The position numbers and the translations under genes were made by a program. Shown piece by piece: positions 1-64,000 of a stretch of DNA of 64,000 nt. This DNA is from Sphingorhabdus sp. Alg231-15 (GTDB lineage: Bacteria; Pseudomonadota; Alphaproteobacteria; Sphingomonadales; Sphingomonadaceae): the NCBI RefSeq assembly GCF_900149705.1, contig NZ_LT703001.1:3342001-3406000 (forward strand). Direction: 5' to 3'. The stretch's first letter is position 1, and every line of letters begins with the position of its first letter. Under the pieces are notes generated by a model, which did not search any database, was not told the DNA's origin, and was given only the letters and a program-made list of their open reading frames with translations.

Positions 1-177
1 CGCTGCCTCTTTCTGACCGTCTATGCAGTGCGGATGTCTGCGCTTGCTTTGGGATCGCTGCTTAAAGAAAAACTGGCCCATTTGGGGGGCACTGTTGAGG
101 TAGGGGAACTGGCTGTCAAAGAAGAATCACGCGGGTTGTTATTGCCAACGGCGATCTACGCGCGCTGGTCCAAATAG
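1..177 (+). CDS. C-terminal fragment of an unrecognised protein
   Basis: Frame 1 is open from the window edge to a TAG at 175-177, giving the last 58 residues of a protein that starts outside the window. The visible part has a hydrophobic stretch (LTVYAVRMSALALGSLL) followed by a Gly- and charge-rich tail ending in RWSK. I do not recognise the family. It sits 66 nt before the FolB gene on the same strand, so it may belong to the same transcript. No terminator is visible between them. Confidence 0.5.
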   Translation, partial: RCLFLTVYAVRMSALALGSLLKEKLAHLGGTVEVGELAVKEESRGLLLPTAIYARWSK

Positions 178-243
178 GGATTCGTCGCCATCAAACTGAC
201 AGCATGGCTTGCCATTTCGTCTGCAAAGTGGTGAAGACATCTC

Positions 244-615
244 ATGACAGATACACTTACATTAGAGGTCAATGATTTAGAGGTCGATGTCCTGACCGGC
301 ATCTATTCCGAAGAAACCCATCTACCACAGCCGTTGCGCATCTCGATTATGGCGGAACTGAAAGTTCAGGAGCGCTATGAGGCCGAAACGCCGCTGGAAA
401 GCTCCAAAAACTATATGGACCTTAAAGATGCTGCGACCACAGCCCTACCAGAGGGCGTGCATTTCAAACTGATCGAGGCCGTGGCCGACCATATTATGGA
501 AACATTGTTCTTGCAGGATGAGAATGTGCTGCGAGTGACGGTAAAAATTGTAAAGCTGCTCATTTCCGAAAAAGGGGAAGCCATTGGTATAACGCTGTCA
601 CGGGCGCGCAAATGA
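244..615 (+). CDS. folB: Dihydroneopterin aldolase family protein (FolB-like)
   Basis: FolB cleaves 7,8-dihydroneopterin to 6-hydroxymethyl-dihydropterin and glycolaldehyde in cytosolic folate synthesis. The 123-residue length is normal. The family's key positions can be placed: Glu24 in the GIYSEE segment, Tyr57 (NYMDL), Glu78 (FKLIEA) and Lys104 (KIVKL). The N-terminal strand LEVNDLEVDVLTGIY matches the tunnel-fold opening. The stop overlaps the start of the next gene in an ATGA arrangement, so it is translationally coupled to a pteridine-reductase-like SDR, which supports a pterin role. Related FolX epimerases share this fold and are not excluded. Confidence 0.85.
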   Translation: MTDTLTLEVNDLEVDVLTGIYSEETHLPQPLRISIMAELKVQERYEAETPLESSKNYMDLKDAATTALPEGVHFKLIEAVADHIMETLFLQDENVLRVTVKIVKLLISEKGEAIGITLSRARK

Positions 616-1385
616 ATGGCAATCCGGTGAAACTGGCTTTGGTCACAGGCGGCGTCAGGAGACTTGGCGCGCATATCTCGACTCGCTTGGCGGAAGCAGG
701 TTACGCGTTGGCGCTTCATGGCCATAGTGATGCACAGCCAGATGATATGCTGACCGAAGCTCTGAAGGTTCACAACACCGATTGGTCTGGTTTCGTTGCC
801 GATTTTGTCGAAGAGGGTGCGGCTTCCAGACTGTTAGAATCGGTAGTCGAGCATTTTGGACGTCCTCCTGATCTGTTGATCAACAACGCTTCGCTGTTCG
901 ACTATGATGATGCACAAAGTCTGGATGACCGGAATCTAGAACAGCATCTGAGAATCAATATGATGGTGCCAACCTTGTTGACAACATTGCTAGCGAAACG
1001 GGTGCCAAAAAATGAGCGCGCCGCAGTGGTCAATATTGTTGACCAGCGGGTTCGCAACCCAAATGGCGATCAATTGAGCTACACATTGTCCAAACAGGCC
1101 CTTTCTGAAACAATCCGTACCCTGGCTATCGCGTGTGCCGTCCAACTGCGGATTAACGGCATTGCGCCTGGTCTTACCTTGGCAACCGAAGATTATAGTG
1201 CCGAGCAGATGACCCGTTTAGCGACTGTCATGCCGCTGAACAGGCTCTCATCGCCTGATGATATTGCTGCGGCAGTGCGTTATCTCGCCGAGGCAGATAG
1301 TGTGACTGGCCAGACTTTGTTTGTAGACGGCGGTGCACATATGAAAAGTTTCGATCGCGATTTCATGTTCATGGAGCGTCGCTAG
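612..1385 (+). CDS. PTR1/FolM-type pteridine reductase-like SDR
   Basis: This is a 257-residue short-chain dehydrogenase predicted to use NADPH. The nucleotide motif is TGGVRRLG (residues 12-19) with the Arg-Leu-Gly ending seen in pteridine reductases instead of the usual GIG. NNAS is at 91-94. The catalytic Tyr157 and Lys161 lie in YTLSK. An Asp (D144, NIVD) sits 13 residues before the Tyr, where classical SDRs have Ser; this Asp-Tyr-Lys spacing is the PTR1 signature. Overlap with folB argues for dihydropterin or dihydrofolate reduction. Substrate is inferred, not shown. Confidence 0.82.
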   Translation: MNGNPVKLALVTGGVRRLGAHISTRLAEAGYALALHGHSDAQPDDMLTEALKVHNTDWSGFVADFVEEGAASRLLESVVEHFGRPPDLLINNASLFDYDDAQSLDDRNLEQHLRINMMVPTLLTTLLAKRVPKNERAAVVNIVDQRVRNPNGDQLSYTLSKQALSETIRTLAIACAVQLRINGIAPGLTLATEDYSAEQMTRLATVMPLNRLSSPDDIAAAVRYLAEADSVTGQTLFVDGGAHMKSFDRDFMFMERR

Positions 1386-1498
1386 GTCCCGAATTACCAT
1401 TCCGTTCATCGATAACTACCTTACATGGCGGGGAAGAGCTCCCACCCTGCTGTGTGGGCTTTAGCTAAAATGGGGGACAAATTAGTGAAAGGACCAAT

Positions 1499-2077
1499 GT
1501 GCGTAACATTTCCAAAATCCTTCTGGCTTGTGCAGCCACAATCTCTTTAACAGCCTGTGGCGAGCAGGCTGCCAACACAGCGAATGGCGAAAGTGATGCC
1601 GAAAGTGCGGCGGTCGAAGAACCCGCCGAACCCACCAATATTGTTGGCGTTGCCGAAAATAATGCAGAATTGTCGACACTGGTTATGGCTATGACGGTCG
1701 CGGAATTGGGTGGAACGCTGGCGGAAGAAGGCCCCTTTACGGTTTTCGCGCCGACCAATGATGCGTTTAACAAAATCGATCCTGCAGAACTCAGTGCTTT
1801 GCTGTCTCCAGAAAAGAAAGAAGATCTTACCTCTCTGCTAAACTATCATGTTGTTTCCGGAGAGATGACCGCAGCAGATGTCACACAGGCAATTGCCGAT
1901 GGCGGTGGCACAGCAACCTTGACCACGGTTGAAGGCACGAAGCTGAAGGCTTCGCTCGAAGGTCAAAAAGTCGTCTTGGAAGATGCTGCTGGCGGGAAGT
2001 CAACAGTAACTCTCGTCGATGTCAAAGCGACCAATGGTGTGATTCACGCCGTCGATACAGTCGTTATGCCTGGCTAA
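1499..2077 (+). CDS. Fasciclin-domain lipoprotein
   Basis: This is a 192-residue secreted protein. The N-terminus MRNISKILLACAATISLTAC is a lipoprotein signal with lipobox LTAC, and an Ala/Glu-rich linker follows. One fasciclin (FAS1/beta-Ig-h3) domain fills about residues 48-191, with the typical FTVFAPTNDAFNKI and LLNYHVVSG boxes and a closing NGVIHAVDTVVMP. FAS1 domains mediate adhesion or binding; the specific role here is unknown. The GTG start at 1499 is chosen because AAAGGA lies 7 nt before it. A terminator follows. Confidence 0.85.
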   Translation: MRNISKILLACAATISLTACGEQAANTANGESDAESAAVEEPAEPTNIVGVAENNAELSTLVMAMTVAELGGTLAEEGPFTVFAPTNDAFNKIDPAELSALLSPEKKEDLTSLLNYHVVSGEMTAADVTQAIADGGGTATLTTVEGTKLKASLEGQKVVLEDAAGGKSTVTLVDVKATNGVIHAVDTVVMPG

Positions 2078-2098
2078 GATTGAACCTCACAATTCCGA

Positions 2099-2129
2099 AA
2101 GGCCTCGCTTCAACGGCGGGGCCTTTTTT
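2099..2129 (+). terminator. Rho-independent terminator after the fasciclin gene
   Basis: A 10-bp stem (AAGGCCTCGC with GCGGGGCCTT, one G-T wobble) and a 7-nt loop are followed by a run of six T. It lies 22 nt after the fasciclin stop codon. Confidence 0.8.
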
Positions 2130-2181
2130 ATTGCCCGCCATGCCGCTATTGGGGTGTGGTTATTGAATAAGGAGCAGTCCT

Positions 2182-2589
2182 GTGGCGCAATATTGGTTGA
2201 TGAAGTCCGAACCGGACGAATATGGCTGGGATGATCTGGTCGCGGAAAAGGAAGGCACGTGGGACGGCGTCAAAAATGCGCAGGCCAGCAATAATATGAA
2301 AATGATGAAGGTCGGGGATCAGGTTTTCTTCTATCATTCCCGCCAGGGACTGGAAATTGTTGGAATCATGGAAGTCAGTGAAGAAAAGTTTCCAGATCCG
2401 TTCGACGATACCGGCCGTTGGATTGCTGTAAAGGTGAAGCCGGTACGCAAATTGGACAAAGCAGTGCCGCTTAAAGAAATGAAGCAGAATCCGAAACTCG
2501 AAAATTTGGCTATCATTCGGCAGACCCGTTTGTCAGTGGCTCCGGTGACCAGCGACGAATGGGAAGCGATACTGACGATGGCAGCCTGA
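2182..2589 (+). CDS. EVE domain-containing protein
   Basis: This is a 135-residue protein formed by one EVE domain, the PUA-like fold also seen in human THYN1. It opens with YWLMKSEPDEYGWDDL and carries WDGVKNAQASNNMKMMKVGD and FFYHS, the family's hallmark blocks. EVE domains bind modified bases in nucleic acids; the physiological ligand of stand-alone bacterial members is unsettled. The GTG start at 2182 is supported by AAGGAG at 2169-2174. It stands alone on its strand, converging on the VOC lipoprotein gene. Confidence 0.9.
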   Translation: MAQYWLMKSEPDEYGWDDLVAEKEGTWDGVKNAQASNNMKMMKVGDQVFFYHSRQGLEIVGIMEVSEEKFPDPFDDTGRWIAVKVKPVRKLDKAVPLKEMKQNPKLENLAIIRQTRLSVAPVTSDEWEAILTMAA

Positions 2590-2617
2590 GAAATTTGTGG
2601 CACTGGTGCCTCAGTTT

Positions 2618-3130
2618 TTAGCTTCCCGATTCAACCCGGTCCGCAGGCACAATGAACTCCAGACGCAATCCAGATGGCTCGCGGATCATCATGTGAGTGG
2701 TTGGACCATCCCCCATAAATTCTGGGGCAAATTCAACAACCACATTGTCCTTAGCGAGAAATTGTTCGTGAAGTGCATCTAACGCTGCAAGATCGCGGAC
2801 TGTGATTGCCATATGGTGAAGGCCAACATTGTTCTTTCGATCAAAAGCAACGGCGTTGGTCGGGTCAGTCACCTGCCATAGTGTGACAAACATATCGCCA
2901 TTCGTTACAAATACAGAAGGATATTCCGGCTCGCCGCCAGCGGTTTTCCAGCCCAGAGTATCAACAAAAAAAGCCACACTGTCATCCAGCTTGGTAACCG
3001 CAAAGCCGATATGGTTGAGGCCAAGCGTCGCGGCTTCTTCTTGGGTTTCAGTTTCTGTTGGAGCGGTTTCTTCCTGCACTGGGGAGCAGGCGGCTAATCC
3101 TGCAACAAACAGAAGATAGGGCGCTTTCAT
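2618..3130 (-). CDS. VOC-fold lipoprotein (glyoxalase-like)
   Basis: This is a 170-residue protein with a short lipoprotein signal (MKAPYLLFVAGLAAC, Cys15) and a Glu/Thr-rich linker. A single vicinal-oxygen-chelate domain covers about residues 38-165, with LNHIGFAVTKLDDSVAFF and GLHHMAITVRDLAALD as the two paired beta-alpha-beta modules. VOC proteins are usually cytosolic metalloenzymes or binding proteins, so a lipid-anchored copy is unusual. It starts 28 nt after the ThDP enzyme gene and is probably the third gene of that operon. AGAGGAA precedes the ATG. Substrate unknown. Confidence 0.75.
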   Translation of the reverse strand: MKAPYLLFVAGLAACSPVQEETAPTETETQEEAATLGLNHIGFAVTKLDDSVAFFVDTLGWKTAGGEPEYPSVFVTNGDMFVTLWQVTDPTNAVAFDRKNNVGLHHMAITVRDLAALDALHEQFLAKDNVVVEFAPEFMGDGPTTHMMIREPSGLRLEFIVPADRVESGS

Positions 3131-3158
3131 TATAGATTCCTCTCAAGCATTTTTCGGG

Positions 3159-4805
3159 CTATTTTCGGAAACTGCTGACCGTAGCCCCTGCGGCGGTGAG
3201 ATATTCGACATCGGTTTTCAGGTGCAATAGGCGCAGGCCTTTGTGCTTCATGGCTTCAGTCAGTGCTGGCGCAAATTGCTCCGTGCTTTCGACCGTTGCG
3301 CTCCATCCACCATAGGCCTTGGCGAGCATGGCAAAGTCCGGATTCTGTAGCGAAGTAGCCGACAGGCGCGCAGGATATTCACGTTCTTGATGGAGGCGAA
3401 TGGTGCCAAAGCTGCCATTGTCGATGACGAGCACCAGCAGGTTTGCATCATATTGCATCGCAGTTGCAAGCTCCTGTCCGTTCATCATGAAGTCGCCATC
3501 GCCCGCGATTACCACGGAGACGCGATCCGGAAACCGCAGGGCAGCAGCAACGGATGCCGGGACGCCATAGCCCATAGCGCCCGATGTTGGAGCAAGTTGG
3601 CTCGGGAAATCACCATAGGTCCAGTAGCGATGCCACCAGCCGGAGAAATTACCTGCCCCGTTGCTGATAATGGCGTCAGCAGGCAACATGTCCTGCATCG
3701 CCGCGACACAGGGGCCGAGATCGAGTTTGGCACCACTGGGTTTGACGGTCGTCCATTCCGTGTAATCAGCATAGGCTGCTTTGCCCGAGTCAAAGCTGAG
3801 CAAATCGTCTTCCCACAAAGCGGCTTGTTCAGCAAATTCATGCATCTCCGCGCAAATCGGTAGGTCAATGCGATAGACATGGTTCAGTTCATCGGGATCG
3901 GGATGGATGTGGACCAGTGTTTGATCGGGATGATCGGGGGTGATTAGTGTATAACCATCGGTGGTAGCCTCACCAAGCCGCGCACCGACAGCGATGATTA
4001 GATCGGCCGCTTTCACCCGCTCAACCAGCTTGGGATTGGGGCCATAGCCGAGATTGCCAGCATAAACAGGACTGGTGTTGGGAAAATTATCCTGCCGGCG
4101 GAACGCGCAAGCGACAGGCAGGCCGATACGCTCGGCATAGGTGGCGAAGTTTTCTCTTGCGCTGGCACACCAGCCAGCCCCTCCGACAATCGCTATCGGA
4201 TCCGTCGCATCGCGAAGCAGATCGGTCAGCGTGGTCATCGCATTAGCACACATGGGTTGAACCGGTGCGACCACTTTCGGACGGTCCAGTGCTTCCACCT
4301 CGTCGCGTAGCATATCCTCAGGCAAGCTAAGCACCACAGGGCCGGGTCGACCGGAGCTGGCTGTGTCAAAGGCACGGGCGATATATTCGGGGATGCGGGC
4401 GGCATTATCGATCCGCGCCGCCCATTTGGCGAGCGGTGTGAACATCGCGGTGAAATCGACTTCCTGAAAACCTTCGCGGTCACGATCATCGCGGGCAACG
4501 TCGCCGATAAACAGGATCATCGGGGTACTGTCCTGCATCGCGGTGTGGACGCCGATGCTGGCATTGGTGGCACCCGGACCACGTGTGACAAAGGCGATCC
4601 CGGGATGACCGGACAGCTTTCCATCGGCCTCCGCCATGAATGCGGCACTGCCGTCTTGGCGAGTAGACACAGTCTCGATTTCATCGCAATCGTGCAGCGC
4701 GTCAAGAACGGACAAAAAGCTCTCTCCCGGCACAGTGAAAATGCGGTCGGCGCCCTGGATAATCAATTGATCGACCAGGATTTGAGCGCCGGTACGTTTG
4801 GTCAT
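3159..4805 (-). CDS. Thiamine-diphosphate-dependent enzyme, acetolactate synthase/decarboxylase superfamily
   Basis: This is a 548-residue ThDP enzyme with the Pyr, central and PP domains in order. The PP domain has the cofactor motif GDGDFMMNGQELATAM followed by VIDNGSFGTI; the Pyr domain shows TRGPGATNASIGVHTAMQDS. Aligning by eye from the PG turn, the conserved catalytic Glu (RHEQ in acetolactate synthase) is an Asp here (Asp51, TRQDGSAA; codon GAC confirmed). It starts 11 nt after the aldehyde dehydrogenase, so a 2-oxoacid decarboxylase feeding an aldehyde to that enzyme is a reasonable inference. Acetolactate synthase for branched-chain amino acids is less likely because no small subunit is adjacent. 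Confidence 0.8.
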   Translation of the reverse strand: MTKRTGAQILVDQLIIQGADRIFTVPGESFLSVLDALHDCDEIETVSTRQDGSAAFMAEADGKLSGHPGIAFVTRGPGATNASIGVHTAMQDSTPMILFIGDVARDDRDREGFQEVDFTAMFTPLAKWAARIDNAARIPEYIARAFDTASSGRPGPVVLSLPEDMLRDEVEALDRPKVVAPVQPMCANAMTTLTDLLRDATDPIAIVGGAGWCASARENFATYAERIGLPVACAFRRQDNFPNTSPVYAGNLGYGPNPKLVERVKAADLIIAVGARLGEATTDGYTLITPDHPDQTLVHIHPDPDELNHVYRIDLPICAEMHEFAEQAALWEDDLLSFDSGKAAYADYTEWTTVKPSGAKLDLGPCVAAMQDMLPADAIISNGAGNFSGWWHRYWTYGDFPSQLAPTSGAMGYGVPASVAAALRFPDRVSVVIAGDGDFMMNGQELATAMQYDANLLVLVIDNGSFGTIRLHQEREYPARLSATSLQNPDFAMLAKAYGGWSATVESTEQFAPALTEAMKHKGLRLLHLKTDVEYLTAAGATVSSFRK

Positions 4806-4816
4806 GTTGCTAATCC

Positions 4817-6253
4817 TCAGCTCTGGTGAATGGCTTTAGTAACCATATAGGCCTTCAACCCGTCGGGGCCATCTTCTGATCCATGACCAGATTCTTTTAC
4901 GCCCCCAAAAGGCGCGTCACCGGGGCTGATGGTCATGTTGTTGATCGCAACCATGCCGGCCTCAATCATGTCTCCGACAATATTGGCTGTGCGCAGGCTT
5001 TCGGTAAAGGCATAAGCCGCAAGGCCCAATGGCAGGCGATTGGCCTGCTCTAACGCTTCGTCCAATGTGTCGAATGGTCGCATGGCAGCCACCGGGCCAA
5101 AAGGCTCACTGCTCATGATATCCGCTTGTAGCGGCACATCGGTCAAGACAGTTGGGCGATAAAAATAGCCATCACCATCGATTGCCTCTCCACCAAGACG
5201 CACGGTTGCGCCTTTGGCCTTCGCATCGCCGATGAGTTGTTCCATCGCTTCTGGGCGGCGTGGATTGGCAAGCGGTCCCATGTCGATATTATCGCCAAAG
5301 CCGTCACCAACCCGGACCTTTTCCACGCGCTTCGTAAATTCCGCAGCGAATTTTTCGTAGATCCCGGATTGAACATAGAAGCGGGTAGGGGAGACGCAGA
5401 CTTGCCCCGCATTGCGGTATTTTTGCATGGCCAGCAGGTCGAGCGCCTGGTCCATATCGCAATCATCAAAGACCAGGACCGGCGCATGACCGCCCAGTTC
5501 CATAGTCGTGCGCTGCATATTCTCTGTCGCCAGTTTCATCAGATGCTTGCCGACAGGAACGGAACCAGTGAAACTGACTTTGCGGATGATTTTCGATGCG
5601 ATCAGGTGACTAGATACTTGTGCAGGATCACCAAAGACAACCTGTACGACTCCAGCTGGCAGGCCGGCATCGACCAGACAGCGGATCATTTCAATTGCGC
5701 TTGCCGGAGTCTCTTCCGCTGGTTTCAAGATGATCGAGCAACCGGCGGCGAGTGCGGCAGCCAGTTTTCGTGCAGGCGTGAAAACCGGGAAATTCCAGGG
5801 ACTGAATGCGGCGACTGGGCCGACAGGTTGATATTTGACGAAACTCTGCTGGCCGGTCGGGCGCACCAGGACACGACCATAACAGCGCTTGGCTTCTTCG
5901 GCCATTGTATCGAACAGATTGGCTGAGCCGGTTACCTCGCCTGCGGCCTGAGTAAACGGCTTGCCTTGCTCAGCAGTCATTAGCCGACCGATTTCCGGAG
6001 CGCGTTCACGCATCAGCTCCGCAGCCTTGCGGAGGATCGCTGCGCGTTCATTGACAGGCGTATCGCGCCAGACCGGAAAAGCCCGATCCGCCGCATCCAG
6101 TGCACGGTCAAGATCGGCGATGCTTGCCTTAGGCAAATCGGAAATGGTTTTTCCGGTCGCTGGATTGACAACATGATGGACATCGCGATCCGCCAGATCA
6201 ATCCATTCGCCGTCAATATGAAGTTGCAGGGTAGGGGGATAGGTATTTGACAT
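4817..6253 (-). CDS. NAD(P)-dependent aldehyde dehydrogenase (succinate-semialdehyde dehydrogenase-like)
   Basis: This is a 478-residue ALDH-superfamily enzyme oxidising an aldehyde to an acid. Catalytic residues are visible: Asn154 (PWNFP), Lys177 (LKPAEET), Glu252 (ELGGH) and nucleophile Cys286 (GQVCVS). The sequence resembles the SSADH/GabD branch. The frame is open back to 6520, but the start is placed at the ATG at 6253 because AGGAG lies directly upstream and the protein then begins like its relatives (HIDGEWIDLADR). It leads a left-reading operon with the ThDP enzyme and the VOC lipoprotein and is divergent from the SMP-30 gene. The substrate cannot be read from sequence. Confidence 0.88.
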   Translation of the reverse strand: MSNTYPPTLQLHIDGEWIDLADRDVHHVVNPATGKTISDLPKASIADLDRALDAADRAFPVWRDTPVNERAAILRKAAELMRERAPEIGRLMTAEQGKPFTQAAGEVTGSANLFDTMAEEAKRCYGRVLVRPTGQQSFVKYQPVGPVAAFSPWNFPVFTPARKLAAALAAGCSIILKPAEETPASAIEMIRCLVDAGLPAGVVQVVFGDPAQVSSHLIASKIIRKVSFTGSVPVGKHLMKLATENMQRTTMELGGHAPVLVFDDCDMDQALDLLAMQKYRNAGQVCVSPTRFYVQSGIYEKFAAEFTKRVEKVRVGDGFGDNIDMGPLANPRRPEAMEQLIGDAKAKGATVRLGGEAIDGDGYFYRPTVLTDVPLQADIMSSEPFGPVAAMRPFDTLDEALEQANRLPLGLAAYAFTESLRTANIVGDMIEAGMVAINNMTISPGDAPFGGVKESGHGSEDGPDGLKAYMVTKAIHQS

Positions 6254-6338
6254 AGTTGCTCCTGTAACCGGTTGAGACAGCACTAGACTTGTCGTCTGTT
6301 TCCCGCAATGACTGTGACAAATTTTCGAGAGGAAAAAG

Positions 6339-7259
6339 ATGGAACTGGTTACCGACGGACTGCGTTTCCCCGAGGGCCCGATCGCAATGCCTGACGGCAG
6401 CGTAATATTGGTTGAAATCGCCGCCGGACAACTGACCCGTATCGGGTCGGATGGCTCCAAGGAGGTGATTGCGAAGCCGGGCGGCGGCCCCAACGGCGCC
6501 GCGCTAGGTCCCGACGGCAAAATCTATGTCTGTAATAACGGCGGCTTTGAATATCAGGAAGCGAACGGCTTTCTAACCCCGGCCGGTATTGCAAAGGATT
6601 ATTCCGGTGGTCGGATCGAGCGGATTGATCCGCAAACCGGTGCGGTAGAAGTGCTTTACAAGAGCGGTGATTTTGACTGCATTCTTCGCGGGCCGAATGA
6701 CATTGTCTTTGATGAACATGGCGGATTCTGGTTCACCGATCACGGTAAAACGGATTATGAAAAGCGCTGTCATGACATTGTCGGGATATTCTATGCGAAG
6801 GCCGATGGTAGTTATTTGGAGGAAGTCATCTTTCCTTCGCAAAACCCCAATGGCGTTGGGTTATCACCTGATGGTAAAACTCTCTACGCAGCGGAGACTT
6901 TCACTTGCCGGTTGATGAAGTTCAATATTACCGAACCGGGCAAAGTCTCTCCGGATGCTGGGCCAGGCGGCCCCGGTATCCCGGTCTATCGCCCCGCTGG
7001 ATACAAGTTTTTCGACAGTTTGGCGATGGAAGAGAGCGGTAATATCTGTGTCGCAACCATCGGTGAATGCGGGATCAGCGTGATTTCTCCGGATGGGGAG
7101 TTGGTAGAGTTCGTGCCAACGCCGGATATCTTTACCACCAATATCTGTTTCGGTGGTGCCGATATGATGGATGCTTATATTTGTCTGTCCGCGACCGGAA
7201 AGTTGATGAAAATGCGATGGAAACGCCCTGGCCTCAAATTGGAATATCTGAATAAATGA
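6339..7259 (+). CDS. SMP-30/gluconolactonase/LRE family hydrolase
   Basis: This is a 306-residue six-bladed beta-propeller of the SMP-30 family, typically metal-dependent lactonases or esterases. Family markers include LRFPEGPIAMPDGS at the N-terminus, RGPNDIVFDEHGGFWFTDHG in the middle and NPNGVGLSPDGKTLYAAET. No signal peptide is seen, so it is probably cytosolic. A purine-rich GAGAGGAAAAAG precedes the ATG. It overlaps the HAD phosphatase by 4 bp (ATGA) and diverges from the ALDH operon, which suggests a shared catabolic task; the lactone substrate is unknown. Confidence 0.85.
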   Translation: MELVTDGLRFPEGPIAMPDGSVILVEIAAGQLTRIGSDGSKEVIAKPGGGPNGAALGPDGKIYVCNNGGFEYQEANGFLTPAGIAKDYSGGRIERIDPQTGAVEVLYKSGDFDCILRGPNDIVFDEHGGFWFTDHGKTDYEKRCHDIVGIFYAKADGSYLEEVIFPSQNPNGVGLSPDGKTLYAAETFTCRLMKFNITEPGKVSPDAGPGGPGIPVYRPAGYKFFDSLAMEESGNICVATIGECGISVISPDGELVEFVPTPDIFTTNICFGGADMMDAYICLSATGKLMKMRWKRPGLKLEYLNK

Positions 7260-7903
7260 ACCATGACACCGTAATTTTCGACTTTGGCGGCGTAATCACC
7301 AGTTCGCCATTTGATGCATTTAATCGGCTGGAGGCTGAGCGCGGCGTGCCGATCCATAGCGTTCGTCAGATCAACAGTACCAATCCGCATGATAACGCCT
7401 GGGCGAAATTTGAACGATCAGAAATTGACGCCGCCGGTTTTGATGCGCTTTTTGCCGAAGAAGCGAGAGCAATTTGTATCGAGCTGAACGGCAGCGATGT
7501 GCTCGCTTGTCTGGCCGGTGATATCCGTCCGGCAATGGTGGCAATGCTCGATACACTGAAAGCCCAGGACTTTACTATCGGCTGCATCACGAACAACGTC
7601 CCATCTGGCAAAGGATCGGGCATGGCGCTGAATGATGAAAAGGCAGCCGCGATCGCGGAGATTATGGCACGGTTTGATCATATTATTGAAAGTAGCAAGG
7701 TGGGTATAAGGAAACCCGATCCGCGCATTTATGAGATGATGTGCGAGGCTTTGGACGTGCATCCGAAACAGTGCATCTATCTTGATGACCTTGGTATCAA
7801 CTGCAAGCCCGCTGCGGCGCTGGGTATGGCCGCGATCAAAGTGACCGGCGAAGAGCAGGCGCTGAAAGACTTGCATGCACTGTTGGATATGCCGTTCGCA
7901 TAG
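7256..7903 (+). CDS. HAD-superfamily hydrolase (HAD-IA, YihX/epoxide-hydrolase-N-terminal type)
   Basis: This is a 215-residue HAD phosphatase. Motif I is DFGGVI with nucleophile Asp9; the second Asp of the canonical DxD is Gly11, as in the YihX-like branch. Motif II Thr lies in GCITNN, motif III Lys in KVGIRKPDPRIYE, and motif IV is YLDDLG. The C2-type cap lies between motifs I and II. It is coupled to the SMP-30 gene by a 4-bp overlap. The substrate, perhaps a small phosphorylated metabolite, is not deducible. Confidence 0.85.
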   Translation: MNHDTVIFDFGGVITSSPFDAFNRLEAERGVPIHSVRQINSTNPHDNAWAKFERSEIDAAGFDALFAEEARAICIELNGSDVLACLAGDIRPAMVAMLDTLKAQDFTIGCITNNVPSGKGSGMALNDEKAAAIAEIMARFDHIIESSKVGIRKPDPRIYEMMCEALDVHPKQCIYLDDLGINCKPAAALGMAAIKVTGEEQALKDLHALLDMPFA

Positions 7904-7919
7904 TAGCGAATTTCGTCAC

Positions 7920-7933
7920 AAATCTATAGATTT
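7920..7933. promoter_or_regulatory. 14-bp perfect palindrome downstream of the HAD gene
   Basis: AAATCTATAGATTT is a perfect palindrome 17 nt after the HAD stop and about 80 nt before the Pho-box pair. It is AT-rich without a GC stem, so it is a poor terminator and could be an operator. Function unknown. Confidence 0.25.
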
Positions 7934-8012
7934 TCAACGATCCTAACATACTGAAAGCATGTTGTTTTCGGTAGAAATGGTGCTTGACCGCCAGTTTTTA
8001 ATGACTCTTCAA

Positions 8013-8063
8013 TGACACTATTATTACAGTTATGTTGCAAAATACGTCATAAAACTGTAATAA
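8013..8063. promoter_or_regulatory. Paired, oppositely oriented Pho-box-like sites
   Basis: On the plus strand ACGTCATAAAACTGTAA (8044-8060) matches the PhoB box CTGTCATAAAACTGTCA at 14 of 17 positions. On the minus strand CTGTAATAATAGTGTCA (8029-8013) also matches at 14 of 17. In both, the two half-sites are 11 bp apart, one helical turn. The two boxes share a perfect 11-bp inverted repeat, TTATTACAGTT (8021-8031) and AACTGTAATAA (8053-8063). The site lies 27-77 nt before the TPR gene start. PhoB control is inferred from the match alone. Confidence 0.6.
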
Positions 8064-8089
8064 TGGCCCAAAGAAACAGGAGAGTGAGT

Positions 8090-8464
8090 ATGAAAAACGC
8101 AAAGATTATGGCCTTTGCAATAGGCTTGACGATGACGGTGTCGCCTGCACTGGCACAAGCGCAAGAGGGTGAAATTGGCTACGATAGGGGTGCTTTGGCC
8201 TATGATGCTTTGATGGCTGGCGACAATAAGGCGGCTGTTGCAAAGCTGGAAAGCGGAAAGCTCACTGATCCAGCCGTTATGATCAATCTGGGTCAGGCTT
8301 ATGCCCGTACCGGACGCTCGGGTGATGCAGCGAAAATGTTCGTAGCTGCCATGAGCAGCAATCGCAGCTTTGATTTGGTGCTTGCTGATGGCCAGGTTAT
8401 GAATTCTCGCAAGGCGGCTGAGATGGCGTTGAACGATCTGAATGGACGATTGGCTTCTCGCTAA
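8090..8464 (+). CDS. Small exported TPR-like protein
   Basis: This is a 124-residue protein with a Sec signal (cleavage likely after PALAQA, about residue 25). The mature part forms one or two TPR-like helix pairs: YDALMAGDNKAAVAKLESG, then MINLGQAYARTGRSGDAAKMF. The frame is open to 8012, but ATG 8090 has AGGAGA at 8078-8083 and gives a proper signal peptide, so that start is used. It lies behind the strongest Pho-box pair and ahead of the beta-helix lipoprotein and TonB receptor. A periplasmic scaffolding or assembly role in that module is a guess. Confidence 0.8.
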   Translation: MKNAKIMAFAIGLTMTVSPALAQAQEGEIGYDRGALAYDALMAGDNKAAVAKLESGKLTDPAVMINLGQAYARTGRSGDAAKMFVAAMSSNRSFDLVLADGQVMNSRKAAEMALNDLNGRLASR

Positions 8465-8489
8465 ACCGAAATTTCGTGCCATTATAAGC

Positions 8490-8518
8490 AGGCGGTCGTT
8501 CATGCGGCCGCCTTTTTT
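8490..8518 (+). terminator. Rho-independent terminator after the TPR gene
   Basis: A 9-bp stem (AGGCGGTCG with CGGCCGCCT, one wobble) and a 6-nt loop end in six T. It begins 26 nt after the TPR stop and separates that gene from the lipoprotein gene, so the latter needs its own promoter. Confidence 0.85.
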
Positions 8519-8616
8519 GTTTATTAATATTTACACTGCTGCATTTTTGCACTGCAGCATTAAAAGCTAAGCGCTTTGGCGGCTTACCAAGCGACTGCAA
8601 CAATCCTGAAATAATA

Positions 8617-8655
8617 TTGTCTCCAAAGCGTCATGCAAACGGCATCGGCGGGTCA
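8617..8655 (+). promoter_or_regulatory. Candidate Pho-box array upstream of the beta-helix lipoprotein
   Basis: Four half-site-like hexamers occur exactly every 11 bp: TTGTCT (8617), GCGTCA (8628), ACGGCA (8639) and GGGTCA (8650). The first pair matches the 17-bp Pho box at 11 positions, weaker than the upstream pair. It is the only obvious regulatory signal in the 299-bp gap 8465-8763, whose 5' part holds the terminator. Distance to the start codon is about 110-150 nt. Confidence 0.35.
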
Positions 8656-8763
8656 TTTGTCGCGCCTAGTGCCCGAGTCCGAAGGCGATGGGGGCATTTT
8701 GATTCGTTTCCACATCATCTGATCTGAAGTGTTTGAAATCAGTTATCTGCGGAGACTTTATCC

Positions 8764-10287
8764 ATGTTGAATAAGCAAATTCGTTCTGTACTTTTCGCCA
8801 GTGCGGCGGCTGTGGCGGTGACCGCTTGTGGTGCCGATGACGTGGCCTCTCCAGGTGAAGGCACCATAGTTTTGCCTGCGCCGACGCCGACACCTACGCC
8901 AACCCCAACTCCTACGCCGACACCAACCCCGCCTGGCGGCCCTGCTGCTGATTGCCCGGTTGGCATAGCCAATGTCGGAACGATCACAACAGGAAATAGC
9001 CAGGAAGTGCGGAACTGCCAGATATCCGGCGTCATCACTGGAAACCTGACTGTACCTAATCGCGATGGCACGATTTATTCTTTCTCCGGTGCGGTCGAAG
9101 TCGGTGTTGATGGCGGCACCGCCGGGATCATGACAATTGAGCCCGGCGTCGTGATTTTTGGTTCGTCTGGCGGTGACTTCTTGCTGGTCAATCGCGGTTC
9201 GCAGTTATTTGCTGAGGGCACCGCCTCTGAACCGATCATCATGACCTCGCGTCAAAACATATTGGGTACAACCACTGTTAACAGCATTGGTCAGTGGGGC
9301 GGTGTGGTTATCCTCGGCCGCGCGCCAATTTCTGATTGTTCTACAGGCGGCGCGTCCAACCCAGGTGGTTCGCGCACAGATTGTGAAGCAATTGTAGAGG
9401 GCCCAACCAACGCCGTTTATGGTGGCACATTACCTGCCGATTCCAGCGGACGCATGTCTTATGTACAGGTTCGTTATCCTGGTTTTGAGGTTTCGCCTGG
9501 TAACGAGCTCAATGGCATTACCTTAGCCGGTGTTGGCAGCGGAACATTCTTTCAGAATATCCAGGTACATAACAGCTCTGACGATGGCGTCGAATGGTTT
9601 GGTGGCCGGGTAAATGGTAAAAACCTGGCTATGACCGGCATCGATGATGACTCGGTTGACTCCGACTCCGGTTTCCAGGGGAACAACCAGTTTGTTCTGG
9701 TGGTACAGCGCGCAGGTGGCGGTGATCATGTGATGGAAGCAGACTCAAACGGTGATGAAGATGCTGAACCACGCCAACGTCATAGACTCGCCAACGTAAC
9801 CTTTGTGTCTAGTGGTCAAGATCACGTGATCTTGCTGCGCGGCGGCGGAGATTATGAATTCTACAACAGTGTCTTCAACAGTCCCGCAGCTTGCATCGAT
9901 ATCGACAGTGCGACTACCATCCAGGCTGCCGGCGCTGCCGCGGATGAGAATGGTCCTCCGGTATTTGAATCTCTTTTCATGAGCTGTGCGACGGCATTTG
10001 TGGACGATGGTAACATCACCGCGGCACAGATTCAGACCCTCTTCAATGCAGGAACAAATAACACTGAGGCCGGTACATCTACCTTGGCGAATAGCGCGGC
10101 GGCTTTCCCATTCATCAACGGTGCGAACGAAAATGGAGTGACGCCATTTGCGCCGAGTGCAGTGGACAGCTTCTTCGAGGATGTATCCTATATTGGTGCG
10201 GTTCAGGACGCGAATGATACGCGCTTTCAGGATTGGACCTGCGGCCTCTACGCCGACGATTGCGGAACCGCTCCAACAATCGACTAA
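8764..10287 (+). CDS. Secreted beta-helix lipoprotein with (Pro-Thr) linker (ElpS-like candidate T2SS substrate)
   Basis: This is a 507-residue protein. The signal MLNKQIRSVLFASAAAVAVT ends in a lipobox (VTAC, Cys22). A linker of about ten Pro-Thr pairs follows, then a long region with a repetitive right-handed beta-helix look (SGVITGNLTVP, GVVIFGSSGG, VVILGRAP, GVEWFGGRVNGKNLAMTG) and a Cys-containing C-terminus (WTCGLYADDCG). It sits directly upstream of a TonB receptor and gspC. In Caulobacter the phosphate-starvation lipoprotein ElpS lies in the same context and is exported by the T2SS (from memory). Homology to ElpS itself is not established here. Terminator-like hairpin follows. Confidence 0.75.
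   Translation: MLNKQIRSVLFASAAAVAVTACGADDVASPGEGTIVLPAPTPTPTPTPTPTPTPTPPGGPAADCPVGIANVGTITTGNSQEVRNCQISGVITGNLTVPNRDGTIYSFSGAVEVGVDGGTAGIMTIEPGVVIFGSSGGDFLLVNRGSQLFAEGTASEPIIMTSRQNILGTTTVNSIGQWGGVVILGRAPISDCSTGGASNPGGSRTDCEAIVEGPTNAVYGGTLPADSSGRMSYVQVRYPGFEVSPGNELNGITLAGVGSGTFFQNIQVHNSSDDGVEWFGGRVNGKNLAMTGIDDDSVDSDSGFQGNNQFVLVVQRAGGGDHVMEADSNGDEDAEPRQRHRLANVTFVSSGQDHVILLRGGGDYEFYNSVFNSPAACIDIDSATTIQAAGAAADENGPPVFESLFMSCATAFVDDGNITAAQIQTLFNAGTNNTEAGTSTLANSAAAFPFINGANENGVTPFAPSAVDSFFEDVSYIGAVQDANDTRFQDWTCGLYADDCGTAPTID
8877..8937 (+). repeat. Pro-Thr coding tandem repeat
   Basis: Degenerate 6-bp units of the CCNACN type encode about ten consecutive Pro-Thr pairs in the beta-helix lipoprotein. 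Third positions vary (CCG, CCT, CCA, CCC), which shows selection on the protein and not simple DNA slippage. Such linkers hold a domain away from the membrane anchor. Confidence 0.8.
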
Positions 10288-10303
10288 GCAAATTAGTGAT
10301 AAC

Positions 10304-10339
10304 GGGATGGCGGCCATCAGGGGTCGTCATCCCTTTTTT
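10304..10339 (+). terminator. Hairpin with T-tract between the lipoprotein and TonB receptor genes
   Basis: A 9-bp stem (GGGATGGCG with CGTCATCCC, one wobble) and a 12-nt loop are followed by six T, 17 nt after the lipoprotein stop. It could let the secreted lipoprotein be made in excess over the downstream receptor by partial read-through, since no clear promoter separates the genes. Confidence 0.65.
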
Positions 10340-10364
10340 GTACAATGAAAAAGGAAAAATTCCG

Positions 10365-13061
10365 ATGACGACGCGGGCATCTTTGGTCACAAGTCTATTC
10401 GTGAGCACGGCGCTATTTTCGCCTGCTGTTTTGGCGCAAACCATTGCTGAAGATTCGGCTGCACAGCCCGACTCAGCTGATGAAGCTCTAGATGAAGATG
10501 TGGATATTTCCGCTCCTGGGGGTGATTTTAGCGGCGATATTATCGTTCGCGGTAAATTTATACCGAACCCGATCCGGGCAACTTCGGAAGTCGTATCGGT
10601 TTTGGGTGAGGAAGAAATTGCCCGCGCGGCCGACGGCGATATTGCTGGCTCGCTGCAGCGGGTTACCGGTCTGAGTGTTGTGGGTGGTCGTTTTGTCTTC
10701 GTCCGCGGTTTGGGTGAACGGTACTCGTTGGCCTTGCTCAATGGTTTGCCATTACCTTCACCAGAACCTTTGCGCCGTGTAGTTCCACTCGATCTGTTTC
10801 CGACAAGTGTCATCGCTTCGACTGTGGTCCAGAAAAGCTACTCGGTAAACTATCCCGGTGAATTTGGCGGCGGTGTAATCAACCTGACAACCAAAGCTAC
10901 TCCGGATGAGCCATTTCTGAAATTCAGCTTTGGTATCAGCGGCGACAGCGAAACAACGGGGGAACTAGGTTATACATATGATGGCTCAGACTCGGATATT
11001 ATTGGCTTTGATGATGGGACGCGAGACATCCCGAATGGTCTTGGTCAAGCGATAGCGCAAAACGTACCTATTTCCGTTGGCGATAACTTTACCAGCCTTG
11101 ATCTGCAAAATTTTGCTGCAAGTTTGACCAATGCTGAAACGGCATTGATTCAGCGAAACAACGACATTCCGGCGAATTTCTCTGCTGAAGTCACCGGTGG
11201 TACTACAATTGACGTCGGCGACGCTTTTGTCGGTATTATCGCAACAGCTGGCTTTGAAAATAGCTGGCGGACGCGTGGCGGTTTGCAACAAACGTCACAG
11301 GGTATCGTCAATATAGACGGTACCGAAGGTTTGCGGCCAGATCAGAATTTCAATTTCCTGACAACGGAAAATCGTATCATTGTTAATGGCTTACTGGCCT
11401 TATCTGCGGAGATTGGTGAGCATAAATTCCGGTTCACCAACCTCTATATTCACGATACCGTCAAAGATGCATCAATCAAACAGGGTATTGATGCGATCAA
11501 TGTCGATGAAGAAACCTTACTCAATCAAAGCCGTACCAGTTGGTTTGAACGGCAGCTGTTTACAACCCAGTTTGTCGGTGAACTCAAATTTGACGAACTG
11601 TCAGTTGACCTGCGCGGCAGCTATGCCAATTCGAAGCGGGATGCACCGTATCAACGAACGTCGAGCTATGCATTTGATGACCAGTTTGCGAATGACTTTG
11701 TCAACGATCTGACTTCGCCGGGCGAGTCTGCGCGAATCCGGTTCAGTGATCTGAACGATGATGTTTATGGTGCCGGAATTGATATTGGTTACGAAACCGA
11801 TATCGGTGTACCGATCAATTTTACCGTTGGTTACAGCTATTATCTCAACGATCGCGAAGCGCAGCGCCGTGATTTCCGTTTTGTCCCAGCCAATGGACTG
11901 GCAAGCCCGTTCGACCAGCAGCGCATCGATTTTCTGCTGTCAGACATTAACGTCTTCACCCAAGAGATTGAGCTGCGTGAAGTGGCGGCTCAGACCTCGG
12001 TTCCGGCTTATACCGCAGAATTGGAAATCCATGGTGGCTACGGTCAGTTTGATGCCGAGCTGGCCGATGGTCTCCGTTTGAACGTTGGCGTACGTTATGA
12101 AGATGCACAGCAAGAAGTATTGCCAATCACGCTCACCGGCGGTCAGGCTTCGGTCGCAACCAACCTGAATAACGATTATTGGTTGCCCGCTGGGACGCTG
12201 ACATGGAATTTTGCCGATGATATGCAATTCCGTCTTGCTGCTTCCAAAACGGTTGCACGTCCGCAATTTCGTGAATTGGCGCCGCAACAATTTCTCGATC
12301 TTGATACCGACCGGACATTCATTGGTAACCCGCTGCTTGAGGATAGCGAGTTGATCAATGTCGAAGGTCGCTTTGAATATTATATCGGTCGTGGCGAGCG
12401 GATCACGCTGGCAGGCTTCTATAAAGATATCGACAATCCGATTGAGAATGTCGCCTTTGTTCAGGGCGGTGGAACGCTGTTTACCGGTTTCTCCAATGCG
12501 CCCAAGGCCCAGTTGTACGGCGCGGAGGTTGAGCTGGTAAAATATATCCCTCTCTATGACCTGTTCGGTGGTGACTTCTTTGAAGACCGCCGCCTGCTCT
12601 TGGCAGCGAATTACACATATACCAAATCGGAGATCAAAGTTGCTGATGGTGATACAGCTATAAACCCGGTGACGCTGCAGCCTACGTCGGCATTGAACCT
12701 GTTCGCAGATGGTGATCGCCTCACTGGTCAATCAACCCATGTCGCTAATCTGCAATTTGGAATGGAAGCCGAAGAAGGCTTGTCACAGCAGACGATTTTG
12801 CTGACCTATAACAGCCCACGTGTCACCGCACGTGGGCCGCAGGATCAACCCGATCTTATTGAGCGGACGGGTTGGCAGATTGATTTCGTGATGCGGGAAC
12901 AACTAAAAATTGCGGGTCAGGAATTTGAATTGAAATTTGAAGCCCGCAATCTGCTGGGCACGGATTACCGCGAGTCACAGACACTGAACGACACCCGGAT
13001 AATCAATAATGGCTATGATGTTGGAACGCGGCTTTCGATGAGTATCGGGATCAATTTTTGA
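10365..13061 (+). CDS. TonB-dependent outer-membrane receptor
   Basis: This is an 898-residue receptor with a signal peptide (cleavage after AVLA, about residue 24), an acidic spacer, a TonB-box-like segment (GDIIVRG), a plug domain (SLQRVTGLSVVGGRFVFVRG, FGGGVINLTTK) and a long beta-barrel ending in the outer-membrane signature SMSIGINF. It imports a large substrate using the proton-motive force through TonB. The ATG at 10365 follows AAGGAA and gives a clean signal, so the longer frame from 10233 is rejected. Placement between a secreted lipoprotein and T2SS genes, under Pho-box-like sites, suggests a phosphorus-containing ligand (inference). Confidence 0.93.
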   Translation: MTTRASLVTSLFVSTALFSPAVLAQTIAEDSAAQPDSADEALDEDVDISAPGGDFSGDIIVRGKFIPNPIRATSEVVSVLGEEEIARAADGDIAGSLQRVTGLSVVGGRFVFVRGLGERYSLALLNGLPLPSPEPLRRVVPLDLFPTSVIASTVVQKSYSVNYPGEFGGGVINLTTKATPDEPFLKFSFGISGDSETTGELGYTYDGSDSDIIGFDDGTRDIPNGLGQAIAQNVPISVGDNFTSLDLQNFAASLTNAETALIQRNNDIPANFSAEVTGGTTIDVGDAFVGIIATAGFENSWRTRGGLQQTSQGIVNIDGTEGLRPDQNFNFLTTENRIIVNGLLALSAEIGEHKFRFTNLYIHDTVKDASIKQGIDAINVDEETLLNQSRTSWFERQLFTTQFVGELKFDELSVDLRGSYANSKRDAPYQRTSSYAFDDQFANDFVNDLTSPGESARIRFSDLNDDVYGAGIDIGYETDIGVPINFTVGYSYYLNDREAQRRDFRFVPANGLASPFDQQRIDFLLSDINVFTQEIELREVAAQTSVPAYTAELEIHGGYGQFDAELADGLRLNVGVRYEDAQQEVLPITLTGGQASVATNLNNDYWLPAGTLTWNFADDMQFRLAASKTVARPQFRELAPQQFLDLDTDRTFIGNPLLEDSELINVEGRFEYYIGRGERITLAGFYKDIDNPIENVAFVQGGGTLFTGFSNAPKAQLYGAEVELVKYIPLYDLFGGDFFEDRRLLLAANYTYTKSEIKVADGDTAINPVTLQPTSALNLFADGDRLTGQSTHVANLQFGMEAEEGLSQQTILLTYNSPRVTARGPQDQPDLIERTGWQIDFVMREQLKIAGQEFELKFEARNLLGTDYRESQTLNDTRIINNGYDVGTRLSMSIGINF

Positions 13062-13097
13062 GTCTCCCCGCGCATGGCGGCGAGCGTGAATTGAATT

Positions 13098-13125
13098 CTG
13101 TAACTTTTGTGTCATCTATGAGTCG
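13098..13125 (+). promoter_or_regulatory. Pho-box-like site upstream of gspC
   Basis: Three half-site-like hexamers fall in exact 11-bp register: CTGTAA (13098), GTGTCA (13109) and GAGTCG (13120). The first two have the strongly conserved TGT core; the A/T spacer differs from the E. coli consensus. It lies 56-83 nt before the gspC start, in the only non-coding gap of the secretion operon region. PhoB control is inferred. Confidence 0.45.
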
Positions 13126-13180
13126 CAGGATGGTCACCAAACCGTTATAGCTCCTCTAGGGAAGCAGAGTACGGGGATTC

Positions 13181-14011
13181 GTGGTTATTCAATCTTCTAA
13201 CCAAATTTGGGGAAAAGGCCGGTGGTTATCCAGATCAGGTCTATATCCTCTTTTGTTCGGTTTGTTGGCGATCATACTGCTCGTTCAAGCGGTGAGACTG
13301 ATCTGGTTGGTAGCGACACCGCTAGGCCCAATAGGAGATTGGCAGTCGCGCGAAGTGGACGTCCTTTCACCATCATCGCGCTTGTCACTATTTAGCAGTT
13401 TTGATCCATTTTATCGGTCCGGACCCACTGCCACGGCTGGCGTGGTTACATCGCTTCAACTCACATTATTTGGTGTTCGCATGAATGAGGGATCAGGATT
13501 GGGATCGGCGATATTGGCGGGGCCAGATGGTGTGCAAGAGAGCTTTGCTGTTGGCGATGAAATAATGTCAGGGGTCAAATTGGACGCGGTGCAATTTGAT
13601 CATGTGGTGATTGACCGGGGCGGCACGAAGGAAAGCCTTTATCTCGACCAGTCGGTGCCAGCGAAAACCGTTGGTGGCGATGTTGCAAGCCAGGTGGAAC
13701 CAACGCCTGAGCGCACTATTGGTGACCCGCCGATTACGGCAGCGATTCAGAACGCCGTCGATCTGGCACCGCGCAACGTCGATGGAAAGGTGACCGGGAT
13801 TGTGGTTTCGCCGCGCGGCGATGGCGCCATGTTTCGTGCGGCAGGCTTTGCCGATGGAGACATTATCGTTTCGATTAACGGACAGCCAGTCTCTTCAACC
13901 CGCGACATTACCGCATTGAAGAGTCAGATTATACCGGGGGCTCGGGTGTCAGTTGAAGTCGAGCGCGGCGCGGATACTGTTCCCATAGCTATTAATTTGG
14001 GGGCACAGTGA
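13181..14011 (+). CDS. gspC: Type II secretion inner-membrane protein GspC
   Basis: This is a 276-residue bitopic protein linking the inner-membrane platform to the secretin. One transmembrane helix lies at about residues 20-46, followed by the periplasmic homology region (LQLTLFGVRMNE). A C-terminal PDZ domain at about 195-275 includes MFRAAGFADGDIIVSINGQPV. The GTG start at 13181 has only a modest GGGGA ahead of it. It is first in the operon and overlaps gspD. The PDZ domain is thought to take part in substrate selection in the family. Confidence 0.9.
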   Translation: MVIQSSNQIWGKGRWLSRSGLYPLLFGLLAIILLVQAVRLIWLVATPLGPIGDWQSREVDVLSPSSRLSLFSSFDPFYRSGPTATAGVVTSLQLTLFGVRMNEGSGLGSAILAGPDGVQESFAVGDEIMSGVKLDAVQFDHVVIDRGGTKESLYLDQSVPAKTVGGDVASQVEPTPERTIGDPPITAAIQNAVDLAPRNVDGKVTGIVVSPRGDGAMFRAAGFADGDIIVSINGQPVSSTRDITALKSQIIPGARVSVEVERGADTVPIAINLGAQ

Positions 14012-16191
14012 TGAGTAGTATTCTAACGAAAATGGCAGCGCGATGGACGATATCCCTTGCGATATTAGGACCAATGATTGTGGTTCCTGCATCTGCCCAA
14101 CATAGCCTGAATGTACGCGATGCTGATATCCGTGCCTTTGTTCAGGATGCGGCGCGTGTAACCGGTCGCACGTTCATTGTTGATAGCCGGGTTCAAGGCA
14201 AAGTTTCGGTTGTGACTGACCGACCTTTGTCCCGTTCTGAATATTTTGAGATTTTCCTGTCCACCTTAAGGGCCAATAATCTGGTTGCAATTCCAACGAC
14301 CAACGGCGCCTATCGTATTCAACCCGCTGATGGCGCAGCAACCCAGCCAACGCGGATTGGCACACGCCAATCGGAGGCCAATCAATTCGTCACTGAAGTC
14401 GTTCGGCTGAAATCAATTGAAGCAACAGCAGCGTTGGAAACCCTGCGGCCACTGATCAGCAAGCAAGGGGCGATTACCGCCAATCGCAATGCAAACAGTC
14501 TGGTAATTGTCGATTATGCCGATAACATCCGGCGGGTCCGACAATTGGTGCGTCAGATTGACAAGGATAGTGCAGCGTCAACCATCGTGAACCTTAAAAA
14601 TGCCGGTGCAAGAGAGATTGCGTCATCGCTGCAGTCTTTGGCTCAGCAAGGCGGGAATGGCAAAGTTGCTCCGGTAACGGTTGTCGCGATTGACAGCAGT
14701 AACAGTATAGCATTGCGGGGTGACCCGGGGGCCACAGCAAAATTTGCTCAGATGGCGCGAGAGCTTGATGAGCGGGCTGAATTGGGCACGGAAATCCGCG
14801 TCCATCAACTGGACTATGCCAATGCCGAACAATTGCTGCCGGTGATCGAGCAGCTAATGGGGCAGGGTGTTTCGAGCTCCAAACCAACTTCTGTTGCCCC
14901 GCCGTCGGGAACTAATGGCACGACTCTTCCGGCAACACCGGTTTCAACTGGATCCAGCTCTGGCAGTGGCATCGCTCGTCATGGCCCCGCTGTCGTAACG
15001 CGTTATGAAGGCACAAATGCGATAATTGTTGCAGCCAATCCTGATGTCCAACGGATGATCGGTGAATTGATCCGTCAGCTCGACACCAGACAGGAACAGG
15101 TCTCAGTAGAAGCGATTATCGTGGAAATCTCTGACTCATTGGCTCGTGAATTGGGTGTCCAATTTCTAATTGGCGGCGAGGACGCGCCATTTGCGGTTAC
15201 AAATTTCTCCAATGCATCACCCAATATTGTCGACCTTGCTGGCGGCTTGTTGGCCGATGAATTTGATACCACAACGACGACCACGACCGATACCGCGACG
15301 ACCACAACAACAAACAGCGCGGTCGGGGATAAGCTGCTCGAAAATGCGGCGGACGCGATATTGGGTTCGCGCGGCGCCTTTACCGGTTTTGCGACCACGC
15401 TGGGCGGCGACACCATATTGGGTGCGATCATCAATGCCGTACAACGCGACTCTGACTCCAACTTGCTTTCCACGCCATCTCTGACTGTGAATAACAATCT
15501 GAAGGGCAGCATCTTATTTGGTCAGGAGATACCAGTTTCAACCGGTGAGGCATTGTCCGATAATTTTGACAATGCGTTTCGGACCATACAACGGCAAAAT
15601 GTCGGTATCGAATTGGAAGTTACTCCGCAGATTAACGCAGGAGATGAAGTGCGATTGGATCTGCGTCAGGAAGTCAGCTCGATAGCCGGGCCGGTCTCGA
15701 ATGATTTTAACGAGCTGATCATCAATAAGCGCGAAATTAAAACCACAGTGACCGTAGGGGATGGAGAGATTATCGCGCTGGGCGGATTGCTCGACGATAA
15801 CGAGCGCCGCACGATTGAGAAAATACCGTTCCTGGGTGACATCCCGCTGATTGGCGAACTGTTCAAGTCGCGCGGAAAATCTCGGGTTAAGACCAATTTG
15901 ATGGTGTTCATTCGACCAAAGATATTGCGAAATCGTGAGGATGCCCGTGCATTTTCCGCCCGTCGATACGGTTATATAAGAAATCGGCAGCTAAGCCGTG
16001 ACCCAGAACTTGAACCGTCCATTGATGTTCTGGTGCGCGACTATATGGGAACTGTCCCTCCTGCTGTTGCAACACGGCCCGGCGATCAGATTATCTATGC
16101 GCCCGGCGGTGTTGCTGAGCCTCAAAACAGCGGAACGGTTCAGCCTGTTCCGGTTGCCCCCAGCAAGCCGATTCCGGAGAGAGAGGACTGA
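14011..16191 (+). CDS. gspD: Type II secretion outer-membrane secretin GspD
   Basis: This is a 726-residue secretin that forms the outer-membrane gate. It has a signal peptide (cleavage after PASA, near residue 29) and N0 domain (LNVRDADIRAFVQDAARVTG). N1-N3 repeats follow (VVRLKSIEATAALETLRP; IRVHQLDYANAEQLLPVI; RTEGxNAI-like segment), then the C-terminal secretin domain with FGQEIPVSTGEALSDNF and VGIELEVTPQIN. A Thr-rich insertion lies at residues 420-434. The ATG at 14011 overlaps the gspC stop (TGATG); a GTG one codon earlier is the alternative. No pilotin gene is seen nearby. Confidence 0.95.
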   Translation: MSSILTKMAARWTISLAILGPMIVVPASAQHSLNVRDADIRAFVQDAARVTGRTFIVDSRVQGKVSVVTDRPLSRSEYFEIFLSTLRANNLVAIPTTNGAYRIQPADGAATQPTRIGTRQSEANQFVTEVVRLKSIEATAALETLRPLISKQGAITANRNANSLVIVDYADNIRRVRQLVRQIDKDSAASTIVNLKNAGAREIASSLQSLAQQGGNGKVAPVTVVAIDSSNSIALRGDPGATAKFAQMARELDERAELGTEIRVHQLDYANAEQLLPVIEQLMGQGVSSSKPTSVAPPSGTNGTTLPATPVSTGSSSGSGIARHGPAVVTRYEGTNAIIVAANPDVQRMIGELIRQLDTRQEQVSVEAIIVEISDSLARELGVQFLIGGEDAPFAVTNFSNASPNIVDLAGGLLADEFDTTTTTTTDTATTTTTNSAVGDKLLENAADAILGSRGAFTGFATTLGGDTILGAIINAVQRDSDSNLLSTPSLTVNNNLKGSILFGQEIPVSTGEALSDNFDNAFRTIQRQNVGIELEVTPQINAGDEVRLDLRQEVSSIAGPVSNDFNELIINKREIKTTVTVGDGEIIALGGLLDDNERRTIEKIPFLGDIPLIGELFKSRGKSRVKTNLMVFIRPKILRNREDARAFSARRYGYIRNRQLSRDPELEPSIDVLVRDYMGTVPPAVATRPGDQIIYAPGGVAEPQNSGTVQPVPVAPSKPIPERED

Positions 16192-17759
16192 TGAAAATCG
16201 CGAAAGGAACAGAAACCGACAGTTCCGGCGATAATGAAAAGCCTGTTGACGAACAGCTCGCGGCATCTGCTCCTTTTGTCGATGTTCCTTATGCGTTTGC
16301 GCGTGATCATGGCGTGCTCTTGATGCGCACCGACGGTGAGCGCCTGTCCGTCGCTATGCGGGAAGGCGCCGATCCTCAGGCGTTGCTCGAATTGCGCCGT
16401 TATCTGGCGATGCCATTTGATGTTGATCTGGTGTCACCCGAGGCGTTTGAAAAAATTCTGTCCGAACATTATGCAATGGATGGCAGCGCGGCCGCCATGG
16501 CCGATGACATGAACCTGAGCAATGATGCGCTGGACGACATTGCTGGTGATATTCCTAGTGCGGAGGACTTGCTCGATAGCGCCGATGATGCGCCGACCAT
16601 CCGGTTGATCAACGGGATTATCGCCGAGGCGGCCAGGCAGGGTGCCTCCGATATCCATATCGAACCCTATGAAACCGGCCTTGTGGTGCGTATGCGCGTT
16701 GATGGCGTATTGCAGGAAAAACTGCGCATGCCGCCACATGTCGCTTCGGTTATCGTAAACCGTATCAAGGTCATGGCGCGGCTGGATATTGCCGAGCGCC
16801 GTATTCCGCAAGATGGGCGTATCAGTCTCACTCTTGGTGGGAAACTATTGGATGTTCGTGTTTCTACATTACCCAACCGTGCGAATGAACGCGTGGTTAT
16901 GCGCATTTTGGATAAGGAAAGTGCAGGCATATCGCTGGACCTGCTGGGTATGTCTGAAACGACCCATGAGATTCTCACCGAGGCGTTGGTCGAACCCAAC
17001 GGTATCATATTGGTTACCGGTCCAACCGGTTCTGGTAAGACAACCACCCTATATGCGGGCTTGAAACAGCTAAATGATGGCAGCCGCAATATCTTGACCG
17101 TCGAAGATCCAGTGGAATATGCAATTGAGGGCATTGGCCAGACGCAGGTCAATGCCAAAGTCGGTCTGACGTTCGCTGCCGGCTTGCGTGCGATTTTGCG
17201 ACAGGATCCGGATGTGGTGATGGTTGGTGAGATCCGCGACCGGGAGACTGCGGAGATTGCCGTGCAAGCCTCGCTCACAGGGCATTTGGTGCTGTCCACC
17301 GTACACACCAACGATGCTGTTGGCGCTATCACGCGCATGCGCGATATGAAAGTTGAACCGTTTCTGCTCGCATCGACCCTGCGGGCTGTTATTGCCCAAC
17401 GATTGGTCCGAAAGCTGTGCCCGCATTGCCGCGTTCCGATACAGGCGGATGGCAGTCTCGCGTCTCTGTTGGGATTTGACAACGGAACGGTCGTTTATCG
17501 GGAAGTGGGATGTGAGGAATGCAATCAAACCGGCTTCCAAGGCCGAATTGGTGTTTTTGAGGCGATCCGGGTCGATGAGACAATCCGCAAATTAATCAAC
17601 GATGGTGGTGATGAAGCGCGCATCGCGGCACACGCTTTCTTGAAGAAGCCCAATCTTGGTTCAGCTGCGCGCGCTCTGGTTCGCGAAGGCTTGACGACAG
17701 CCGAAGAAGGTATTCGCATCTCGCGCCGCGAAGTGTTGGACGAACAGGTCGATGCCTGA
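16191..17759 (+). CDS. gspE: Type II secretion ATPase GspE
   Basis: This is a 522-residue cytoplasmic ATPase that powers pseudopilus assembly. An N1E/N2E-type N-terminal region (to about 120) precedes the core. Walker A GPTGSGKTTT lies near residue 277, with Walker B at DPDVVMVGEIRD and the His box LSTVHTNDA. The tetracysteine zinc motif has Cys410, Cys413, Cys441 and Cys444. Start overlaps the gspD stop by 1 bp and its end overlaps gspF by 8 bp, so the operon is tightly coupled. Confidence 0.95.
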   Translation: MKIAKGTETDSSGDNEKPVDEQLAASAPFVDVPYAFARDHGVLLMRTDGERLSVAMREGADPQALLELRRYLAMPFDVDLVSPEAFEKILSEHYAMDGSAAAMADDMNLSNDALDDIAGDIPSAEDLLDSADDAPTIRLINGIIAEAARQGASDIHIEPYETGLVVRMRVDGVLQEKLRMPPHVASVIVNRIKVMARLDIAERRIPQDGRISLTLGGKLLDVRVSTLPNRANERVVMRILDKESAGISLDLLGMSETTHEILTEALVEPNGIILVTGPTGSGKTTTLYAGLKQLNDGSRNILTVEDPVEYAIEGIGQTQVNAKVGLTFAAGLRAILRQDPDVVMVGEIRDRETAEIAVQASLTGHLVLSTVHTNDAVGAITRMRDMKVEPFLLASTLRAVIAQRLVRKLCPHCRVPIQADGSLASLLGFDNGTVVYREVGCEECNQTGFQGRIGVFEAIRVDETIRKLINDGGDEARIAAHAFLKKPNLGSAARALVREGLTTAEEGIRISRREVLDEQVDA

Positions 17760-18966
17760 TTTTTCTTACACCGCAATTGATCCTAAAGGTCGGGAAAAAA
17801 CCGGGCATCTGGCTGCTGATAGCAATGATGCGGCGCGAACCAAGCTGACGGAACGCAGTCTTTATGTTGTTAAAGTGGAAGCCGCGCAAAGCTCAAAGAC
17901 AAGACCTGCGCGCGGGCTGTTTGGCCGCAAAAAACTGGGATCCAAAGAGCTGACTCTTTTCACTCGGCAGCTTTCTTCGCTTGTTCAGGTTAGTCCCTTG
18001 GAAGAAGCTTTGCGGACCATAGGAAATCAGAATGAAAAGGCGCATGTGCGGGATCGGATAGGTGCTGTTCATAGCGGCGTCATAGAAGGACAACGCCTGG
18101 CCGAAGCCATGCGCCGTGAGCCGGCTAGTTTTCCGCCACTTTATCGCGCAATGATCTCAGCCGGCGAAACCTCCGGCACATTGCCCGATATCACGGAACG
18201 CCTCGCGGCTCTGTTAGAACGGCAGGCCGAGATGCGCGGTAAACTGATCAGCGCACTTGCCTATCCGATCGTTCTGGCACTGGTCGCGATATTGGTTGTC
18301 GCCTTGCTGATGATTGCGGTAGTTCCCAAAGTCGTCGAGCAATTTGATGATGTGAATCAACAGCTTCCCTTCGTAACACGGCTTGTGATCGGCATTTCCG
18401 ATTTTTTGGCCAATTGGTGGGGCGCCATCTTAGGAGTTTTGTTTGTTCTCTCTGTTGCTGGCTGGCGGGCAATGAAGGAACCGAAGGTGAGATATTGGGT
18501 CGATAGTTTCCTGTTGCGACTACCATTTATCGGTCGCTTGCTGCGCGATTTGAATGCCGCACGACTTGCGAGAACTTTGTCGACCATGGTGGCCAGTCGC
18601 CTGCCGATTCTAGAAGGATTACGCTTGACCACCAACACGATTGGCAATGCCGTGCTTCGGAAAGCCTGTGAGGATATGGTTGAAGCCATTAGAGGCGGTG
18701 GCAGCCTGTCAAAAGCGCTCAAGGATACAGGAGTTTTTCCACCGATGCTGGTCTATCTGACGGCGAGTGGTGAGGCATCTGGACAGCTAGATGATATGCT
18801 GGCGCGGGCTGCGGACTATCTGGAGCGCGAATTTGATAATTTCAGTTCCACTGCTTTATCACTGTTAGAACCGCTCATCATAGTTTTGCTGGGCGGTGTT
18901 GTTGCTGTGGTAATTTTGGCTATATTGCTGCCGATATTGCAACTTCAAAATCTTGCCGGGTTATAG
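17752..18966 (+). CDS. gspF: Type II secretion inner-membrane platform protein GspF
   Basis: This is a 404-residue polytopic protein with two cytoplasmic GspF domains (about 68-190 and 270-392) and three transmembrane helices, near 168-190, 220-237 and 370-395. The duplicated motif is visible as ISAGETSGTLPDI in copy one and TASGEASGQLDDML in copy two. It anchors the ATPase and pseudopilin assembly at the inner membrane. It overlaps gspE by 8 bp. Confidence 0.95.
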   Translation: MPDFSYTAIDPKGREKTGHLAADSNDAARTKLTERSLYVVKVEAAQSSKTRPARGLFGRKKLGSKELTLFTRQLSSLVQVSPLEEALRTIGNQNEKAHVRDRIGAVHSGVIEGQRLAEAMRREPASFPPLYRAMISAGETSGTLPDITERLAALLERQAEMRGKLISALAYPIVLALVAILVVALLMIAVVPKVVEQFDDVNQQLPFVTRLVIGISDFLANWWGAILGVLFVLSVAGWRAMKEPKVRYWVDSFLLRLPFIGRLLRDLNAARLARTLSTMVASRLPILEGLRLTTNTIGNAVLRKACEDMVEAIRGGGSLSKALKDTGVFPPMLVYLTASGEASGQLDDMLARAADYLEREFDNFSSTALSLLEPLIIVLLGGVVAVVILAILLPILQLQNLAGL

Positions 18967-18987
18967 ACCGGGATTGATAGGAACATT

Positions 18988-19473
18988 ATGTTTACCACTC
19001 CATTGAACTTCAGAACCGTTGTTACGAGGCGGTCAGAGCGGAACGACCGCAAAAAACCGGATTCCAATGGCTTTACGCTGGTGGAGCTGATGGTCGTGAT
19101 CTTCATTCTGGGTCTCTTGACCACGGTGGTCGTGATCAATGTCCTGCCAAGTCAGGACCGGGCCATGGTTGAAAAAGCACGAGCAGATATTGCGACCCTT
19201 GGGCAGGCCCTTGAAATGTACCGGCTCGATAATCTTGCCTATCCGGCCTCGGCTGATGGTTTGGAGGCCCTCACTAGTCCTCCAGCATCGCTACCAAGTT
19301 CGGCACGTTATCGACAGGGTGGCTATATCAAGAAGCTTCCGGAGGATCCGTGGGGGCGGCCCTATCAATATGACAATCCTGGACGTAACGGCCCGGGCTT
19401 TGATCTTTATTCGCTGGGTGCAGACGGTTCTCCGGGCGGTGAAGAAGAAGATGCTGATATCTACGCAGAATAG
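18988..19473 (+). CDS. gspG: Type II secretion major pseudopilin GspG
   Basis: This is a 161-residue prepilin. The leader is 28 residues (basic: RRSERNDRKK) ending in Gly, followed by FTLVELMVVIFILGLL with Glu5 of the mature protein, the prepilin-peptidase signature. The globular part has the GspG calcium-loop features (DPWGRPYQYDNPG, FDLYSLGADG). The leader is long for this family; ATG 18988 with AGGAA is the only ATG available ahead of the cleavage site. No prepilin peptidase gene is in the window. Next gene is gspL, not gspH. Confidence 0.95.
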   Translation: MFTTPLNFRTVVTRRSERNDRKKPDSNGFTLVELMVVIFILGLLTTVVVINVLPSQDRAMVEKARADIATLGQALEMYRLDNLAYPASADGLEALTSPPASLPSSARYRQGGYIKKLPEDPWGRPYQYDNPGRNGPGFDLYSLGADGSPGGEEEDADIYAE

Positions 19474-19559
19474 TCAATTGGCCAAAGGTGACAGCGCGAC
19501 CAAAATTGGCTAGCTAACGGTTGTAATAGCAAAGAGATTTCTATCGAGTCGGGGAGGTC

Positions 19560-19625
19560 ATGTTGGAACAAGGTCTGTTACTGCCTCTATTCAATCATCC
19601 ATTAAACGGAGCCCAGATGGGCTAA
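19560..19625 (+). CDS. 21-residue ORF coupled to gspL
   Basis: A strong ribosome-binding site (GGGGAGG at 19551-19557) precedes an ATG that opens a 21-codon frame (MLEQGLLLPLFNHPLNGAQM, then Gly). Its TAA overlaps the gspL ATG (TAATG). It occupies the place where gspH-gspK usually sit. It may be a leader peptide that loads ribosomes onto gspL, or a relic of deletion; it could also be chance. No homology recognised. Confidence 0.35.
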   Translation: MLEQGLLLPLFNHPLNGAQMG

Positions 19626-20752
19626 TGCCGACATCACAGCTTTTCATAACCGTTTTTCCGATCGAAGAGGGGCAGGACCTGCATTGGTGGTCCTTTGCAG
19701 ACGGTGTTCTGGAAGCCAAAGGATATGACACCGACCCATTGCTTGCCGCCGGTCTCAAATTACCATCCATGGAAGTTGAGCCCGTTTTTCATGTTGCGCT
19801 AATGCCTTCTGCACTCGCCGTTGTGCGCTGGCATCAGCCGATTGAGGACCTCACTGAACAGCAGATATTGGCTGCGGTGCGCTTGGCGGCACAGGATAAT
19901 AGTTTCGATGTGGAAAATCTGCATGTTGTCGCGATAGTCGATGATAGCAGCCTGCCGGTAACGGTATCGGTTAGTAACGAAATCATGGCAAGCGGACTCA
20001 TGCGGCTCAAGGCGATTGGAATTGATCCCGACGCGATTATTCCTGCGGGCTGGCCAATAAGGGCGGCCTCAGACGGGTTTTCCGAGGCAGACCTCGGCTT
20101 TGAAACCCTCTTGCGGGGCGAGCAGCTTATTGCTCCCAATGAGCCTTCTTTGCGGGCGCATCTTGTCGGCGACCGGAAAGTTACCGTTTTACCGGAAGCG
20201 TCAGTGGATCTGGACCTTGCAAATGCGGCTGACGGAAGTTTGTTGAATCTGCGTGTTGATCCGTTTTCGAAGAATATCGAGCGGTATATGACCAGCCCAC
20301 AAAGAAGGATGTTAGGCATTCTGGCGGCCGCAGCGCTTATTGTTTCTCTGCTGATCCCGGCGGTACAACTAATCAAATATCATTGGGCAGCGGGTGAAGC
20401 GGACGAAGCCGCTCTGGCAGTGGCAGAGCCGGTTATTGGGATGGTCGATAGTGTCGAGGAAGCCGATCGGTTGTTAAACGAACGACTGATCAGCGAAAAT
20501 CGCGGTAATATAGCATTTTCCGTCCCTGTTTCGGCGCTGTTTTCTGCGATCCAGCAGACTCAGGGTGTTTCGATTGAGCGGCTAAGCTATCGCAAGGATG
20601 GAACTGTTTTTGCCGGTCTGTCGGCGGTCCGCAATGAAGATATGAATCCAGCGTTGATCGCCATTCAAAACGCGGGATTCGTAATCACGGCGACACCGCG
20701 GACAGATGCCACAGGAGTAGCCAAGGCTGATATCACGGTGCGAGCGCCATGA
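19625..20752 (+). CDS. gspL: Type II secretion protein GspL
   Basis: This is a 375-residue bitopic inner-membrane protein that recruits the GspE ATPase. A cytoplasmic actin-like domain comes first (WWSFADGVLEAKG, then LRAHLVGDRKVTVLP). One transmembrane helix at about residues 228-250 (LGILAAAALIVSLLIPAV) leads to a ferredoxin-like periplasmic domain (GVSIERLSYRKDGTVFAGL). It overlaps gspM by 4 bp. Its own start lacks a well-spaced ribosome site and is coupled to the 21-codon ORF. Confidence 0.88.
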   Translation: MPTSQLFITVFPIEEGQDLHWWSFADGVLEAKGYDTDPLLAAGLKLPSMEVEPVFHVALMPSALAVVRWHQPIEDLTEQQILAAVRLAAQDNSFDVENLHVVAIVDDSSLPVTVSVSNEIMASGLMRLKAIGIDPDAIIPAGWPIRAASDGFSEADLGFETLLRGEQLIAPNEPSLRAHLVGDRKVTVLPEASVDLDLANAADGSLLNLRVDPFSKNIERYMTSPQRRMLGILAAAALIVSLLIPAVQLIKYHWAAGEADEAALAVAEPVIGMVDSVEEADRLLNERLISENRGNIAFSVPVSALFSAIQQTQGVSIERLSYRKDGTVFAGLSAVRNEDMNPALIAIQNAGFVITATPRTDATGVAKADITVRAP

Positions 20753-21231
20753 TATCATCGGCCAAAGCCTGGTTTTACGCACTAAGCCAGCGTGAGAAGA
20801 TACTGATCGCGATTATGGGCATTCTCACCGCGCTGGTGGTCGGTTATTATGCGTTTGTAGGGCCGTTCATCGGGGCTTTTGAAACTGCTGAAAAGCGCTA
20901 TCAGGAAGCTGTCGATAGCCGGGTACAGATTGAAACCAAAGTAGCGGCTTTAACAGCGCCAACAAACCAGACCGCGAATCCGGTATCCGGTCCGCTAGAA
21001 GTGTTCATTAGCCAGCATGCCGGAGAGGCAGGGTTCGCGATCGGACGTTTGGATCCGCAATCCGATGGTTCGGTTAAGTTGTCCATTGACGCTGCCAAGC
21101 CTAGGGCTTTGTTCGGCTGGCTAGCTTCGATGGAAAACCGAGCGATATCGATTGATGAGCTTGCGGTTAATCCCGGTGACAACGATACCGTTATCGCAAC
21201 AATGACATTGCGATCCGTTAAGCCGAATTGA
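20749..21231 (+). CDS. gspM: Type II secretion protein GspM
   Basis: This is a 160-residue bitopic protein of the inner-membrane platform. A short cytoplasmic segment (YALSQREKILIAIM) runs into a transmembrane helix at about residues 17-37. A small periplasmic ferredoxin-like domain follows (FIGAFETAEKRYQEAVDSR; LFGWLASMENRAISIDEL). It partners GspL. It is the last gene of the operon, with no gspN or gspO after it, and it converges on the desaturase gene with a 2-bp gap. Confidence 0.88.
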   Translation: MISSAKAWFYALSQREKILIAIMGILTALVVGYYAFVGPFIGAFETAEKRYQEAVDSRVQIETKVAALTAPTNQTANPVSGPLEVFISQHAGEAGFAIGRLDPQSDGSVKLSIDAAKPRALFGWLASMENRAISIDELAVNPGDNDTVIATMTLRSVKPN

Positions 21232-21233
21232 AA

Positions 21234-22346
21234 CTAGGCCACCTTCGTATCAGTTTTTGGAGCTTTTGCTTTCGCGCCTTCTGCAAATAATATTCCGCCG
21301 TCATCCAAAGACATGGTTTCCGGACTCTCAACTTCTTTGCTTAGCGCTAAGCCTGAGGTAACGGGCTTTTTCTCTTGCACCCAGTTGCCATCAGCGTCGC
21401 GCACATATTTCGGGGCGCGCTGTACATTCCAGACCAGGCCCATTTTCTCCCAGGCCGAGATGATATAGCCATTCACATCGACTTCCCACCACATCAGGCC
21501 TGCATAGGCCGAACGGGGATGCTGGTGGTGATTATTGTGCCAGCCATCGCCAAAGGTCATCCACGCCATGAACCAGTTATTGCGGGAATCGTCCTTGGTC
21601 TTAAATCGTTGTGAACCAAAGACATGGCCAATGCTATTCACGCCCATAACGAAGTTCAGGAAGAAGAAATTCCGGAAAAATCCACCAATCAAGATGGTCC
21701 CGATAATATGTTCCGGTCCGCCAAAGGCAAGTGCCCAAAGCGCCGGCAGTATGATGCTGGAGAAGATCGCAATCTCCCAACGGTGCCGGTGGCACCACAG
21801 GACTTGAGGATCATCGATCAAGCCTTTGCCATAGACTTTCATATCGGATGTAGTGTTATCGAAGAGCCAGCCGAAATGAGCGATGCCAAGGCCCTTCCAC
21901 TTCGACATTTTTTCACCATGTCCATCAATATAGGGGCTATGTAGATCGCCAACGCGGTCAGAAAAAGCGTGATGGCGACGGTGATCTGCAGCCCATTTCA
22001 GTACAGAAGCCTGACAAGCCATCTGGGCCATGATACCGATCGCAAGACGCATTTTAGGGCCTGCTTCGAAAGAGCGGTGCGTGAAATAACGATGATAACC
22101 GATGCCAACGCCCATATTGATCAGGACGTAACCAAACAGGAAGGCAGACCATTCCACCCAGCCGGTCGCATGGGTTAGCGTCCAATAGAGGGCGCCAAGT
22201 GATCCGATAACCATGGATGAAAGCAAGATTCCATATTCAATCCGTTTGGCCCGTGCTGCAGGCCCACCGATGATCACGCCATGTTGTGGATGGGTTTCGG
22301 ACGGATCAAACTTGTCCGGTTGAATGTCGCTATACGCGGTCGCCAT
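21234..22346 (-). CDS. Acyl-CoA/acyl-lipid delta-9-type fatty acid desaturase
   Basis: This is a 370-residue membrane di-iron desaturase introducing a double bond into acyl chains. The three histidine boxes are present: HRYFTH, HRRHHAF and HNNHHQHP. Four or so hydrophobic helices flank them. It belongs to the OLE1/stearoyl-CoA desaturase family. The frame opens at 22397, but ATG 22346 follows AGGGGCA at good spacing and starts a plausible N-terminus (MATAYSDIQPDKFDP). A 265-bp gap with a palindrome separates it from the divergent small-protein gene. Confidence 0.92.
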   Translation of the reverse strand: MATAYSDIQPDKFDPSETHPQHGVIIGGPAARAKRIEYGILLSSMVIGSLGALYWTLTHATGWVEWSAFLFGYVLINMGVGIGYHRYFTHRSFEAGPKMRLAIGIMAQMACQASVLKWAADHRRHHAFSDRVGDLHSPYIDGHGEKMSKWKGLGIAHFGWLFDNTTSDMKVYGKGLIDDPQVLWCHRHRWEIAIFSSIILPALWALAFGGPEHIIGTILIGGFFRNFFFLNFVMGVNSIGHVFGSQRFKTKDDSRNNWFMAWMTFGDGWHNNHHQHPRSAYAGLMWWEVDVNGYIISAWEKMGLVWNVQRAPKYVRDADGNWVQEKKPVTSGLALSKEVESPETMSLDDGGILFAEGAKAKAPKTDTKVA

Positions 22347-22442
22347 CGACTTGCCCCTGTTACTATTTACATCAGTGAAATTAACGGTTTTGGGCAAAGA
22401 TTACAATTCTCTTAACTATTATTCGATCCGATTTGGTGCCAG

Positions 22443-22459
22443 TTGACCGAAGCGGTCAA
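22443..22459. promoter_or_regulatory. Inverted repeat between the desaturase and the small exported protein
   Basis: TTGACCG-AAG-CGGTCAA is a perfect 7-bp inverted repeat with a 3-nt centre, in the 265-bp divergent gap 22347-22611. About 30 nt further, TGTCGCA occurs twice 17 bp apart (22489 and 22506). The palindrome has the form of a dimeric repressor operator, and could serve either gene. Confidence 0.4.
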
Positions 22460-22611
22460 AGATTCGTTTGAAATCAGGTCAATACCACTGTCGCAGCTGT
22501 GACTTTGTCGCATCAACAATACGCTTCGCCCGAGGATTTACAGTGTTCATGAAGCCGAAAGCGCCCTTGGTTCGTTCTGGCCGGGTCGAAATATCGATAA
22601 GGAGAATGAAC

Positions 22612-22950
22612 ATGAAGATTCGCAGTATGATATTAACCGCCACCGGCGCGACAATGATTATTCTACCGGCTGTTGGAGCCGTGGCTCACCCGTCAAATAA
22701 CGGTGCGCATCCAGAGATTATGACTCATCCGATCGCAGACGTTCAAAATAACTACTGGTTCGACTATGTCACCGATATTCGTGAGGCGGAGCATGAGTTG
22801 AAGAAAGACCTCGCCCGAGCAACCGATGAAGAGGACCGCCGGGATGCGATGGAAGAATATCGCAATGAGATAGCGGATGCGAACAAGGACTATCGAAAGG
22901 AAATGCGAGAAAAAGGCTATCGCGTGGGCCGCGTGACCGTTGGTCAATAA
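22612..22950 (+). CDS. Small exported charged helical protein
   Basis: This is a 112-residue protein with a Sec signal (cleavage likely after GAVA, residue 25). The mature part opens with HPSNNGAHPE and turns into a long amphipathic, strongly charged helix (AEHELKKDLARATDEEDRR, then MEEYRNEIADANKDYRKEM), possibly coiled-coil. The start is set at ATG 22612 because AAGGAG at 22599-22604 is 7 nt away; ATG 22606 is too close to it. I do not recognise the family; a periplasmic stress protein is conceivable. Confidence 0.7.
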   Translation: MKIRSMILTATGATMIILPAVGAVAHPSNNGAHPEIMTHPIADVQNNYWFDYVTDIREAEHELKKDLARATDEEDRRDAMEEYRNEIADANKDYRKEMREKGYRVGRVTVGQ

Positions 22951-22978
22951 AGCCTTTTTAACTGATCTTGTGATCAAG

Positions 22979-23016
22979 ATGGGGCCGTCCCAAAATGATT
23001 GGGGCGGCCCCATTTG
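22979..23016 (+). terminator. Strong hairpin terminator after the small exported protein
   Basis: A 13-bp stem (ATGGGGCCGTCCC with GGGGCGGCCCCAT, one wobble) and a 9-nt loop are followed by a short TTT run, 28 nt after the stop codon. Confidence 0.7.
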
Positions 23017-23071
23017 AATCTTTCAAAGAAGATGATGGCAAGTATATGGGCGTCTGGCGCCTGTCCGAACT

Positions 23072-23380
23072 CTAATCAGGGTGGACTTCATATGATGTCT
23101 CTGAAATCCCGCTAAGGTTGATTTCAATCTCGCCCAATAGATTGGAATAGTCCTGAATGGAAATAGAGGTACACAAAACCCAGCCCAGAGATTCGGACTG
23201 CACTTTCAGTGATTGGCCGCGCAGACCAACATAGTCTCCTTCAATAATGTCGGCATGGAGATCGGGATTATAAGAAGCTTTGGGAATGAAAGTACCGTTC
23301 GCGATGTGCGTTTCAGCATTGGGCCTGTGAAGCTCGCTATATCCAATTACCTGGTTATCATGATAAATATCTACAAGCAT
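23072..23380 (-). CDS. Hypothetical protein, 102 residues
   Basis: A single-domain protein with no signal peptide or membrane segment, beginning MLVDIYHDNQVIGYSEL. It appears to be mostly beta strands (GDYVGLRGQSLKVQSESLG, EIEINLSG). The ribosome site is poor (AGGA one base from the ATG). Amino-acid composition is protein-like and no better frame overlaps it. It stands alone between a terminator and the regulator gene. Family not recognised. Confidence 0.5.
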   Translation of the reverse strand: MLVDIYHDNQVIGYSELHRPNAETHIANGTFIPKASYNPDLHADIIEGDYVGLRGQSLKVQSESLGWVLCTSISIQDYSNLLGEIEINLSGISETSYEVHPD

Positions 23381-23608
23381 ATCCTGGGTATATATTCCGA
23401 TACAATATCAATGGCTTTTTAGGTTTATCTGCCATTGGCAAATAAGAAGGTCACGGGATCGGTGGGTCGCAATACCGACCCCGTAAGGCGGCTCTACGCA
23501 GGAACAGTGTTTGGGTCTTTGGTTCATTTCTGAAATTTTTCTGAAATTGCATGGTCGACCTTAGTGTAAAACGATCCTATGTCTTTGTCAGATATGGGGG
23601 TTTTTTTG

Positions 23609-25102
23609 ATGTCGGACGGGATTGCGCTTGGTAAGCTCGAACTGATTCCGCACCGCCAACTATTGGTTGATGGCGAGCCGATAGCCATTGGCCGCAAGGC
23701 AATCGAAATCCTATCCGCGCTCGCGAAAGCAGATGGCAGGGTGATGACCAAGGCTGAGTTGATGGATGCCGTTTGGCCCGGGGCGGTGATTGAAGAAAAT
23801 GCGCTGCAGGCACAGATGACGGCGCTTCGCAAGGCCATGGGTGACGAGAGCAAACTGATCAAGACCATACACGGTCTTGGTTATCTTCTAAAGATCCCGA
23901 CTGTCGAAGAACATGAAAATGGCTTGCCACCTATTCCGACTATTGCCGTCATGCCATTTGCCGATCTGATCGGCGATCCTGAGCAATCCTATTTTGTTGA
24001 TGGATTGATGGAGGAGCTTACTTCTGCACTAACCCGCATTCGAACTTTATTCGTAATATCTAGCGGTTCCTCTTTGGCGCTAAGAAACCAAGGGCTTTCT
24101 CCGGCAGAAGCGGCAGAAAAATTGGACGTTCGCTATATTTTGCAGGGAAGCGTTCGTGCGGTTTCGAATGATGTGCGGATCAACGTCACATTGATTGATA
24201 CCGATAATGGTGGCCAAATCTGGGCGAACAGCTTTAACGGTTCCATGGAAGACGTGTTTTCTTTGCAGGAGCAAGTTGCCATCGGTGTTGCGGGTGTGAC
24301 CGAGTTTTCAATCCAGAAGAGCGAAACACAGCGTGTAATCAACCGCCCCACATCTGACTTGCAGAGCTATCATCTCTATCTGCGCGCACTGGTTCCGTTC
24401 CGCACCTACACACGTCAGAATATCGAAAAAGCAATGGCCTTGCTTGAAGAGGCCATCGAGCGTGACGAAGAGCATGCACTCGCCCTCAGCCTTGCCGGCA
24501 CCGGTCATGGCCTCATTGCACAATTCGGATGGACCGATGATCAGGAGTCTCAATTGACCAAGATGAGAGACCTTTTCGAACGGGCGCTTTATTTCGGTTC
24601 AGACGATGCGCAGGTGGTTGCAACAGCAGCTTTGAGCTATTGGACCGTAGGTAGATATGCGGAAGCCAGCCGCCATGCAGATCGTGCCGTTGAGCTTAAT
24701 CCGGGATCGTCTTTTGCACATATCGCTCGCGGTCAGTTGAGCGCCCATGCTGGCAAACTCGCCGCGGCAGAGGATTCGATTATCCGTTCAATGGAATTGG
24801 ATCCATTTTCACCGAACCGCGCCTTGCAGCTGGGTTCATTGGCACAAACGCGGTTTGTCCAAGAACGCTATGTTGAAGCGGCACGGCTGACACGTGAATG
24901 GACACAGATCAACAAGTCCCCGATGAATGTTGCTCTTCTGGCAGCATGTTTGAACAAAATGGGGGAAAGTCAGGCGGCGGCGGATGCGATACGCGAGATG
25001 AACGCCCTGTCTCCAATCACCCTACCAAATATTGCGGCAATGTTTTTCCTGGACGAAGACCTACGTCAGAAGTTTCTGGATGCGGTGACGCTGTCTTCTT
25101 AG
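23609..25102 (+). CDS. Winged-helix regulator with TolB-like and TPR domains (CadC/HilA-type)
   Basis: The product is about 497 residues. An OmpR/PhoB-type winged helix is N-terminal (LELIPHRQLLVDGEPIAIG; TKAELMDAVWPGAVIEENA; IKTIHGLGYLLKIP). A TolB/FlgO-like domain follows at about 110-230 (TIAVMPFADLIGDPEQSYF; LDVRYILQGSVRAVSNDVR), then TPR repeats to the end. No transmembrane helix is visible, so it is probably cytosolic, unlike CadC. ATG 23609 is chosen for the GGGGG 8 nt upstream; ATGs at 23579 and 23594 are alternatives. No phosphorylation receiver domain. Target genes unknown. Confidence 0.82.
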   Translation: MSDGIALGKLELIPHRQLLVDGEPIAIGRKAIEILSALAKADGRVMTKAELMDAVWPGAVIEENALQAQMTALRKAMGDESKLIKTIHGLGYLLKIPTVEEHENGLPPIPTIAVMPFADLIGDPEQSYFVDGLMEELTSALTRIRTLFVISSGSSLALRNQGLSPAEAAEKLDVRYILQGSVRAVSNDVRINVTLIDTDNGGQIWANSFNGSMEDVFSLQEQVAIGVAGVTEFSIQKSETQRVINRPTSDLQSYHLYLRALVPFRTYTRQNIEKAMALLEEAIERDEEHALALSLAGTGHGLIAQFGWTDDQESQLTKMRDLFERALYFGSDDAQVVATAALSYWTVGRYAEASRHADRAVELNPGSSFAHIARGQLSAHAGKLAAAEDSIIRSMELDPFSPNRALQLGSLAQTRFVQERYVEAARLTREWTQINKSPMNVALLAACLNKMGESQAAADAIREMNALSPITLPNIAAMFFLDEDLRQKFLDAVTLSS

Positions 25103-25132
25103 ACGTTCCGGGTCGAGCGCTTAAAAGCCAAC

Positions 25133-25912
25133 TTAATCAATATTGACATTGCGCCGAGAGGTTTCGCTGCGTGATGATCGCGCTGGCCGCGCTCTGGGTG
25201 CAGGGCGTGGCGCGGAGCGAGCGGCTGGAGCCGACCGTTGGCGAGCTGCCGGGCGAGCCTGCTGGCCGCGACGTTCTGAGCGAACGTTGTTGCCTTGTCG
25301 GTTACTTCGGCGCGCTTGTCTGTTTTCGCTTCTGCGCTGACCACGAACGGCACCGTCACGTAATCCAGCTCTACCAGTGGATGCGCGATTGCCCCGGTTT
25401 CCACTTGTGGCATTGCCTGCATTTCTTTCGGCGCGCCTTTCTGCTCTTCGCTCGCGCCGCTCTGTCCGTTGTTCTGGTGTCAGATTACGCCGACGTTCGC
25501 GCCTTTCCGCGCGCTGTTCAGGCGTTAGGTTGCGGCCGCCTCTACGCATGCCATCATGTCCACCTCGCCGCGCATGGCGCGAACCAAATTTTGCGCGTTG
25601 GCGTGCCCAATGGTAGCGGTGATGTCGCTTCATCGCATAGCGGGAGCCTCGCCGGTCAAAAATATGGATGCCATAACCGGGATAGTAAAAATTGTCATAC
25701 CAGCCACCGCCAAATCCAATATTGGCATATCCATAACCATAATCGCAGGCGTAATAGTCATCAAAGGGTGCATAGGGATCGCATGCATAGCCCGCGCCAT
25801 TAACATAGCCGTCGCCATAGGAGCCCCCGCCATAAGCGCAGGCGCTGAGGCCAAGCATCGCGCCGCTGAGCAAAGCTGGTTTCACAATTTTCTCGATCCA
25901 AGACTGTGCCAT
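25133..25912 (-). CDS. Gly/Tyr- and Arg-rich lipoprotein
   Basis: This is a 259-residue protein. A lipoprotein signal ends in LSAC (Cys25), followed by a Gly/Tyr/Asp-rich segment (ACDYGYGYANIGFGGGWYDN). The long C-terminal half is extremely basic: two adjacent 15-residue repeats of RNLTPEQR(A/T)ERRERR at residues 127-156, then Arg/Asn/Ala-rich low complexity. The start is placed at ATG 25912, which has AGGGGA 7 nt away. An Arg tail in the periplasm could bind nucleic acid or anionic polymers, but no function is known. Confidence 0.75.
   Translation of the reverse strand: MAQSWIEKIVKPALLSGAMLGLSACAYGGGSYGDGYVNGAGYACDPYAPFDDYYACDYGYGYANIGFGGGWYDNFYYPGYGIHIFDRRGSRYAMKRHHRYHWARQRAKFGSRHARRGGHDGMRRGGRNLTPEQRAERRERRRNLTPEQRTERRERRAERRAERNAGNATSGNRGNRASTGRAGLRDGAVRGQRRSENRQARRSNRQGNNVRSERRGQQARPAARQRSAPAARSAPRPAPRARPARSSRSETSRRNVNID
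25445..25534 (-). repeat. Two tandem 45-bp coding repeats
   Basis: Two adjacent 45-bp units encode RNLTPEQRAERRERR and RNLTPEQRTERRERR, differing by a single residue. They lie in the Arg-rich part of the lipoprotein and suggest recent tandem duplication. Confidence 0.8.
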
Positions 25913-26128
25913 GTTCATTCCCCTCATCATCCGGTCATGCGGTATCCATCATCGCTGACCGGATTTCTCTGTTCTAGACTGGCTTGGCCCCGCGAGTCTG
26001 GATTGATTTCCTGTTGCCCTATTTTGTAACATTGATGGATTGAATTGGAAATGAACGCAGATGCTTGCTGACATTAATGAAAGTAGCTACTATAGAGCCG
26101 TAACCCAAGCATTTCAGGAGCTTTCACA

Positions 26129-27523
26129 TTGGCAAGCGCAGCACAAGTCCACGGATACCCCTATACGGAAACTGCAAACCCGCATTGGGTCAAGCCACCC
26201 AGTAAGGAGGCCTTGGCGCACATTCCCGGTGAAGATGGTCTGCCGCTGGTCGGCTCGACCTTTAAAATCATCAAGGACCCCATTGGCTTTGGCAGGCAAA
26301 TGTTTGAAAAATACGGTTCTGTCTATCGGACATTTAACTTCGGTAAGCAGAACGTGACGTTGCTTGGTGCGGATGCCACCGAATTGGTGATGTTCAATAA
26401 AGGCAAGATTTTCTCGAGCGAACAGGGCTGGGGGCCGGTGCTGAACAATCTCTTTCCGCGCGGCCTCATGCTGATGGACTTTGAACGCCACCGTGCTGAT
26501 CGCAAGGCGCTCTCCGTTGCATTCAAGCCGGGGCCGATGAAGCATCATTGCAAGGTTTTAAACGAAGGCATAGCGGAGCGTGTCAACGATTGGAGCGGAA
26601 CGGATTTCAACTTCTATCCCGCCATTAAATCACTCTCCTTGGATACTGCTGCCAGCGCTATTCTGGGTATTCCCTGGGGACCGGAAGCCGACAAGATCAA
26701 CAAGGCCTTTGTTGACGAAGTGCAGGCTTCGGTCGGTGTTGCCCGCTCACCCATTCCTTTCACCAAAATGTGGCGCGGGGTGAAGGCACGTGAATATCTG
26801 TTGAGCTATTTTACACCGCAAGTGAAAGAACGGCGCGCGAAAGGCGGCGAAGATATTTTTACTCAGATTTGTCTTGCAACCCACGAAAATGGCGAGTTGC
26901 TGACTGAGGATGAAGTCGTCGATCACATGAACTTTCTGATGATGGCTGCGCATGATACGATTACCTCATCAGCAACCAGCATGACTTACTTGCTCGCCAA
27001 AAACCCGGAATGGCAGGACAAGCTGCGTGAGGAATGCCTGTCTGTTGCGCCGGCAGGAGAGCCTCTGGCCTATGAAGATCTCGGCAAACTGGAACTGACC
27101 GAAATGGCGTTCAAGGAATCTCTGCGCTTGATCCCGCCAGTACCAAGTATTCCACGACGTGCGATCAAGGAATTTACCTTCCGTAACTACACAATCCCGG
27201 CTGGCACCAATATCGGTATCAGTCCGCAATTTGTGCACAAGATGGAGAAACACTGGCCGAATCCGACGAAATTTGATCCGATGCGCTTCACGCCAGAAAA
27301 TAGCGCCGGTCGGCACAAATATGCGTGGGTTCCCTTCGGTGGTGGCGCTCATATGTGTCTGGGCCTGCACTTTGCCTATATGCAGATCAAGATCCTGATG
27401 CACGCAATGCTGACCCAAAACCGCATCGTTCTCAGCGGAGGACAGGATTATGAACCGAAATGGCAAGTCTTCCCGATTCCGCAGCCGAGAGACGGTCTGC
27501 CGGTGCGCCTGGAGGCACTCTGA
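26129..27523 (+). CDS. Cytochrome P450
   Basis: This is a 464-residue soluble P450 monooxygenase. The heme-binding loop is FGGGAHMCLG with Cys410 as the thiolate ligand. The I-helix shows AAHDTITSS with the acid-alcohol pair Asp-Thr, and the K-helix has ESLRL (ExxR). The start is TTG at 26129, supported by AGGAG at 26116-26120. No redoxin or reductase gene is adjacent, so electron partners must be elsewhere. Substrate cannot be inferred; terpenoid or fatty-acid oxidation are generic possibilities. It converges on ppc. Confidence 0.95.
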   Translation: MASAAQVHGYPYTETANPHWVKPPSKEALAHIPGEDGLPLVGSTFKIIKDPIGFGRQMFEKYGSVYRTFNFGKQNVTLLGADATELVMFNKGKIFSSEQGWGPVLNNLFPRGLMLMDFERHRADRKALSVAFKPGPMKHHCKVLNEGIAERVNDWSGTDFNFYPAIKSLSLDTAASAILGIPWGPEADKINKAFVDEVQASVGVARSPIPFTKMWRGVKAREYLLSYFTPQVKERRAKGGEDIFTQICLATHENGELLTEDEVVDHMNFLMMAAHDTITSSATSMTYLLAKNPEWQDKLREECLSVAPAGEPLAYEDLGKLELTEMAFKESLRLIPPVPSIPRRAIKEFTFRNYTIPAGTNIGISPQFVHKMEKHWPNPTKFDPMRFTPENSAGRHKYAWVPFGGGAHMCLGLHFAYMQIKILMHAMLTQNRIVLSGGQDYEPKWQVFPIPQPRDGLPVRLEAL

Positions 27524-27548
27524 TCTGCTGACTTTCTAGAAGGTTCAG

Positions 27549-30266
27549 TTACCCGCTATTTCTGAGTGCCGTTGCAATGGCATTGAGAGAGAGTTGTATC
27601 CCTTCACCAATACGCGGATCGTCTTCTCCAGCGCGCAGGCGTTTCATTAACTCGATCTGCAGGTGGTTGAGCGGTTCAATATAGGGCAGGCGCAATTCGA
27701 TACTGTTGAACAGCGACGGGTTTTTTGCGAGCAGATGCGGCTGGTCTGTAATCTCTAGCAAAATGTCACGGGTCTGTTCCCATCCCGACCTAATGCGTTC
27801 GAAAAAGGCCTCTCGCATGGCCTGGTCCTCAACCAATTCTGCATAGCGTGCTGCAATGCCCATGTCAGATTTGGCCAACACCATTTCCATATTGGACAGG
27901 CTGGCTCTAAAAAAGGGCCAGCTTTGTGCCATGTCTTTGAGTTTTTCGATATCGTCAAAAGCACTGAGCGCTTGTCCGACGCCGTACCAACCGGGCAACA
28001 TCACCCGAGCCTGGGCCCAGCTAAAGACCCATGGAATGGCACGCAAGTCTTCGATCTTATCGCTTTTTGTTCGGCTGGCCGGTCGCGAACCAATTTTCAA
28101 TTTGGCAATTTCGGTCAGTGGTGTCATCTGGCGAAAGAAGGTCCGAAAGCTATCATCGCCATAGACCAGATCACGATATTCGGCGAATGCGGTTTGTGAA
28201 ATCTGGTCCATCGCTTCGGCAAAACTGGCCTGCACCTTCTGGTCGGATGGATCGGGCTCTAGCGAGCGCAGCAACACCGCTGAAGTCATAGCTTCCAGAT
28301 TGGCTTCGGCAACGCCCATTGTGCCATATTTGGCGGCGATAACCTCACCTTGCTCGGTAATACGGATGCGACCGTCGACGGTTCCCTTGGGTTGGGCCTT
28401 GATCGCCCCGAAGGCGGATCCACCGCCACGGCCAACAGCACCGCCGCGGCCATGGAAGAGCTGCATTTTTACGCCAGCCTGCTCAAATACCGGTGTCAGG
28501 GCCTGGCTTGCCTTAAACAAGCTCCATGTTGAGGTTAGATAGCCGCCATCCTTGTTACTATCGGAATAGCCGATCATCACTTCCTGCGCGCCGCGTGCGC
28601 GGGTCAGGGCATGCATTTCGGGGAGCGCAAAAAAGTCCGTCATGACCTCCGGCGCGTTCTCCAGATCGGCCACGGTTTCAAACAAAGGCACCGCCATGAT
28701 CGGACAGGTCGGTGCTGCGCTGTTATCGGCCGAAGCACGGTAGAGGCCCGCTTCCATGAGCAGGACATAGACTTCTAATATGTCTGATACGGTCTCGCCA
28801 TTGCTGATATTGTAATTGACGATGACCTCTGGCCCATATTGGTCATGGGCCTCAGTTGCCGCCCGCAGGATGGAGAGCTCCTTGGCAGTTTCTTCGCTAT
28901 AATTGATCCACGGACTTACCAGCGGGCGGTTATTTGTTAGTTCTTGCCGAAGAATTTTCACCCGAGTTTCTTCGTTCAATGACAGGTAATCTGCCTCGAC
29001 ACCGGCTTCTGCAAGCAGCTCAGCAACCACCCGCTCGTGGATGCGGCTATTCTGGCGCATGTCGAGCGTTGCGAGGTGAAAGCCGAATAGTTCGACCGTG
29101 CGGATCAACCGTCCCAAGGCCCCAGATGTCGCAAACACGCCTTTGCCACCGGAACGCAGCCCGTGTGCGAGCGTCACAAGATCTTCCCGCAATTGCTGCG
29201 GATTGTCATAGGGCTCGGCCATGATCGGCGATGGTCGCCCCGGGACGTGACCGCATAACTTCAAATGCGTGGCGGACAGGCGGGCATAGATACCGGAAAG
29301 CGCGCGCCGGTATGGTTCATCTTTGCGGCTTGGTGCATCATCGCCGCTAGCATCGGCGAGGGTGACTACTTCATCCGGCACCTCTGCCAGTTCGGTTGAA
29401 ATGCTGAGTTCCGCGCCCATCGCATGGATGCGTGCAAGATAGTAGCCGATGACCGTCTCTGCGGCGCGCGACAGAGCTTCGCGCATAGCATCGGCATCAA
29501 CAAAGGGATTGCCGTCACGATCACCACCGATCCAACTGCCGAGCTTTAGAAAATTGGGCAGCCGGGCACCTAGTACTTTTTCCCATTTGCCATAAAGTTT
29601 TGGCAAGACCGGCAGAAATACGTCACGCATATAGCTTTGCGAAATCTGCACCTCGTCGGTTACAAATAAGCGCTCACGGCGCAGTGGACGAGTCTGCCAC
29701 AACAAGGCAATTTGCCGCATAATCGCTTCATCAAGCACGTCGCCTTCGGGCGTATTGTCCGCTCCCGCATCTTTCATAAGCAGTAACTCAGCAATACGGG
29801 CCTTGTGATCTATCATGCTCTTGCGCCGCACCTCGGTGGGATGAGCGGTCAGCACCGGGGCAATCAAAGCGTCGTCAAGCAAAGCCAATACTGCCTTTTC
29901 GTCTACGCCCTCACTCGCCAATTTTGAGATGGCTTCTGCAACGCTGGCTCCTTCTTCAGCTGCCACACCCTGACGGTCTTCGGCGAGATTGGCGAGCAGT
30001 GAAAATAGCATGAAACCGCGCACAAAGGCGGTCGTCTCATCCAAGGTTAGTGCATCAAGACCGGGATCAATCGCATCGGCGTCTGCAACACCGCGATGCC
30101 GATCAACGCTGGTGGAGCGAATATATTCGGTGCGCCGATACAATTCTTCGCCGCCATAGCTGCGGATCACATCACCCAGCAATTTGCCGAGATATTTAAT
30201 GTCGGGATTTTGGCGCACAACCAATGAGGGTGTTGCCGATGAATCATTGGGGAGGATATCAGTCAT
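27549..30266 (-). CDS. ppc: Phosphoenolpyruvate carboxylase
   Basis: This is a 905-residue anaplerotic enzyme converting PEP and bicarbonate to oxaloacetate. Signature blocks are LTAHPTEVRRKSM, GSWIGGDRDGNPFV, the catalytic Gly-rich loop HGRGGAVGRGGGSAFGAI and the C-terminal LRNSG, close to the family's terminal NTG. A TTG-started extension to 30317 is possible, but the ATG at 30266 gives the N-terminus typical of relatives; neither has a clear ribosome site. The DHFR-like gene lies 65 nt upstream on the same strand and may share its transcript. Confidence 0.96.
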   Translation of the reverse strand: MTDILPNDSSATPSLVVRQNPDIKYLGKLLGDVIRSYGGEELYRRTEYIRSTSVDRHRGVADADAIDPGLDALTLDETTAFVRGFMLFSLLANLAEDRQGVAAEEGASVAEAISKLASEGVDEKAVLALLDDALIAPVLTAHPTEVRRKSMIDHKARIAELLLMKDAGADNTPEGDVLDEAIMRQIALLWQTRPLRRERLFVTDEVQISQSYMRDVFLPVLPKLYGKWEKVLGARLPNFLKLGSWIGGDRDGNPFVDADAMREALSRAAETVIGYYLARIHAMGAELSISTELAEVPDEVVTLADASGDDAPSRKDEPYRRALSGIYARLSATHLKLCGHVPGRPSPIMAEPYDNPQQLREDLVTLAHGLRSGGKGVFATSGALGRLIRTVELFGFHLATLDMRQNSRIHERVVAELLAEAGVEADYLSLNEETRVKILRQELTNNRPLVSPWINYSEETAKELSILRAATEAHDQYGPEVIVNYNISNGETVSDILEVYVLLMEAGLYRASADNSAAPTCPIMAVPLFETVADLENAPEVMTDFFALPEMHALTRARGAQEVMIGYSDSNKDGGYLTSTWSLFKASQALTPVFEQAGVKMQLFHGRGGAVGRGGGSAFGAIKAQPKGTVDGRIRITEQGEVIAAKYGTMGVAEANLEAMTSAVLLRSLEPDPSDQKVQASFAEAMDQISQTAFAEYRDLVYGDDSFRTFFRQMTPLTEIAKLKIGSRPASRTKSDKIEDLRAIPWVFSWAQARVMLPGWYGVGQALSAFDDIEKLKDMAQSWPFFRASLSNMEMVLAKSDMGIAARYAELVEDQAMREAFFERIRSGWEQTRDILLEITDQPHLLAKNPSLFNSIELRLPYIEPLNHLQIELMKRLRAGEDDPRIGEGIQLSLNAIATALRNSG

Positions 30267-30331
30267 GACGCGTTGCTGCACCGCTGTGACAACGTGGTCA
30301 AGAAAATCTACGGCCAAAAGAGAAGAAATTG

Positions 30332-30874
30332 CTACTTCTTATTCAAGACTTTGTATTTTGAGCCGATCAAACCCGATGGGAAGCTCGTAGTTTCGATATG
30401 ATCCAGTTTGATATCTGCATCCAAGGTGCCAAAAAGCGTCAGCCCGTCACCGATTAAAACGGGTATCCGCGTCAGGATAATATCGGATATCAGGCCAGCG
30501 CGAAGGAAGGATTGTATAATCTTGCCGCCATCCACATAAGCTCTGCTCCAACCTTCCTTATCCAGGATTTCCATCAACGCATTGGGCGTTTGATCTGATA
30601 TACGGACCTTGTTTTTCAGATTTTCCGGGATGTCTTTTTCGGTCAATCGACCGCTCATGACGATCACCGGGCCTTGATAGGGCCATTCGCCGAATGTCAG
30701 CACCTTCTCAAACGTGCCGCGGCCCATGATCAACCCGTCAACCGACGCCATGAACGCGTCATAGCCATGGTCTTCATCGCCAGTATTATATTCCATCAAC
30801 CAGTCCAGATTGCCGTCTTTGCGGGCAATAAAACCATCCATTGTAGCGGCAATAAACACATGGCCGGTTACCAT
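30332..30874 (-). CDS. Dihydrofolate reductase family protein (RibD C-terminal type)
   Basis: This is a 180-residue DHFR-like fold protein. The N-terminus HVFIAATMDGFIARKDG is the usual opening, and TFEKVLTFGEWPY, KVRISDQTPNALMEIL and VDGGKIIQSFLRAGLISDI follow the RibD/YyaP subfamily, not the true folate enzyme. Reductase substrate is unknown. ATG 30874 has AAGGACA upstream; the frame is open to 31033 but runs into the flotillin terminator, so the extension is rejected. Confidence 0.85.
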   Translation of the reverse strand: MVTGHVFIAATMDGFIARKDGNLDWLMEYNTGDEDHGYDAFMASVDGLIMGRGTFEKVLTFGEWPYQGPVIVMSGRLTEKDIPENLKNKVRISDQTPNALMEILDKEGWSRAYVDGGKIIQSFLRAGLISDIILTRIPVLIGDGLTLFGTLDADIKLDHIETTSFPSGLIGSKYKVLNKK

Positions 30875-30982
30875 ATTTCTTGTCCTTCCGATGCGCTGCC
30901 CCCGGAATGATACTTTGATATCATGAAGAGCATCTTGCAGGAAGGTGCGATCCCCGGCTTTGTGACAAGCCTTGCAGCATAT

Positions 30983-31016
30983 AAAAAACCCGCCCTCTTT
31001 CGAAGGCGGGCTTTTT
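30983..31016 (-). terminator. Terminator downstream of the flotillin gene
   Basis: The stem CCCGCC (30989-30994) with GGCGGG (31005-31010) is flanked by six A on the left and five T on the right, so it can end transcription on either strand. For the left-reading flotillin gene it lies 18 nt past the stop. Confidence 0.75.
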
Positions 31017-31033
31017 CTTGGACGATTGTTCAA

Positions 31034-32869
31034 TCAGCTTGAACTTGGGCTGTCCTGCTGCTCGGACCAAGGGCCTTTCGGTTTTTCAGCCTTTGATGAA
31101 ATGGGCGCTTCCGTTTTTGGTTCAGCAATTTTCTTCGATTTTGCCTTTGCTGGTGCAGCTGCCATTTTCGGTTGGGGCTTTGCTGGCGCTTCGAACGGGG
31201 CCACCTCCAGCGGAGTCGATTCGGCAGCAGTCGCTCCACCGATTAAGCTGTCCAGTGACGATCCGTCCAAACCAAGTTCTTTCATCAGCCCGTCAATGAC
31301 CGGTGCCTGTGCCCGGTAGGACAATGCAGCTGCGACAGCGTCGGTGGCAAGATTGCCATTGCCGCCCCCATTTGCGCCCCCGCTATTGCCAGAGCCGTTT
31401 CCGTTTCCGCCTCCGCCATTTTGGGTAATGCCGTCGACCTGAACGATCTTGATTGAGTCGATAGCTTCCATCGGCTTCGCTGACTCTTTCACCACTTCAG
31501 GTAATACGTTGAGCAACGCCAGTTTGGTCTGCAATGATATCTGATCAGATGACAGGATATTGGCCGCCTCGTTGACAGCGCGCTGACCAGCCGCTTCGAC
31601 TTCGAAGCGAACCCGGGATGCTTCCGCGCGTAATTTCTCGGCCTCGGCTTCACCCTCTGCCCCCAGCCTAATGGCAGCGGCACGGTTGGCGGCGGCTTCT
31701 TTCTCGGCTTCGGCCTCCACTTTGACGCTGATCGCTTCGCGTTCTGCCTGTTTGGAGGCTTCGATCAACTCGATCCGCTTGTCGCGATCAGCAACCTCGG
31801 TTTCCCGAGAGGTTGTGACCTGCTCTTCTGCAGCCACGGCTTTGGCACGGGCTGCATCGGCTTCGGCCTTGGCCTGGCTTTCCTCGCGGCTTTTGTTCTG
31901 GATCGCAATCTGCTGCTCTTGACGGGCGATTTCGATCGCTTGTTCCTGCGCAATGCTTGCTTCTTTCACCGCACGATCTGCTTCAATCTGGGTGGAGTCG
32001 ATCTTTTGCTTCGCGGTAATTCGGGCTTCTTCGGCTTCTCGGTTGCGCACGGCCTGCTCACTTGCGACCTCCGAAGACTGTTCGGCGCGGCGGACTTCCA
32101 CTTCGCGTTCCTGTTCGAGCCTGGCAAATTCATTGTCCCGTTCGATCGTGAAACTGCGCTGATCAGCCTCAAGGTTTTTCGTTTCGATCTGAACACGTGT
32201 GTCTTGCTCAATATCGTTTCTTGCTTTCTTACGCAGTTCGATTTGCTCGGTGAGCTTGGTCAGACCTTCAGCATCAAAGGCGTTGTTGGCGTTGAAATGC
32301 TCGATACTGGTTTGGTCAAGACCGGTAAGTGAAACTGATTCCAGTTCCAAACCGTTCATCGCGAGATCGGCAGAGCTGGCTTGCTGCACCTTCTGGACAA
32401 AGTCGGCGCGCTGCTCGTGCAGTTCGTTCATTGTCATACCGGCGGCCACCGAGCGCAGGGCGTCAACAAACTTACCTTCGACCAGGTCTTTAAGGGCTTC
32501 AGGCTGCATCGTACGCAGACCCAAAGTTTGCGCAGCCATGGCCAGCGATCCAGCATCCGGACGCACGCGCACGTAAAATTCCGCTTTCACGTCAATGCGC
32601 AAGCGATCCAGCGTGATCAGCGCATCGACATTGTTGCGCTCTACCGCCAACCGCACGGTGTTCATATTGACCGGCATGGTTTCGTGAAGAACGGGCAGCA
32701 CCATAGCACCACCGTTCATTACAACCTTTTCGCCACCCAGTCCGGTTCGAACGAAAGCGATTTCTTTGGTTGCGCGTTTATAAAGTCGGGTGATGATCAG
32801 CCCGAAAATGAGCAGGGTAGCAAAAATAATGCCGGCATAGACGGCGAGGGAAATGAGATTCTCAGTCAT
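31034..32869 (-). CDS. Flotillin family protein (YqiK-like)
   Basis: This is a 611-residue membrane-domain scaffold protein. A transmembrane helix lies at about residues 9-29, followed by an SPFH/band-7 domain (FVRTGLGGEKVVMNGGAMV; ALITLDRLRIDVKAEFYVRV). A long Ala/Glu/Arg coiled coil spans about 200-430. A Gly/Asn-rich linker near 480-510 (GGGGNGNGSGNSGG) and a Lys/Pro/Ser tail close the protein. It follows a YqiJ/NfeD-like gene by 102 nt on the same strand, the usual partner. Likely role is organising membrane microdomains. Confidence 0.92.
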   Translation of the reverse strand: MTENLISLAVYAGIIFATLLIFGLIITRLYKRATKEIAFVRTGLGGEKVVMNGGAMVLPVLHETMPVNMNTVRLAVERNNVDALITLDRLRIDVKAEFYVRVRPDAGSLAMAAQTLGLRTMQPEALKDLVEGKFVDALRSVAAGMTMNELHEQRADFVQKVQQASSADLAMNGLELESVSLTGLDQTSIEHFNANNAFDAEGLTKLTEQIELRKKARNDIEQDTRVQIETKNLEADQRSFTIERDNEFARLEQEREVEVRRAEQSSEVASEQAVRNREAEEARITAKQKIDSTQIEADRAVKEASIAQEQAIEIARQEQQIAIQNKSREESQAKAEADAARAKAVAAEEQVTTSRETEVADRDKRIELIEASKQAEREAISVKVEAEAEKEAAANRAAAIRLGAEGEAEAEKLRAEASRVRFEVEAAGQRAVNEAANILSSDQISLQTKLALLNVLPEVVKESAKPMEAIDSIKIVQVDGITQNGGGGNGNGSGNSGGANGGGNGNLATDAVAAALSYRAQAPVIDGLMKELGLDGSSLDSLIGGATAAESTPLEVAPFEAPAKPQPKMAAAPAKAKSKKIAEPKTEAPISSKAEKPKGPWSEQQDSPSSS

Positions 32870-32971
32870 ATTTTTCTTTCTGTATTGAGGTGCCGCAGGC
32901 CGGATGAACTAGGGGTTATCTAGTTGATATCGCGGCAGGCACTGTTTCAGGCTTTGATATTTAGTTCGGAT

Positions 32972-33598
32972 TCATTCCAGGAATTTAACGGTATCAGGCG
33001 AAATGATTTTGAATGTTCCTTCCTCCCGGCGAACAAGCAAAACCTCTTCCGCCTGATGAAAAATCTCGCCTTCATTGGCTGGTTCGACCATCACAAAATG
33101 GCCGTGACCGTGAAAGTCGATAACCTTGGCGCGGGCTGGCGAACCGGTTTCTGCCTTGCCAATTTCGATTTTTCCGCGGCGCCCCACCAGCATATCGATA
33201 TCGATTGCTGTGGTTTCATCGCTGGGAATGACCCGCGATAAAGGACGCGCCAACAAGCCGGTTAGCGGTAGGGAAACGGTAGCGGCCGCAGGAACGGCGA
33301 GCCATGGTGTGAGAAGCCATCCGAACAGATTGCTGTAAAATTCCTGACCCGCCAGGCCAATAATACCGAACAAGGCAAGAAAGAGCACTAACAGCATGAG
33401 AAATGGCAAACGTCCAAATCCCAAAAGGGAGAGCAGGCCTTCGCCAGCGCCATCCATATCGGCTTCGGGATCCATGTCGGTGCCGAAATCCGGCCCAAAA
33501 TCGCTTAATCCAACAAGCTGCAATATTCCGATGGCAAGCATGAGAAGGATGGCGGCGCTAAAAAAGATATTCTCATTAGCCAGCCAAAATTCAATCAC
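32972..33598 (-). CDS. YqiJ/NfeD-like membrane protein with OB-fold
   Basis: This is a 208-residue protein with three or so transmembrane helices (about 13-30, 65-85 and 95-120). A C-terminal cytosolic OB-fold domain follows (DMLVGRRGKIEIGKAETGS; AKVIDFHGHGHFVMVEPA). It resembles E. coli YqiJ, encoded with the flotillin YqiK, and the same pairing is seen here. The GTG start at 33598 has AAAGGAGAGG upstream. It probably assists flotillin assembly. Confidence 0.85.
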   Translation of the reverse strand: MIEFWLANENIFFSAAILLMLAIGILQLVGLSDFGPDFGTDMDPEADMDGAGEGLLSLLGFGRLPFLMLLVLFLALFGIIGLAGQEFYSNLFGWLLTPWLAVPAAATVSLPLTGLLARPLSRVIPSDETTAIDIDMLVGRRGKIEIGKAETGSPARAKVIDFHGHGHFVMVEPANEGEIFHQAEEVLLVRREEGTFKIISPDTVKFLE

Positions 33599-33707
33599 GC
33601 AAAACCTCTCCTTTACATGAATATAGGATGAATAAGCTGAATTTCAATAGTAACGGCGCCAGTGACGAACAAAAAAATATATTTTATAGCTCTATTCGGG
33701 AAACGAT

Positions 33708-34385
33708 ATGCACCAACAATTGTCGATAGTTATGATGGGCGCTACGGGCGCGGTTGGCGGCGCTTGTCTGGACAAGCTCGTCCGACAGCCGCGAGTTGCA
33801 CGGATCACCACTTTGGGCCGCCGTCCAGTCGAAGGACTGTCGTCCAGTAAGTTGGAACAGCACAAGATCGATATCTTTGCGCCAGACATTTACCGGACGC
33901 TATTGGCCGGTCATGATATTGCCATCTGTACATTAGGCGTGGGCGAGCCATCCAAGATCAGCAAGGAAGATTTTGTCAAAATTGACAAGCAAGCGGTGCT
34001 GGATTTTGCAACTCGTTGCAAGGCTGCCGGGGTCGAACATTTTCAGCTTCTGTCATCGGTTGGTGTGAGCCCGCAATCCGCCTCGTTCTTTCTGCGTACC
34101 AAGGGTGAGCTTGAGGACGGGCTGAAGGGGCTGCAATTTAAGCGGCTCAGCCTGTTTCATCCCTCGATGATCCTTACGCCCACCAACCGCTATGGCTTTG
34201 TTCAGGGGTTAACCCTGACCGTTTGGCCGTGGTTAAAGCCAATTCTGGCGGGCGGCTTGCGAAGATATCGCGGCATAGAAGTGAGCAAGCTGGGTGGAGC
34301 AATGGCCGCCAATTGCCTCGCCGACGGGGATGGCACCGAAATTCTGGAATGGGACGCTATTGTAGCGCTTTCTCAGCGTCAGTGA
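33708..34385 (+). CDS. NAD(P)H-binding protein, TIP30/HTATIP2-like atypical SDR
   Basis: This is a 225-residue Rossmann-fold protein. The cofactor motif GATGAVGG starts at residue 11 (after SIVMM). TLGRRPVEGLS and LLSSVGVSPQSASFFLRTKGE are typical of the HTATIP2/YwnB group, with FKRLSLFHPSMILTP near the C-terminal part. No signal peptide. GGGAAA precedes the ATG. It is a single gene divergent from the YqiJ gene and convergent with the HNH gene. Substrate unknown. Confidence 0.82.
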   Translation: MHQQLSIVMMGATGAVGGACLDKLVRQPRVARITTLGRRPVEGLSSSKLEQHKIDIFAPDIYRTLLAGHDIAICTLGVGEPSKISKEDFVKIDKQAVLDFATRCKAAGVEHFQLLSSVGVSPQSASFFLRTKGELEDGLKGLQFKRLSLFHPSMILTPTNRYGFVQGLTLTVWPWLKPILAGGLRRYRGIEVSKLGGAMAANCLADGDGTEILEWDAIVALSQRQ

Positions 34386-34390
34386 CCCAC

Positions 34391-34957
34391 CTAACCTTCC
34401 AGTTCAATATCCCAATAGAGCCAGTCATGCCAAGTATCATGGAGGAAATTCGGTGGGAAGGCGCGGCCATGTTCCTGAAGCTGCCAGTTGGTTGGTTTAA
34501 TGGGTCTGTTTGACAGCTGCATATGCGCTTCTTTTGGCGTTCGACCGCCCTTTTTTAGGTTGCATGGTAGACATGCCGTTGCAACATTTTCCCAAGTTGT
34601 CCGGCCTTTTTGCCGTCGCGGAATGACATGGTCAAAAGTCAAATTGTCAAGGCTGCCGCAATATTGGCACATGAATTTGTCACGCAGGAACAGATTGAAC
34701 CGAGTAAAGGCCGGATATTCGGATGGTTTGACATAGTTTTTCAGCGCAATGACCGATGGAATTTTCATGTCGAGGCTGGGGCTATGCACTTCGCGTTCAT
34801 AGCTCGATACGATGTTCACTCGGTCCAGAAAGACCGCCTTGATCGCGGTCTGCCAAGGCCACAGGCTTAGTGGATAGTAAGACAGTGGTGTATAGTCAGC
34901 ATTCAGCACCAGTGACGGGCAACTTTCGGGATGCCGCAACAGGTCAGGGTGATACAT
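34391..34957 (-). CDS. HNH endonuclease family protein
   Basis: This is a 188-residue protein with an HNH nuclease domain at about residues 88-135. Zinc ligands are Cys97/Cys100 and Cys129/Cys132, with catalytic DH at 109-110 (FDHVIPRRQKG) and the following Asn in WENVATAC. The N-terminal half begins with LVLNADYTPLSYYPLSLW, a conserved block in a widespread alphaproteobacterial family. GGGAG precedes the start. No methylase or mobile element is adjacent, so it is likely a core gene of unknown role, not a restriction enzyme. Confidence 0.9.
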   Translation of the reverse strand: MYHPDLLRHPESCPSLVLNADYTPLSYYPLSLWPWQTAIKAVFLDRVNIVSSYEREVHSPSLDMKIPSVIALKNYVKPSEYPAFTRFNLFLRDKFMCQYCGSLDNLTFDHVIPRRQKGRTTWENVATACLPCNLKKGGRTPKEAHMQLSNRPIKPTNWQLQEHGRAFPPNFLHDTWHDWLYWDIELEG

Positions 34958-35054
34958 AGTAAAACTACTCCCTTAGTCTTTGACTGCATGCCCTTTATCC
35001 GCAAGAACATGACATGGTCATTACAACTGACATGCAAACAACATTATCTGCGCT

Positions 35055-35945
35055 ATGACGTCAAGAGGGTATGTCAGCCAAGATGTTGTGGTCCGCTTTG
35101 CGCCTAGCCCCAATGGATTGTTGCATCTTGGACATGCATATGCCGCTTGCACCGCTTATGATTATGCACGGGAACGCAATGGAAAACTGTTGCTACGGAT
35201 TGAGGATATCGACGGTGTACGCAGCAAGCCCGAGTTTGTCGAAGCGATTTTGGCGGATTTGCGGTGGTTGAGGCTTGATTGGGATGGTGCGATCATTTTT
35301 CAGTCCGAGAGACTGGACAGTTATGCCAAGGCTGCTGAACGCCTGAAGCAGCTGGACTTGCTATATCCCTGTTTTTGCAGTCGCTCGGATATGCGAGCGG
35401 TGCATAAAAAAGAGGGCCCCCGCGAAGGGCCGGATGGCCCAATATATCCTGGAACCTGCAGGAAGCTCGATCCAGGTCAGGCTGATGCAAGAAGGAAGCT
35501 CGAACCGCACAGCTGGCGCTTGGATGTAAAAAAAGCATTGCAGTTGACCGACGACCTGATTTGGCATGACGAAAAAATTGGTGATCAACAGGCCGATCCT
35601 GCGGCACTGGGTGATGTTGTGTTGATCCCCAAAGATATGCCGGTCAGCTATCATCTTGCTGTAACGCTGGACGATGCGCGGGACGGTATCACCCACATTG
35701 TTCGCGGCGCTGATCTCTTTGCCTCAACGCATATCCACCGCTTGTTGCAGGCACTGCTGGATCTGCCGGTGCCGCGTTATTTCCACCATCCGGTTCTACT
35801 CGATCAAACCGGGAATAAGCTCGCAAAAAGCCGGGAGTCTGCATCTTTAGCCGTATTGCGAAAAAAGGGCATCGATGGCAATGATCTAGCCAACAGGTTG
35901 AGGAAAAATATATTCCCGGTTGGAATTACTCTGGCGAAGGACTAG
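35055..35945 (+). CDS. gluQ: Glutamyl-queuosine tRNA(Asp) synthetase
   Basis: This is a 296-residue enzyme attaching glutamate to queuosine at position 34 of tRNA(Asp). It is a shortened class-I GluRS: FAPSPNGLLHLGH with the HIGH-type box at 24-27 and KLAKSRES as the KMSKS-type loop. The zinc-binding segment CFCSRSD...YPGTC is present. The anticodon-binding domain of GluRS is absent, which separates it from GltX. QueF of the queuosine pathway is also in this window at 52.3 kb. It reads with the small membrane protein that follows. Confidence 0.92.
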   Translation: MTSRGYVSQDVVVRFAPSPNGLLHLGHAYAACTAYDYARERNGKLLLRIEDIDGVRSKPEFVEAILADLRWLRLDWDGAIIFQSERLDSYAKAAERLKQLDLLYPCFCSRSDMRAVHKKEGPREGPDGPIYPGTCRKLDPGQADARRKLEPHSWRLDVKKALQLTDDLIWHDEKIGDQQADPAALGDVVLIPKDMPVSYHLAVTLDDARDGITHIVRGADLFASTHIHRLLQALLDLPVPRYFHHPVLLDQTGNKLAKSRESASLAVLRKKGIDGNDLANRLRKNIFPVGITLAKD

Positions 35946-35954
35946 TTAGTAGAA

Positions 35955-36185
35955 ATGAGCTATATCTTAATATTATTTATCCTGTTGGCGGCTGGCGGCG
36001 TTGTTTACGCTTTGGTGCGCGGACTTATTGCCTTTGTTAATATGGAACCTGAGGATGTCGACGCCGAAGGCGTGACCGCTTCGCATAAGAAGCAGAATGA
36101 AATGATGTTCGCGCGGGTAAAATACCAGGCCATCGCGGTTGTTTTGGTCGCACTACTATTATTGTTGGCCGGAGGGCAGAGTTAA
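35955..36185 (+). CDS. Twin transmembrane helix small protein (HIG1-like)
   Basis: This is a 76-residue protein with two hydrophobic helices (about 4-27 and 56-73). They are separated by an acidic loop and a conserved basic segment (MMFARVKYQAIAVVL). This matches the alphaproteobacterial HIG1-type twin-helix family. The eukaryotic counterparts associate with respiratory complexes; a similar role here is an analogy. It lies 9 nt after gluQ and 12 nt before the cobalamin adenosyltransferase. Confidence 0.85.
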   Translation: MSYILILFILLAAGGVVYALVRGLIAFVNMEPEDVDAEGVTASHKKQNEMMFARVKYQAIAVVLVALLLLLAGGQS

Positions 36186-36197
36186 AGGCTGCTAATC

Positions 36198-36776
36198 ATG
36201 GTCAAGCTCAACAAGATTTACACCAAAACCGGCGATGATGGCACTACAGGTCTGGTAGACGGTTCGCGTATTGCCAAAAACGCACCCCGCATGGCCGCGA
36301 TCGGTGACGTAGATGAACTTAACAGTGCACTGGGCATTGCGATTTGCGAGATTCCAGATGAAGCTCTGATGCAGACCTTGCGTGTGATTCAGAATGATCT
36401 ATTCGATCTGGGTGCCGATCTGGCAACACCTGCTGGTGAGAATGATGATTTTGCGCCATCGGAAATGATATTGCGAGTAACGCCATCGCAGGTCGAGCGT
36501 CTGGAATCCGAAATTGATGCAATCAACAGTGACCTTGAGCCACTGACAAGCTTTATCTTGCCGGGCGGCGAAAGGTCGGCAGCAGCCATCCATCTGGCCC
36601 GCGCCATCGCTCGACGCGCAGAACGAACCGCCGTGGGTGCTGCACAGGTGATGGCCATCAACCCGCAGGCCCTGGCTTATATCAATCGGTTGTCAGACTA
36701 TCTTTTCGTGCTGGGGCGAATGCTCAACAATGGCGGAAAAGCTGACATATTGTGGGTACCCGGTGCATCACGCTGA
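36198..36776 (+). CDS. PduO-type cob(I)yrinic acid a,c-diamide adenosyltransferase
   Basis: This is a 192-residue enzyme that transfers adenosyl from ATP to cob(I)alamin to make coenzyme B12. The N-terminal ATP loop YTKTGDDGTTGLVDGSR, the GDVDELNSALG block, the FILPGG segment and the ARAIARRAER helix are PduO hallmarks. It forms a trimeric helical bundle in the family. Third in a probable operon after gluQ. No cobalamin riboswitch is visible upstream. Confidence 0.93.
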   Translation: MVKLNKIYTKTGDDGTTGLVDGSRIAKNAPRMAAIGDVDELNSALGIAICEIPDEALMQTLRVIQNDLFDLGADLATPAGENDDFAPSEMILRVTPSQVERLESEIDAINSDLEPLTSFILPGGERSAAAIHLARAIARRAERTAVGAAQVMAINPQALAYINRLSDYLFVLGRMLNNGGKADILWVPGASR

Positions 36777-36845
36777 TTTCCCGTAGCGGCGCGAAAACGC
36801 GCTCCAATACGCAAATTCGCAACCAGCTGGCGAAAATATAAGCAG

Positions 36846-36873
36846 TTGACCCTTATCTCGTTCGCTCTATGTT
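36846..36873 (+). promoter_or_regulatory. Candidate sigma-70-type promoter for egtB-egtD
   Basis: TTGACC (36846-36851) and TATGTT (36868-36873) are separated by 16 nt, ahead of egtB in the 254-bp region after the adenosyltransferase stop. Predicted start of transcription near 36880 leaves room for an egtB start well before the TTG at 37032. Confidence 0.4.
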
Positions 36874-37031
36874 CCTTAGGCATGCACTAAGCGGATGGAG
36901 TAGGAATAATCGCTGGCCACGCCAAAAATATCAGTACCCGTCCGCCGATTGCCGGCGAACCTGACCGACACAAGGATCTGGCACGAAAATTTCTAGAAAT
37001 TCGTGCGTATAGCTCTTCACTTATTGCCAGC

Positions 37032-38129
37032 TTGAGTGATGCCGACGCCACCGTTCAGTCAATGGAAGACGCTTCTCCAGCGAAATGGCACTTGGCCCAC
37101 ACCAGCTGGTTTTTTGAAACGTTCCTGCTGCGCGATCATGTATCAGGCTACAAGGCTTTTGACGACGACTATGCCTATCTGTTCAATAGCTATTATGAAG
37201 CAGAAGGTGCGCGCCACGCGCGCCCCGATCGCGGCCTGCTAACACGGCCCTCGCTTGAGGAGATTGGCCGTTATCGTGCTCATGTTGATACGGCAATGAC
37301 CGAGGCGATGGGCGGTTTTTCGGAAGACTTGCTGGACCTGGTTGTGCTGGGTCTTCATCATGAACAACAGCATCAGGAATTGTTGCAGACCGACATATTG
37401 CATTTGTTTTCATGCAATCCGCTTGGCCCTGCTGTCAACGAACCCAAGCCGCGTCCGGCGATTATCGAAAGTTCAATGAACTGGATTACCGGTATGAACG
37501 GTACCCAATCCATTGGTCATGACGACATCGGTTTTGCCTTTGATTGCGAGGGACCGCGTCATGATGTGATACTGCATTCGCACGCCATCGCAGATCGCCC
37601 GATCACCAATGGCGAGTGGGCGGAATTTATAGCAGACGGGGGCTATGCAAAGCCTGATCACTGGCTGTCCGATGGATGGGCGTGGGTTCGGAACGAGAAT
37701 ATTGTCGCACCACTTTATTGGCGTACCCGTGACGGGGAAATGGAAGAATTCACCTTACAAGGTTGGCGCAAAATTGTGCAATGCGCGCCTGTAAGACATA
37801 TTAGCTTATACGAAGCCGATGCCTATGCAAGTTGGGCTAACGCACGTTTGCCCACCGAGGCTGAATGGGAAGTCGCAGCCCAAAACGGACTGCCGGGTAC
37901 TGGCTCAGTGTGGGAGTGGACAGGCAGCGCTTATCGCCCCTATCCTGGCTTCAAGGCGGCTGAGGGCGCCGTGGGCGAGTATAACGGCAAGTTTATGTCG
38001 GGTCAGTTTGTTCTAAGGGGCGGTAGCGTGGTGACGCCGCCTGATCATCTAAGAACCACATATCGTAATTTCTTCTACCCACATCAGCGTTGGCAGTTTG
38101 CCGGTGTGCGGCTCGCCAAAGATTTGTAA
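37032..38129 (+). CDS. egtB: Ergothioneine biosynthesis protein EgtB
   Basis: EgtB is the iron-dependent sulfoxide synthase joining trimethylhistidine and a thiol donor. The DinB-like domain has WHLAH (His20, His23) and the HX3HXE iron motif HEQQHQE (His110, His114, Glu116). The FGE-sulfatase domain follows with NARLPTEAEWE, VWEWTGSAY and FVLRGGSVVTPPDHLRTTY. From the TTG the protein has 365 residues. The frame is open to 36891, and the residues before the TTG (LARKFLEIRAYSSSLIASL) look like the family's first helix, yet no ATG, GTG or TTG exists there. The true start may be a rare codon such as ATC 36909, 8 nt after GGAG. Confidence 0.9.
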   Translation: MSDADATVQSMEDASPAKWHLAHTSWFFETFLLRDHVSGYKAFDDDYAYLFNSYYEAEGARHARPDRGLLTRPSLEEIGRYRAHVDTAMTEAMGGFSEDLLDLVVLGLHHEQQHQELLQTDILHLFSCNPLGPAVNEPKPRPAIIESSMNWITGMNGTQSIGHDDIGFAFDCEGPRHDVILHSHAIADRPITNGEWAEFIADGGYAKPDHWLSDGWAWVRNENIVAPLYWRTRDGEMEEFTLQGWRKIVQCAPVRHISLYEADAYASWANARLPTEAEWEVAAQNGLPGTGSVWEWTGSAYRPYPGFKAAEGAVGEYNGKFMSGQFVLRGGSVVTPPDHLRTTYRNFFYPHQRWQFAGVRLAKDL

Positions 38130-38153
38130 TCGCGCAAAAGGACGCTTCCTCCA

Positions 38154-39113
38154 ATGGATATGATAATGAGCCGGGTTGATCCGGCGTTTCGCAATGATGT
38201 CCTGCGCTGTTTTGAACAGGAAGTTTATGCGATTCCGGCGCGTTGGCTTTATGATCGTGCAGGATCGGAATTGTTCGAACAGATTACGGATTTACCGGAA
38301 TATTATCCGACCCGAACAGAGACTGGTTTGTTGGAAAGCTACAGCGGCGAGGTTGCCGAGATGGCTGGTAGTGGACGTGCGGTGATTGAATTCGGTTCCG
38401 GCAGTTCGACAAAAACACCTCATCTTCTAAGAGCGGTCAACCCAGCGGCCTATGTTCCGATTGATATTTCCGGCGATTTTTTGGCGGATAGTGCCGCACA
38501 ATTGCAGGAACAATTTTCCAATTTGCCGATTTACCCGCTTGAGGCCGACTTCATGCGACGATTAAATCTGCCTGATCAAGTCTCGGACATGCCGAAATTA
38601 GGCTTCTTCCCGGGCTCAACAATAGGAAATATGATCGCGCGTACATCTGTCGATTTGCTTCGGTTCATGCGCGAAACATTGGGGGAGGGGGCACAGCTCC
38701 TGATTGGCTTTGACCGGATCAAGGATCCTGATGTTTTGATTGCCGCTTATGATGATAGTGCTGGCGTGACTGCCGAGTTTTCGTTGAACCTGCTACATCG
38801 GATAAATCGTGAACTTGGTGGTGAAATTGCTGTCGATAAATTCCGCCATATTGCTGAATGGAATGACATTTATGCCCGGATCGAGATTTACCTGGAAGCT
38901 CAGGCAGATTTAGATTTTTCAATTGACGGTTCGGTTTTTAGCATGGTGAGAGGCCAACGCATTCACATTGAAAATAGCCATAAATACGGCCTGCGCGATG
39001 CGCGTCTGATGCTAAGGGCTGGTGGTTGGTCGCCCGTTCAGGAATGGAGCGATGAAAAGGATTATTTCTCGCTTATTCTGGTAGAAGCGCATCCCTTTAA
39101 AGACGCGCCTTAG
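38154..39113 (+). CDS. egtD: L-histidine N(alpha)-methyltransferase EgtD
   Basis: This is a 319-residue SAM-dependent enzyme that trimethylates the amino group of histidine, the first step of ergothioneine synthesis. The SAM site is VIEFGSGSSTKTPHLL, with YDRAGSELFEQITDLPEYY and GFFPGSTIGNM as further family blocks. It lies 24 nt after egtB in the standard egtB-egtD pair. No egtC or egtE is adjacent. Alternative ATG one residue in (MIMSRVDPAF) is possible. Confidence 0.94.
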   Translation: MDMIMSRVDPAFRNDVLRCFEQEVYAIPARWLYDRAGSELFEQITDLPEYYPTRTETGLLESYSGEVAEMAGSGRAVIEFGSGSSTKTPHLLRAVNPAAYVPIDISGDFLADSAAQLQEQFSNLPIYPLEADFMRRLNLPDQVSDMPKLGFFPGSTIGNMIARTSVDLLRFMRETLGEGAQLLIGFDRIKDPDVLIAAYDDSAGVTAEFSLNLLHRINRELGGEIAVDKFRHIAEWNDIYARIEIYLEAQADLDFSIDGSVFSMVRGQRIHIENSHKYGLRDARLMLRAGGWSPVQEWSDEKDYFSLILVEAHPFKDAP

Positions 39114-39116
39114 AAG

Positions 39117-40241
39117 CTATTCCATTGCGTCTTCAGAAGACGGTGCTTGCTGGGCCATTGTTGCGGCCTTTTTATAGGTTGCCCGCCAAGTTGTAATCCA
39201 CTCGTAGGCACCGCGGCATTCCTGCATACTGCTGGCTTCGATCAGTCGGAATTGTTCGCCGTCCCAAATGAAGCTTTCAGCGCTGCCACAATCGCCAATG
39301 CCCCTGCCTTTGGCAAAACTGCTTAGTATTTGCCGGTTTTCTTCCCAATGAGCGTTGACCAGCAGGGGTTTGCGTCCCTCACCGCCCCAACTGGGCTGTA
39401 GGTCGTAAGTGGCCGGACGAAAGGCCCAGCTGGCCCCGTCTTTCTCGTCGCCTTTAATTTCACCGATATAGGCGGCGCTAGAAAAATTATAGGCACCGGA
39501 ACCGCAGGACATCAGAACAAGTGCGCGATAACGGTCATCTTTTTTACCAAGCGGAAATATTTGATCCTCGACCACACCAAATCGGTCATCCTTGCAAACC
39601 GAATTTTCAACCAGATCCACAATCTCGGTGGTCGCAGGTATCCGTTTTGCGGGGGTCCATTGATTGGTTACGACTAGCGGAATTTCTGTATTCTGGGGCC
39701 GGTAAGTTCGGCGGCCCTTGGAGATTAAAGCTGTACGGGTATACACCCTTTTCTGCTGCCTATCGATATAGCGCAGTGCCGCCATCGATCCCGACAGTGA
39801 AATTTTGGTCAGGCTGGATCCATCCGGCCCAGTGACGTTTAGTTTTCTACCGCGCGCAATGGCTCTTGTTACTTTTTTGGCGTTATCGCCGGTAATCTCA
39901 ATGGGATAGTCGCCCTGACTTATGGGGCCGGATTCGACCACTTTACCGTCGATAATCATCCGATACTCGCTAACACCAGTATCTTGTATCAGCACGCGTA
40001 TCTTTAATATGTCATCTCGACCGGCCGTTCGTTCGATGAAGATCGGGCCGCCCCATTCATTGAAACCGCCACTTGCATTATCTACCAGCGAAACGGCTTC
40101 GCAATTGCCACCATTGTCGCAACCGACAGACCAGTCTTTGAATACCTTCACTTCACCCGGAGCAGGAACCGGTAGAGGAGTGCCAGCGTCTGTCGCCGCT
40201 GTCATTGCCATAAGGATCATAGTGGAAATAATAGGGGGCAT
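39117..40241 (-). CDS. DUF1176 domain exported protein
   Basis: This is a 374-residue protein with a short signal-like N-terminus (STMILMAMTAATDAGTP). The DUF1176 fold covers nearly all of it: VKVFKDWSVGCDNGGNCEAV near the start, TRTALISKGR in the middle, and a repeat-like second half ending QECRGAYEWITTWRATY. Several Cys pairs suggest disulfides in the periplasm. The family resembles invasion-associated locus B proteins in architecture, but function is unknown. Converges on egtD with a 3-bp gap. Confidence 0.85.
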   Translation of the reverse strand: MPPIISTMILMAMTAATDAGTPLPVPAPGEVKVFKDWSVGCDNGGNCEAVSLVDNASGGFNEWGGPIFIERTAGRDDILKIRVLIQDTGVSEYRMIIDGKVVESGPISQGDYPIEITGDNAKKVTRAIARGRKLNVTGPDGSSLTKISLSGSMAALRYIDRQQKRVYTRTALISKGRRTYRPQNTEIPLVVTNQWTPAKRIPATTEIVDLVENSVCKDDRFGVVEDQIFPLGKKDDRYRALVLMSCGSGAYNFSSAAYIGEIKGDEKDGASWAFRPATYDLQPSWGGEGRKPLLVNAHWEENRQILSSFAKGRGIGDCGSAESFIWDGEQFRLIEASSMQECRGAYEWITTWRATYKKAATMAQQAPSSEDAME

Positions 40242-40332
40242 ATTTGTAATCTAGCCAGTTTGGTCGACAATCGCTAGTGCCTTGTTACATCAGCATTAAC
40301 AGGCAGGTCATGATAAAGAAAAGGGACGGCAG

Positions 40333-41202
40333 ATGAAATCAATCGGTATTATTGGGTCAGGACAAATGGGTGCCGGTATTGCGCAGGTTTCTGCGCAAGC
40401 TGGCTATCATGTCTATTTGTCGGACATGAACCAGGAAATTGCCGAAAAAGGTAAGGCTGGGATCGCCAAACAATTGTCCCGGCTGGTGGAGAAGGAAAAG
40501 ATTGAACAACAGGCCGCACAAACGGCGTTGGACCGGATCGAAACTGTCGGTTCTCTCGATCCCATGGCGGGTTCGGATATAATCATCGAAGCGGCAACCG
40601 AACGCGAGGATATCAAACGTCAGATCTTTGCTGCGGCATCAGAGGTTCTAGGCCATCAGTCGTTGCTCGCATCGAACACCTCATCCATTTCGATCACACG
40701 GCTGGCGCAATCAGTTAAAGATCCATCCCGTTTTATCGGCGTCCATTTTTTTAACCCTGTCCCGCTGATGGGTTTGGTGGAAATAATCCGTGGTTTGGCC
40801 AGCAGCGATCAGAGTGTCGCCATGGCGAGTGACTATGTAAAAGCATTGGGTAAGCAGGCCGTATTGGCGAAAGATTCACCTTGCTTTGTTGTGAATCGCA
40901 TATTGCTGCCGATGCTTAACGAAGCTTTTTTCGCACTGGGAGAAGGTACAGCCTCGATGGAGGATATAGACCGCGGCGTGCAACTTGGTCTCGGACATCC
41001 GATGGGGCCGATAACCTTGGCGGATATGATTGGCTTGGATACATTGCTTGAAATCCTTCGTGTACTGCAAAATGACTTTGGAGATCCCAAATATCGCCCG
41101 GCTCCGCTGTTGCTGAAATATGTCGAAGCCGGCTGGCTTGGTCGCAAAACGGGTAAGGGTTTTTATGACTATTCGGGTGAAGCCCCAACCCCTACGATGT
41201 AG
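40333..41202 (+). CDS. 3-hydroxybutyryl/3-hydroxyacyl-CoA dehydrogenase
   Basis: This is a 289-residue NAD-dependent enzyme of the PaaH/Hbd type. It has the Rossmann motif [11 protein letters not shown] at 8-18 and [10 protein letters not shown]. The catalytic His lies in [15 protein letters not shown] and the conserved Asn in [11 protein letters not shown]. The C-terminal dimerisation domain has [16 protein letters not shown] and ends [11 protein letters not shown]. It oxidises (S)-3-hydroxybutyryl-CoA or similar acyl-CoAs. No thiolase or enoyl-CoA hydratase is adjacent. It precedes the epoxide hydrolase by 24 nt. Confidence 0.93.
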
Positions 41203-41226
41203 GTTAACTGAAATGGAGACGATGCG

Positions 41227-42372
41227 ATGAGCGATGATATCAGAGACTTTCAGATTGATATTCCGCAGTCGGCATTGGACGATTTGCAGACCCGATTGGA
41301 AATGACTCGTTGGCCTGACCCTGAACCGGTTGATGACTGGTCCCAGGGTATCCCGCTGACCTATGTGCAGCAGGTTGCTGACTATTGGCGCGAGGCATAT
41401 GACTGGCGGCGTTGTGAGGCAGCGCTCAATCAATATTCGCATCATATGACGGAAATCGACGGGGTTGATATTCATTTCATGCACATCCGCTCGCCCGAGG
41501 CGGATGCGCGGCCACTGATTATGACTCATGGCTGGCCAGGCTCCATCATTGAGTTTCTCGATGTTATCGGTCCGCTGACGGACCCCGTAGCTCATGGTGG
41601 GGAGGCAAAGGATGCCTTTCACCTCGTCATTCCTTCGCTGCCCGGATATGGTTTTTCGGGTAAGCCAACCGTAACCGGATGGGGCGCCGAGAAGATCGGT
41701 GAGGCCTGGGACATGTTGATGAAGCGGCTGGGTTATGATCGCTATTTTGCGCAGGGCGGCGATTGGGGCGCGCTGGTGACATCTGCCATTGGAGTCCAGA
41801 ATCGCGGATCTTGTGCTGGTATTCATATCAATTTGGTTGTCGTTGGGTCGCCACCCGAGGTGGTCATGACCAATCCGACTCTCGAAGAACAAGCGTCCTT
41901 AGCTCGATTTGCAGATTATCAAACACAGGGCGGTGGCTATGCAGAAATTCAGCGGACCAAGCCGCAAACGCTCGGATATGGTCTTGCCGACTCTCCGGTT
42001 GGCCAAATGGCTTGGGTGCTGGAAAAGTTTCAGGGCTGGTCAGATGGCGCGATGACCCCGGACGACAGTTTTGATCGCGACCGATTGCTCGACAATATAA
42101 TGCTCTATTGGCTCAACAATGCAGGGGCTTCGTCCGCGCGGCTTTATCGAGAAAGCTTCGGAAGTCCGAATGTCGAGCCTGTCCATATGCCAACCGGATG
42201 CAGTATATTTCCCAACGAAATCATGGCCCCGTCTCGTCGATGGGCTGAGCACCGGTTCAAGAATCTGCAATATTGGAATGAAGCGGAAAAAGGCGGTCAT
42301 TTCGCTGCGATGGAAGTACCTGAGCTTTTTCTCGGCGAGGTACGGGGTTCTTTTGGCCAGATGGAGCTCTAA
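41227..42372 (+). CDS. Epoxide hydrolase (EHN alpha/beta-hydrolase)
   Basis: This is a 381-residue enzyme. The N-terminal EHN domain (FQIDIPQSALDDLQTRLEMT) wraps an alpha/beta-hydrolase core. The oxyanion loop is HGWPGS (101-106), the nucleophile is Asp179 (GGDWG), and the general-base His lies in GGHFAAMEVPELF. It opens epoxides by an ester intermediate, as microsomal epoxide hydrolases do. No membrane anchor is visible. It lies between an acyl-CoA dehydrogenase gene and an ABC transporter operon, which starts 6 nt later. Confidence 0.9.
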   Translation: MSDDIRDFQIDIPQSALDDLQTRLEMTRWPDPEPVDDWSQGIPLTYVQQVADYWREAYDWRRCEAALNQYSHHMTEIDGVDIHFMHIRSPEADARPLIMTHGWPGSIIEFLDVIGPLTDPVAHGGEAKDAFHLVIPSLPGYGFSGKPTVTGWGAEKIGEAWDMLMKRLGYDRYFAQGGDWGALVTSAIGVQNRGSCAGIHINLVVVGSPPEVVMTNPTLEEQASLARFADYQTQGGGYAEIQRTKPQTLGYGLADSPVGQMAWVLEKFQGWSDGAMTPDDSFDRDRLLDNIMLYWLNNAGASSARLYRESFGSPNVEPVHMPTGCSIFPNEIMAPSRRWAEHRFKNLQYWNEAEKGGHFAAMEVPELFLGEVRGSFGQMEL

Positions 42373-42378
42373 CCGTAG

Positions 42379-43299
42379 ATGTTAGTGTTGATCGCAAGGC
42401 GGTTGATGACAGCGATTCCGACGCTGCTTGCGATCATTTTGGCTTCGTTTTTTTTGATGCGATTGGCCCCGGGCGGGCCATTTGATGGTGAGCGTCCATT
42501 ACCCCCGGAGACACAGGCTGCGTTGCAGGCCGCTTATGGGCTGGATAAGCCGCTTTGGGAGCAAGCATGGCTCTATGTTTCGCGACTGGTGCAAGGCGAT
42601 TTCGGACCGTCGCTAGTCTATCGGGATTTTTCGGTTTCGGAACTTGTGGCGCAGGGCCTGCCGATATCATTAACCCTCGGGGGACTTGCAATCATACTCG
42701 CCCTGCTGATGGGGGTTTCTGGTGGCTTGTTCGCGGCGGCACGCGCCGGAAAAGCGGCCGACAAAACAATTATGACGCTCGCTACCATTGCCACGGCGTT
42801 GCCGACTTTTGTCACCGGTCCTGCACTTGCCCTGTGCTTTGGGCTTTGGTGGGGCCTGTTGCCGGTGTCGGGAACAGGCGAGGGTTGGTCATGGTTGATC
42901 ATGCCGGTTGTCGCGTTAGCATTACCTGTGTCAGGGGCCGTAGCCAAGTTAACCCGTGCCGGTCTAGCAACCGTGCTCAAACAGGATCATATTCGTACAG
43001 CGCGCGCGCGCGGTCTGTCTGAATCGAAAATCATGTTCAAACACGGATTGCGGCCCGCTCTTGTTCCGGTGGCTAGCTATTTGGGACCTGCTGCAGCTGG
43101 TCTACTCACCGGTGCAGTAGTTGTGGAAACGGTTTTTGGACTGCCCGGCCTCGGACGCTATTTTGTTCAAGGCGCGTTGAACCGTGACTATCCATTGGTG
43201 CTCGGGGTAGTTACGCTCTACGCGGCGCTGATCATCCTGTTCAACCTGTTTGCCGACCTGATTTACGGCTGGCTAGACCCTCGGATGCGTGACGAATGA
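42379..43299 (+). CDS. Dipeptide/oligopeptide-type ABC transporter permease (DppB-like)
   Basis: This is a 306-residue inner-membrane permease with about six helices. It begins LIARRLMTAIPTLLAIILAS, the conserved DppB/OppB opening, and carries LRLAPGGPFD and the EAA-type loop TARARGLSESKIMFKHGLR. The C-terminus FNLFADLIYGWLDPRMR is typical. It overlaps the second permease by 4 bp. The first permease of a peptide or nickel transporter; substrate class not determinable. No solute-binding protein gene is nearby. Confidence 0.9.
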   Translation: MLVLIARRLMTAIPTLLAIILASFFLMRLAPGGPFDGERPLPPETQAALQAAYGLDKPLWEQAWLYVSRLVQGDFGPSLVYRDFSVSELVAQGLPISLTLGGLAIILALLMGVSGGLFAAARAGKAADKTIMTLATIATALPTFVTGPALALCFGLWWGLLPVSGTGEGWSWLIMPVVALALPVSGAVAKLTRAGLATVLKQDHIRTARARGLSESKIMFKHGLRPALVPVASYLGPAAAGLLTGAVVVETVFGLPGLGRYFVQGALNRDYPLVLGVVTLYAALIILFNLFADLIYGWLDPRMRDE

Positions 43300-44096
43300 G
43301 GGCGCTGTTTAACCGCAAACACTGGCCGCTTTGGGTGATCTTGGCGCTCGTGGCGTTGGCGTTGATCCTGCCAGCGATCCTGCCATGGACATATGATCAG
43401 ATTGATTGGGATGCCGTGCGTGCTCCGGCCTTCAGCGGATCGCATGTTTTTGGAACGGATGAAATTGGCCGCGATCGTCTCGCACGTTTGGCTGCGGGGA
43501 CTCGTGTCACTTTGATGGTTGCCATCGCCGCGGCCATGGTTTCCTTAGTTGTCGGCATTGCCTGGGGCGCGACTGCAGGCTGGATGGGCGGCAAAGTTGA
43601 TGAAGCTATGATGCGGTTTGTCGACGCTCTCTATGCGCTGCCTTTCATGTTCATTGTAATTTTGCTGATGGTGATATTCGGACGTTCGATACTGCTGGTT
43701 TTTGTGGGTATCGGATTGGTTGAATGGCTTACAATGGCGCGGGTTGTACGGGGACAGGTCATGGCCCTTAAACAAAGACCCTTTATATTGGCCGCTGAAG
43801 CTGCAGGTACTCCGCCGATTAACAACATCCTGAAGCACATTCTGCCCAATATCGCCGGTGTTGCGCTCGCTTATCTCATGCTGACCGTGCCGCAAGTAGT
43901 GATGATCGAGAGCTTCCTCTCGTTCCTCGGCCTTGGTGTTCAGGAACCGCTGACGTCGCTTGGAATATTGGTCAAGGAAGGCGCAGACGATATGGATATG
44001 ACGCCGCTAGGACTGTTGTTGCCTGGCGGTCTTCTTGTGTTACTGCTGGTTTGCCTGACAATAGAGGGCGAGCGCCTGCGAGATGTCTACTCATGA
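43296..44096 (+). CDS. Dipeptide/oligopeptide-type ABC transporter permease (DppC-like)
   Basis: This is a 266-residue permease with about five to six helices. Family blocks are HVFGTDEIGRDRLARLAAGT near the N-terminus and the EAA loop ILAAEAAGTPPINNILKHIL with LPNIAGVALAY. The C-terminal half shows MIESFLSFLGLGVQEPLTSLG. It forms the heterodimeric channel with the preceding gene and overlaps the ATPase gene by 4 bp. It is somewhat shorter at the N-terminus than many DppC proteins. Confidence 0.9.
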   Translation: MRALFNRKHWPLWVILALVALALILPAILPWTYDQIDWDAVRAPAFSGSHVFGTDEIGRDRLARLAAGTRVTLMVAIAAAMVSLVVGIAWGATAGWMGGKVDEAMMRFVDALYALPFMFIVILLMVIFGRSILLVFVGIGLVEWLTMARVVRGQVMALKQRPFILAAEAAGTPPINNILKHILPNIAGVALAYLMLTVPQVVMIESFLSFLGLGVQEPLTSLGILVKEGADDMDMTPLGLLLPGGLLVLLLVCLTIEGERLRDVYS

Positions 44097-45640
44097 GCGT
44101 TTATGAGATACGCGATATGGCCATTGAAATTGATGGCAAACGGCTGGTCGAAGATGTCAATATCACGGTCGAGGCAGGTAAATGTACGGCGATAATCGGC
44201 GCATCCGGATCAGGTAAAAGCCTGACTTGTCTAACACCTTTCGGTCTGACGCCAGGCACTGCTTCGGGATCGATCAAGCTTGACGGGATTGAGTTGACCT
44301 CTGCCAATGCTCGCGAGATGCATCTGGCGCGCAGTCGAAACACGGGGTTTGTCTTTCAACAACCATTGACAGCACTAACGCCCCATTTGACCATAGGGAA
44401 ACAGCTTCAGGAAGCCGCATCGCAAGCTGGTCCGCAGCGGCTATCGCGGCATGAGTTGGCGCAGATGTTAGCGCGGGTTGGTCTTTCGCGTGCTGATGAA
44501 AGGCTCGATCAATTTCCACATCGGCTGTCGGGCGGAGAGCGTCAGCGTGTCATGATTGCCGCCGCTGTTGCGCATCAACCGAAACTGCTGATCGCGGATG
44601 AACCGACTAGCGCTTTAGACGCTAGTTTGCGCGCAGAAATCATGGAGTTGCTAGATGAGTTGCGCGTTGAGCATGGCTTGGCAACACTGTTGGTCAGCCA
44701 TGATATCGCCTCCGTCGAGAGTCATTCGGACGATCTGATTGTAATGGATAAAGGCAAGGTGGTTGAGAGCGGTCCCACGGTCGACATTATCACCAACCCA
44801 CAGCGGGACTATACGAAGCGCCTTATTGCCGCCACACCGAGTCTTGCAGAGCCCGCACCACATCTGCCAGTTGTCGGGGAGATATTGCTCCAAGCCGAAG
44901 GTGCGACGGTTTTGTTTCCTCGCCCAGGCTGGCGGCGGGGTAAAATAGAGGCGGTTGCAGATGCCAGTCTATCCGTAAGGGAAAGCGAGGCAGTTGCGAT
45001 TGTTGGTGGATCGGGTTCAGGTAAATCGACCTTGGGGAGAGCGGTGGTGGGTATTGGCCCTCTGACGTTCGGCACAATCAAATGGCAACAGGGCCTCTTG
45101 CCAGAGCGCCGTGAGCGCAGCCTTGCCATGCGAAAATTGATCCAACCCGTATTCCAAGACCCGGTGGCCAGTCTCAATCCACGATGGAAGGTGGGTGATA
45201 TTGTATTGGAACCTCTCAGAAATTTGAGTCCTGAATTATCCGGCCCAGAACGTAACGACAAGTTAGCGCAAGCATTAAATGATGTGGGGCTTGGCCCAGA
45301 GTATATAGACCGGGTTTCAACCAGCCTTTCGGGAGGCCAGGCACAACGTGTCGCCATCGCTCGGGCTATAATCGCAGGCCCAAAAATGTTGGTGCTCGAC
45401 GAAGCGACGTCGGCTTTGGACCCGTTAGTAGGAGGCGCAATCCTGCAGCTACTGTCAGAATTGCAGCGAGCACACGGGCTCAGCATTATCTTCATCACGC
45501 ATGACATCGCATCGGCCCGTCGGCTTTGCCATCGGATTGTTGTTCTGGATGCGGGCCATGTTGTTGAGATGGGGGATATGGCTGAGGTCGTTGAAAGTCC
45601 GAAGGCCAGAGTCACTAAGCTACTGATTGAGGCAAGCTGA
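44093..45640 (+). CDS. Fused dual-domain peptide-type ABC transporter ATPase
   Basis: This is a 515-residue protein with two complete ABC domains, equivalent to DppD and DppF fused. Domain 1 has Walker A GASGSGKS, signature LSGGERQR and Walker B LLIADEPTSALD. Domain 2 has GGSGSGKS, LSGGQAQR and MLVLDEATSALD. YejF-type fusions are known. The start at ATG 44093 overlaps the permease stop (ATGA); the frame is open to 44051 but that part is inside the permease. Last gene of the run, followed by a terminator. Confidence 0.92.
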   Translation: MSVYEIRDMAIEIDGKRLVEDVNITVEAGKCTAIIGASGSGKSLTCLTPFGLTPGTASGSIKLDGIELTSANAREMHLARSRNTGFVFQQPLTALTPHLTIGKQLQEAASQAGPQRLSRHELAQMLARVGLSRADERLDQFPHRLSGGERQRVMIAAAVAHQPKLLIADEPTSALDASLRAEIMELLDELRVEHGLATLLVSHDIASVESHSDDLIVMDKGKVVESGPTVDIITNPQRDYTKRLIAATPSLAEPAPHLPVVGEILLQAEGATVLFPRPGWRRGKIEAVADASLSVRESEAVAIVGGSGSGKSTLGRAVVGIGPLTFGTIKWQQGLLPERRERSLAMRKLIQPVFQDPVASLNPRWKVGDIVLEPLRNLSPELSGPERNDKLAQALNDVGLGPEYIDRVSTSLSGGQAQRVAIARAIIAGPKMLVLDEATSALDPLVGGAILQLLSELQRAHGLSIIFITHDIASARRLCHRIVVLDAGHVVEMGDMAEVVESPKARVTKLLIEAS

Positions 45641-45651
45641 CATAAGGCCAA

Positions 45652-45683
45652 AAAAGGCCGCTCTGCCCCCAGAACGGCCTTTT
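45652..45683. terminator. Terminator between the ABC ATPase and the porin gene, probably bidirectional
   Basis: AAAAGGCCG pairs with CGGCCTTTT, and TCTG with CAGA inside it across a single C-A mismatch, with a CCCC loop. A-rich and T-rich flanks allow termination from both converging genes. Confidence 0.8.
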
Positions 45684-45725
45684 CCGTGTGACGAACCTAA
45701 ATTGTGAATTCAGACCCAATCGGGT

Positions 45726-46502
45726 TTAGAAAGATACGCCCAACGTGAACACAACAGCACTGTCCGTGAAACTATTGACTGATGGCGCATCGGTATCGGT
45801 ATAGGCAACGCTCGCAGTCAGGTTTTTGGTAATGGCCCAGTCGGCACCAAGGGTCCAATCGATGTAGTTATCATCACCAAACACACCAACGGGGTTGCCC
45901 AGTGAACCATCATTGATACCAATATTCGCATTGAGCGAGATGGGCGTGTTCGGAATGCCGCCGGAAACGCCGGTGTAGATATAAACATTGTCGCTGTCAC
46001 CCAGGCTGGCTTGAGACCATGCGTATGCGATACCGGTGGTGAGTTCTACAGGTCCAACTGTTGTTGAGACCGAAGCATAGGGTTCAAAATAGTCGCTGGG
46101 TCCTGCGGCTCCGCCTTCACCATTGGGGTAGACATAATAGAGCAGGCCAACATCAAGAGTGAGGCCATCGGTGACGTCTCCGGACCAACCACCATAGAGG
46201 TCAAGCTCGGTGTGACCGAATGTCGGGCTGTCTTCGATAGAAGAGGCCCAGGTCCCGATGTAAAAACCGCTTTCATGGGTGACATCAATGCCGCCTTGAA
46301 CTGCGATATCGCCGTCCGAGAAGGACAAGCCACGGAATCGATAATCTGATGTGATGGCGGCATTGCCGGAAACTGTAATTCCGCTGCCTTCCACTTCTTG
46401 AGCGAGGGCGGGAGCTGCCGTTGTAGCCAGCAGAATAGCTGAAAGACCGATAATCCCCGATTTGGCTTTATAGCCGAGAGTAGTTTTTGTGGACGTGCGC
46501 AT
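45726..46502 (-). CDS. TorF-family putative outer-membrane porin
   Basis: This is a 258-residue beta-barrel protein of the TIGR02001/Gcw-chp family. The signal peptide is residues 1-33 or so (cleavage after PALAQ). It has SGNAAITSDYRFRGLSFSDG, which opens the family, alternating strands (SGFYIGTWASSIEDSPTFGH), and ends VVFTLGVSF with terminal Phe. ATG 46502 has AAAGGGA upstream; the frame continues to 46640 but without a start signal. Role is transport across the outer membrane; substrate unknown. Confidence 0.88.
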   Translation of the reverse strand: MRTSTKTTLGYKAKSGIIGLSAILLATTAAPALAQEVEGSGITVSGNAAITSDYRFRGLSFSDGDIAVQGGIDVTHESGFYIGTWASSIEDSPTFGHTELDLYGGWSGDVTDGLTLDVGLLYYVYPNGEGGAAGPSDYFEPYASVSTTVGPVELTTGIAYAWSQASLGDSDNVYIYTGVSGGIPNTPISLNANIGINDGSLGNPVGVFGDDNYIDWTLGADWAITKNLTASVAYTDTDAPSVNSFTDSAVVFTLGVSF

Positions 46503-46676
46503 GAAAATCCCTTTCTGGTTGATGCGTATCGCCCCTCCTGGAATTTGTCCTGGTTGTCTTTTTATTGCGCCAGCAAAGCCAACGGCAGACAATCTCAAAA
46601 CATGCAGGAAAAAACTGCAACATATTGCTGCGCTGCACAACAGAAAAATGTCAGTAAGGATGACATATTTTGATAG

Positions 46677-46694
46677 TGTGGCAATCTAGCCACA
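46677..46694. promoter_or_regulatory. Inverted repeat in the porin / 122-residue gene divergent region
   Basis: TGTGGC-AATCTA-GCCACA is a perfect 6-bp inverted repeat in the 259-bp divergent gap 46503-46761, 68 nt before the downstream gene. A weaker pair, TGCAG and CTGCA, lies at 46603-46619. These could be operator sites; nothing else is seen in the gap. Confidence 0.3.
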
Positions 46695-46761
46695 TGTGTT
46701 TTGCTTGCAGCACTAAGGCGTGTTTAGAGCTTGTTAACTATGACTATATATCGGTTGCAAC

Positions 46762-47130
46762 ATGTCAGAATTGGATTCCATTGAACAAGCAAATGGCGGG
46801 GGTAATCCCTTTGCTGAGAGTTTTGCCCGCCTGAAAGCCGTCGAGTCGGTCGCTGGGCTTGTGGCCAATATGGCTGGATCGACAGAGGCAGGTGCTTTTG
46901 TTTTGAATGAAGTTGCAGCCATGGAATCGGCCTATCAAAACAGCCTTCCGATGACCCGAAAGCGCTTTGATCGTGGATGTGATGACTTAGCGATCATGGC
47001 GCAATCAGGCGCTAAGGCACTACTGCAGCTCAATTCTGCCGGAAGAAGTCGTGTCGATATCGCTGCCCAACGGTTAATGCGCGAAATTCAAATGTCCGGT
47101 CGCCAGACTTTGGATTTGCTGCAGAAATAA
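46762..47130 (+). CDS. Helical hypothetical protein, phasin-like in appearance
   Basis: This is a 122-residue, mostly alpha-helical cytosolic protein with no signal or membrane segment. It has Ala-rich amphipathic helices (ESFARLKAVESVAGLVANMA; SGAKALLQLNSAGRSRVDIA), reminiscent of phasins in composition. I cannot assign a family. No clear ribosome site precedes the ATG. It is alone, converging on mscS with a 5-bp gap. Confidence 0.6.
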   Translation: MSELDSIEQANGGGNPFAESFARLKAVESVAGLVANMAGSTEAGAFVLNEVAAMESAYQNSLPMTRKRFDRGCDDLAIMAQSGAKALLQLNSAGRSRVDIAAQRLMREIQMSGRQTLDLLQK

Positions 47131-47135
47131 AGCCG

Positions 47136-48431
47136 CTATTCGCTGGAAAGTTCGACCGTTCCATTCTCTGGCAGTGATTTAATATGGACATCCCGCTGTG
47201 GGAACGGAATTTCGACGCCATGTTCCTTGAACAGATCCCAGACGCGTTTCAGAACCGCTGCTTTGAAATTGCCCACACCTGATTGCGGGTCGTTGATCCA
47301 GCAACGGATTTCAAAATTTACACTATTGTCGCCAAACTCCAGCATCCATACCACTGGCTTGGGATGATTGAGCACTCGAGGAACATCGACGCAGGCCTGC
47401 TTCATCAACTCAATAACCTGATCCATATCGCTATTATAGGAAACTCCAACGGGAATGCTGATCCGGACATTTTTGTTCGAATAGGACCAGTTTTCCACTT
47501 CCTGTGTCATCAGATTTTCGTTTGGAATCAAGTGCTCCTTGCCCTCACGAGTAAGAACCGAAACAGCTCGGACGCCGATCTTGTTAACCCAGCCAAAACT
47601 GTCGCCGACCGCGATGACATCACCCGGTTTGATCGAACGATCCATCAGCAGGATGATACCTGCAATAAGATTACCGATCGTTTTCTGCATCCCGAAACCG
47701 ATGGCGAGACCAAACGCACCGGAGAAGACCGCTAGAGCTGTCAGGTCGATACCCAGGACATCAAGGCCGAGCATGAACGCCGCAGCCAAGATGGCGACGG
47801 TGGCTAGCTTTTGCCCGAGAACCTTTTGTGCGCCGTCGAGATCGCTATTACCGATGACATGAGTGACGAGCTTCATCAAAACCCGCGCAACGGCAAGGAG
47901 AATGACCGCTGTCATGATGGTTGTGACCACGGCAAGAAGCGAAATCCGGTTGGTGCCGACATCAATACCGACGCGCTCCAACGCTATGGTGATCCGATCA
48001 ATATTGCCGACAAGGCCAAGCGCTGCCGATATGAATACCGTAAGCCCCATGGTTGTACCGAGCCAGTCCGGCATACGAACTCCGCGGATCAGATCATTGG
48101 TGAACAACCCCATGGTGATCGCAATGGTCAATGCAAAGATAACTTGCGGGATCAGCTGCCATTGCCAGATCGCTAGGAAAAACCCACAGAGTATGAAGGT
48201 TGTAGCCCGACGGGTCATATCGCGAATGCGCCGTCCGGCCAGTTCACTCTCATAGCCCGCCCTGGTTTCCCAGACGTTCCGTAATTTGGGTCCAATATAT
48301 CGGCTAAGCAACCAGCCTGCAAAAAGTGCAATCGCAACTAAGCCAGCAGCAACAGCGCCTTCGATAAATTGCAAATTACGCGAGGTGTCGGGTGCCAGAG
48401 ATTCAAGATAGCCGAAAATTTGTTCCATCAT
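47136..48431 (-). CDS. Mechanosensitive ion channel of the MscS family
   Basis: This is a 431-residue inner-membrane channel releasing solutes on hypo-osmotic shock. Several helices lie in the first 250 residues. The pore helix and beta domain follow (FSGAFGLAIGFGMQKTIGNL; DRSIKPGDVIAVGDSFGWV), then the C-terminal alpha/beta domain (EFGDNSVNFEIRCWINDPQS) ending with PFPQRDVHI. It is last in the sseA-metC-mscS run; its start overlaps the metC stop. Confidence 0.92.
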   Translation of the reverse strand: MMEQIFGYLESLAPDTSRNLQFIEGAVAAGLVAIALFAGWLLSRYIGPKLRNVWETRAGYESELAGRRIRDMTRRATTFILCGFFLAIWQWQLIPQVIFALTIAITMGLFTNDLIRGVRMPDWLGTTMGLTVFISAALGLVGNIDRITIALERVGIDVGTNRISLLAVVTTIMTAVILLAVARVLMKLVTHVIGNSDLDGAQKVLGQKLATVAILAAAFMLGLDVLGIDLTALAVFSGAFGLAIGFGMQKTIGNLIAGIILLMDRSIKPGDVIAVGDSFGWVNKIGVRAVSVLTREGKEHLIPNENLMTQEVENWSYSNKNVRISIPVGVSYNSDMDQVIELMKQACVDVPRVLNHPKPVVWMLEFGDNSVNFEIRCWINDPQSGVGNFKAAVLKRVWDLFKEHGVEIPFPQRDVHIKSLPENGTVELSSE

Positions 48432-49627
48432 AACAGGACATTGTTATAGTGTTCAAAGGCTTTGGCAAGATCAGCGATCAAGTCATCTGGATCTTCAAGA
48501 CCGATATTCAGCCTTACCAACGCCCCTTTCATCGTCCAGTCGGTCGCGGTGCGGTATTTTCCCGGATCCACCGGGAGTGCCAGACTTTCAAAGCCGCCCC
48601 AGCTATAACCGATCCCAAAGAAGGTAAGTGCATCAATGAACACCGCGCGGGATTGTTCATCACCATTTGAAAGCACAAATGAAAAAAGGCCAGACGATCC
48701 GTCGAAATCGCGTTTCCAAATTTCATGCCCCGGACAGTCCGGTAAGGCAGGATGCAGCACTTTGCCAACTTCCGGACGCTCTTTTAACCAATGCGCAATC
48801 GCAAGAGCCGATTGTTCGTGTTGTTTTAACCTGACCTCCAGGGTTCGCAGCCCGCGCGCGGCCAGATATGCGTCATCGGGTGAAACAACCTGACCCAGTT
48901 GCTGCGCAGTGCGCCGGAGTCGGGTCCAATATTTTTCATGCGTCGTTGCTGCGCCCATCATCACATCACTATGTCCGACGATATATTTTGTCGCGGCGAC
49001 AATGCTAATGTCGACACCGTGTGTGATTGCAGGAAAATATCGTGACGTTGCCCATGTATTGTCGAGCAACGACACAATTCCGGCATCTTTGGATGCTTTG
49101 CATATTGCCGGAACATCTTGCACTTCAAACGTTAGACTGCCGGGGCTTTCAAGCAAAATTGCCTTTGTCTTATCAGAGAAGAGTGTTGCAACATCCGCAC
49201 CTATCTGAGGATCATAATAGCGTGCGGTAACGCCCATGCGTTTCAGAAAAGCGTCTGCATAGCTACGGCTTGGATCATAACTGCTGTCCGTAAGCAGCAC
49301 TTCATCGCCGGGTTTGAGCACGGCTAGCAAGGCGCAGGCAATGGCGGCGACGCCGGAAGGGTAGAGCATCGTACCGGCTGCACCCGGTTCCATCTCTGTC
49401 AGCGCTTCGGCCAAAGACCATTGGGTTGGCGATCCGCGCCTGCCATAAAAAAACTGGCCGTCTTGGTTTGCAGACGAACCTGATCTTAAGTCCGCAACAC
49501 TTTCATAGAGATGTGTACTGGCACGCCAAACCGGCGGGTTGACAACCGCTCCTGTCCATTCGCTACGCCGACCGCTAGTAACCGCCTTCGTTGCCGGTTT
49601 GTGTGATTTTTGCGGGCTATCGGTCAC
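48428..49627 (-). CDS. metC: Cystathionine beta-lyase
   Basis: This is a 399-residue PLP enzyme of the Cys/Met metabolism family. It cleaves cystathionine to homocysteine in methionine synthesis. The PLP lysine is Lys214 (AATKYIVGHSD), with LLDNTWATSRYF (Asp189) and YGRRGSPTQWSLAEAL as MetC-type blocks; the Trp after the Asn-Thr pair fits beta-lyases. Other members such as gamma-lyases share this fold, so the exact reaction is probable, not certain. It lies 25 nt after sseA. Confidence 0.88.
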   Translation of the reverse strand: MTDSPQKSHKPATKAVTSGRRSEWTGAVVNPPVWRASTHLYESVADLRSGSSANQDGQFFYGRRGSPTQWSLAEALTEMEPGAAGTMLYPSGVAAIACALLAVLKPGDEVLLTDSSYDPSRSYADAFLKRMGVTARYYDPQIGADVATLFSDKTKAILLESPGSLTFEVQDVPAICKASKDAGIVSLLDNTWATSRYFPAITHGVDISIVAATKYIVGHSDVMMGAATTHEKYWTRLRRTAQQLGQVVSPDDAYLAARGLRTLEVRLKQHEQSALAIAHWLKERPEVGKVLHPALPDCPGHEIWKRDFDGSSGLFSFVLSNGDEQSRAVFIDALTFFGIGYSWGGFESLALPVDPGKYRTATDWTMKGALVRLNIGLEDPDDLIADLAKAFEHYNNVLL

Positions 49628-49652
49628 TCATTGTTCCAATAGCTTGCGACGA

Positions 49653-50489
49653 TCAGGCGGTTGCTTTGGGCGTATCCGCGTCTGCACCCCATTCGGACCA
49701 ACTGCCGTCATAAAGTGCGACCTTCTCGCCACCTGCTACGGCCGCTGCAAATGAAAGCACCGCAGCGGTCATGCCGGACCCACAGGTTGTTACAACGGGT
49801 TTGCCAAGATCAACACCGGCACCGTCAAATAAAGCTTTCATCTCATCGGCGCTTTTCCAAGTGCCATCGGCATTGAAAAACTCACTGTGAGGAATGTTGA
49901 CAGAACCTGGGATGCTACCCGAAACAATATCGGGGCGAGGATCTTCTTCGGCACCAGAGAAACGTCCGGCAGGCCGTGCATCTACAACTTGTTCTTCTTT
50001 ACTATGCAGATTGGCGAGCATGTCCGCTTTTGTGCGTACATCCTTGTCATCTTTCCAAACCGTGAAATGGCGATGGCGAAGCGCTTCTTTACCGGTTTCA
50101 AGCGAACGGCCCTCGGCTTTCCACTTTGCGATGCCACCATCCAATATCGCGACTTCGTGCGCGCCAAAAATGGTCAGCATCCACCATGCTCGGGCGGCAC
50201 TCTTAAGGGGACTATCGTCATAAAGAACAATACGGCTGCCATCACCAAGTCCAAGGGACTGCATGCGGCTGGCAAATTTCTCCGGTGGCGGTAGCATATT
50301 TTCTATCGGATTACCGGTATCTGTCAGCTCGCCCAGATCCATGAAGACTGCTCCCGGAATATGGCCTGCTTCATATTCTGCTGCAGGATCACGTCCGGCG
50401 TCGGGCATGAATTTGGTCGCATCAACGATACGCAAATCTGATGCACCCAGTTCGTTTGCAAGCCAGTCGGTGGTTACCAGCAGTTCCAT
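49653..50489 (-). CDS. sseA: 3-mercaptopyruvate sulfurtransferase
   Basis: This is a 278-residue tandem-rhodanese enzyme. The first domain (VTTDWLANELGASDLRIVDA) is inactive, and the second carries catalytic Cys236 in CGSGMT. That loop, with Ser and Gly where thiosulfate rhodaneses have basic residues, points to mercaptopyruvate as donor. ATG 50489 has AAGGAG at 8 nt; a start six codons earlier is less likely. It leads a run with metC and mscS, consistent with sulfur metabolism. Confidence 0.9.
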   Translation of the reverse strand: MELLVTTDWLANELGASDLRIVDATKFMPDAGRDPAAEYEAGHIPGAVFMDLGELTDTGNPIENMLPPPEKFASRMQSLGLGDGSRIVLYDDSPLKSAARAWWMLTIFGAHEVAILDGGIAKWKAEGRSLETGKEALRHRHFTVWKDDKDVRTKADMLANLHSKEEQVVDARPAGRFSGAEEDPRPDIVSGSIPGSVNIPHSEFFNADGTWKSADEMKALFDGAGVDLGKPVVTTCGSGMTAAVLSFAAAVAGGEKVALYDGSWSEWGADADTPKATA

Positions 50490-50554
50490 TTTATGCTCCT
50501 TGTGCACCGCCGTTTTGACACGGCCTAATTCCTCAATATGTAGCGATTCGATTA

Positions 50555-50698
50555 TCAGCCGTCGAGGCTATAACGCATTGCGGAAGGAATCCACCGCTTA
50601 TGTGGTTTTTGAGCAAATGATTGAATTATAAGCGTTCCAAAAATGTCATGGCGCTGTCTCTCATGTCCCTCAGTTGGTGTGAATCCAACCACTGCCAT
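50555..50698 (-). CDS. Possible 47-residue basic peptide
   Basis: An ATG-started frame between the Pro-rich membrane protein gene and sseA encodes a peptide beginning MAVVGFTPTEGHERQRHD and ending HKRWIPSAMRYSLDG. GGGG lies 5 nt before the ATG. It is basic and has protein-like composition, but no family is recognised. The rest of the 264-bp gap 50490-50753 shows nothing definite. Confidence 0.25.
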   Translation of the reverse strand: MAVVGFTPTEGHERQRHDIFGTLIIQSFAQKPHKRWIPSAMRYSLDG

Positions 50699-50753
50699 AA
50701 GGCCCCAGATCTAAAAATGTTCGCGCTTTGGGGGGCTGTGCTTTGTTGTATTA

Positions 50754-52154
50754 TCAGACGTTTAAGGGCCGCTGTCCAACCGGACCGAAACTACCCGGGC
50801 CAAGATCAAGTCGAAAAGGAGCCATTTTCGGCCGCGGCGGATCATATTCACGGCCCACAATGAATGAAGCCGTCTGTTGCTGCGTAGAACCATCTTGATT
50901 TCGATATTCAGCGACAAAGCGGGCGAGGGGAATGAACAGTGCTTGAGACTTGAAGGTGATCGGACGGATAGCATTGAGCGGCAGGCGGATATTGCCGCTC
51001 AATTCCAAACTCGCTCCGGAGGCAAGAGATTCAATCTTGTGCAATAGAAGGCCATCATGAGCTTCCGTACCTTTGGCTGTTTCAGTATCTGCCTGCATCA
51101 TCGCGCCGTAGAACTCGATATCTTCGAGATTCTGATCTGACTGGTTGGTTAGCGTAACGGTATAGTCCAAAACAGCGTTCAACAGCGTCGATGATGCGCC
51201 GCTCGCGGTAAACTTGATCTGCAAGTGATCGGCTTGCTCTGCCTTGAGCGGAGCCTTCTGGCTTGGTGCTTCCCCAGTGACAGTGCTCGCTGATGGCGAT
51301 GGTTTCGCTGTCACACCGATTTTGGATGTCACAAATCCACTGGTAGTGGGGGGCGGTTGCTTTTTCTGTTCTACCGGATTCGGAGGAGAATAGATTTTGG
51401 GGGTGGGCTTGCGAGGGACAGGTTCAGGGTCCGTATCAATTATGACTTCGGAGTCTTCTAACGGCTCTCGATTATGCAACGGTGGAGCGCCTTTGCGCCG
51501 CCAAAAATATATCCCAGCACCGAAGAGAAGCAGCAATGCCAGTGCTCCACCCACATAATAGAATATATTGTCAGTCGCACTGGTCGCTGATGGGGCAGAA
51601 GATTCTGGATTTTGCCTTGTCGAATCCGCTGCAGCTGGTTGGGCAGGCGCAGCCTGATTGGGCAAATCGGTAGTAAAGCCGGGCGTCGGCTGGCTGCTTT
51701 CGACCGCTTGGCTGTCCGGCGCTGGCGGAGCGATGGTCGGTCTGGCTGTTGGTGTCGGTGTTGTTATAGTCGGTGAAGCGGCTGGTTGTGCGCCGTTTTC
51801 TGGCAGTGGTCTGCCTTGAGGGCTCGTGGATGATGGAGCGCTGGATTGTGGCAAAGATCCAACCGGAGCTGGTTGAGCACGGGATGGCGTTGTCGGTACG
51901 CTATCTATTGGCGCTGGCGCAGCTGCTGGTGGAAGCGCATTCTCCTCGACAGGGCCTTCAGCAGCACTGTCCGATGTTGTCTGATTCTCTCCCGGAGGCA
52001 GGGAATAGTCGCTTACTGAAGGCAGTTCTGGTGGCGGTTCAGGCGGCAATTGCCTTGGCACAGCCTGTGCCCGCACGACCGTCGTAACGGTTGATATGCC
52101 AAACACACCAACCGCCATGATTGCCAGCAACAAAGCGCGCATCATTCGTCCCAT
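50754..52154 (-). CDS. Pro-rich single-pass membrane protein with C-terminal beta-sandwich-like domain
   Basis: This is a 466-residue protein. A signal peptide ends near TVVRAQA (about residue 31). A disordered Pro/Ala/Ser/Thr-rich region runs to about 195, then a transmembrane helix (FYYVGGALALLLLFGAGIYF) with a basic stop (WRRKG). A second Pro-rich stretch leads to a C-terminal domain with repeated strands (VLDYTVTLTNQSDQNLEDIE; SLELSGNIRLPLNA) resembling an Ig-like or BatD-type fold. No enzyme motif. Function unknown. Confidence 0.75.
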   Translation of the reverse strand: MGRMMRALLLAIMAVGVFGISTVTTVVRAQAVPRQLPPEPPPELPSVSDYSLPPGENQTTSDSAAEGPVEENALPPAAAPAPIDSVPTTPSRAQPAPVGSLPQSSAPSSTSPQGRPLPENGAQPAASPTITTPTPTARPTIAPPAPDSQAVESSQPTPGFTTDLPNQAAPAQPAAADSTRQNPESSAPSATSATDNIFYYVGGALALLLLFGAGIYFWRRKGAPPLHNREPLEDSEVIIDTDPEPVPRKPTPKIYSPPNPVEQKKQPPPTTSGFVTSKIGVTAKPSPSASTVTGEAPSQKAPLKAEQADHLQIKFTASGASSTLLNAVLDYTVTLTNQSDQNLEDIEFYGAMMQADTETAKGTEAHDGLLLHKIESLASGASLELSGNIRLPLNAIRPITFKSQALFIPLARFVAEYRNQDGSTQQQTASFIVGREYDPPRPKMAPFRLDLGPGSFGPVGQRPLNV

Positions 52155-52264
52155 TAATTTATCGCCATCGCCCTTTTTGACCCTGTGCTACGATTTGGGG
52201 CTCCATTCGCTGAACAACCAATGAATATAGCGATAGGGATGACATGAGCTGCCCTGTGCACTAG

Positions 52265-52744
52265 ATGACCTGCATGACAGACAATGAACCCTCGGAATCC
52301 GCACCTCGATTTCTTGGTCAGGACAGCGCCTTGCCGGTTTCTCCTGACGAAGCGATCCTCGATTATGTACCCAATCCAAGGAGTGGCGAGCTCTATTTGA
52401 CACGCTTTGCGGTGCCGGAGTTTACATCGCTTTGTCCGGTGACGGCCCAGCCGGATTTTGCACATCTGGTCATTGACTATGCACCGGACAAAACGATTGT
52501 AGAATCGAAGTCACTAAAGCTTTTCCTGGGGTCTTTTCGGAATCATGCAGCCTTTCATGAGGATTGCACAGTTGGCATTGGCCAGCGGCTTTTTAACGAG
52601 ATGAAACCGAAATGGTTGCGCATAGGCGGCTATTGGTACCCGCGTGGTGGAATTCCGATCGATGTGTTCTGGCAATCAGGCGAACCACCCAAAGGGCTTT
52701 GGATCCCGGATCAGGGTGTCGCTTCTTACAGAGGAAGAGGCTGA
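52265..52744 (+). CDS. queF: NADPH-dependent 7-cyano-7-deazaguanine reductase QueF
   Basis: QueF reduces the nitrile of preQ0 to the amine of preQ1 in queuosine synthesis. The 159-residue length marks the unimodular type. Catalytic Cys57 lies in [14 protein letters not shown] with Asp64, and Glu80 in [15 protein letters not shown], followed by FHED with His98. A second ATG three codons in (MTDNEPSE) is equally possible; no ribosome site distinguishes them. Two bases separate it from the first GST gene. GluQRS at 35 kb uses the pathway's end product. Confidence 0.95.
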
Positions 52745-52745
52745 T

Positions 52746-53834
52746 ATGAGTCATAAACTATATGCAGCGCCGCTTTCTCTCTATTCGGGCAAGGCTAGAG
52801 CTTATCTGGACTGGAAGGGCATCGACTATGAAGAAATCTTGGCATCTGGCGATGTTTATAAAGAGATAATCGTACCAGCGGTTGGTCGTCCGGTCATTCC
52901 GGTGCTGGAAACGGACGATGGACTGATTGTTCAGGATACGACCTGCATCATCGATCATTTCGAAGGGACCAATGGCGGTCTTTCGGTTTATCCGGACACA
53001 GCCAAACAAAAATTGGTTGCGTTGTTGCTGGAATCATTTGGCGACGAGTGGCTGGTTATTCCGGCGATGCATTACCGTTGGAACTATAACGAGGAGTGGG
53101 TTTACGGTGAATTTGGAGCCACCGCTGCCCCTGATGCGAGTAAAGAAGAACAGCTCGTAATTGGCCGCGGGGTTGGTGCCAATTTCAAAGGCTTTTGCCC
53201 GATCTTGGGTATCAATCCCGAAACGATACCCGCGATCGAGGCGAGCTATGAGGCGCTGTTAGCTGACTTGGATGCGCATTTTGCTGTTCACGATTATCTC
53301 CTCGGATCACGGCCTTCGATTGGCGATTATGGTTTGATCGGACCGCTTTACGCCCATCTCTATCGTGATCCGGCCTCTGGTGAAATTATGAAGAGGCTGG
53401 CGCCACGCGTGGCGGCATGGGTTGAGCGGATGGTTGATGTCAAAACGCCATTGACCGGCGAGTTTTTTGCCGATGACCAGATTCCGGAAACACTCGTGCC
53501 GGTTCTTGAGAGGATGATGGCCGAACAAGTGCCGTTTCTTCAGAAGACTGCAGATATGCTAAAAACCTGGTCCGCCGCCAATCAAGATGCCGAATTGCCT
53601 CGTGTCCTGGGTATGGCTGAATTCACCGTCGAAGGCGTGAAAGGGCAGAGGATTGCGCCGCCTTTCAGTCTTTGGATGTTGCAGCGCGCCCGTAATTATT
53701 ACCAAGGGCTGGATGATACGAACAAAGCAGAGGTTGATGGGTTTCTGTCATCGATCAAGGACGCAGAAGGTTTTCAGAATTTTGTAGCAGGTCCATCCCT
53801 CGTTTTTGAGAATTTCAGCCTATCTATATCTTAA
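52746..53834 (+). CDS. Glutathione S-transferase family protein with long C-terminal extension
   Basis: This is a 362-residue protein. A thioredoxin-like GST N-domain (LYAAPLSLYSGKARAYLDWK; GRPVIPVLETDDGLIVQDTT) precedes an all-helical C-domain (HDYLLGSRPSIGDYGLIGPL). A further 130 or so residues follow the normal GST end (FLQKTADMLKTWSAANQDAE; MLQRARNYYQGLDDTNKAEV). ATG 52746 follows GAGGAAGAGG; an earlier in-frame ATG at 52644 lies inside queF. Substrate unknown; the Ser/Tyr thiol-activating residue cannot be fixed by eye. Confidence 0.82.
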   Translation: MSHKLYAAPLSLYSGKARAYLDWKGIDYEEILASGDVYKEIIVPAVGRPVIPVLETDDGLIVQDTTCIIDHFEGTNGGLSVYPDTAKQKLVALLLESFGDEWLVIPAMHYRWNYNEEWVYGEFGATAAPDASKEEQLVIGRGVGANFKGFCPILGINPETIPAIEASYEALLADLDAHFAVHDYLLGSRPSIGDYGLIGPLYAHLYRDPASGEIMKRLAPRVAAWVERMVDVKTPLTGEFFADDQIPETLVPVLERMMAEQVPFLQKTADMLKTWSAANQDAELPRVLGMAEFTVEGVKGQRIAPPFSLWMLQRARNYYQGLDDTNKAEVDGFLSSIKDAEGFQNFVAGPSLVFENFSLSIS

Positions 53835-53849
53835 GGCTCAATTGCGAAC

Positions 53850-54563
53850 TTAACCGCCAAAATCGGGAAACCAGAGCGCTTGGCATCGAGCCGCATAAGG
53901 TGCGAAATTGGAATGCGACTTGGCGATATCCAACAGCGGTCCAGGCAGTGCCTCGATCAGGCTATTTGTGATCGCGGGATAAGCAGTGGCGTCAAGGCTG
54001 CTGGGTTGATCGCCGAACATGAAAGCCTTTTGCCCCAATTGTACGGACAGTGCTTCTAGATCTGCTGCACCGAAGGCATAGATATCTGGCACAGAGTGAC
54101 GACCAAGACCTTGTGCATGCAGGCCCTTTTGAACCTGTTTACGGGCAATTACCGGCACTATGTTGCGAATAATCGGTGGCATATCTCCAAACCAGAAGTC
54201 TTTGATAATCGGCCAATTATGGTCGTCGATCCAACGACTAAAAAGCGTTACCCAATAGAGACGCTCTTCCGTCATCCGCGCCATGGCATGGGCAACAGCA
54301 CGTTCTTCGATAGTTAGGCCTGCATCAAAATCGACACCATATGTGTTTTCCAGGTGCCGTCTTATGAGCGCTGTGTCTGCAATTTCCGCGCTATTGTCGA
54401 TCAGATAGGGGAGCTTGCCTTTCGGTGCCTTGCGTGGGTCATCGATAATTTCTGATGCATAGTCAGCACCAGCCATTTTCAGATATATTTCCCCCTTCAT
54501 GCAGAACGGACTAGGGCTTGGCACGCCAAAGCCGGATTGGAACTGCTTGTAGATTAAGGCCAT
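53850..54563 (-). CDS. Glutathione S-transferase family protein (metaxin/FAXC-like)
   Basis: This is a 237-residue GST-fold protein. The N-domain has GVPSPSPFCMKGEIYLKMAG and GKLPYLIDNSAEIADTALI. The C-domain ends with FGDQPSSLDATAYPAITNSL, which is typical of the metaxin/failed-axon-connection branch, not classical detoxifying GSTs. ATG 54563 is chosen over the frame opening at 54638. It converges on the other GST gene with a 15-bp gap, but the two are not close copies. Confidence 0.82.
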   Translation of the reverse strand: MALIYKQFQSGFGVPSPSPFCMKGEIYLKMAGADYASEIIDDPRKAPKGKLPYLIDNSAEIADTALIRRHLENTYGVDFDAGLTIEERAVAHAMARMTEERLYWVTLFSRWIDDHNWPIIKDFWFGDMPPIIRNIVPVIARKQVQKGLHAQGLGRHSVPDIYAFGAADLEALSVQLGQKAFMFGDQPSSLDATAYPAITNSLIEALPGPLLDIAKSHSNFAPYAARCQALWFPDFGG

Positions 54564-54677
54564 TTTCTCATCCCCGGTTGTTAGTGAACCGCCATATAGC
54601 ATGAATAATTTGCGGTATCTGGCGTCAATATGCACCAAAACGTCGCTTTTTTGTTTTTACTCTATCAATCGTCCACC

Positions 54678-54695
54678 GCTAACATTATTGTTAGC
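54678..54695. promoter_or_regulatory. Perfect inverted repeat just before the thioesterase start
   Basis: GCTAACA-TTAT-TGTTAGC is a perfect 7-bp inverted repeat ending 3 nt before ATG 54699, in the gap between the divergent GST and thioesterase genes. It could be an operator or a hairpin over the ribosome site, since no Shine-Dalgarno is seen there. Confidence 0.4.
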
Positions 54696-54698
54696 TGT

Positions 54699-55100
54699 AT
54701 GAGCAGCATCCCCCATCACTACAATATTGCCATAGAGCCCGATGATATCGACTTCATGGGCCATGTGAACAATGCCAATTATCTGAAATGGGTGCAGGAT
54801 GCTGTTGTCGCCCATTGGGAGAAAATTGCTCCTTCAGAGGCGGTCGCTACTCATCTCTGGGTTGCTCTGAAACACGAGATAACCTACCGGAAGCCGGCCT
54901 TTTTGGACGATGATGTCATTGCCGAAGTGCTGTTGGAAAAAGTCCACGGCGCGCGGGCCTTTTACAGCACGGTCATCCGCCGCGGAGAAGACGTACTGGC
55001 GGAGGTGCAATCAAGCTGGTGCTGCATTGATGCTGATACGTTACGCCCGATGCGAATCGCCAAGGATATCGCCGCCAATTTCTTTGGTAGCAAAGACTGA
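54699..55100 (+). CDS. Acyl-CoA thioesterase, 4HBT hot-dog family
   Basis: This is a 133-residue single hot-dog-fold thioesterase. The catalytic block is PDDIDFMGHVNNANYLKWVQ with the Asp and the helix typical of FcbC/YbgC-like enzymes, followed by ITYRKPAFLDDDVIAEVLL. It hydrolyses acyl-CoA thioesters in the cytosol. The frame is open to 54630, but ATG 54699 gives the usual N-terminus. Starts after a perfect palindrome; converges on the HerA-like gene with a 9-bp gap. Confidence 0.88.
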   Translation: MSSIPHHYNIAIEPDDIDFMGHVNNANYLKWVQDAVVAHWEKIAPSEAVATHLWVALKHEITYRKPAFLDDDVIAEVLLEKVHGARAFYSTVIRRGEDVLAEVQSSWCCIDADTLRPMRIAKDIAANFFGSKD

Positions 55101-55109
55101 ATTGCGCGC

Positions 55110-56690
55110 TTAGCGCATCAACCCACCGATCAGGTTGCGGACAAACCTTCCCGCAACGGGACCAGCCAGATCGGTTGCAATCGACCCTACAGCCGAAGTC
55201 ACACCGGATCGCATGGGATTGGCCCGTGATTTCTTGCCGAGCATGGTCGAGGCGGCGATACCTGCTGCGGAACCCATGGCGACCTTTGCGCCGCGGCTAA
55301 AGGCTTTTTCCCACATGCTCTTGCTTTTGCGCGGCTGCTTGCGGACTGCCTCTTCACCCTTTTCTTCGACTTCTTTTGCCGTTTCGGTGGCGTCGATAAC
55401 CTTTTGCGCCAGTATTTCCTCGGCGCTATTCCGGTCCACCTCTTCATCATATTTGCCGTCATAGGGCGAAATGGATTGCATGATCGCTCGTTCTTTGGCT
55501 GTCACGGGGCCAAGGCGAGAGCGTGGCGGTTTGATCAATGTGCGCTGGACAATGGAAGGTGCGCCATCCTCCATCAACGTAGATACCAACGCTTCACCGA
55601 CACGCAGTTCGGTAATCGCTTCCTCGACATCCAGATCGGGATTGATCCGGAAGGTATCGGCGGCGGCCTTAATCGCTTTCTTGTCGCGCGGGGTGAACGC
55701 GCGCAGCGCATGCTGCACCCTGTTGCCGAGCTGTCCGGCAACATCCTCGGGAATATCGACAGGATTTTGGGTGACGAAATAGACACCAACCCCTTTGGAA
55801 CGGATTAGGCGCACAACCTGTTCGATCTTGTCTTCGAGAGCCTTGGGCGCATCCTCAAACAAAAGATGTGCCTCGTCAAAGAAGAAAACCAGCTTTGGTT
55901 TATCCGGGTCACCAACCTCTGGCAGCGTCTCAAACAGTTCGGCCAGCAGCCACAGCAAGAATGTCGCGTAGAGCTTGGGGCTGCGCATCAGTTGGTCGGC
56001 GGCAAGTACGTTGATATAGCCCCGTCCCTGATCATCACATTTGATGAAATCATCTATTTCCAGCGCTGGCTCGCCAAAAAACTGACCCGCGCCCTGACTG
56101 TCGAGCTGCAGCAGCTGCCGCTGGATCGCACCAACACTGGCCTTGCTAACATTACCATATTTGGCTGAGAGCTCTTTTGCATTCTCCGCGGTATAGGCCA
56201 GCATGGATTGCAGATCGTCGAGATTGAGCAGCAAAAGGCCTTCTTCGTCGGCAAAGCGGAAAACAATATTGAGAACACCCTCTTGCGTGTCATTGAGGTC
56301 CATCAGGCGTGCCAGCAGCAATGGCCCCATTTCGGTGATCGTGGTGCGGATCGGATGACCTTGCTTGCCATAAAGGTCCCAGAAAATAGCCGGATTATCG
56401 GAATAGGCATAGTCATCCATACCCAATTCCTTGGCCCGCCCTTCCAGTTTATCGGCATGTTTAAAGCTAGGGGAGCCAGCCATCGAAATACCGGCGAGGT
56501 CGCCTTTGACATCCGCGACAAATACCGGGACACCATTGGCAGAAAAGCTCTCTGCCAGCCCCTGCAATGTTACGGTTTTGCCCGTACCGGTTGCACCCGC
56601 GATCAAGCCATGGCGATTGGCGCGTTTGAGGTTCAGGCTCTGGCGTTCGTCGCCGCCCAATCCCAAAAATATCTCTGTTGCTTTGCTCAT
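55110..56690 (-). CDS. HerA-like ATPase/helicase (DUF853 family)
   Basis: This is a 526-residue P-loop ATPase of the FtsK/HerA superfamily. Walker A GATGTGKT lies at 32-39, Walker B in [14 protein letters not shown], and the sensor-type segment [20 protein letters not shown] is downstream. The tail (about 410-526) is basic and Gly/Ala-rich ([20 protein letters not shown]). The E. coli homologue is YjgR. No NurA nuclease is adjacent, so a classic HerA-NurA resection pair is not supported. Role unknown; DNA or membrane translocation is possible. Confidence 0.88.
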
Positions 56691-56741
56691 CGCCGAATCC
56701 CCTCAATCAGTTGAATGGGAAGACTATCTGTGACCATGCAA

Positions 56742-56768
56742 AAAGGCCAGCGCGATGCGCTGGCCTTT
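56742..56768 (-). terminator. Terminator downstream of degP
   Basis: A perfect 12-bp stem, AAAGGCCAGCGC with GCGCTGGCCTTT around a GAT loop, lies 47 nt past the degP stop and before the HerA-like gene. The A/T ends make it usable on both strands. Confidence 0.85.
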
Positions 56769-56814
56769 GGGTAAATGTTATACAGGTTTACAACCTGCAA
56801 TGATCGAAACAAAC

Positions 56815-58347
56815 TCAGTCGTCGTTGAGGCGGACCGGAATAAATCTTGGCTCACGGGCACCTTGTTTGACTTGCAACAAAACGGCTTCGCGATTTGATC
56901 GCTTGGCGGTGCTGATAGCTTTGTCCAGATCGGCTGATGTATTCACCGGACGGCGATTGACGCTTATGATCACGGTCGTCCGTCTAATACCCTTTCGTGC
57001 AGCGTCACTATTTGGGTCCACAGTCGAAACCACAACACCCTTCTGAGCCGCAGGAACGCGAATTTGACGGGCAATGGCAGGGGTCAGGTCCACAACAGAC
57101 AAGCCGAGCGCTTCAGCAGTTGCTTCTGCGCTTGTACCATCTTCATCGGTGCCCATAGGGTCTTCGGCATCAGGATCAAAGTTGGTTGCCAGTTCTTCTT
57201 CTGAAGGACGTTCGCCCAGCGTGGCACTCACTTTTACAATCTTGCCATCACGGAGCAATTCGATCGGAACTTTCGTGCCCACTGGCAGGTTCGCAACCAG
57301 GAATGAAAGAGTCTGGTCCGGCGTTACATCACGTCCGTTCACTTTTACGATCACATCGCCGGCCTGAATTCCAGCTTTGGAAGCGCCTTCGCCAGGCACT
57401 ACGCTTTGAATAAACTCTCCGCGATTTTTCTGTACACCCAGCGAGTCAGCGAGATCTTCAGTCAGCGGACTAATCTGTACACCGAGATATCCGCGCTCGA
57501 CTTTTTCACCCTTACGCAATGTGTTGACGATCGGTACAGCGACTTCCGCCGGAATTGCAAAGCCGATGCCAACATTGCCACCAGTGGGGGAAATGATCGC
57601 GTTGTTGATACCGATCACGTTGCCATTCAGATCGAACATTGGGCCGCCGCTATTGCCGCGGTTGATCGAGGCGTCCGTCTGCAGGAACCGATCATAGGCG
57701 CCGCCTTGTCCGGTGTTGCGATGGATGGCCGAGACGATGCCGGTGGTTACCGTTCCACCGAGGCCAAAGGGATTACCAATGGCAATGACCCAGTCGCCAA
57801 CACGGGCGCTTTCGCTGTCACCAAATTTAACGAAAGGCAGATCTCTATCAGCATTGATCTTCAGAACCGCGATGTCTGAAGCAGGATCGCGGCCGACCAA
57901 AGTCGCTTCATATTCGGTGCGATCAGGCATGATGACCGTAATCGTTTCGATTGTGGCGTTGCGGTTGCCAGGAGCAACCACATGATTGTTGGTCACAACA
58001 TAACCATCGGCGGAAATGATGAAGCCGGAGCCCAGGGATTGAGCTTGACGGGTCTGATTGCCGCCCCCGCCACCACGGCGGTTGCCGAACAGGCCGTCAA
58101 ACGGTGTGCCGGCAAAGGGGTTATTCCTTACACGCACGCGTTGTGTGGTGGAGATATTGACCACCGCAGGTTGCAGCTGTTCGGTCAAATCTGCAAAACT
58201 CATCGGAGCACCTGCCCGCGGTGCAGCTGCCCTCATGATCTCGCTGTCATTTGCAGCTACCTGTGCTCCAGCGGAGCCTGCTCCGGAAAGTGTCGCGGCA
58301 CCTCCAGCCAAAAGCAAAGCTGCTGAAATCCCGTAAGCGTAACGCAC
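56815..58347 (-). CDS. degP: Periplasmic Do-family serine protease (DegP/MucD-like)
   Basis: This is a 510-residue HtrA-type protease and chaperone of the periplasm. It has a signal peptide (cleavage after SAGA or nearby) and a trypsin-like domain with His122 (TNNHVV), Asp158 (SDIAVLKI) and Ser233 (RGNSGGP). Two PDZ domains follow at about 290-375 and 405-505 (GAAxKAGIQAGDVIVKVNGR-type and AARKGIRRTTVIISVNRRP). The GTG start at 58347 has GAGAGGA at 8 nt. It lies downstream of hflK-hflC and the SnoaL-like gene. Confidence 0.93.
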   Translation of the reverse strand: MRYAYGISAALLLAGGAATLSGAGSAGAQVAANDSEIMRAAAPRAGAPMSFADLTEQLQPAVVNISTTQRVRVRNNPFAGTPFDGLFGNRRGGGGGNQTRQAQSLGSGFIISADGYVVTNNHVVAPGNRNATIETITVIMPDRTEYEATLVGRDPASDIAVLKINADRDLPFVKFGDSESARVGDWVIAIGNPFGLGGTVTTGIVSAIHRNTGQGGAYDRFLQTDASINRGNSGGPMFDLNGNVIGINNAIISPTGGNVGIGFAIPAEVAVPIVNTLRKGEKVERGYLGVQISPLTEDLADSLGVQKNRGEFIQSVVPGEGASKAGIQAGDVIVKVNGRDVTPDQTLSFLVANLPVGTKVPIELLRDGKIVKVSATLGERPSEEELATNFDPDAEDPMGTDEDGTSAEATAEALGLSVVDLTPAIARQIRVPAAQKGVVVSTVDPNSDAARKGIRRTTVIISVNRRPVNTSADLDKAISTAKRSNREAVLLQVKQGAREPRFIPVRLNDD

Positions 58348-58382
58348 TATATATTCCTCTCAATTAGTAGACATCGATCATA

Positions 58383-58407
58383 AACGTTCGACATCAAATT
58401 CGTTCAC
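58383..58407 (-). promoter_or_regulatory. Possible ECF-sigma-type promoter of degP
   Basis: On the minus strand GTGAAC (58407-58402) is followed after 15 nt by CGTT (58386-58383), roughly the GAAC/CGTT pattern of stress ECF sigma factors but with shorter spacing than usual. It would start transcription about 30 nt before the degP GTG. TAAACGTT occurs again on the plus strand at 58488. Nothing else is evident in the 298-bp gap 58348-58645, which is AT-rich. Confidence 0.25.
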
Positions 58408-58645
58408 ATTTGCCCAAACATCTGCCGCAGAATTTATGAACCGAATTTGAACACTAGCACAGCCAATCCTTAACATCAGCTATAAGATAAACGTTTTTGA
58501 TCCGTTCCACTAATATTTGGGAGCGGCAAATGGCTTTCGCAAGCCAAGAATAGCCAATTTGTCGAAAAAAATCACATTTTTGTAGAAAAAACGACAATTG
58601 TAGTCGTAACAGCAAAACAATCGCGATTGCAGGCCATATTCTGGT

Positions 58646-59086
58646 TCAATATGTGAAGTCACCATCGTTTTTGCAGACCGGTTTGCCGATGAACTCGAGT
58701 GATTCATTGGCCAGCTGGGTATCAAAAAATTCGTGAACGGTTGCTATCTTGCCATCGCGAAACGTGAAGATATGGGCATAGCGTTGATCATAGCGCTTGC
58801 CATTTTTCGCTATGCCGCTGGCTTCCATTATTGCGGTAATGCCATCGGGGCCTTCGTTCATGATCTTCCAATCGCTGGCGAACTGGAATTGACCAAAGTC
58901 GAGCGCATCGAAGATCAGCGGCAAAATTGTTCTGAGTGCGGCGAAACTGTCATATCGCCCGGAAATGATTGTGTTGCCAGAGACGTTGTACACGACATCG
59001 CTATGATGCAGCGCTTCAAACGCGTCGACGTCCAACCGGGATAGCGCCTCATAATAGGCGTTTATAATGGCCCGATTGGACGTCAA
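58646..59086 (-). CDS. SnoaL/NTF2-like protein
   Basis: This is a 146-residue cone-shaped alpha+beta barrel protein of the NTF2-like superfamily. The N-terminal helix RAIINAYYEALSRLDVDAFE and the strands YDQRYAHIFTFRDGKIATVH are the family pattern (the SnoaL/ketosteroid-isomerase branch). Enzyme or ligand-binding role unknown. It starts 6 nt after hflC, so it is co-transcribed with hflKC, an uncommon partner. Confidence 0.8.
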   Translation of the reverse strand: MTSNRAIINAYYEALSRLDVDAFEALHHSDVVYNVSGNTIISGRYDSFAALRTILPLIFDALDFGQFQFASDWKIMNEGPDGITAIMEASGIAKNGKRYDQRYAHIFTFRDGKIATVHEFFDTQLANESLEFIGKPVCKNDGDFTY

Positions 59087-59092
59087 AGCCGC

Positions 59093-59944
59093 TTAACGTC
59101 CGCGGAATTGGCGCAGATATTCGTTGTCTGGTGACAATACGAAGGAAGAGCTTGGATCGCCATCCTGTCCTTTGCGGAAGGTTGTTTCATAGCTTTTCAT
59201 CGCGCGATAGAAATCATAGAAATCCGCATCCTTGCCAAAGCTTTCCGCATAGGTCCGGGCGGCACTCGCATCCGCTTCGGCACGAATGATCTGGGCCTGT
59301 TTGGCGCCTTGTGCCTTGATCGTGCGGGCTTCCTGCTCGCGGGCTGTGCGCATCCGCTGATAGGCGCTTTCCAGCGGTGTCCCGTCCGGTAGATCAGCAC
59401 GCTTGATCCGTACATCAACAATTTCTGCGCCATATTGGCGGGCAACCCGGTTAAGGCCGGTTCGGATATTGTCCATCACTTGACCGCGTTCTGGGCTGAG
59501 CAAAGCTGCGAAAGGCCGTTTGCCGAGCTCGTTCCGCAAGGCAGAACCGAGGATCGGGCGGAGCTCATCCGCTACACGGGCTTCGTTGCCGGCTGCGATG
59601 AACATCCGCAAAGGATCGGTAATCCGAAAGCGCGCGAATGCATCGACCTGCAAACGCAACTGGTCGGTCGAGAGCACCTGTTGCTGTTCCATTTCAACAT
59701 CGAGAATGCGCTTATCAATCCATTCAACCTGCTCGATGAAGGGGAATTTGGGGAGGAGGCCTGCTCCAGTCTGACCAAATGGGGTATTGTCCTGATAGCG
59801 ATTGATGATCCGCACTGGTTCACCAAAGCGTACCACAACACCCTGACGGGTTTCCGGAACAATGATCAGCGTATTGATCAGCACCAGGACCAAGCCGAAC
59901 ACAATGATGCTGAGAGCGACGGGATTTTTTATAATGTTACCCAT
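59093..59944 (-). CDS. hflC: FtsH protease modulator HflC
   Basis: This is a 283-residue SPFH-domain protein anchored by one N-terminal transmembrane helix (VALSIIVFGLVLVLINTLII) with its bulk in the periplasm. The band-7 domain includes VVRFGEPVRI and FPFIEQVEWIDKRILDVEME; a helical segment rich in Ala/Glu follows (KQAQIIRAEADASAARTYAE). It forms a ring with HflK that encloses FtsH. Its start overlaps the hflK stop by one base. Confidence 0.94.
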   Translation of the reverse strand: MGNIIKNPVALSIIVFGLVLVLINTLIIVPETRQGVVVRFGEPVRIINRYQDNTPFGQTGAGLLPKFPFIEQVEWIDKRILDVEMEQQQVLSTDQLRLQVDAFARFRITDPLRMFIAAGNEARVADELRPILGSALRNELGKRPFAALLSPERGQVMDNIRTGLNRVARQYGAEIVDVRIKRADLPDGTPLESAYQRMRTAREQEARTIKAQGAKQAQIIRAEADASAARTYAESFGKDADFYDFYRAMKSYETTFRKGQDGDPSSSFVLSPDNEYLRQFRGR

Positions 59945-61035
59945 TATTTCGCCTCCACTGATTGCGGCGCGGTTGCCTGAGCTCGTTTCCTGATTTCCGG
60001 CAGTGGCAGGTAGGGCGTTACGCCGTCCGCCTCTACAATGGTTTTATCCACTTGCGACAATACACGCTCCATCGTTTCATAATACATACGCTGGCGAGTT
60101 ACTCGTGGTGCCAGACGATATTCTTCATAAACCTTGTCAAAGGCCGCTGATTCACCTTGTGCTTGTGCTGTCAACTGCTGTGCATAGGCACGCGCCTCGT
60201 TAAGATAGGTCTGCGCCGTTTGCTGGGCTGCAGACACTTCTTTAAACGCATCATTCACGGCAGCCGGCGGATCGGCTTTTTTGATCGCGATGCCGCGGAT
60301 CACTACTCCGGCGCCGTAGCCGTCAAGCAGGGCCTGCATATTCTGTTCAACCTGTTGTTCAATCTCTGTCCGCTCTGAACCGATTGTATCGTCGAGCGTG
60401 AAATTGGCCACCGCTGCCCGCATTGCGGATTCGGCAACTTCCTTGATGGTCTCTTCCTGCTCGGCAATCTGGAAAAGAAACAATTCAGGTGACTTGATAT
60501 TCCAACGTACTGAGTAGGCGAGATCGACAATATTTTGGTCACCGGTCAGAATTAACTTTTCCGATTCACCGGTGGGAATATCGATAGTCCTGATTTCTTC
60601 CACGTCGAGCTTCATTACTTGTTCAAGCGGCGCTGGGAGCGAGAAGTGCAGGCCCGGCTGCATGGTTCTGGAATAGGATCCAAAAAATGTCACCACGCCG
60701 CGTTCCTGCGGGCTCACCCGATGGATCGAGGTTAGTAGCGCCCATAAAATGATGAAAGCTATCAAAACTATCGGCCACCATGAACGTCCACCCGGTCGTT
60801 TCGGGATGCCGCCTTTAAAACCGCCACCGGTACCTTTTTTGAAGAGCTCTTCCAGCGAAGCAGCGCCGCCCTTGCCGCCGCCGCCCGAAGAGCCGCCGGA
60901 GGGATTGCCCCAAGGATTGCGGGGACCGCCACCTTTGCCATCATCTCCGCCGCCATTGCCCCAGGGGCTAGCCATGTTCAATATAGAACCCAAGAACGAT
61001 TTTTGGGCCGCTTGCCCATCAATTTTTTTATCCAT
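59944..61035 (-). CDS. hflK: FtsH protease modulator HflK
   Basis: This is a 363-residue partner of HflC. A Gly-rich cytosolic N-terminus (GGGDDGKGGGPRNPWGNP) precedes a transmembrane helix at about 85-105 (WPIVLIAFIILWALLTSI). The SPFH domain follows (VSPQERGVVTFFGSYSRTMQ; GLHFSLPAPLEQVMKLDVEE) and then a coiled coil. It is the first gene of the hflK-hflC-SnoaL unit and diverges from mrp across a 71-bp gap. Confidence 0.94.
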   Translation of the reverse strand: MDKKIDGQAAQKSFLGSILNMASPWGNGGGDDGKGGGPRNPWGNPSGGSSGGGGKGGAASLEELFKKGTGGGFKGGIPKRPGGRSWWPIVLIAFIILWALLTSIHRVSPQERGVVTFFGSYSRTMQPGLHFSLPAPLEQVMKLDVEEIRTIDIPTGESEKLILTGDQNIVDLAYSVRWNIKSPELFLFQIAEQEETIKEVAESAMRAAVANFTLDDTIGSERTEIEQQVEQNMQALLDGYGAGVVIRGIAIKKADPPAAVNDAFKEVSAAQQTAQTYLNEARAYAQQLTAQAQGESAAFDKVYEEYRLAPRVTRQRMYYETMERVLSQVDKTIVEADGVTPYLPLPEIRKRAQATAPQSVEAK

Positions 61036-61106
61036 GATTTCATTATAGGTAGCGTGGTCTCAGAAAAACAGTGTCAATCGGATAAAAGTGCAACTATGCG
61101 AAACAA

Positions 61107-62069
61107 ATGACCGATATTTCTATGATTGAGGCGGCTCTTGAAGAAGTCGCGAGCGGAAGATTTAGCGCGGTTCGTTTTGATGACGGACGTGTTTCCTTGG
61201 TCCTCAATGTCAGCGGATTGGATGTTCGAGATCGCGGGCAGATCGAAATTGCTGTGAAGGGCAAGCTCCTCGAACTGGATAGCGTCGAAAAAGTTGATAT
61301 CGTAATGACGGCAGAAAAAATAGAGCGCCGTCTTATCGCCGTTGGCAGCGGAAAAGGTGGGGTTGGAAAGTCTACCTTGTCAACGAATCTCGCCATTGCG
61401 CTAAAAGCGCTGGGCCGCAAAGTCGGCATGGTCGACGCTGACATATATGGGCCCTCGCAGCCCCGTCTGTTAAATTGCGAAGGCCGCCGGCCAGAGGCAG
61501 AGGGCAAACAGCTGATCCCTGTCGCAAATGAATATGATGTTCCGGTGCTGTCGATGGGTCATCTAGCGAAGCCTGGTCAAGCCATCGCCTGGCGGGGACC
61601 TATGGCGGGCAAGGCGCTGGAGCAACTTATCAACGCCCATTGGGGCGACACCGAATATCTGATCGTCGATATGCCGCCGGGCACTGGTGATGTTCAACTG
61701 TCGATGATGCAGAATCATAAGCCTGTTGGTGCATTGATTGTGTCTACACCTCAGGATTTAGCGCTAATGGATGCCGTGCGGGCGGTGGATCTGTTTGAGC
61801 AGGCGAAAATTCCAATTATAGGCATGGTCGAGAACATGGCCGGTTATATCTGCCCCCATTGCGGTGAAGTCAGCGATCCCTTTGGTGCTGGTGGTGCAGA
61901 GGCTGCGGCCAAAACCATGGGTATGGCTTTCATGGGCCGGGTTCCTCTGGATATCGAAATTCGCAAGTCAAGCGATGGTGGGACACCGCCAGCCTGCACC
62001 GATAGCCTGCAGGGAAAGGCTTTTCATGATATTGCCAAACGGCTCGCGACGTGGTTGGATGACCAATAA
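61107..62069 (+). CDS. mrp: Mrp/NBP35-family Fe-S cluster carrier ATPase
   Basis: This is a 320-residue ApbC/Mrp protein that binds and delivers Fe-S clusters. A MIP18-like N-terminal domain (about 1-75) comes first. The deviant Walker A is GSGKGGVGKS with VDADIYGPSQPRLL. The cluster-binding CxxC is CPHC in GYICPHCGEV, and DMPPGTGDVQLSM is the switch block. Leads a right-reading run with a CoA-binding protein and a molybdo-flavo-type hydroxylase subunit. Confidence 0.94.
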   Translation: MTDISMIEAALEEVASGRFSAVRFDDGRVSLVLNVSGLDVRDRGQIEIAVKGKLLELDSVEKVDIVMTAEKIERRLIAVGSGKGGVGKSTLSTNLAIALKALGRKVGMVDADIYGPSQPRLLNCEGRRPEAEGKQLIPVANEYDVPVLSMGHLAKPGQAIAWRGPMAGKALEQLINAHWGDTEYLIVDMPPGTGDVQLSMMQNHKPVGALIVSTPQDLALMDAVRAVDLFEQAKIPIIGMVENMAGYICPHCGEVSDPFGAGGAEAAAKTMGMAFMGRVPLDIEIRKSSDGGTPPACTDSLQGKAFHDIAKRLATWLDDQ

Positions 62070-62098
62070 GTCAATCACGGGGAGGGGAAATACCTGTC

Positions 62099-62536
62099 AT
62101 GCCTTTGGAAACAGATCAGGAAATCGCCCGTCTGCTGACTGACACAAAACGCATTGCCCTTGTAGGAGCATCCGCCAAACCGGAGCGCGCCAGCAATCGC
62201 ATACTAAAGTTTCTGTTGGATCAGGACTATGATGTTGTGCCTGTGAATCCGGGGATTGCCGGACAGAAATTGCATGGTACGACGGTCGCATCGTCGTTGG
62301 ATGCAATTACAGGTCCGATCGACATGGTTGACATCTTTCGCAATTCGGCGGCGGCGGGTGGTGTCGCAGATGAGGCCATTGCCATTGGCGCAAAATCCGT
62401 CTGGATGCAGCTTGGCGTGATCAATCGACCGGCCGTAGAACGGGCCGAAGAGGCCGGTCTAGATGTGGTGATGGATCGCTGCCCGAAGATTGAAATTCCC
62501 CGACTTGGTTTGATGAAAGGCGATGATGCCAACTGA
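62099..62536 (+). CDS. CoA-binding domain protein (YccU-like)
   Basis: This is a 145-residue Rossmann-type protein. The CoA-binding core runs IALVGASAKPERASNRILKF, VVPVNPGIAGQKLHGT and PIDMVDIFRNSAAAGGVADE, ending KSVWMQLGVINRPAVERAEE and VVMDRCPKIE. It lacks the ligase domain of succinyl-CoA synthetases. Function is unknown. Its stop overlaps the start of the next gene. Confidence 0.9.
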   Translation: MPLETDQEIARLLTDTKRIALVGASAKPERASNRILKFLLDQDYDVVPVNPGIAGQKLHGTTVASSLDAITGPIDMVDIFRNSAAAGGVADEAIAIGAKSVWMQLGVINRPAVERAEEAGLDVVMDRCPKIEIPRLGLMKGDDAN

Positions 62537-64000
62537 GACCAATACAGAGGCGGGACCGGAAGAGGGCGAGAACAGCGCGAAGTTCTTCACCCGTCGAAAT
62601 TTCCTGATTGGAGGCAGTGCGGCGGCTGGTCTGACGTTGGCCTGGGCGATTTGGCCGCGCGCTTATGAGCCCAACATCAGTGCTGCCGAGAATGAAGTCA
62701 TATTCGGCGCCTATCTGAAAATTTCGAAAGAAGGCCAGGTCACGGTTGTGGTACCCCAGAGTGAAATGGGGCAGGGCGTCTATACGATGTTGCCGCAGAT
62801 TTTGGCCGATGAACTGGGCGCGGACTGGCGTACAATTGCGGTGGAACCGGCGCCGATTAATCCACTTTACGCCAATGATTTGTTGGCGCAGCAATGGGCG
62901 GAAACGTTACTGCCAGCGGCTGCCGGGAAATTGACCAAGGAAGAGGCCGCGCGTTGGGTTGCGAAAAACGTTGCCACCCGCAATGACTTTATCGTTACTG
63001 CAGATTCTGCGTCCATTCCCGCTTATGCGAGCAGCTTTCGCGAAGCGGGCGCCGCCGCGCGGGTCTTGCTCAGCAAGGCTGCGGCCAAAAAATGGGATGT
63101 CGAATGGGAAGCCTGCACGTCGGAAAACGGTTTCATTTCAAACGGAGAGAATAAACTCCGCTTTGGCGAACTGGTCGCTGATGCGGTTCAGCAAGAGTTA
63201 CCAGACCCAGTGCCGCTCCTTTCCAGCCCCGCAAATAATCTGGTCGGTCAGGATCTCCCGCGGCTGGATATGCCATCGAAACTTGATGGCTCGGCAAATT
63301 ACGCCGGTGACATCCGCTTGCCCGACATGGTCTATGCCTCAATCCGGCAAGGGCCTATTGGTGCGACGCGTTTAAAGTCCTTCAACCGGGAGGGCGCGAA
63401 CAAGATTGTCGGGCTGGTTGATGTGGTGGAACATGATCAGTGGATCGCGGCGGTGGCCACCAATTGGTGGGCGGCCAATGATGCGCTCGATAAAATGAGC
63501 CCCATGTTTGAAACAACTGGCTTGCTGCCAGATAGTGACAAGATGGATGCAGCGCTCGATACTGCCCTGGAAGAGGGCGCGGGTGTCAGATTTGCGAGCC
63601 GCGGAGAAACGAATACCGCCTTTGAAGAATTTCAAAATGTTCAGGCGCGCTATCAGGCAGATGCGGCGGTACATGCGCCAATAGAAACTCGCACGGCGAC
63701 CGCTGACTACAAAAACGGACGTCTCGAACTCTGGTTGGCGACACAGGCCCCTGCTGCTGCCGTGCAGGCAGCGGCTAAAGCAATTGGCATCAGCACGGAT
63801 AATGTGACCCTTTATCCCATGCTTGCCGGAGGATCATTCGGCCGCAACCTTGATAGTAAGATTGCCGCACAAGTTTCTATAATAGCTGAAAAAATTGGCC
63901 GCCCCGTGCAGTTAATGTGGTCGCGTACAGAAGAAATGATGCATGATCACTACCGGTCGCCTGCCTATGCTCGACTTGACGCGGCAACAGACAAGGCGGG
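62523..64000 (+). CDS. Xanthine-dehydrogenase-family molybdopterin-binding subunit (IorB-like), 3' truncated by the window
   Basis: The frame is open from ATG 62523 to the window edge, giving the first 492 residues. A twin-arginine signal is present (FTRRNFLIGGSAAAGL, Arg24-Arg25), so the enzyme is exported folded. The periplasmic domain shows VVPQSEMGQGVYTMLPQILA, DIRLPDMVYASIRQGP and LAGGSFGRNL, as in isoquinoline 1-oxidoreductase beta-type and membrane-bound aldehyde dehydrogenases. It overlaps the CoA-binding gene by 14 bp. The small Fe-S subunit is not in the visible part. Substrate unknown. Confidence 0.9.
   Translation, partial: MMPTETNTEAGPEEGENSAKFFTRRNFLIGGSAAAGLTLAWAIWPRAYEPNISAAENEVIFGAYLKISKEGQVTVVVPQSEMGQGVYTMLPQILADELGADWRTIAVEPAPINPLYANDLLAQQWAETLLPAAAGKLTKEEAARWVAKNVATRNDFIVTADSASIPAYASSFREAGAAARVLLSKAAAKKWDVEWEACTSENGFISNGENKLRFGELVADAVQQELPDPVPLLSSPANNLVGQDLPRLDMPSKLDGSANYAGDIRLPDMVYASIRQGPIGATRLKSFNREGANKIVGLVDVVEHDQWIAAVATNWWAANDALDKMSPMFETTGLLPDSDKMDAALDTALEEGAGVRFASRGETNTAFEEFQNVQARYQADAAVHAPIETRTATADYKNGRLELWLATQAPAAAVQAAAKAIGISTDNVTLYPMLAGGSFGRNLDSKIAAQVSIIAEKIGRPVQLMWSRTEEMMHDHYRSPAYARLDAATDKA

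Follow-up and report, generated by a model that had tools for sequence, protein, structure and literature searches.

The gene set described here is probably the sphingomonad form of a PhoB-controlled module built around the lipoprotein ElpS, with proposed capture at the cell surface and uptake by a receptor. It lies in a 64-kb stretch of DNA from Sphingorhabdus sp. Alg231-15, which we call the window. The core of the set is already known, mostly from Caulobacter; the window holds a variant with a small conserved TPR partner. What is new is that the TPR gene co-occurs with ElpS, that the type II secretion system (T2SS) is an optional part of the module, and that T2SS genes are split over five loci in this genome.

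All the genes are on the plus strand. An ElpS-type lipoprotein gene (8764..10287; 507 amino acids, with a lipobox that ends at C22) is followed directly by a gene for a TonB-dependent receptor (10365..13061; 898 amino acids, plug and barrel, PF07715 and PF00593) and then by gspC (13181..14011). As the first-pass annotation had proposed, this matches the order of elpS, TonB receptor, and gsp genes in Caulobacter (Le Blastier 2010, PMC2996285). That order was published in 2010 for Caulobacter and a sphingomonad, and the same paper names Sphingomonas alaskensis, Xanthomonas campestris, and Hyphomonas neptunium (PMC2996285). Like the window, C. crescentus has a lipobox lipoprotein (elpS, cc0170) ahead of a TonB receptor (cc0171) and gspC-N, with a link to phosphate starvation; however, gspC to gspN form one cluster there and five loci here. 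Two terminator-like hairpins, also on the plus strand, lie downstream of the TPR gene (8490..8513; 10 pairs, 7 of them GC, then a T tract) and between the lipoprotein and receptor genes (10304..10333; 12 pairs, 8 of them GC, then TTTTTT). The latter has the longest stem in our scan, which found 21 terminator-like sites in the region versus 14.6 (sd 4.7) in shuffles.

The type II secretion operon of the first-pass annotation is present in the window but incomplete: gspH, I, J, K, N, and O are missing from it. After gspC (PF11356 and PDZ_2 above cut-off, and the NCBIfam GspC model below its cut-off) come the secretin gspD (14008..16191; TIGR02517, 542.6 bits vs. a cut-off of 351), the ATPase gspE (16191..17759; TIGR02533 above cut-off), gspF (17752..18966; TIGR02120 above cut-off), and the major pseudopilin gspG (18988..19473; TIGR01710 above cut-off). 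A divergent gspL (19625..20752; Pfam E 0.0051 and TIGR01709 E 1.4e-8, both below cut-off) precedes gspM (20749..21231; PF04612, 1.7e-24). Elsewhere in the genome we found gspH and gspI (C1:2377928-2378829), gspJ and gspK (C1:168726-170413), gspN (C1:1406986), and a prepilin-peptidase family gene (PF06750, C1:894500). Across these five loci, the genome encodes a T2SS core from C to M plus a prepilin peptidase, with a weak match for L. A “minimal T2SS” without minor pseudopilins, with gspG directly before gspL, was considered and rejected: H, I, J, and K are at two other loci.

We scanned both strands of the window with an 18-bp Pho matrix of two half-sites (the E. coli consensus). The four best sites were 8012(-), 13098(+), 8044(+), and 8001(-), with scores of 20.9, 17.2, 16.5, and 15.1, or 22.9, 19.9, 18.2, and 16.4 with a G+C-rich background. 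With that background, the maxima of 100 simulated 64-kb sequences averaged 16.4 (95th percentile 19.6), so only 8012(-) and 13098(+) stand out singly. Chance sites at the level of the fourth site arose 0.64 times per simulated window, and two sites outside the three promoters, at 46637 and 39998, score near it. The lipoprotein promoter is weak by this matrix (10.2), yet four half-sites follow one another there in 11-bp phase. With a 40-bp model of four half-sites, which was chosen after the arrays had been seen, the window's seven best sites (28.3 to 11.4; the next scores 8.4) all lie in the three promoters, and this bears out the earlier claim that Pho-box-like sites precede three transcription units. 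The top-ranked array is in the TPR promoter (8001..8040, minus strand, 28.3) and holds a perfect match to the strict Pho pattern. A further box there (8044..8061, plus strand; 16.5, third in the window by the 18-bp matrix) adjoins a -10-like AATAAT at 8059-8064; the promoter-like scan behind this had a total of 9, which is not above shuffles (13.2). The lipoprotein array (8595..8634, plus strand) has weak half-sites in phase and scores 17.5, equal third; the array upstream of gspC (13098..13137, plus strand) also scores 17.5, ranks second with the 18-bp matrix, and has a perfect pattern match. In the 18-bp scan, the receptor gene has no Pho box of its own.

The 3.62-Mb genome matches the strict pattern perfectly at just four sites, and three of these precede a pstS-like gene, the TPR gene, and gspC. 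The pstS-like gene (PF12849) adjoins a histidine kinase gene, and its promoter scores 22.6 by the four-half-site model. Sharing the strict pattern with a pstS-like gene of the same genome points to membership of TPR and gspC in the PhoB regulon. As a caution, with at most one mismatch, the genome has 42 sites for the Pho pattern and 21 for a reversed control pattern. Binding-site predictions support Pho-type control of the TPR, lipoprotein-receptor, and gspC units. Among the main gsp operon and the dispersed gspH and gspJ, only the main operon has a strong array; gspJ has a weaker box, and gspH has none. In Caulobacter, ElpS is surface-exposed and induced by phosphate starvation (PMC2996285), and the PhoB regulon includes the T2SS and TonB receptors (PMC11208175), which parallels the Pho array on the main gsp operon here. 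On the other hand, the Caulobacter receptor gene looked constitutive by RT-PCR (PMC2996285). The T2SS was called constitutive in the same paper, which is at odds with its place in the PhoB regulon (PMC11208175).

To see how far this arrangement extends, we considered the best 80 of 550 named relatives, and we counted a Pho box if it reached p ≤ 0.05 against a Markov null. In 78 of the 80 loci, the receptor gene comes directly after ElpS, and the other two contigs stop there. Excluding five loci with under 300 bp of upstream sequence, 53 of 75 ElpS upstream regions had a box and 22 fell short. For gspC, 15 of 27 upstream regions had a box and 12 did not reach the threshold, while the upstream region of the receptor, our negative control, had one in just 2 of 78. 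The genomes in these counts are kin and so are not independent. More distantly, Flavobacterium has ElpS-like lipoproteins beside TonB transporters that are induced by phosphate depletion (PMC8115612). Lipoproteins FI and FII of its PUSIII and PUSIV are 31-36% identical to the Caulobacter protein and adjoin a TonB-dependent transporter, but these systems belong to Bacteroidetes and have other neighbor genes, and the available part of the paper does not mention a TPR protein (PMC8115612).

The TPR gene (8090..8464) encodes 124 amino acids with a signal peptide, judged by eye, that ends in ALAQ. We prefer the start at 8090 because of this signal peptide and because relatives begin at the same point; an alternative ATG at 8012 would place the Pho array within the gene. 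Pfam TPR matches are sub-threshold (best E 0.0015), and as modelled by AF2 (mean pLDDT 87.4) the protein is a TPR fold, with two TPR helix pairs, a beta-hairpin, and a long C-terminal helix. Among solved structures, only generic TPRs resembled this fold. A link to T3SS chaperones was rejected (NCBIfam E 0.014, far below cut-off).

We searched for this protein in 149 genomes of the family and 289 alphaproteobacterial genomes, both of which are samples with some incomplete genomes. In the family, 87 genomes had a match at 1e-5, and we kept 73 at E ≤ 1e-8. Of the 14 that were dropped, 7 lack ElpS and match in frames of 367-1182 amino acids, so these look like other TPR proteins. All 73 genomes that were kept carry ElpS. 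The TPR gene lies within 1.5 kb upstream of ElpS in 57 of them (46 divergent and 11 on the same strand) and within 20 kb in 6 more; in one genome (G076), the frame is broken by a stop codon. Conversely, 32 of the 105 ElpS genomes have no TPR match at E ≤ 1e-8, so the protein is not obligatory. A profile re-read of 10 kb in each of five genomes that have ElpS but neither TPR nor GspD found no TPR. At E ≤ 1e-10, 7 of the 289 alphaproteobacterial genomes matched, but 4 are from the window's own family and 3 matches are inside frames of 310, 432, and 1419 amino acids. A Kordiimonas contig (L179) has what may be a distant relative upstream of its ElpS gene, and six named Caulobacteraceae loci (L112, L135, L143, L144, L154, and L162; C. 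crescentus is not among them) have no TPR match. Where the TPR gene is directly upstream of ElpS, 27 of 27 loci have a Pho box (p ≤ 0.05), but divergent genes share this region with ElpS, so these are not independent of the ElpS count. Where it is not, a box still precedes the TPR gene in 15 of 15 loci (two at 0.050), and in 10 of the 15 this is the best site of the whole locus. (The 15 are 12 of the 16 non-adjacent TPR genes, without the four weakest, G057, G021, G100, and G006, plus three Sphingobium loci. Null windows may include the promoter, which keeps the p-values from falling below a few percent.) This protein was named in no title or abstract start in our literature searches, which mostly did not cover subscription journals. 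Overall, it seems to be a real member of the set that was apparently undescribed, as first suggested.

The T2SS is another matter. At least three gsp genes are present in 29 of the 80 named loci (some shortened by contig ends; best 80 of 550), and GspD was not detected in 49 of the 105 ElpS genomes of the family or in 44 of the 73 TPR genomes. (A curated cut-off for GspD was used only for the 59 genomes without a match in the first search.) Bacteroidetes are not known to have a T2SS. The expectation that the genes co-occur in relatives held nearly always for lipoprotein and receptor and often for TPR, but only about half the time for the T2SS. Perhaps the true unit is T2SS-free and consists of the lipoprotein, the TonB receptor, and the TPR protein as a dedicated secreted adaptor. 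We consider this less likely than not. The conserved tether after the lipobox (Cys-Gly-Ala-acidic, ending in Ser-Pro-Gly) would mark a T2SS-independent route to the surface, and the Sphingomonadaceae envelope would gain a new part in the TPR protein. This protein might even be a periplasmic carrier of lipoprotein, because four genomes (G050, G099, G005, and G085; the matches are 44 to 578 bp apart) have its gene tail to tail with gspN.

The first-pass annotation had the T2SS export the lipoprotein to the surface. If so, the lipoprotein would cross the outer membrane as pullulanase or InvL does, with GspN as its carrier. The gsp operon does adjoin the lipoprotein locus here, as in the 29 named loci above, and the genome encodes GspN. 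Also, the stretch CGADD after the lipobox is similar to the sorting signal (Gly/Ser or Asn/Asp) reported for T2SS lipoproteins (PMC12802150). But the motif is also found where no gsp genes adjoin, and many ElpS genomes have no detected GspD. Moreover, Caulobacter ElpS reaches the surface independently of the T2SS, and only its release is T2SS-dependent (PMC2996285). We regard the claim as unsupported and a T2SS substrate as unlikely.

The lipoprotein itself has both the ElpS homology and the lipobox, with homologues in Caulobacteraceae, Xanthomonas, and Sphingomonadales (an alignment of 19 sequences, the window's and 18 relatives; Cc0170 is not included by name), and it has no Pfam family match. 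Its AF2 model (pLDDT 81.4, pTM 0.82) is strand-rich, and we read it as a beta-helix. An acidic ladder (D273, D274, E277, D295, D299, and E325) is invariant in 71 of 71 sequences, which are the window's and those of at least 380 amino acids from 70 of the 80 named loci (best 80 of 550). No solved relative was found by sequence at E ≤ 1 or in the PDB by Foldseek at E ≤ 1e-3; the best Foldseek matches were tailspikes, chondroitinase B, an alpha-glucanase, and AlgG (TM about 0.2-0.35). For the receptor, solved relatives were limited to weak matches to the PQQ receptor. SusC/SusD-type pairs likewise encode a lipoprotein and a TonB-dependent transporter together, but this lipoprotein is modelled as a beta-helix and has no SusD match in Pfam, and the receptor has Pfam matches to plug and barrel alone. 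Might the lipoprotein instead assist or activate secreted phosphatases, with a receptor that only senses or imports inorganic phosphate complexes and no polymer processed? In Caulobacter, overproduction of ElpS led to more extracellular phosphatase activity, while refolded and immunoprecipitated ElpS had none, and deleting elpS left phosphatase activity unchanged (PMC2996285); the results for refolded ElpS and the deletion also weigh against the module proposed here. However, the invariant ladder and the fact that a receptor is nearly always paired with it suggest that the lipoprotein has a ligand of its own, which makes an accessory role quite improbable.

Finally, the TPR protein could belong to the T2SS itself (pilotin-like, an assembly factor, or a GspN partner) and not work with the lipoprotein-receptor pair, but we consider this very unlikely. 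In its favor, among loci with the TPR gene elsewhere than directly upstream of ElpS, five (L196-L200) have it at one end of the gsp operon, in four of these next to gspN as noted, and two relatives (L200 and L201) look by eye like lipoproteins, as pilotins are. Against it, GspD often goes undetected in TPR genomes, and ElpS is missing from none of the 73.

Returning to the PhoB-controlled module, we propose that when phosphate is exhausted, PhoB would bind the arrays of 11-bp-phased half-sites and activate three units: the TPR gene, the lipoprotein and receptor genes, and the main T2SS operon. The terminator between the lipoprotein and receptor genes would lower output of the receptor relative to the lipoprotein. 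Anchored by its lipid and a Pro/Thr linker, the lipoprotein may sit on the outside of the outer membrane, where the beta-helix, with its ladder, would bind or cut a phosphorus-bearing polymer or ester, and the adjacent receptor would import the product. The TPR protein, which may be lipid-anchored in some relatives, could be a periplasmic adaptor or carrier that serves the lipoprotein and its receptor. Where present, the T2SS would act in parallel by exporting phosphatases and a protease that releases the lipoprotein.

These results correct the picture of ElpS as a lipoprotein tied to the T2SS. What is conserved, under Pho-type control, is a core of lipoprotein and receptor; the T2SS comes and goes. 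The phosphate response of this large family, whose members live in soil and water, also gains a small envelope protein. Should the lipoprotein turn out to bind a phosphorylated polymer or act on it as an enzyme, that would account for how these bacteria harvest organic phosphorus at the cell surface.

Every gene of the module (8013-21231) is on the + strand of the window. The first encodes a small secreted protein (8090-8464; signal peptide by eye), which we call TPR. Its Pfam TPR matches are all sub-threshold, and its predicted structure (mean pLDDT 87.4) has two TPR helix pairs, then a beta-hairpin and a long C-terminal helix. It is followed by an ElpS-type lipoprotein (8764-10287), a TonB-dependent receptor (10365-13061), and gspC, D, E, F, G, L and M of the type II secretion system (T2SS; 13181-21231), with gspL directly after gspG. 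A search of Pfam found no family for the lipoprotein. Its model is rich in strands (pLDDT 81.4, pTM 0.82), and the best Foldseek matches are mostly parallel beta-helix proteins, none of them significant.

The Pho sites in the window exceed chance expectation. With a two-half-site matrix, the four best sites lie in the TPR and gspC promoters, and the top two scored 22.9 and 19.9, as compared to a mean maximum of 16.4 (95th percentile 19.6) in 100 simulated windows. The fourth-best match is within chance (0.64 expected per simulated window). The lipoprotein promoter is weak by this matrix, yet it has four half-sites in phase, and with a 40-bp model of four half-sites, which was applied after these arrays were seen, the window's top seven sites are all inside the TPR, lipoprotein and gspC promoters. 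Genome-wide, four sites match a strict pattern perfectly. One precedes TPR and another gspC; a third overlaps the end of a gene for a histidine kinase and lies about 100 bp upstream of a pstS-like gene; the fourth is inside an SDR-like gene (identified by eye) and is probably chance. Allowing up to one mismatch gave 42 genome sites, versus 21 with a reversed control pattern, so single weak sites carry little meaning. Another Pho-box-like site in the window (46637-46654, -), which scores 13.6 (16.3 with another background), sits where a gene of the Gcw_chp family begins (45726-46640, -); this gene is possibly Pho-controlled as well.

Among the best 80 of 550 named relatives, 53 of the 75 loci that could be used showed a significant box upstream of ElpS, and 15/27 had one before gspC. 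The stretch preceding the receptor, which is internal to the unit, had a box in 2/78. In the first 19 relative stretches, the corresponding counts at p ≤ 0.05 were 11/19, 5/10 and 0/19, with 6/6 for TPR. Strong boxes before ElpS are often retained without neighboring gsp genes (as judged from the contig neighborhood), for example in Erythrobacter, Qipengyuania and Novosphingobium. In a genome from the same genus (G089), the gspC operon is about 100 kb from ElpS and keeps its box (13.5). These boxes, the sites above chance, and the perfect sites before TPR and gspC support the first-pass annotation's proposal that the module is probably under Pho control.

That annotation also counted TPR as part of the set, and this is supported. 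Of 149 family genomes, 73 have TPR by a profile built from seven sequences (E ≤ 10^-8); every one of the 73 is among the 105 genomes with ElpS, and none of the 44 ElpS-less genomes has TPR. TPR sits upstream of ElpS at a distance of 1.5 kb or less in 57 of these 73 genomes (46 divergent, 11 in the same orientation); a further 6 have it no farther than 20 kb away. Three loci from Sphingobium carry it downstream of the receptor, on the opposite strand. Where TPR is not directly upstream of ElpS, a Pho box lies within 300 bp in 15/15 examined loci (p ≤ 0.05 for every one); for 10 of these it is the top site of the entire retrieved locus. TPR changes position yet keeps both ElpS's company and its Pho box, which argues for a functional link. 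In four genomes (G050, G099, G005 and G085; loci L197-L200), profile-match coordinates place TPR tail to tail with gspN, a T2SS component that has been described as a lipoprotein carrier (PMC12802150). A literature search (titles and abstract openings) turned up no such TPR protein by name. A match on a Kordiimonas contig (L179:8306-8731; E = 6 · 10^-10), about 1 kb upstream of ElpS, is possibly a distant relative. In two scanned loci that lack gsp genes, a VirB4-type T4SS ATPase gene lies beyond TPR (L152:5447-9175, accompanied by an SLT transglycosylase, and L157:5975-8422); frames of similar size occur in L141, L142, L147, L163, L168 and L176.

The T2SS is scattered, and it is often missing. 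In the Alg231-15 genome its genes are spread over five loci: the window operon, gspH and gspI (C1:2377928-2378829) and gspJ and gspK (C1:168726-170413), which were Pfam-confirmed, gspN (C1:1406986), and the prepilin peptidase (C1:894500). A weaker candidate box (12.9) precedes gspJ; none was seen upstream of gspH in this genome. In G089, gspD is about 107 kb from the ElpS-receptor locus, gspI and gspN are apart from the main operon, and a lone second gspE (L033:12606-14162) follows ElpS and the receptor; its product shares 89% identity with the GspE of the window across the portion that matched. Partial dispersal is also seen in G095 (gspI or gspN apart) and G001 (gspN apart). In whole-genome searches, a protein search (E ≤ 10^-60) found GspD in 46 of the 105 ElpS genomes, and a second search with a curated cut-off recovered it from 10 of the 59 left over; neither search found it in the remaining 49, or in 44 of the 73 TPR genomes. 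Co-occurrence in relatives is nearly universal for lipoprotein and receptor, frequent for TPR with ElpS (73/105), and seen in about half of the ElpS genomes for the secretion system. The idea that this system exports the lipoprotein is not supported, as Caulobacter ElpS reportedly reaches the surface without the T2SS; its release is T2SS-dependent, probably via a secreted protease (PMC2996285).

An acidic ladder (D273, D274, E277, D295, D299, E325), its residues spaced roughly one helix turn apart, runs through the lipoprotein and is present in 71/71 ElpS sequences (10 of the best 80 of 550 named loci were too short and were excluded); six cysteines are nearly invariant. These features may mark a metal or catalytic site. 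After the lipobox, a Cys-Gly-Ala-acidic tether leads to Ser-Pro-Gly (residues 22-31; window 8827-8856); it occurs both with and without neighboring gsp genes and is a candidate surface-sorting signal. The lipoprotein might capture or cut a phosphorus-bearing ligand, which the receptor would then import. One terminator-like hairpin lies between these two genes, which fits more output of lipoprotein than of receptor; another follows TPR. One Novosphingobium has, close to its ElpS locus, a metallophosphoesterase and glycosyltransferase pair (L157:16079-18168) that resembles the PlcP-Agt lipid-remodelling pair and has a Pho-box-like site (16.7) immediately upstream.

A T2SS is not a known feature of Bacteroidetes. 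In Flavobacterium, phosphate depletion strongly induces ElpS-like lipoproteins adjoining TonB transporters (PMC8115612), so the lipoprotein-transporter pair seems to function without a T2SS in another phylum. In Caulobacter, ElpS is produced under phosphate starvation, and the same study terms the T2SS constitutive (PMC2996285); this contrasts with the 2024 PhoB regulon, which contains the T2SS and several TonB receptors (PMC11208175). Overall, the window carries a variant of the ElpS module, with the core shared, a conserved TPR partner added, and the T2SS scattered.
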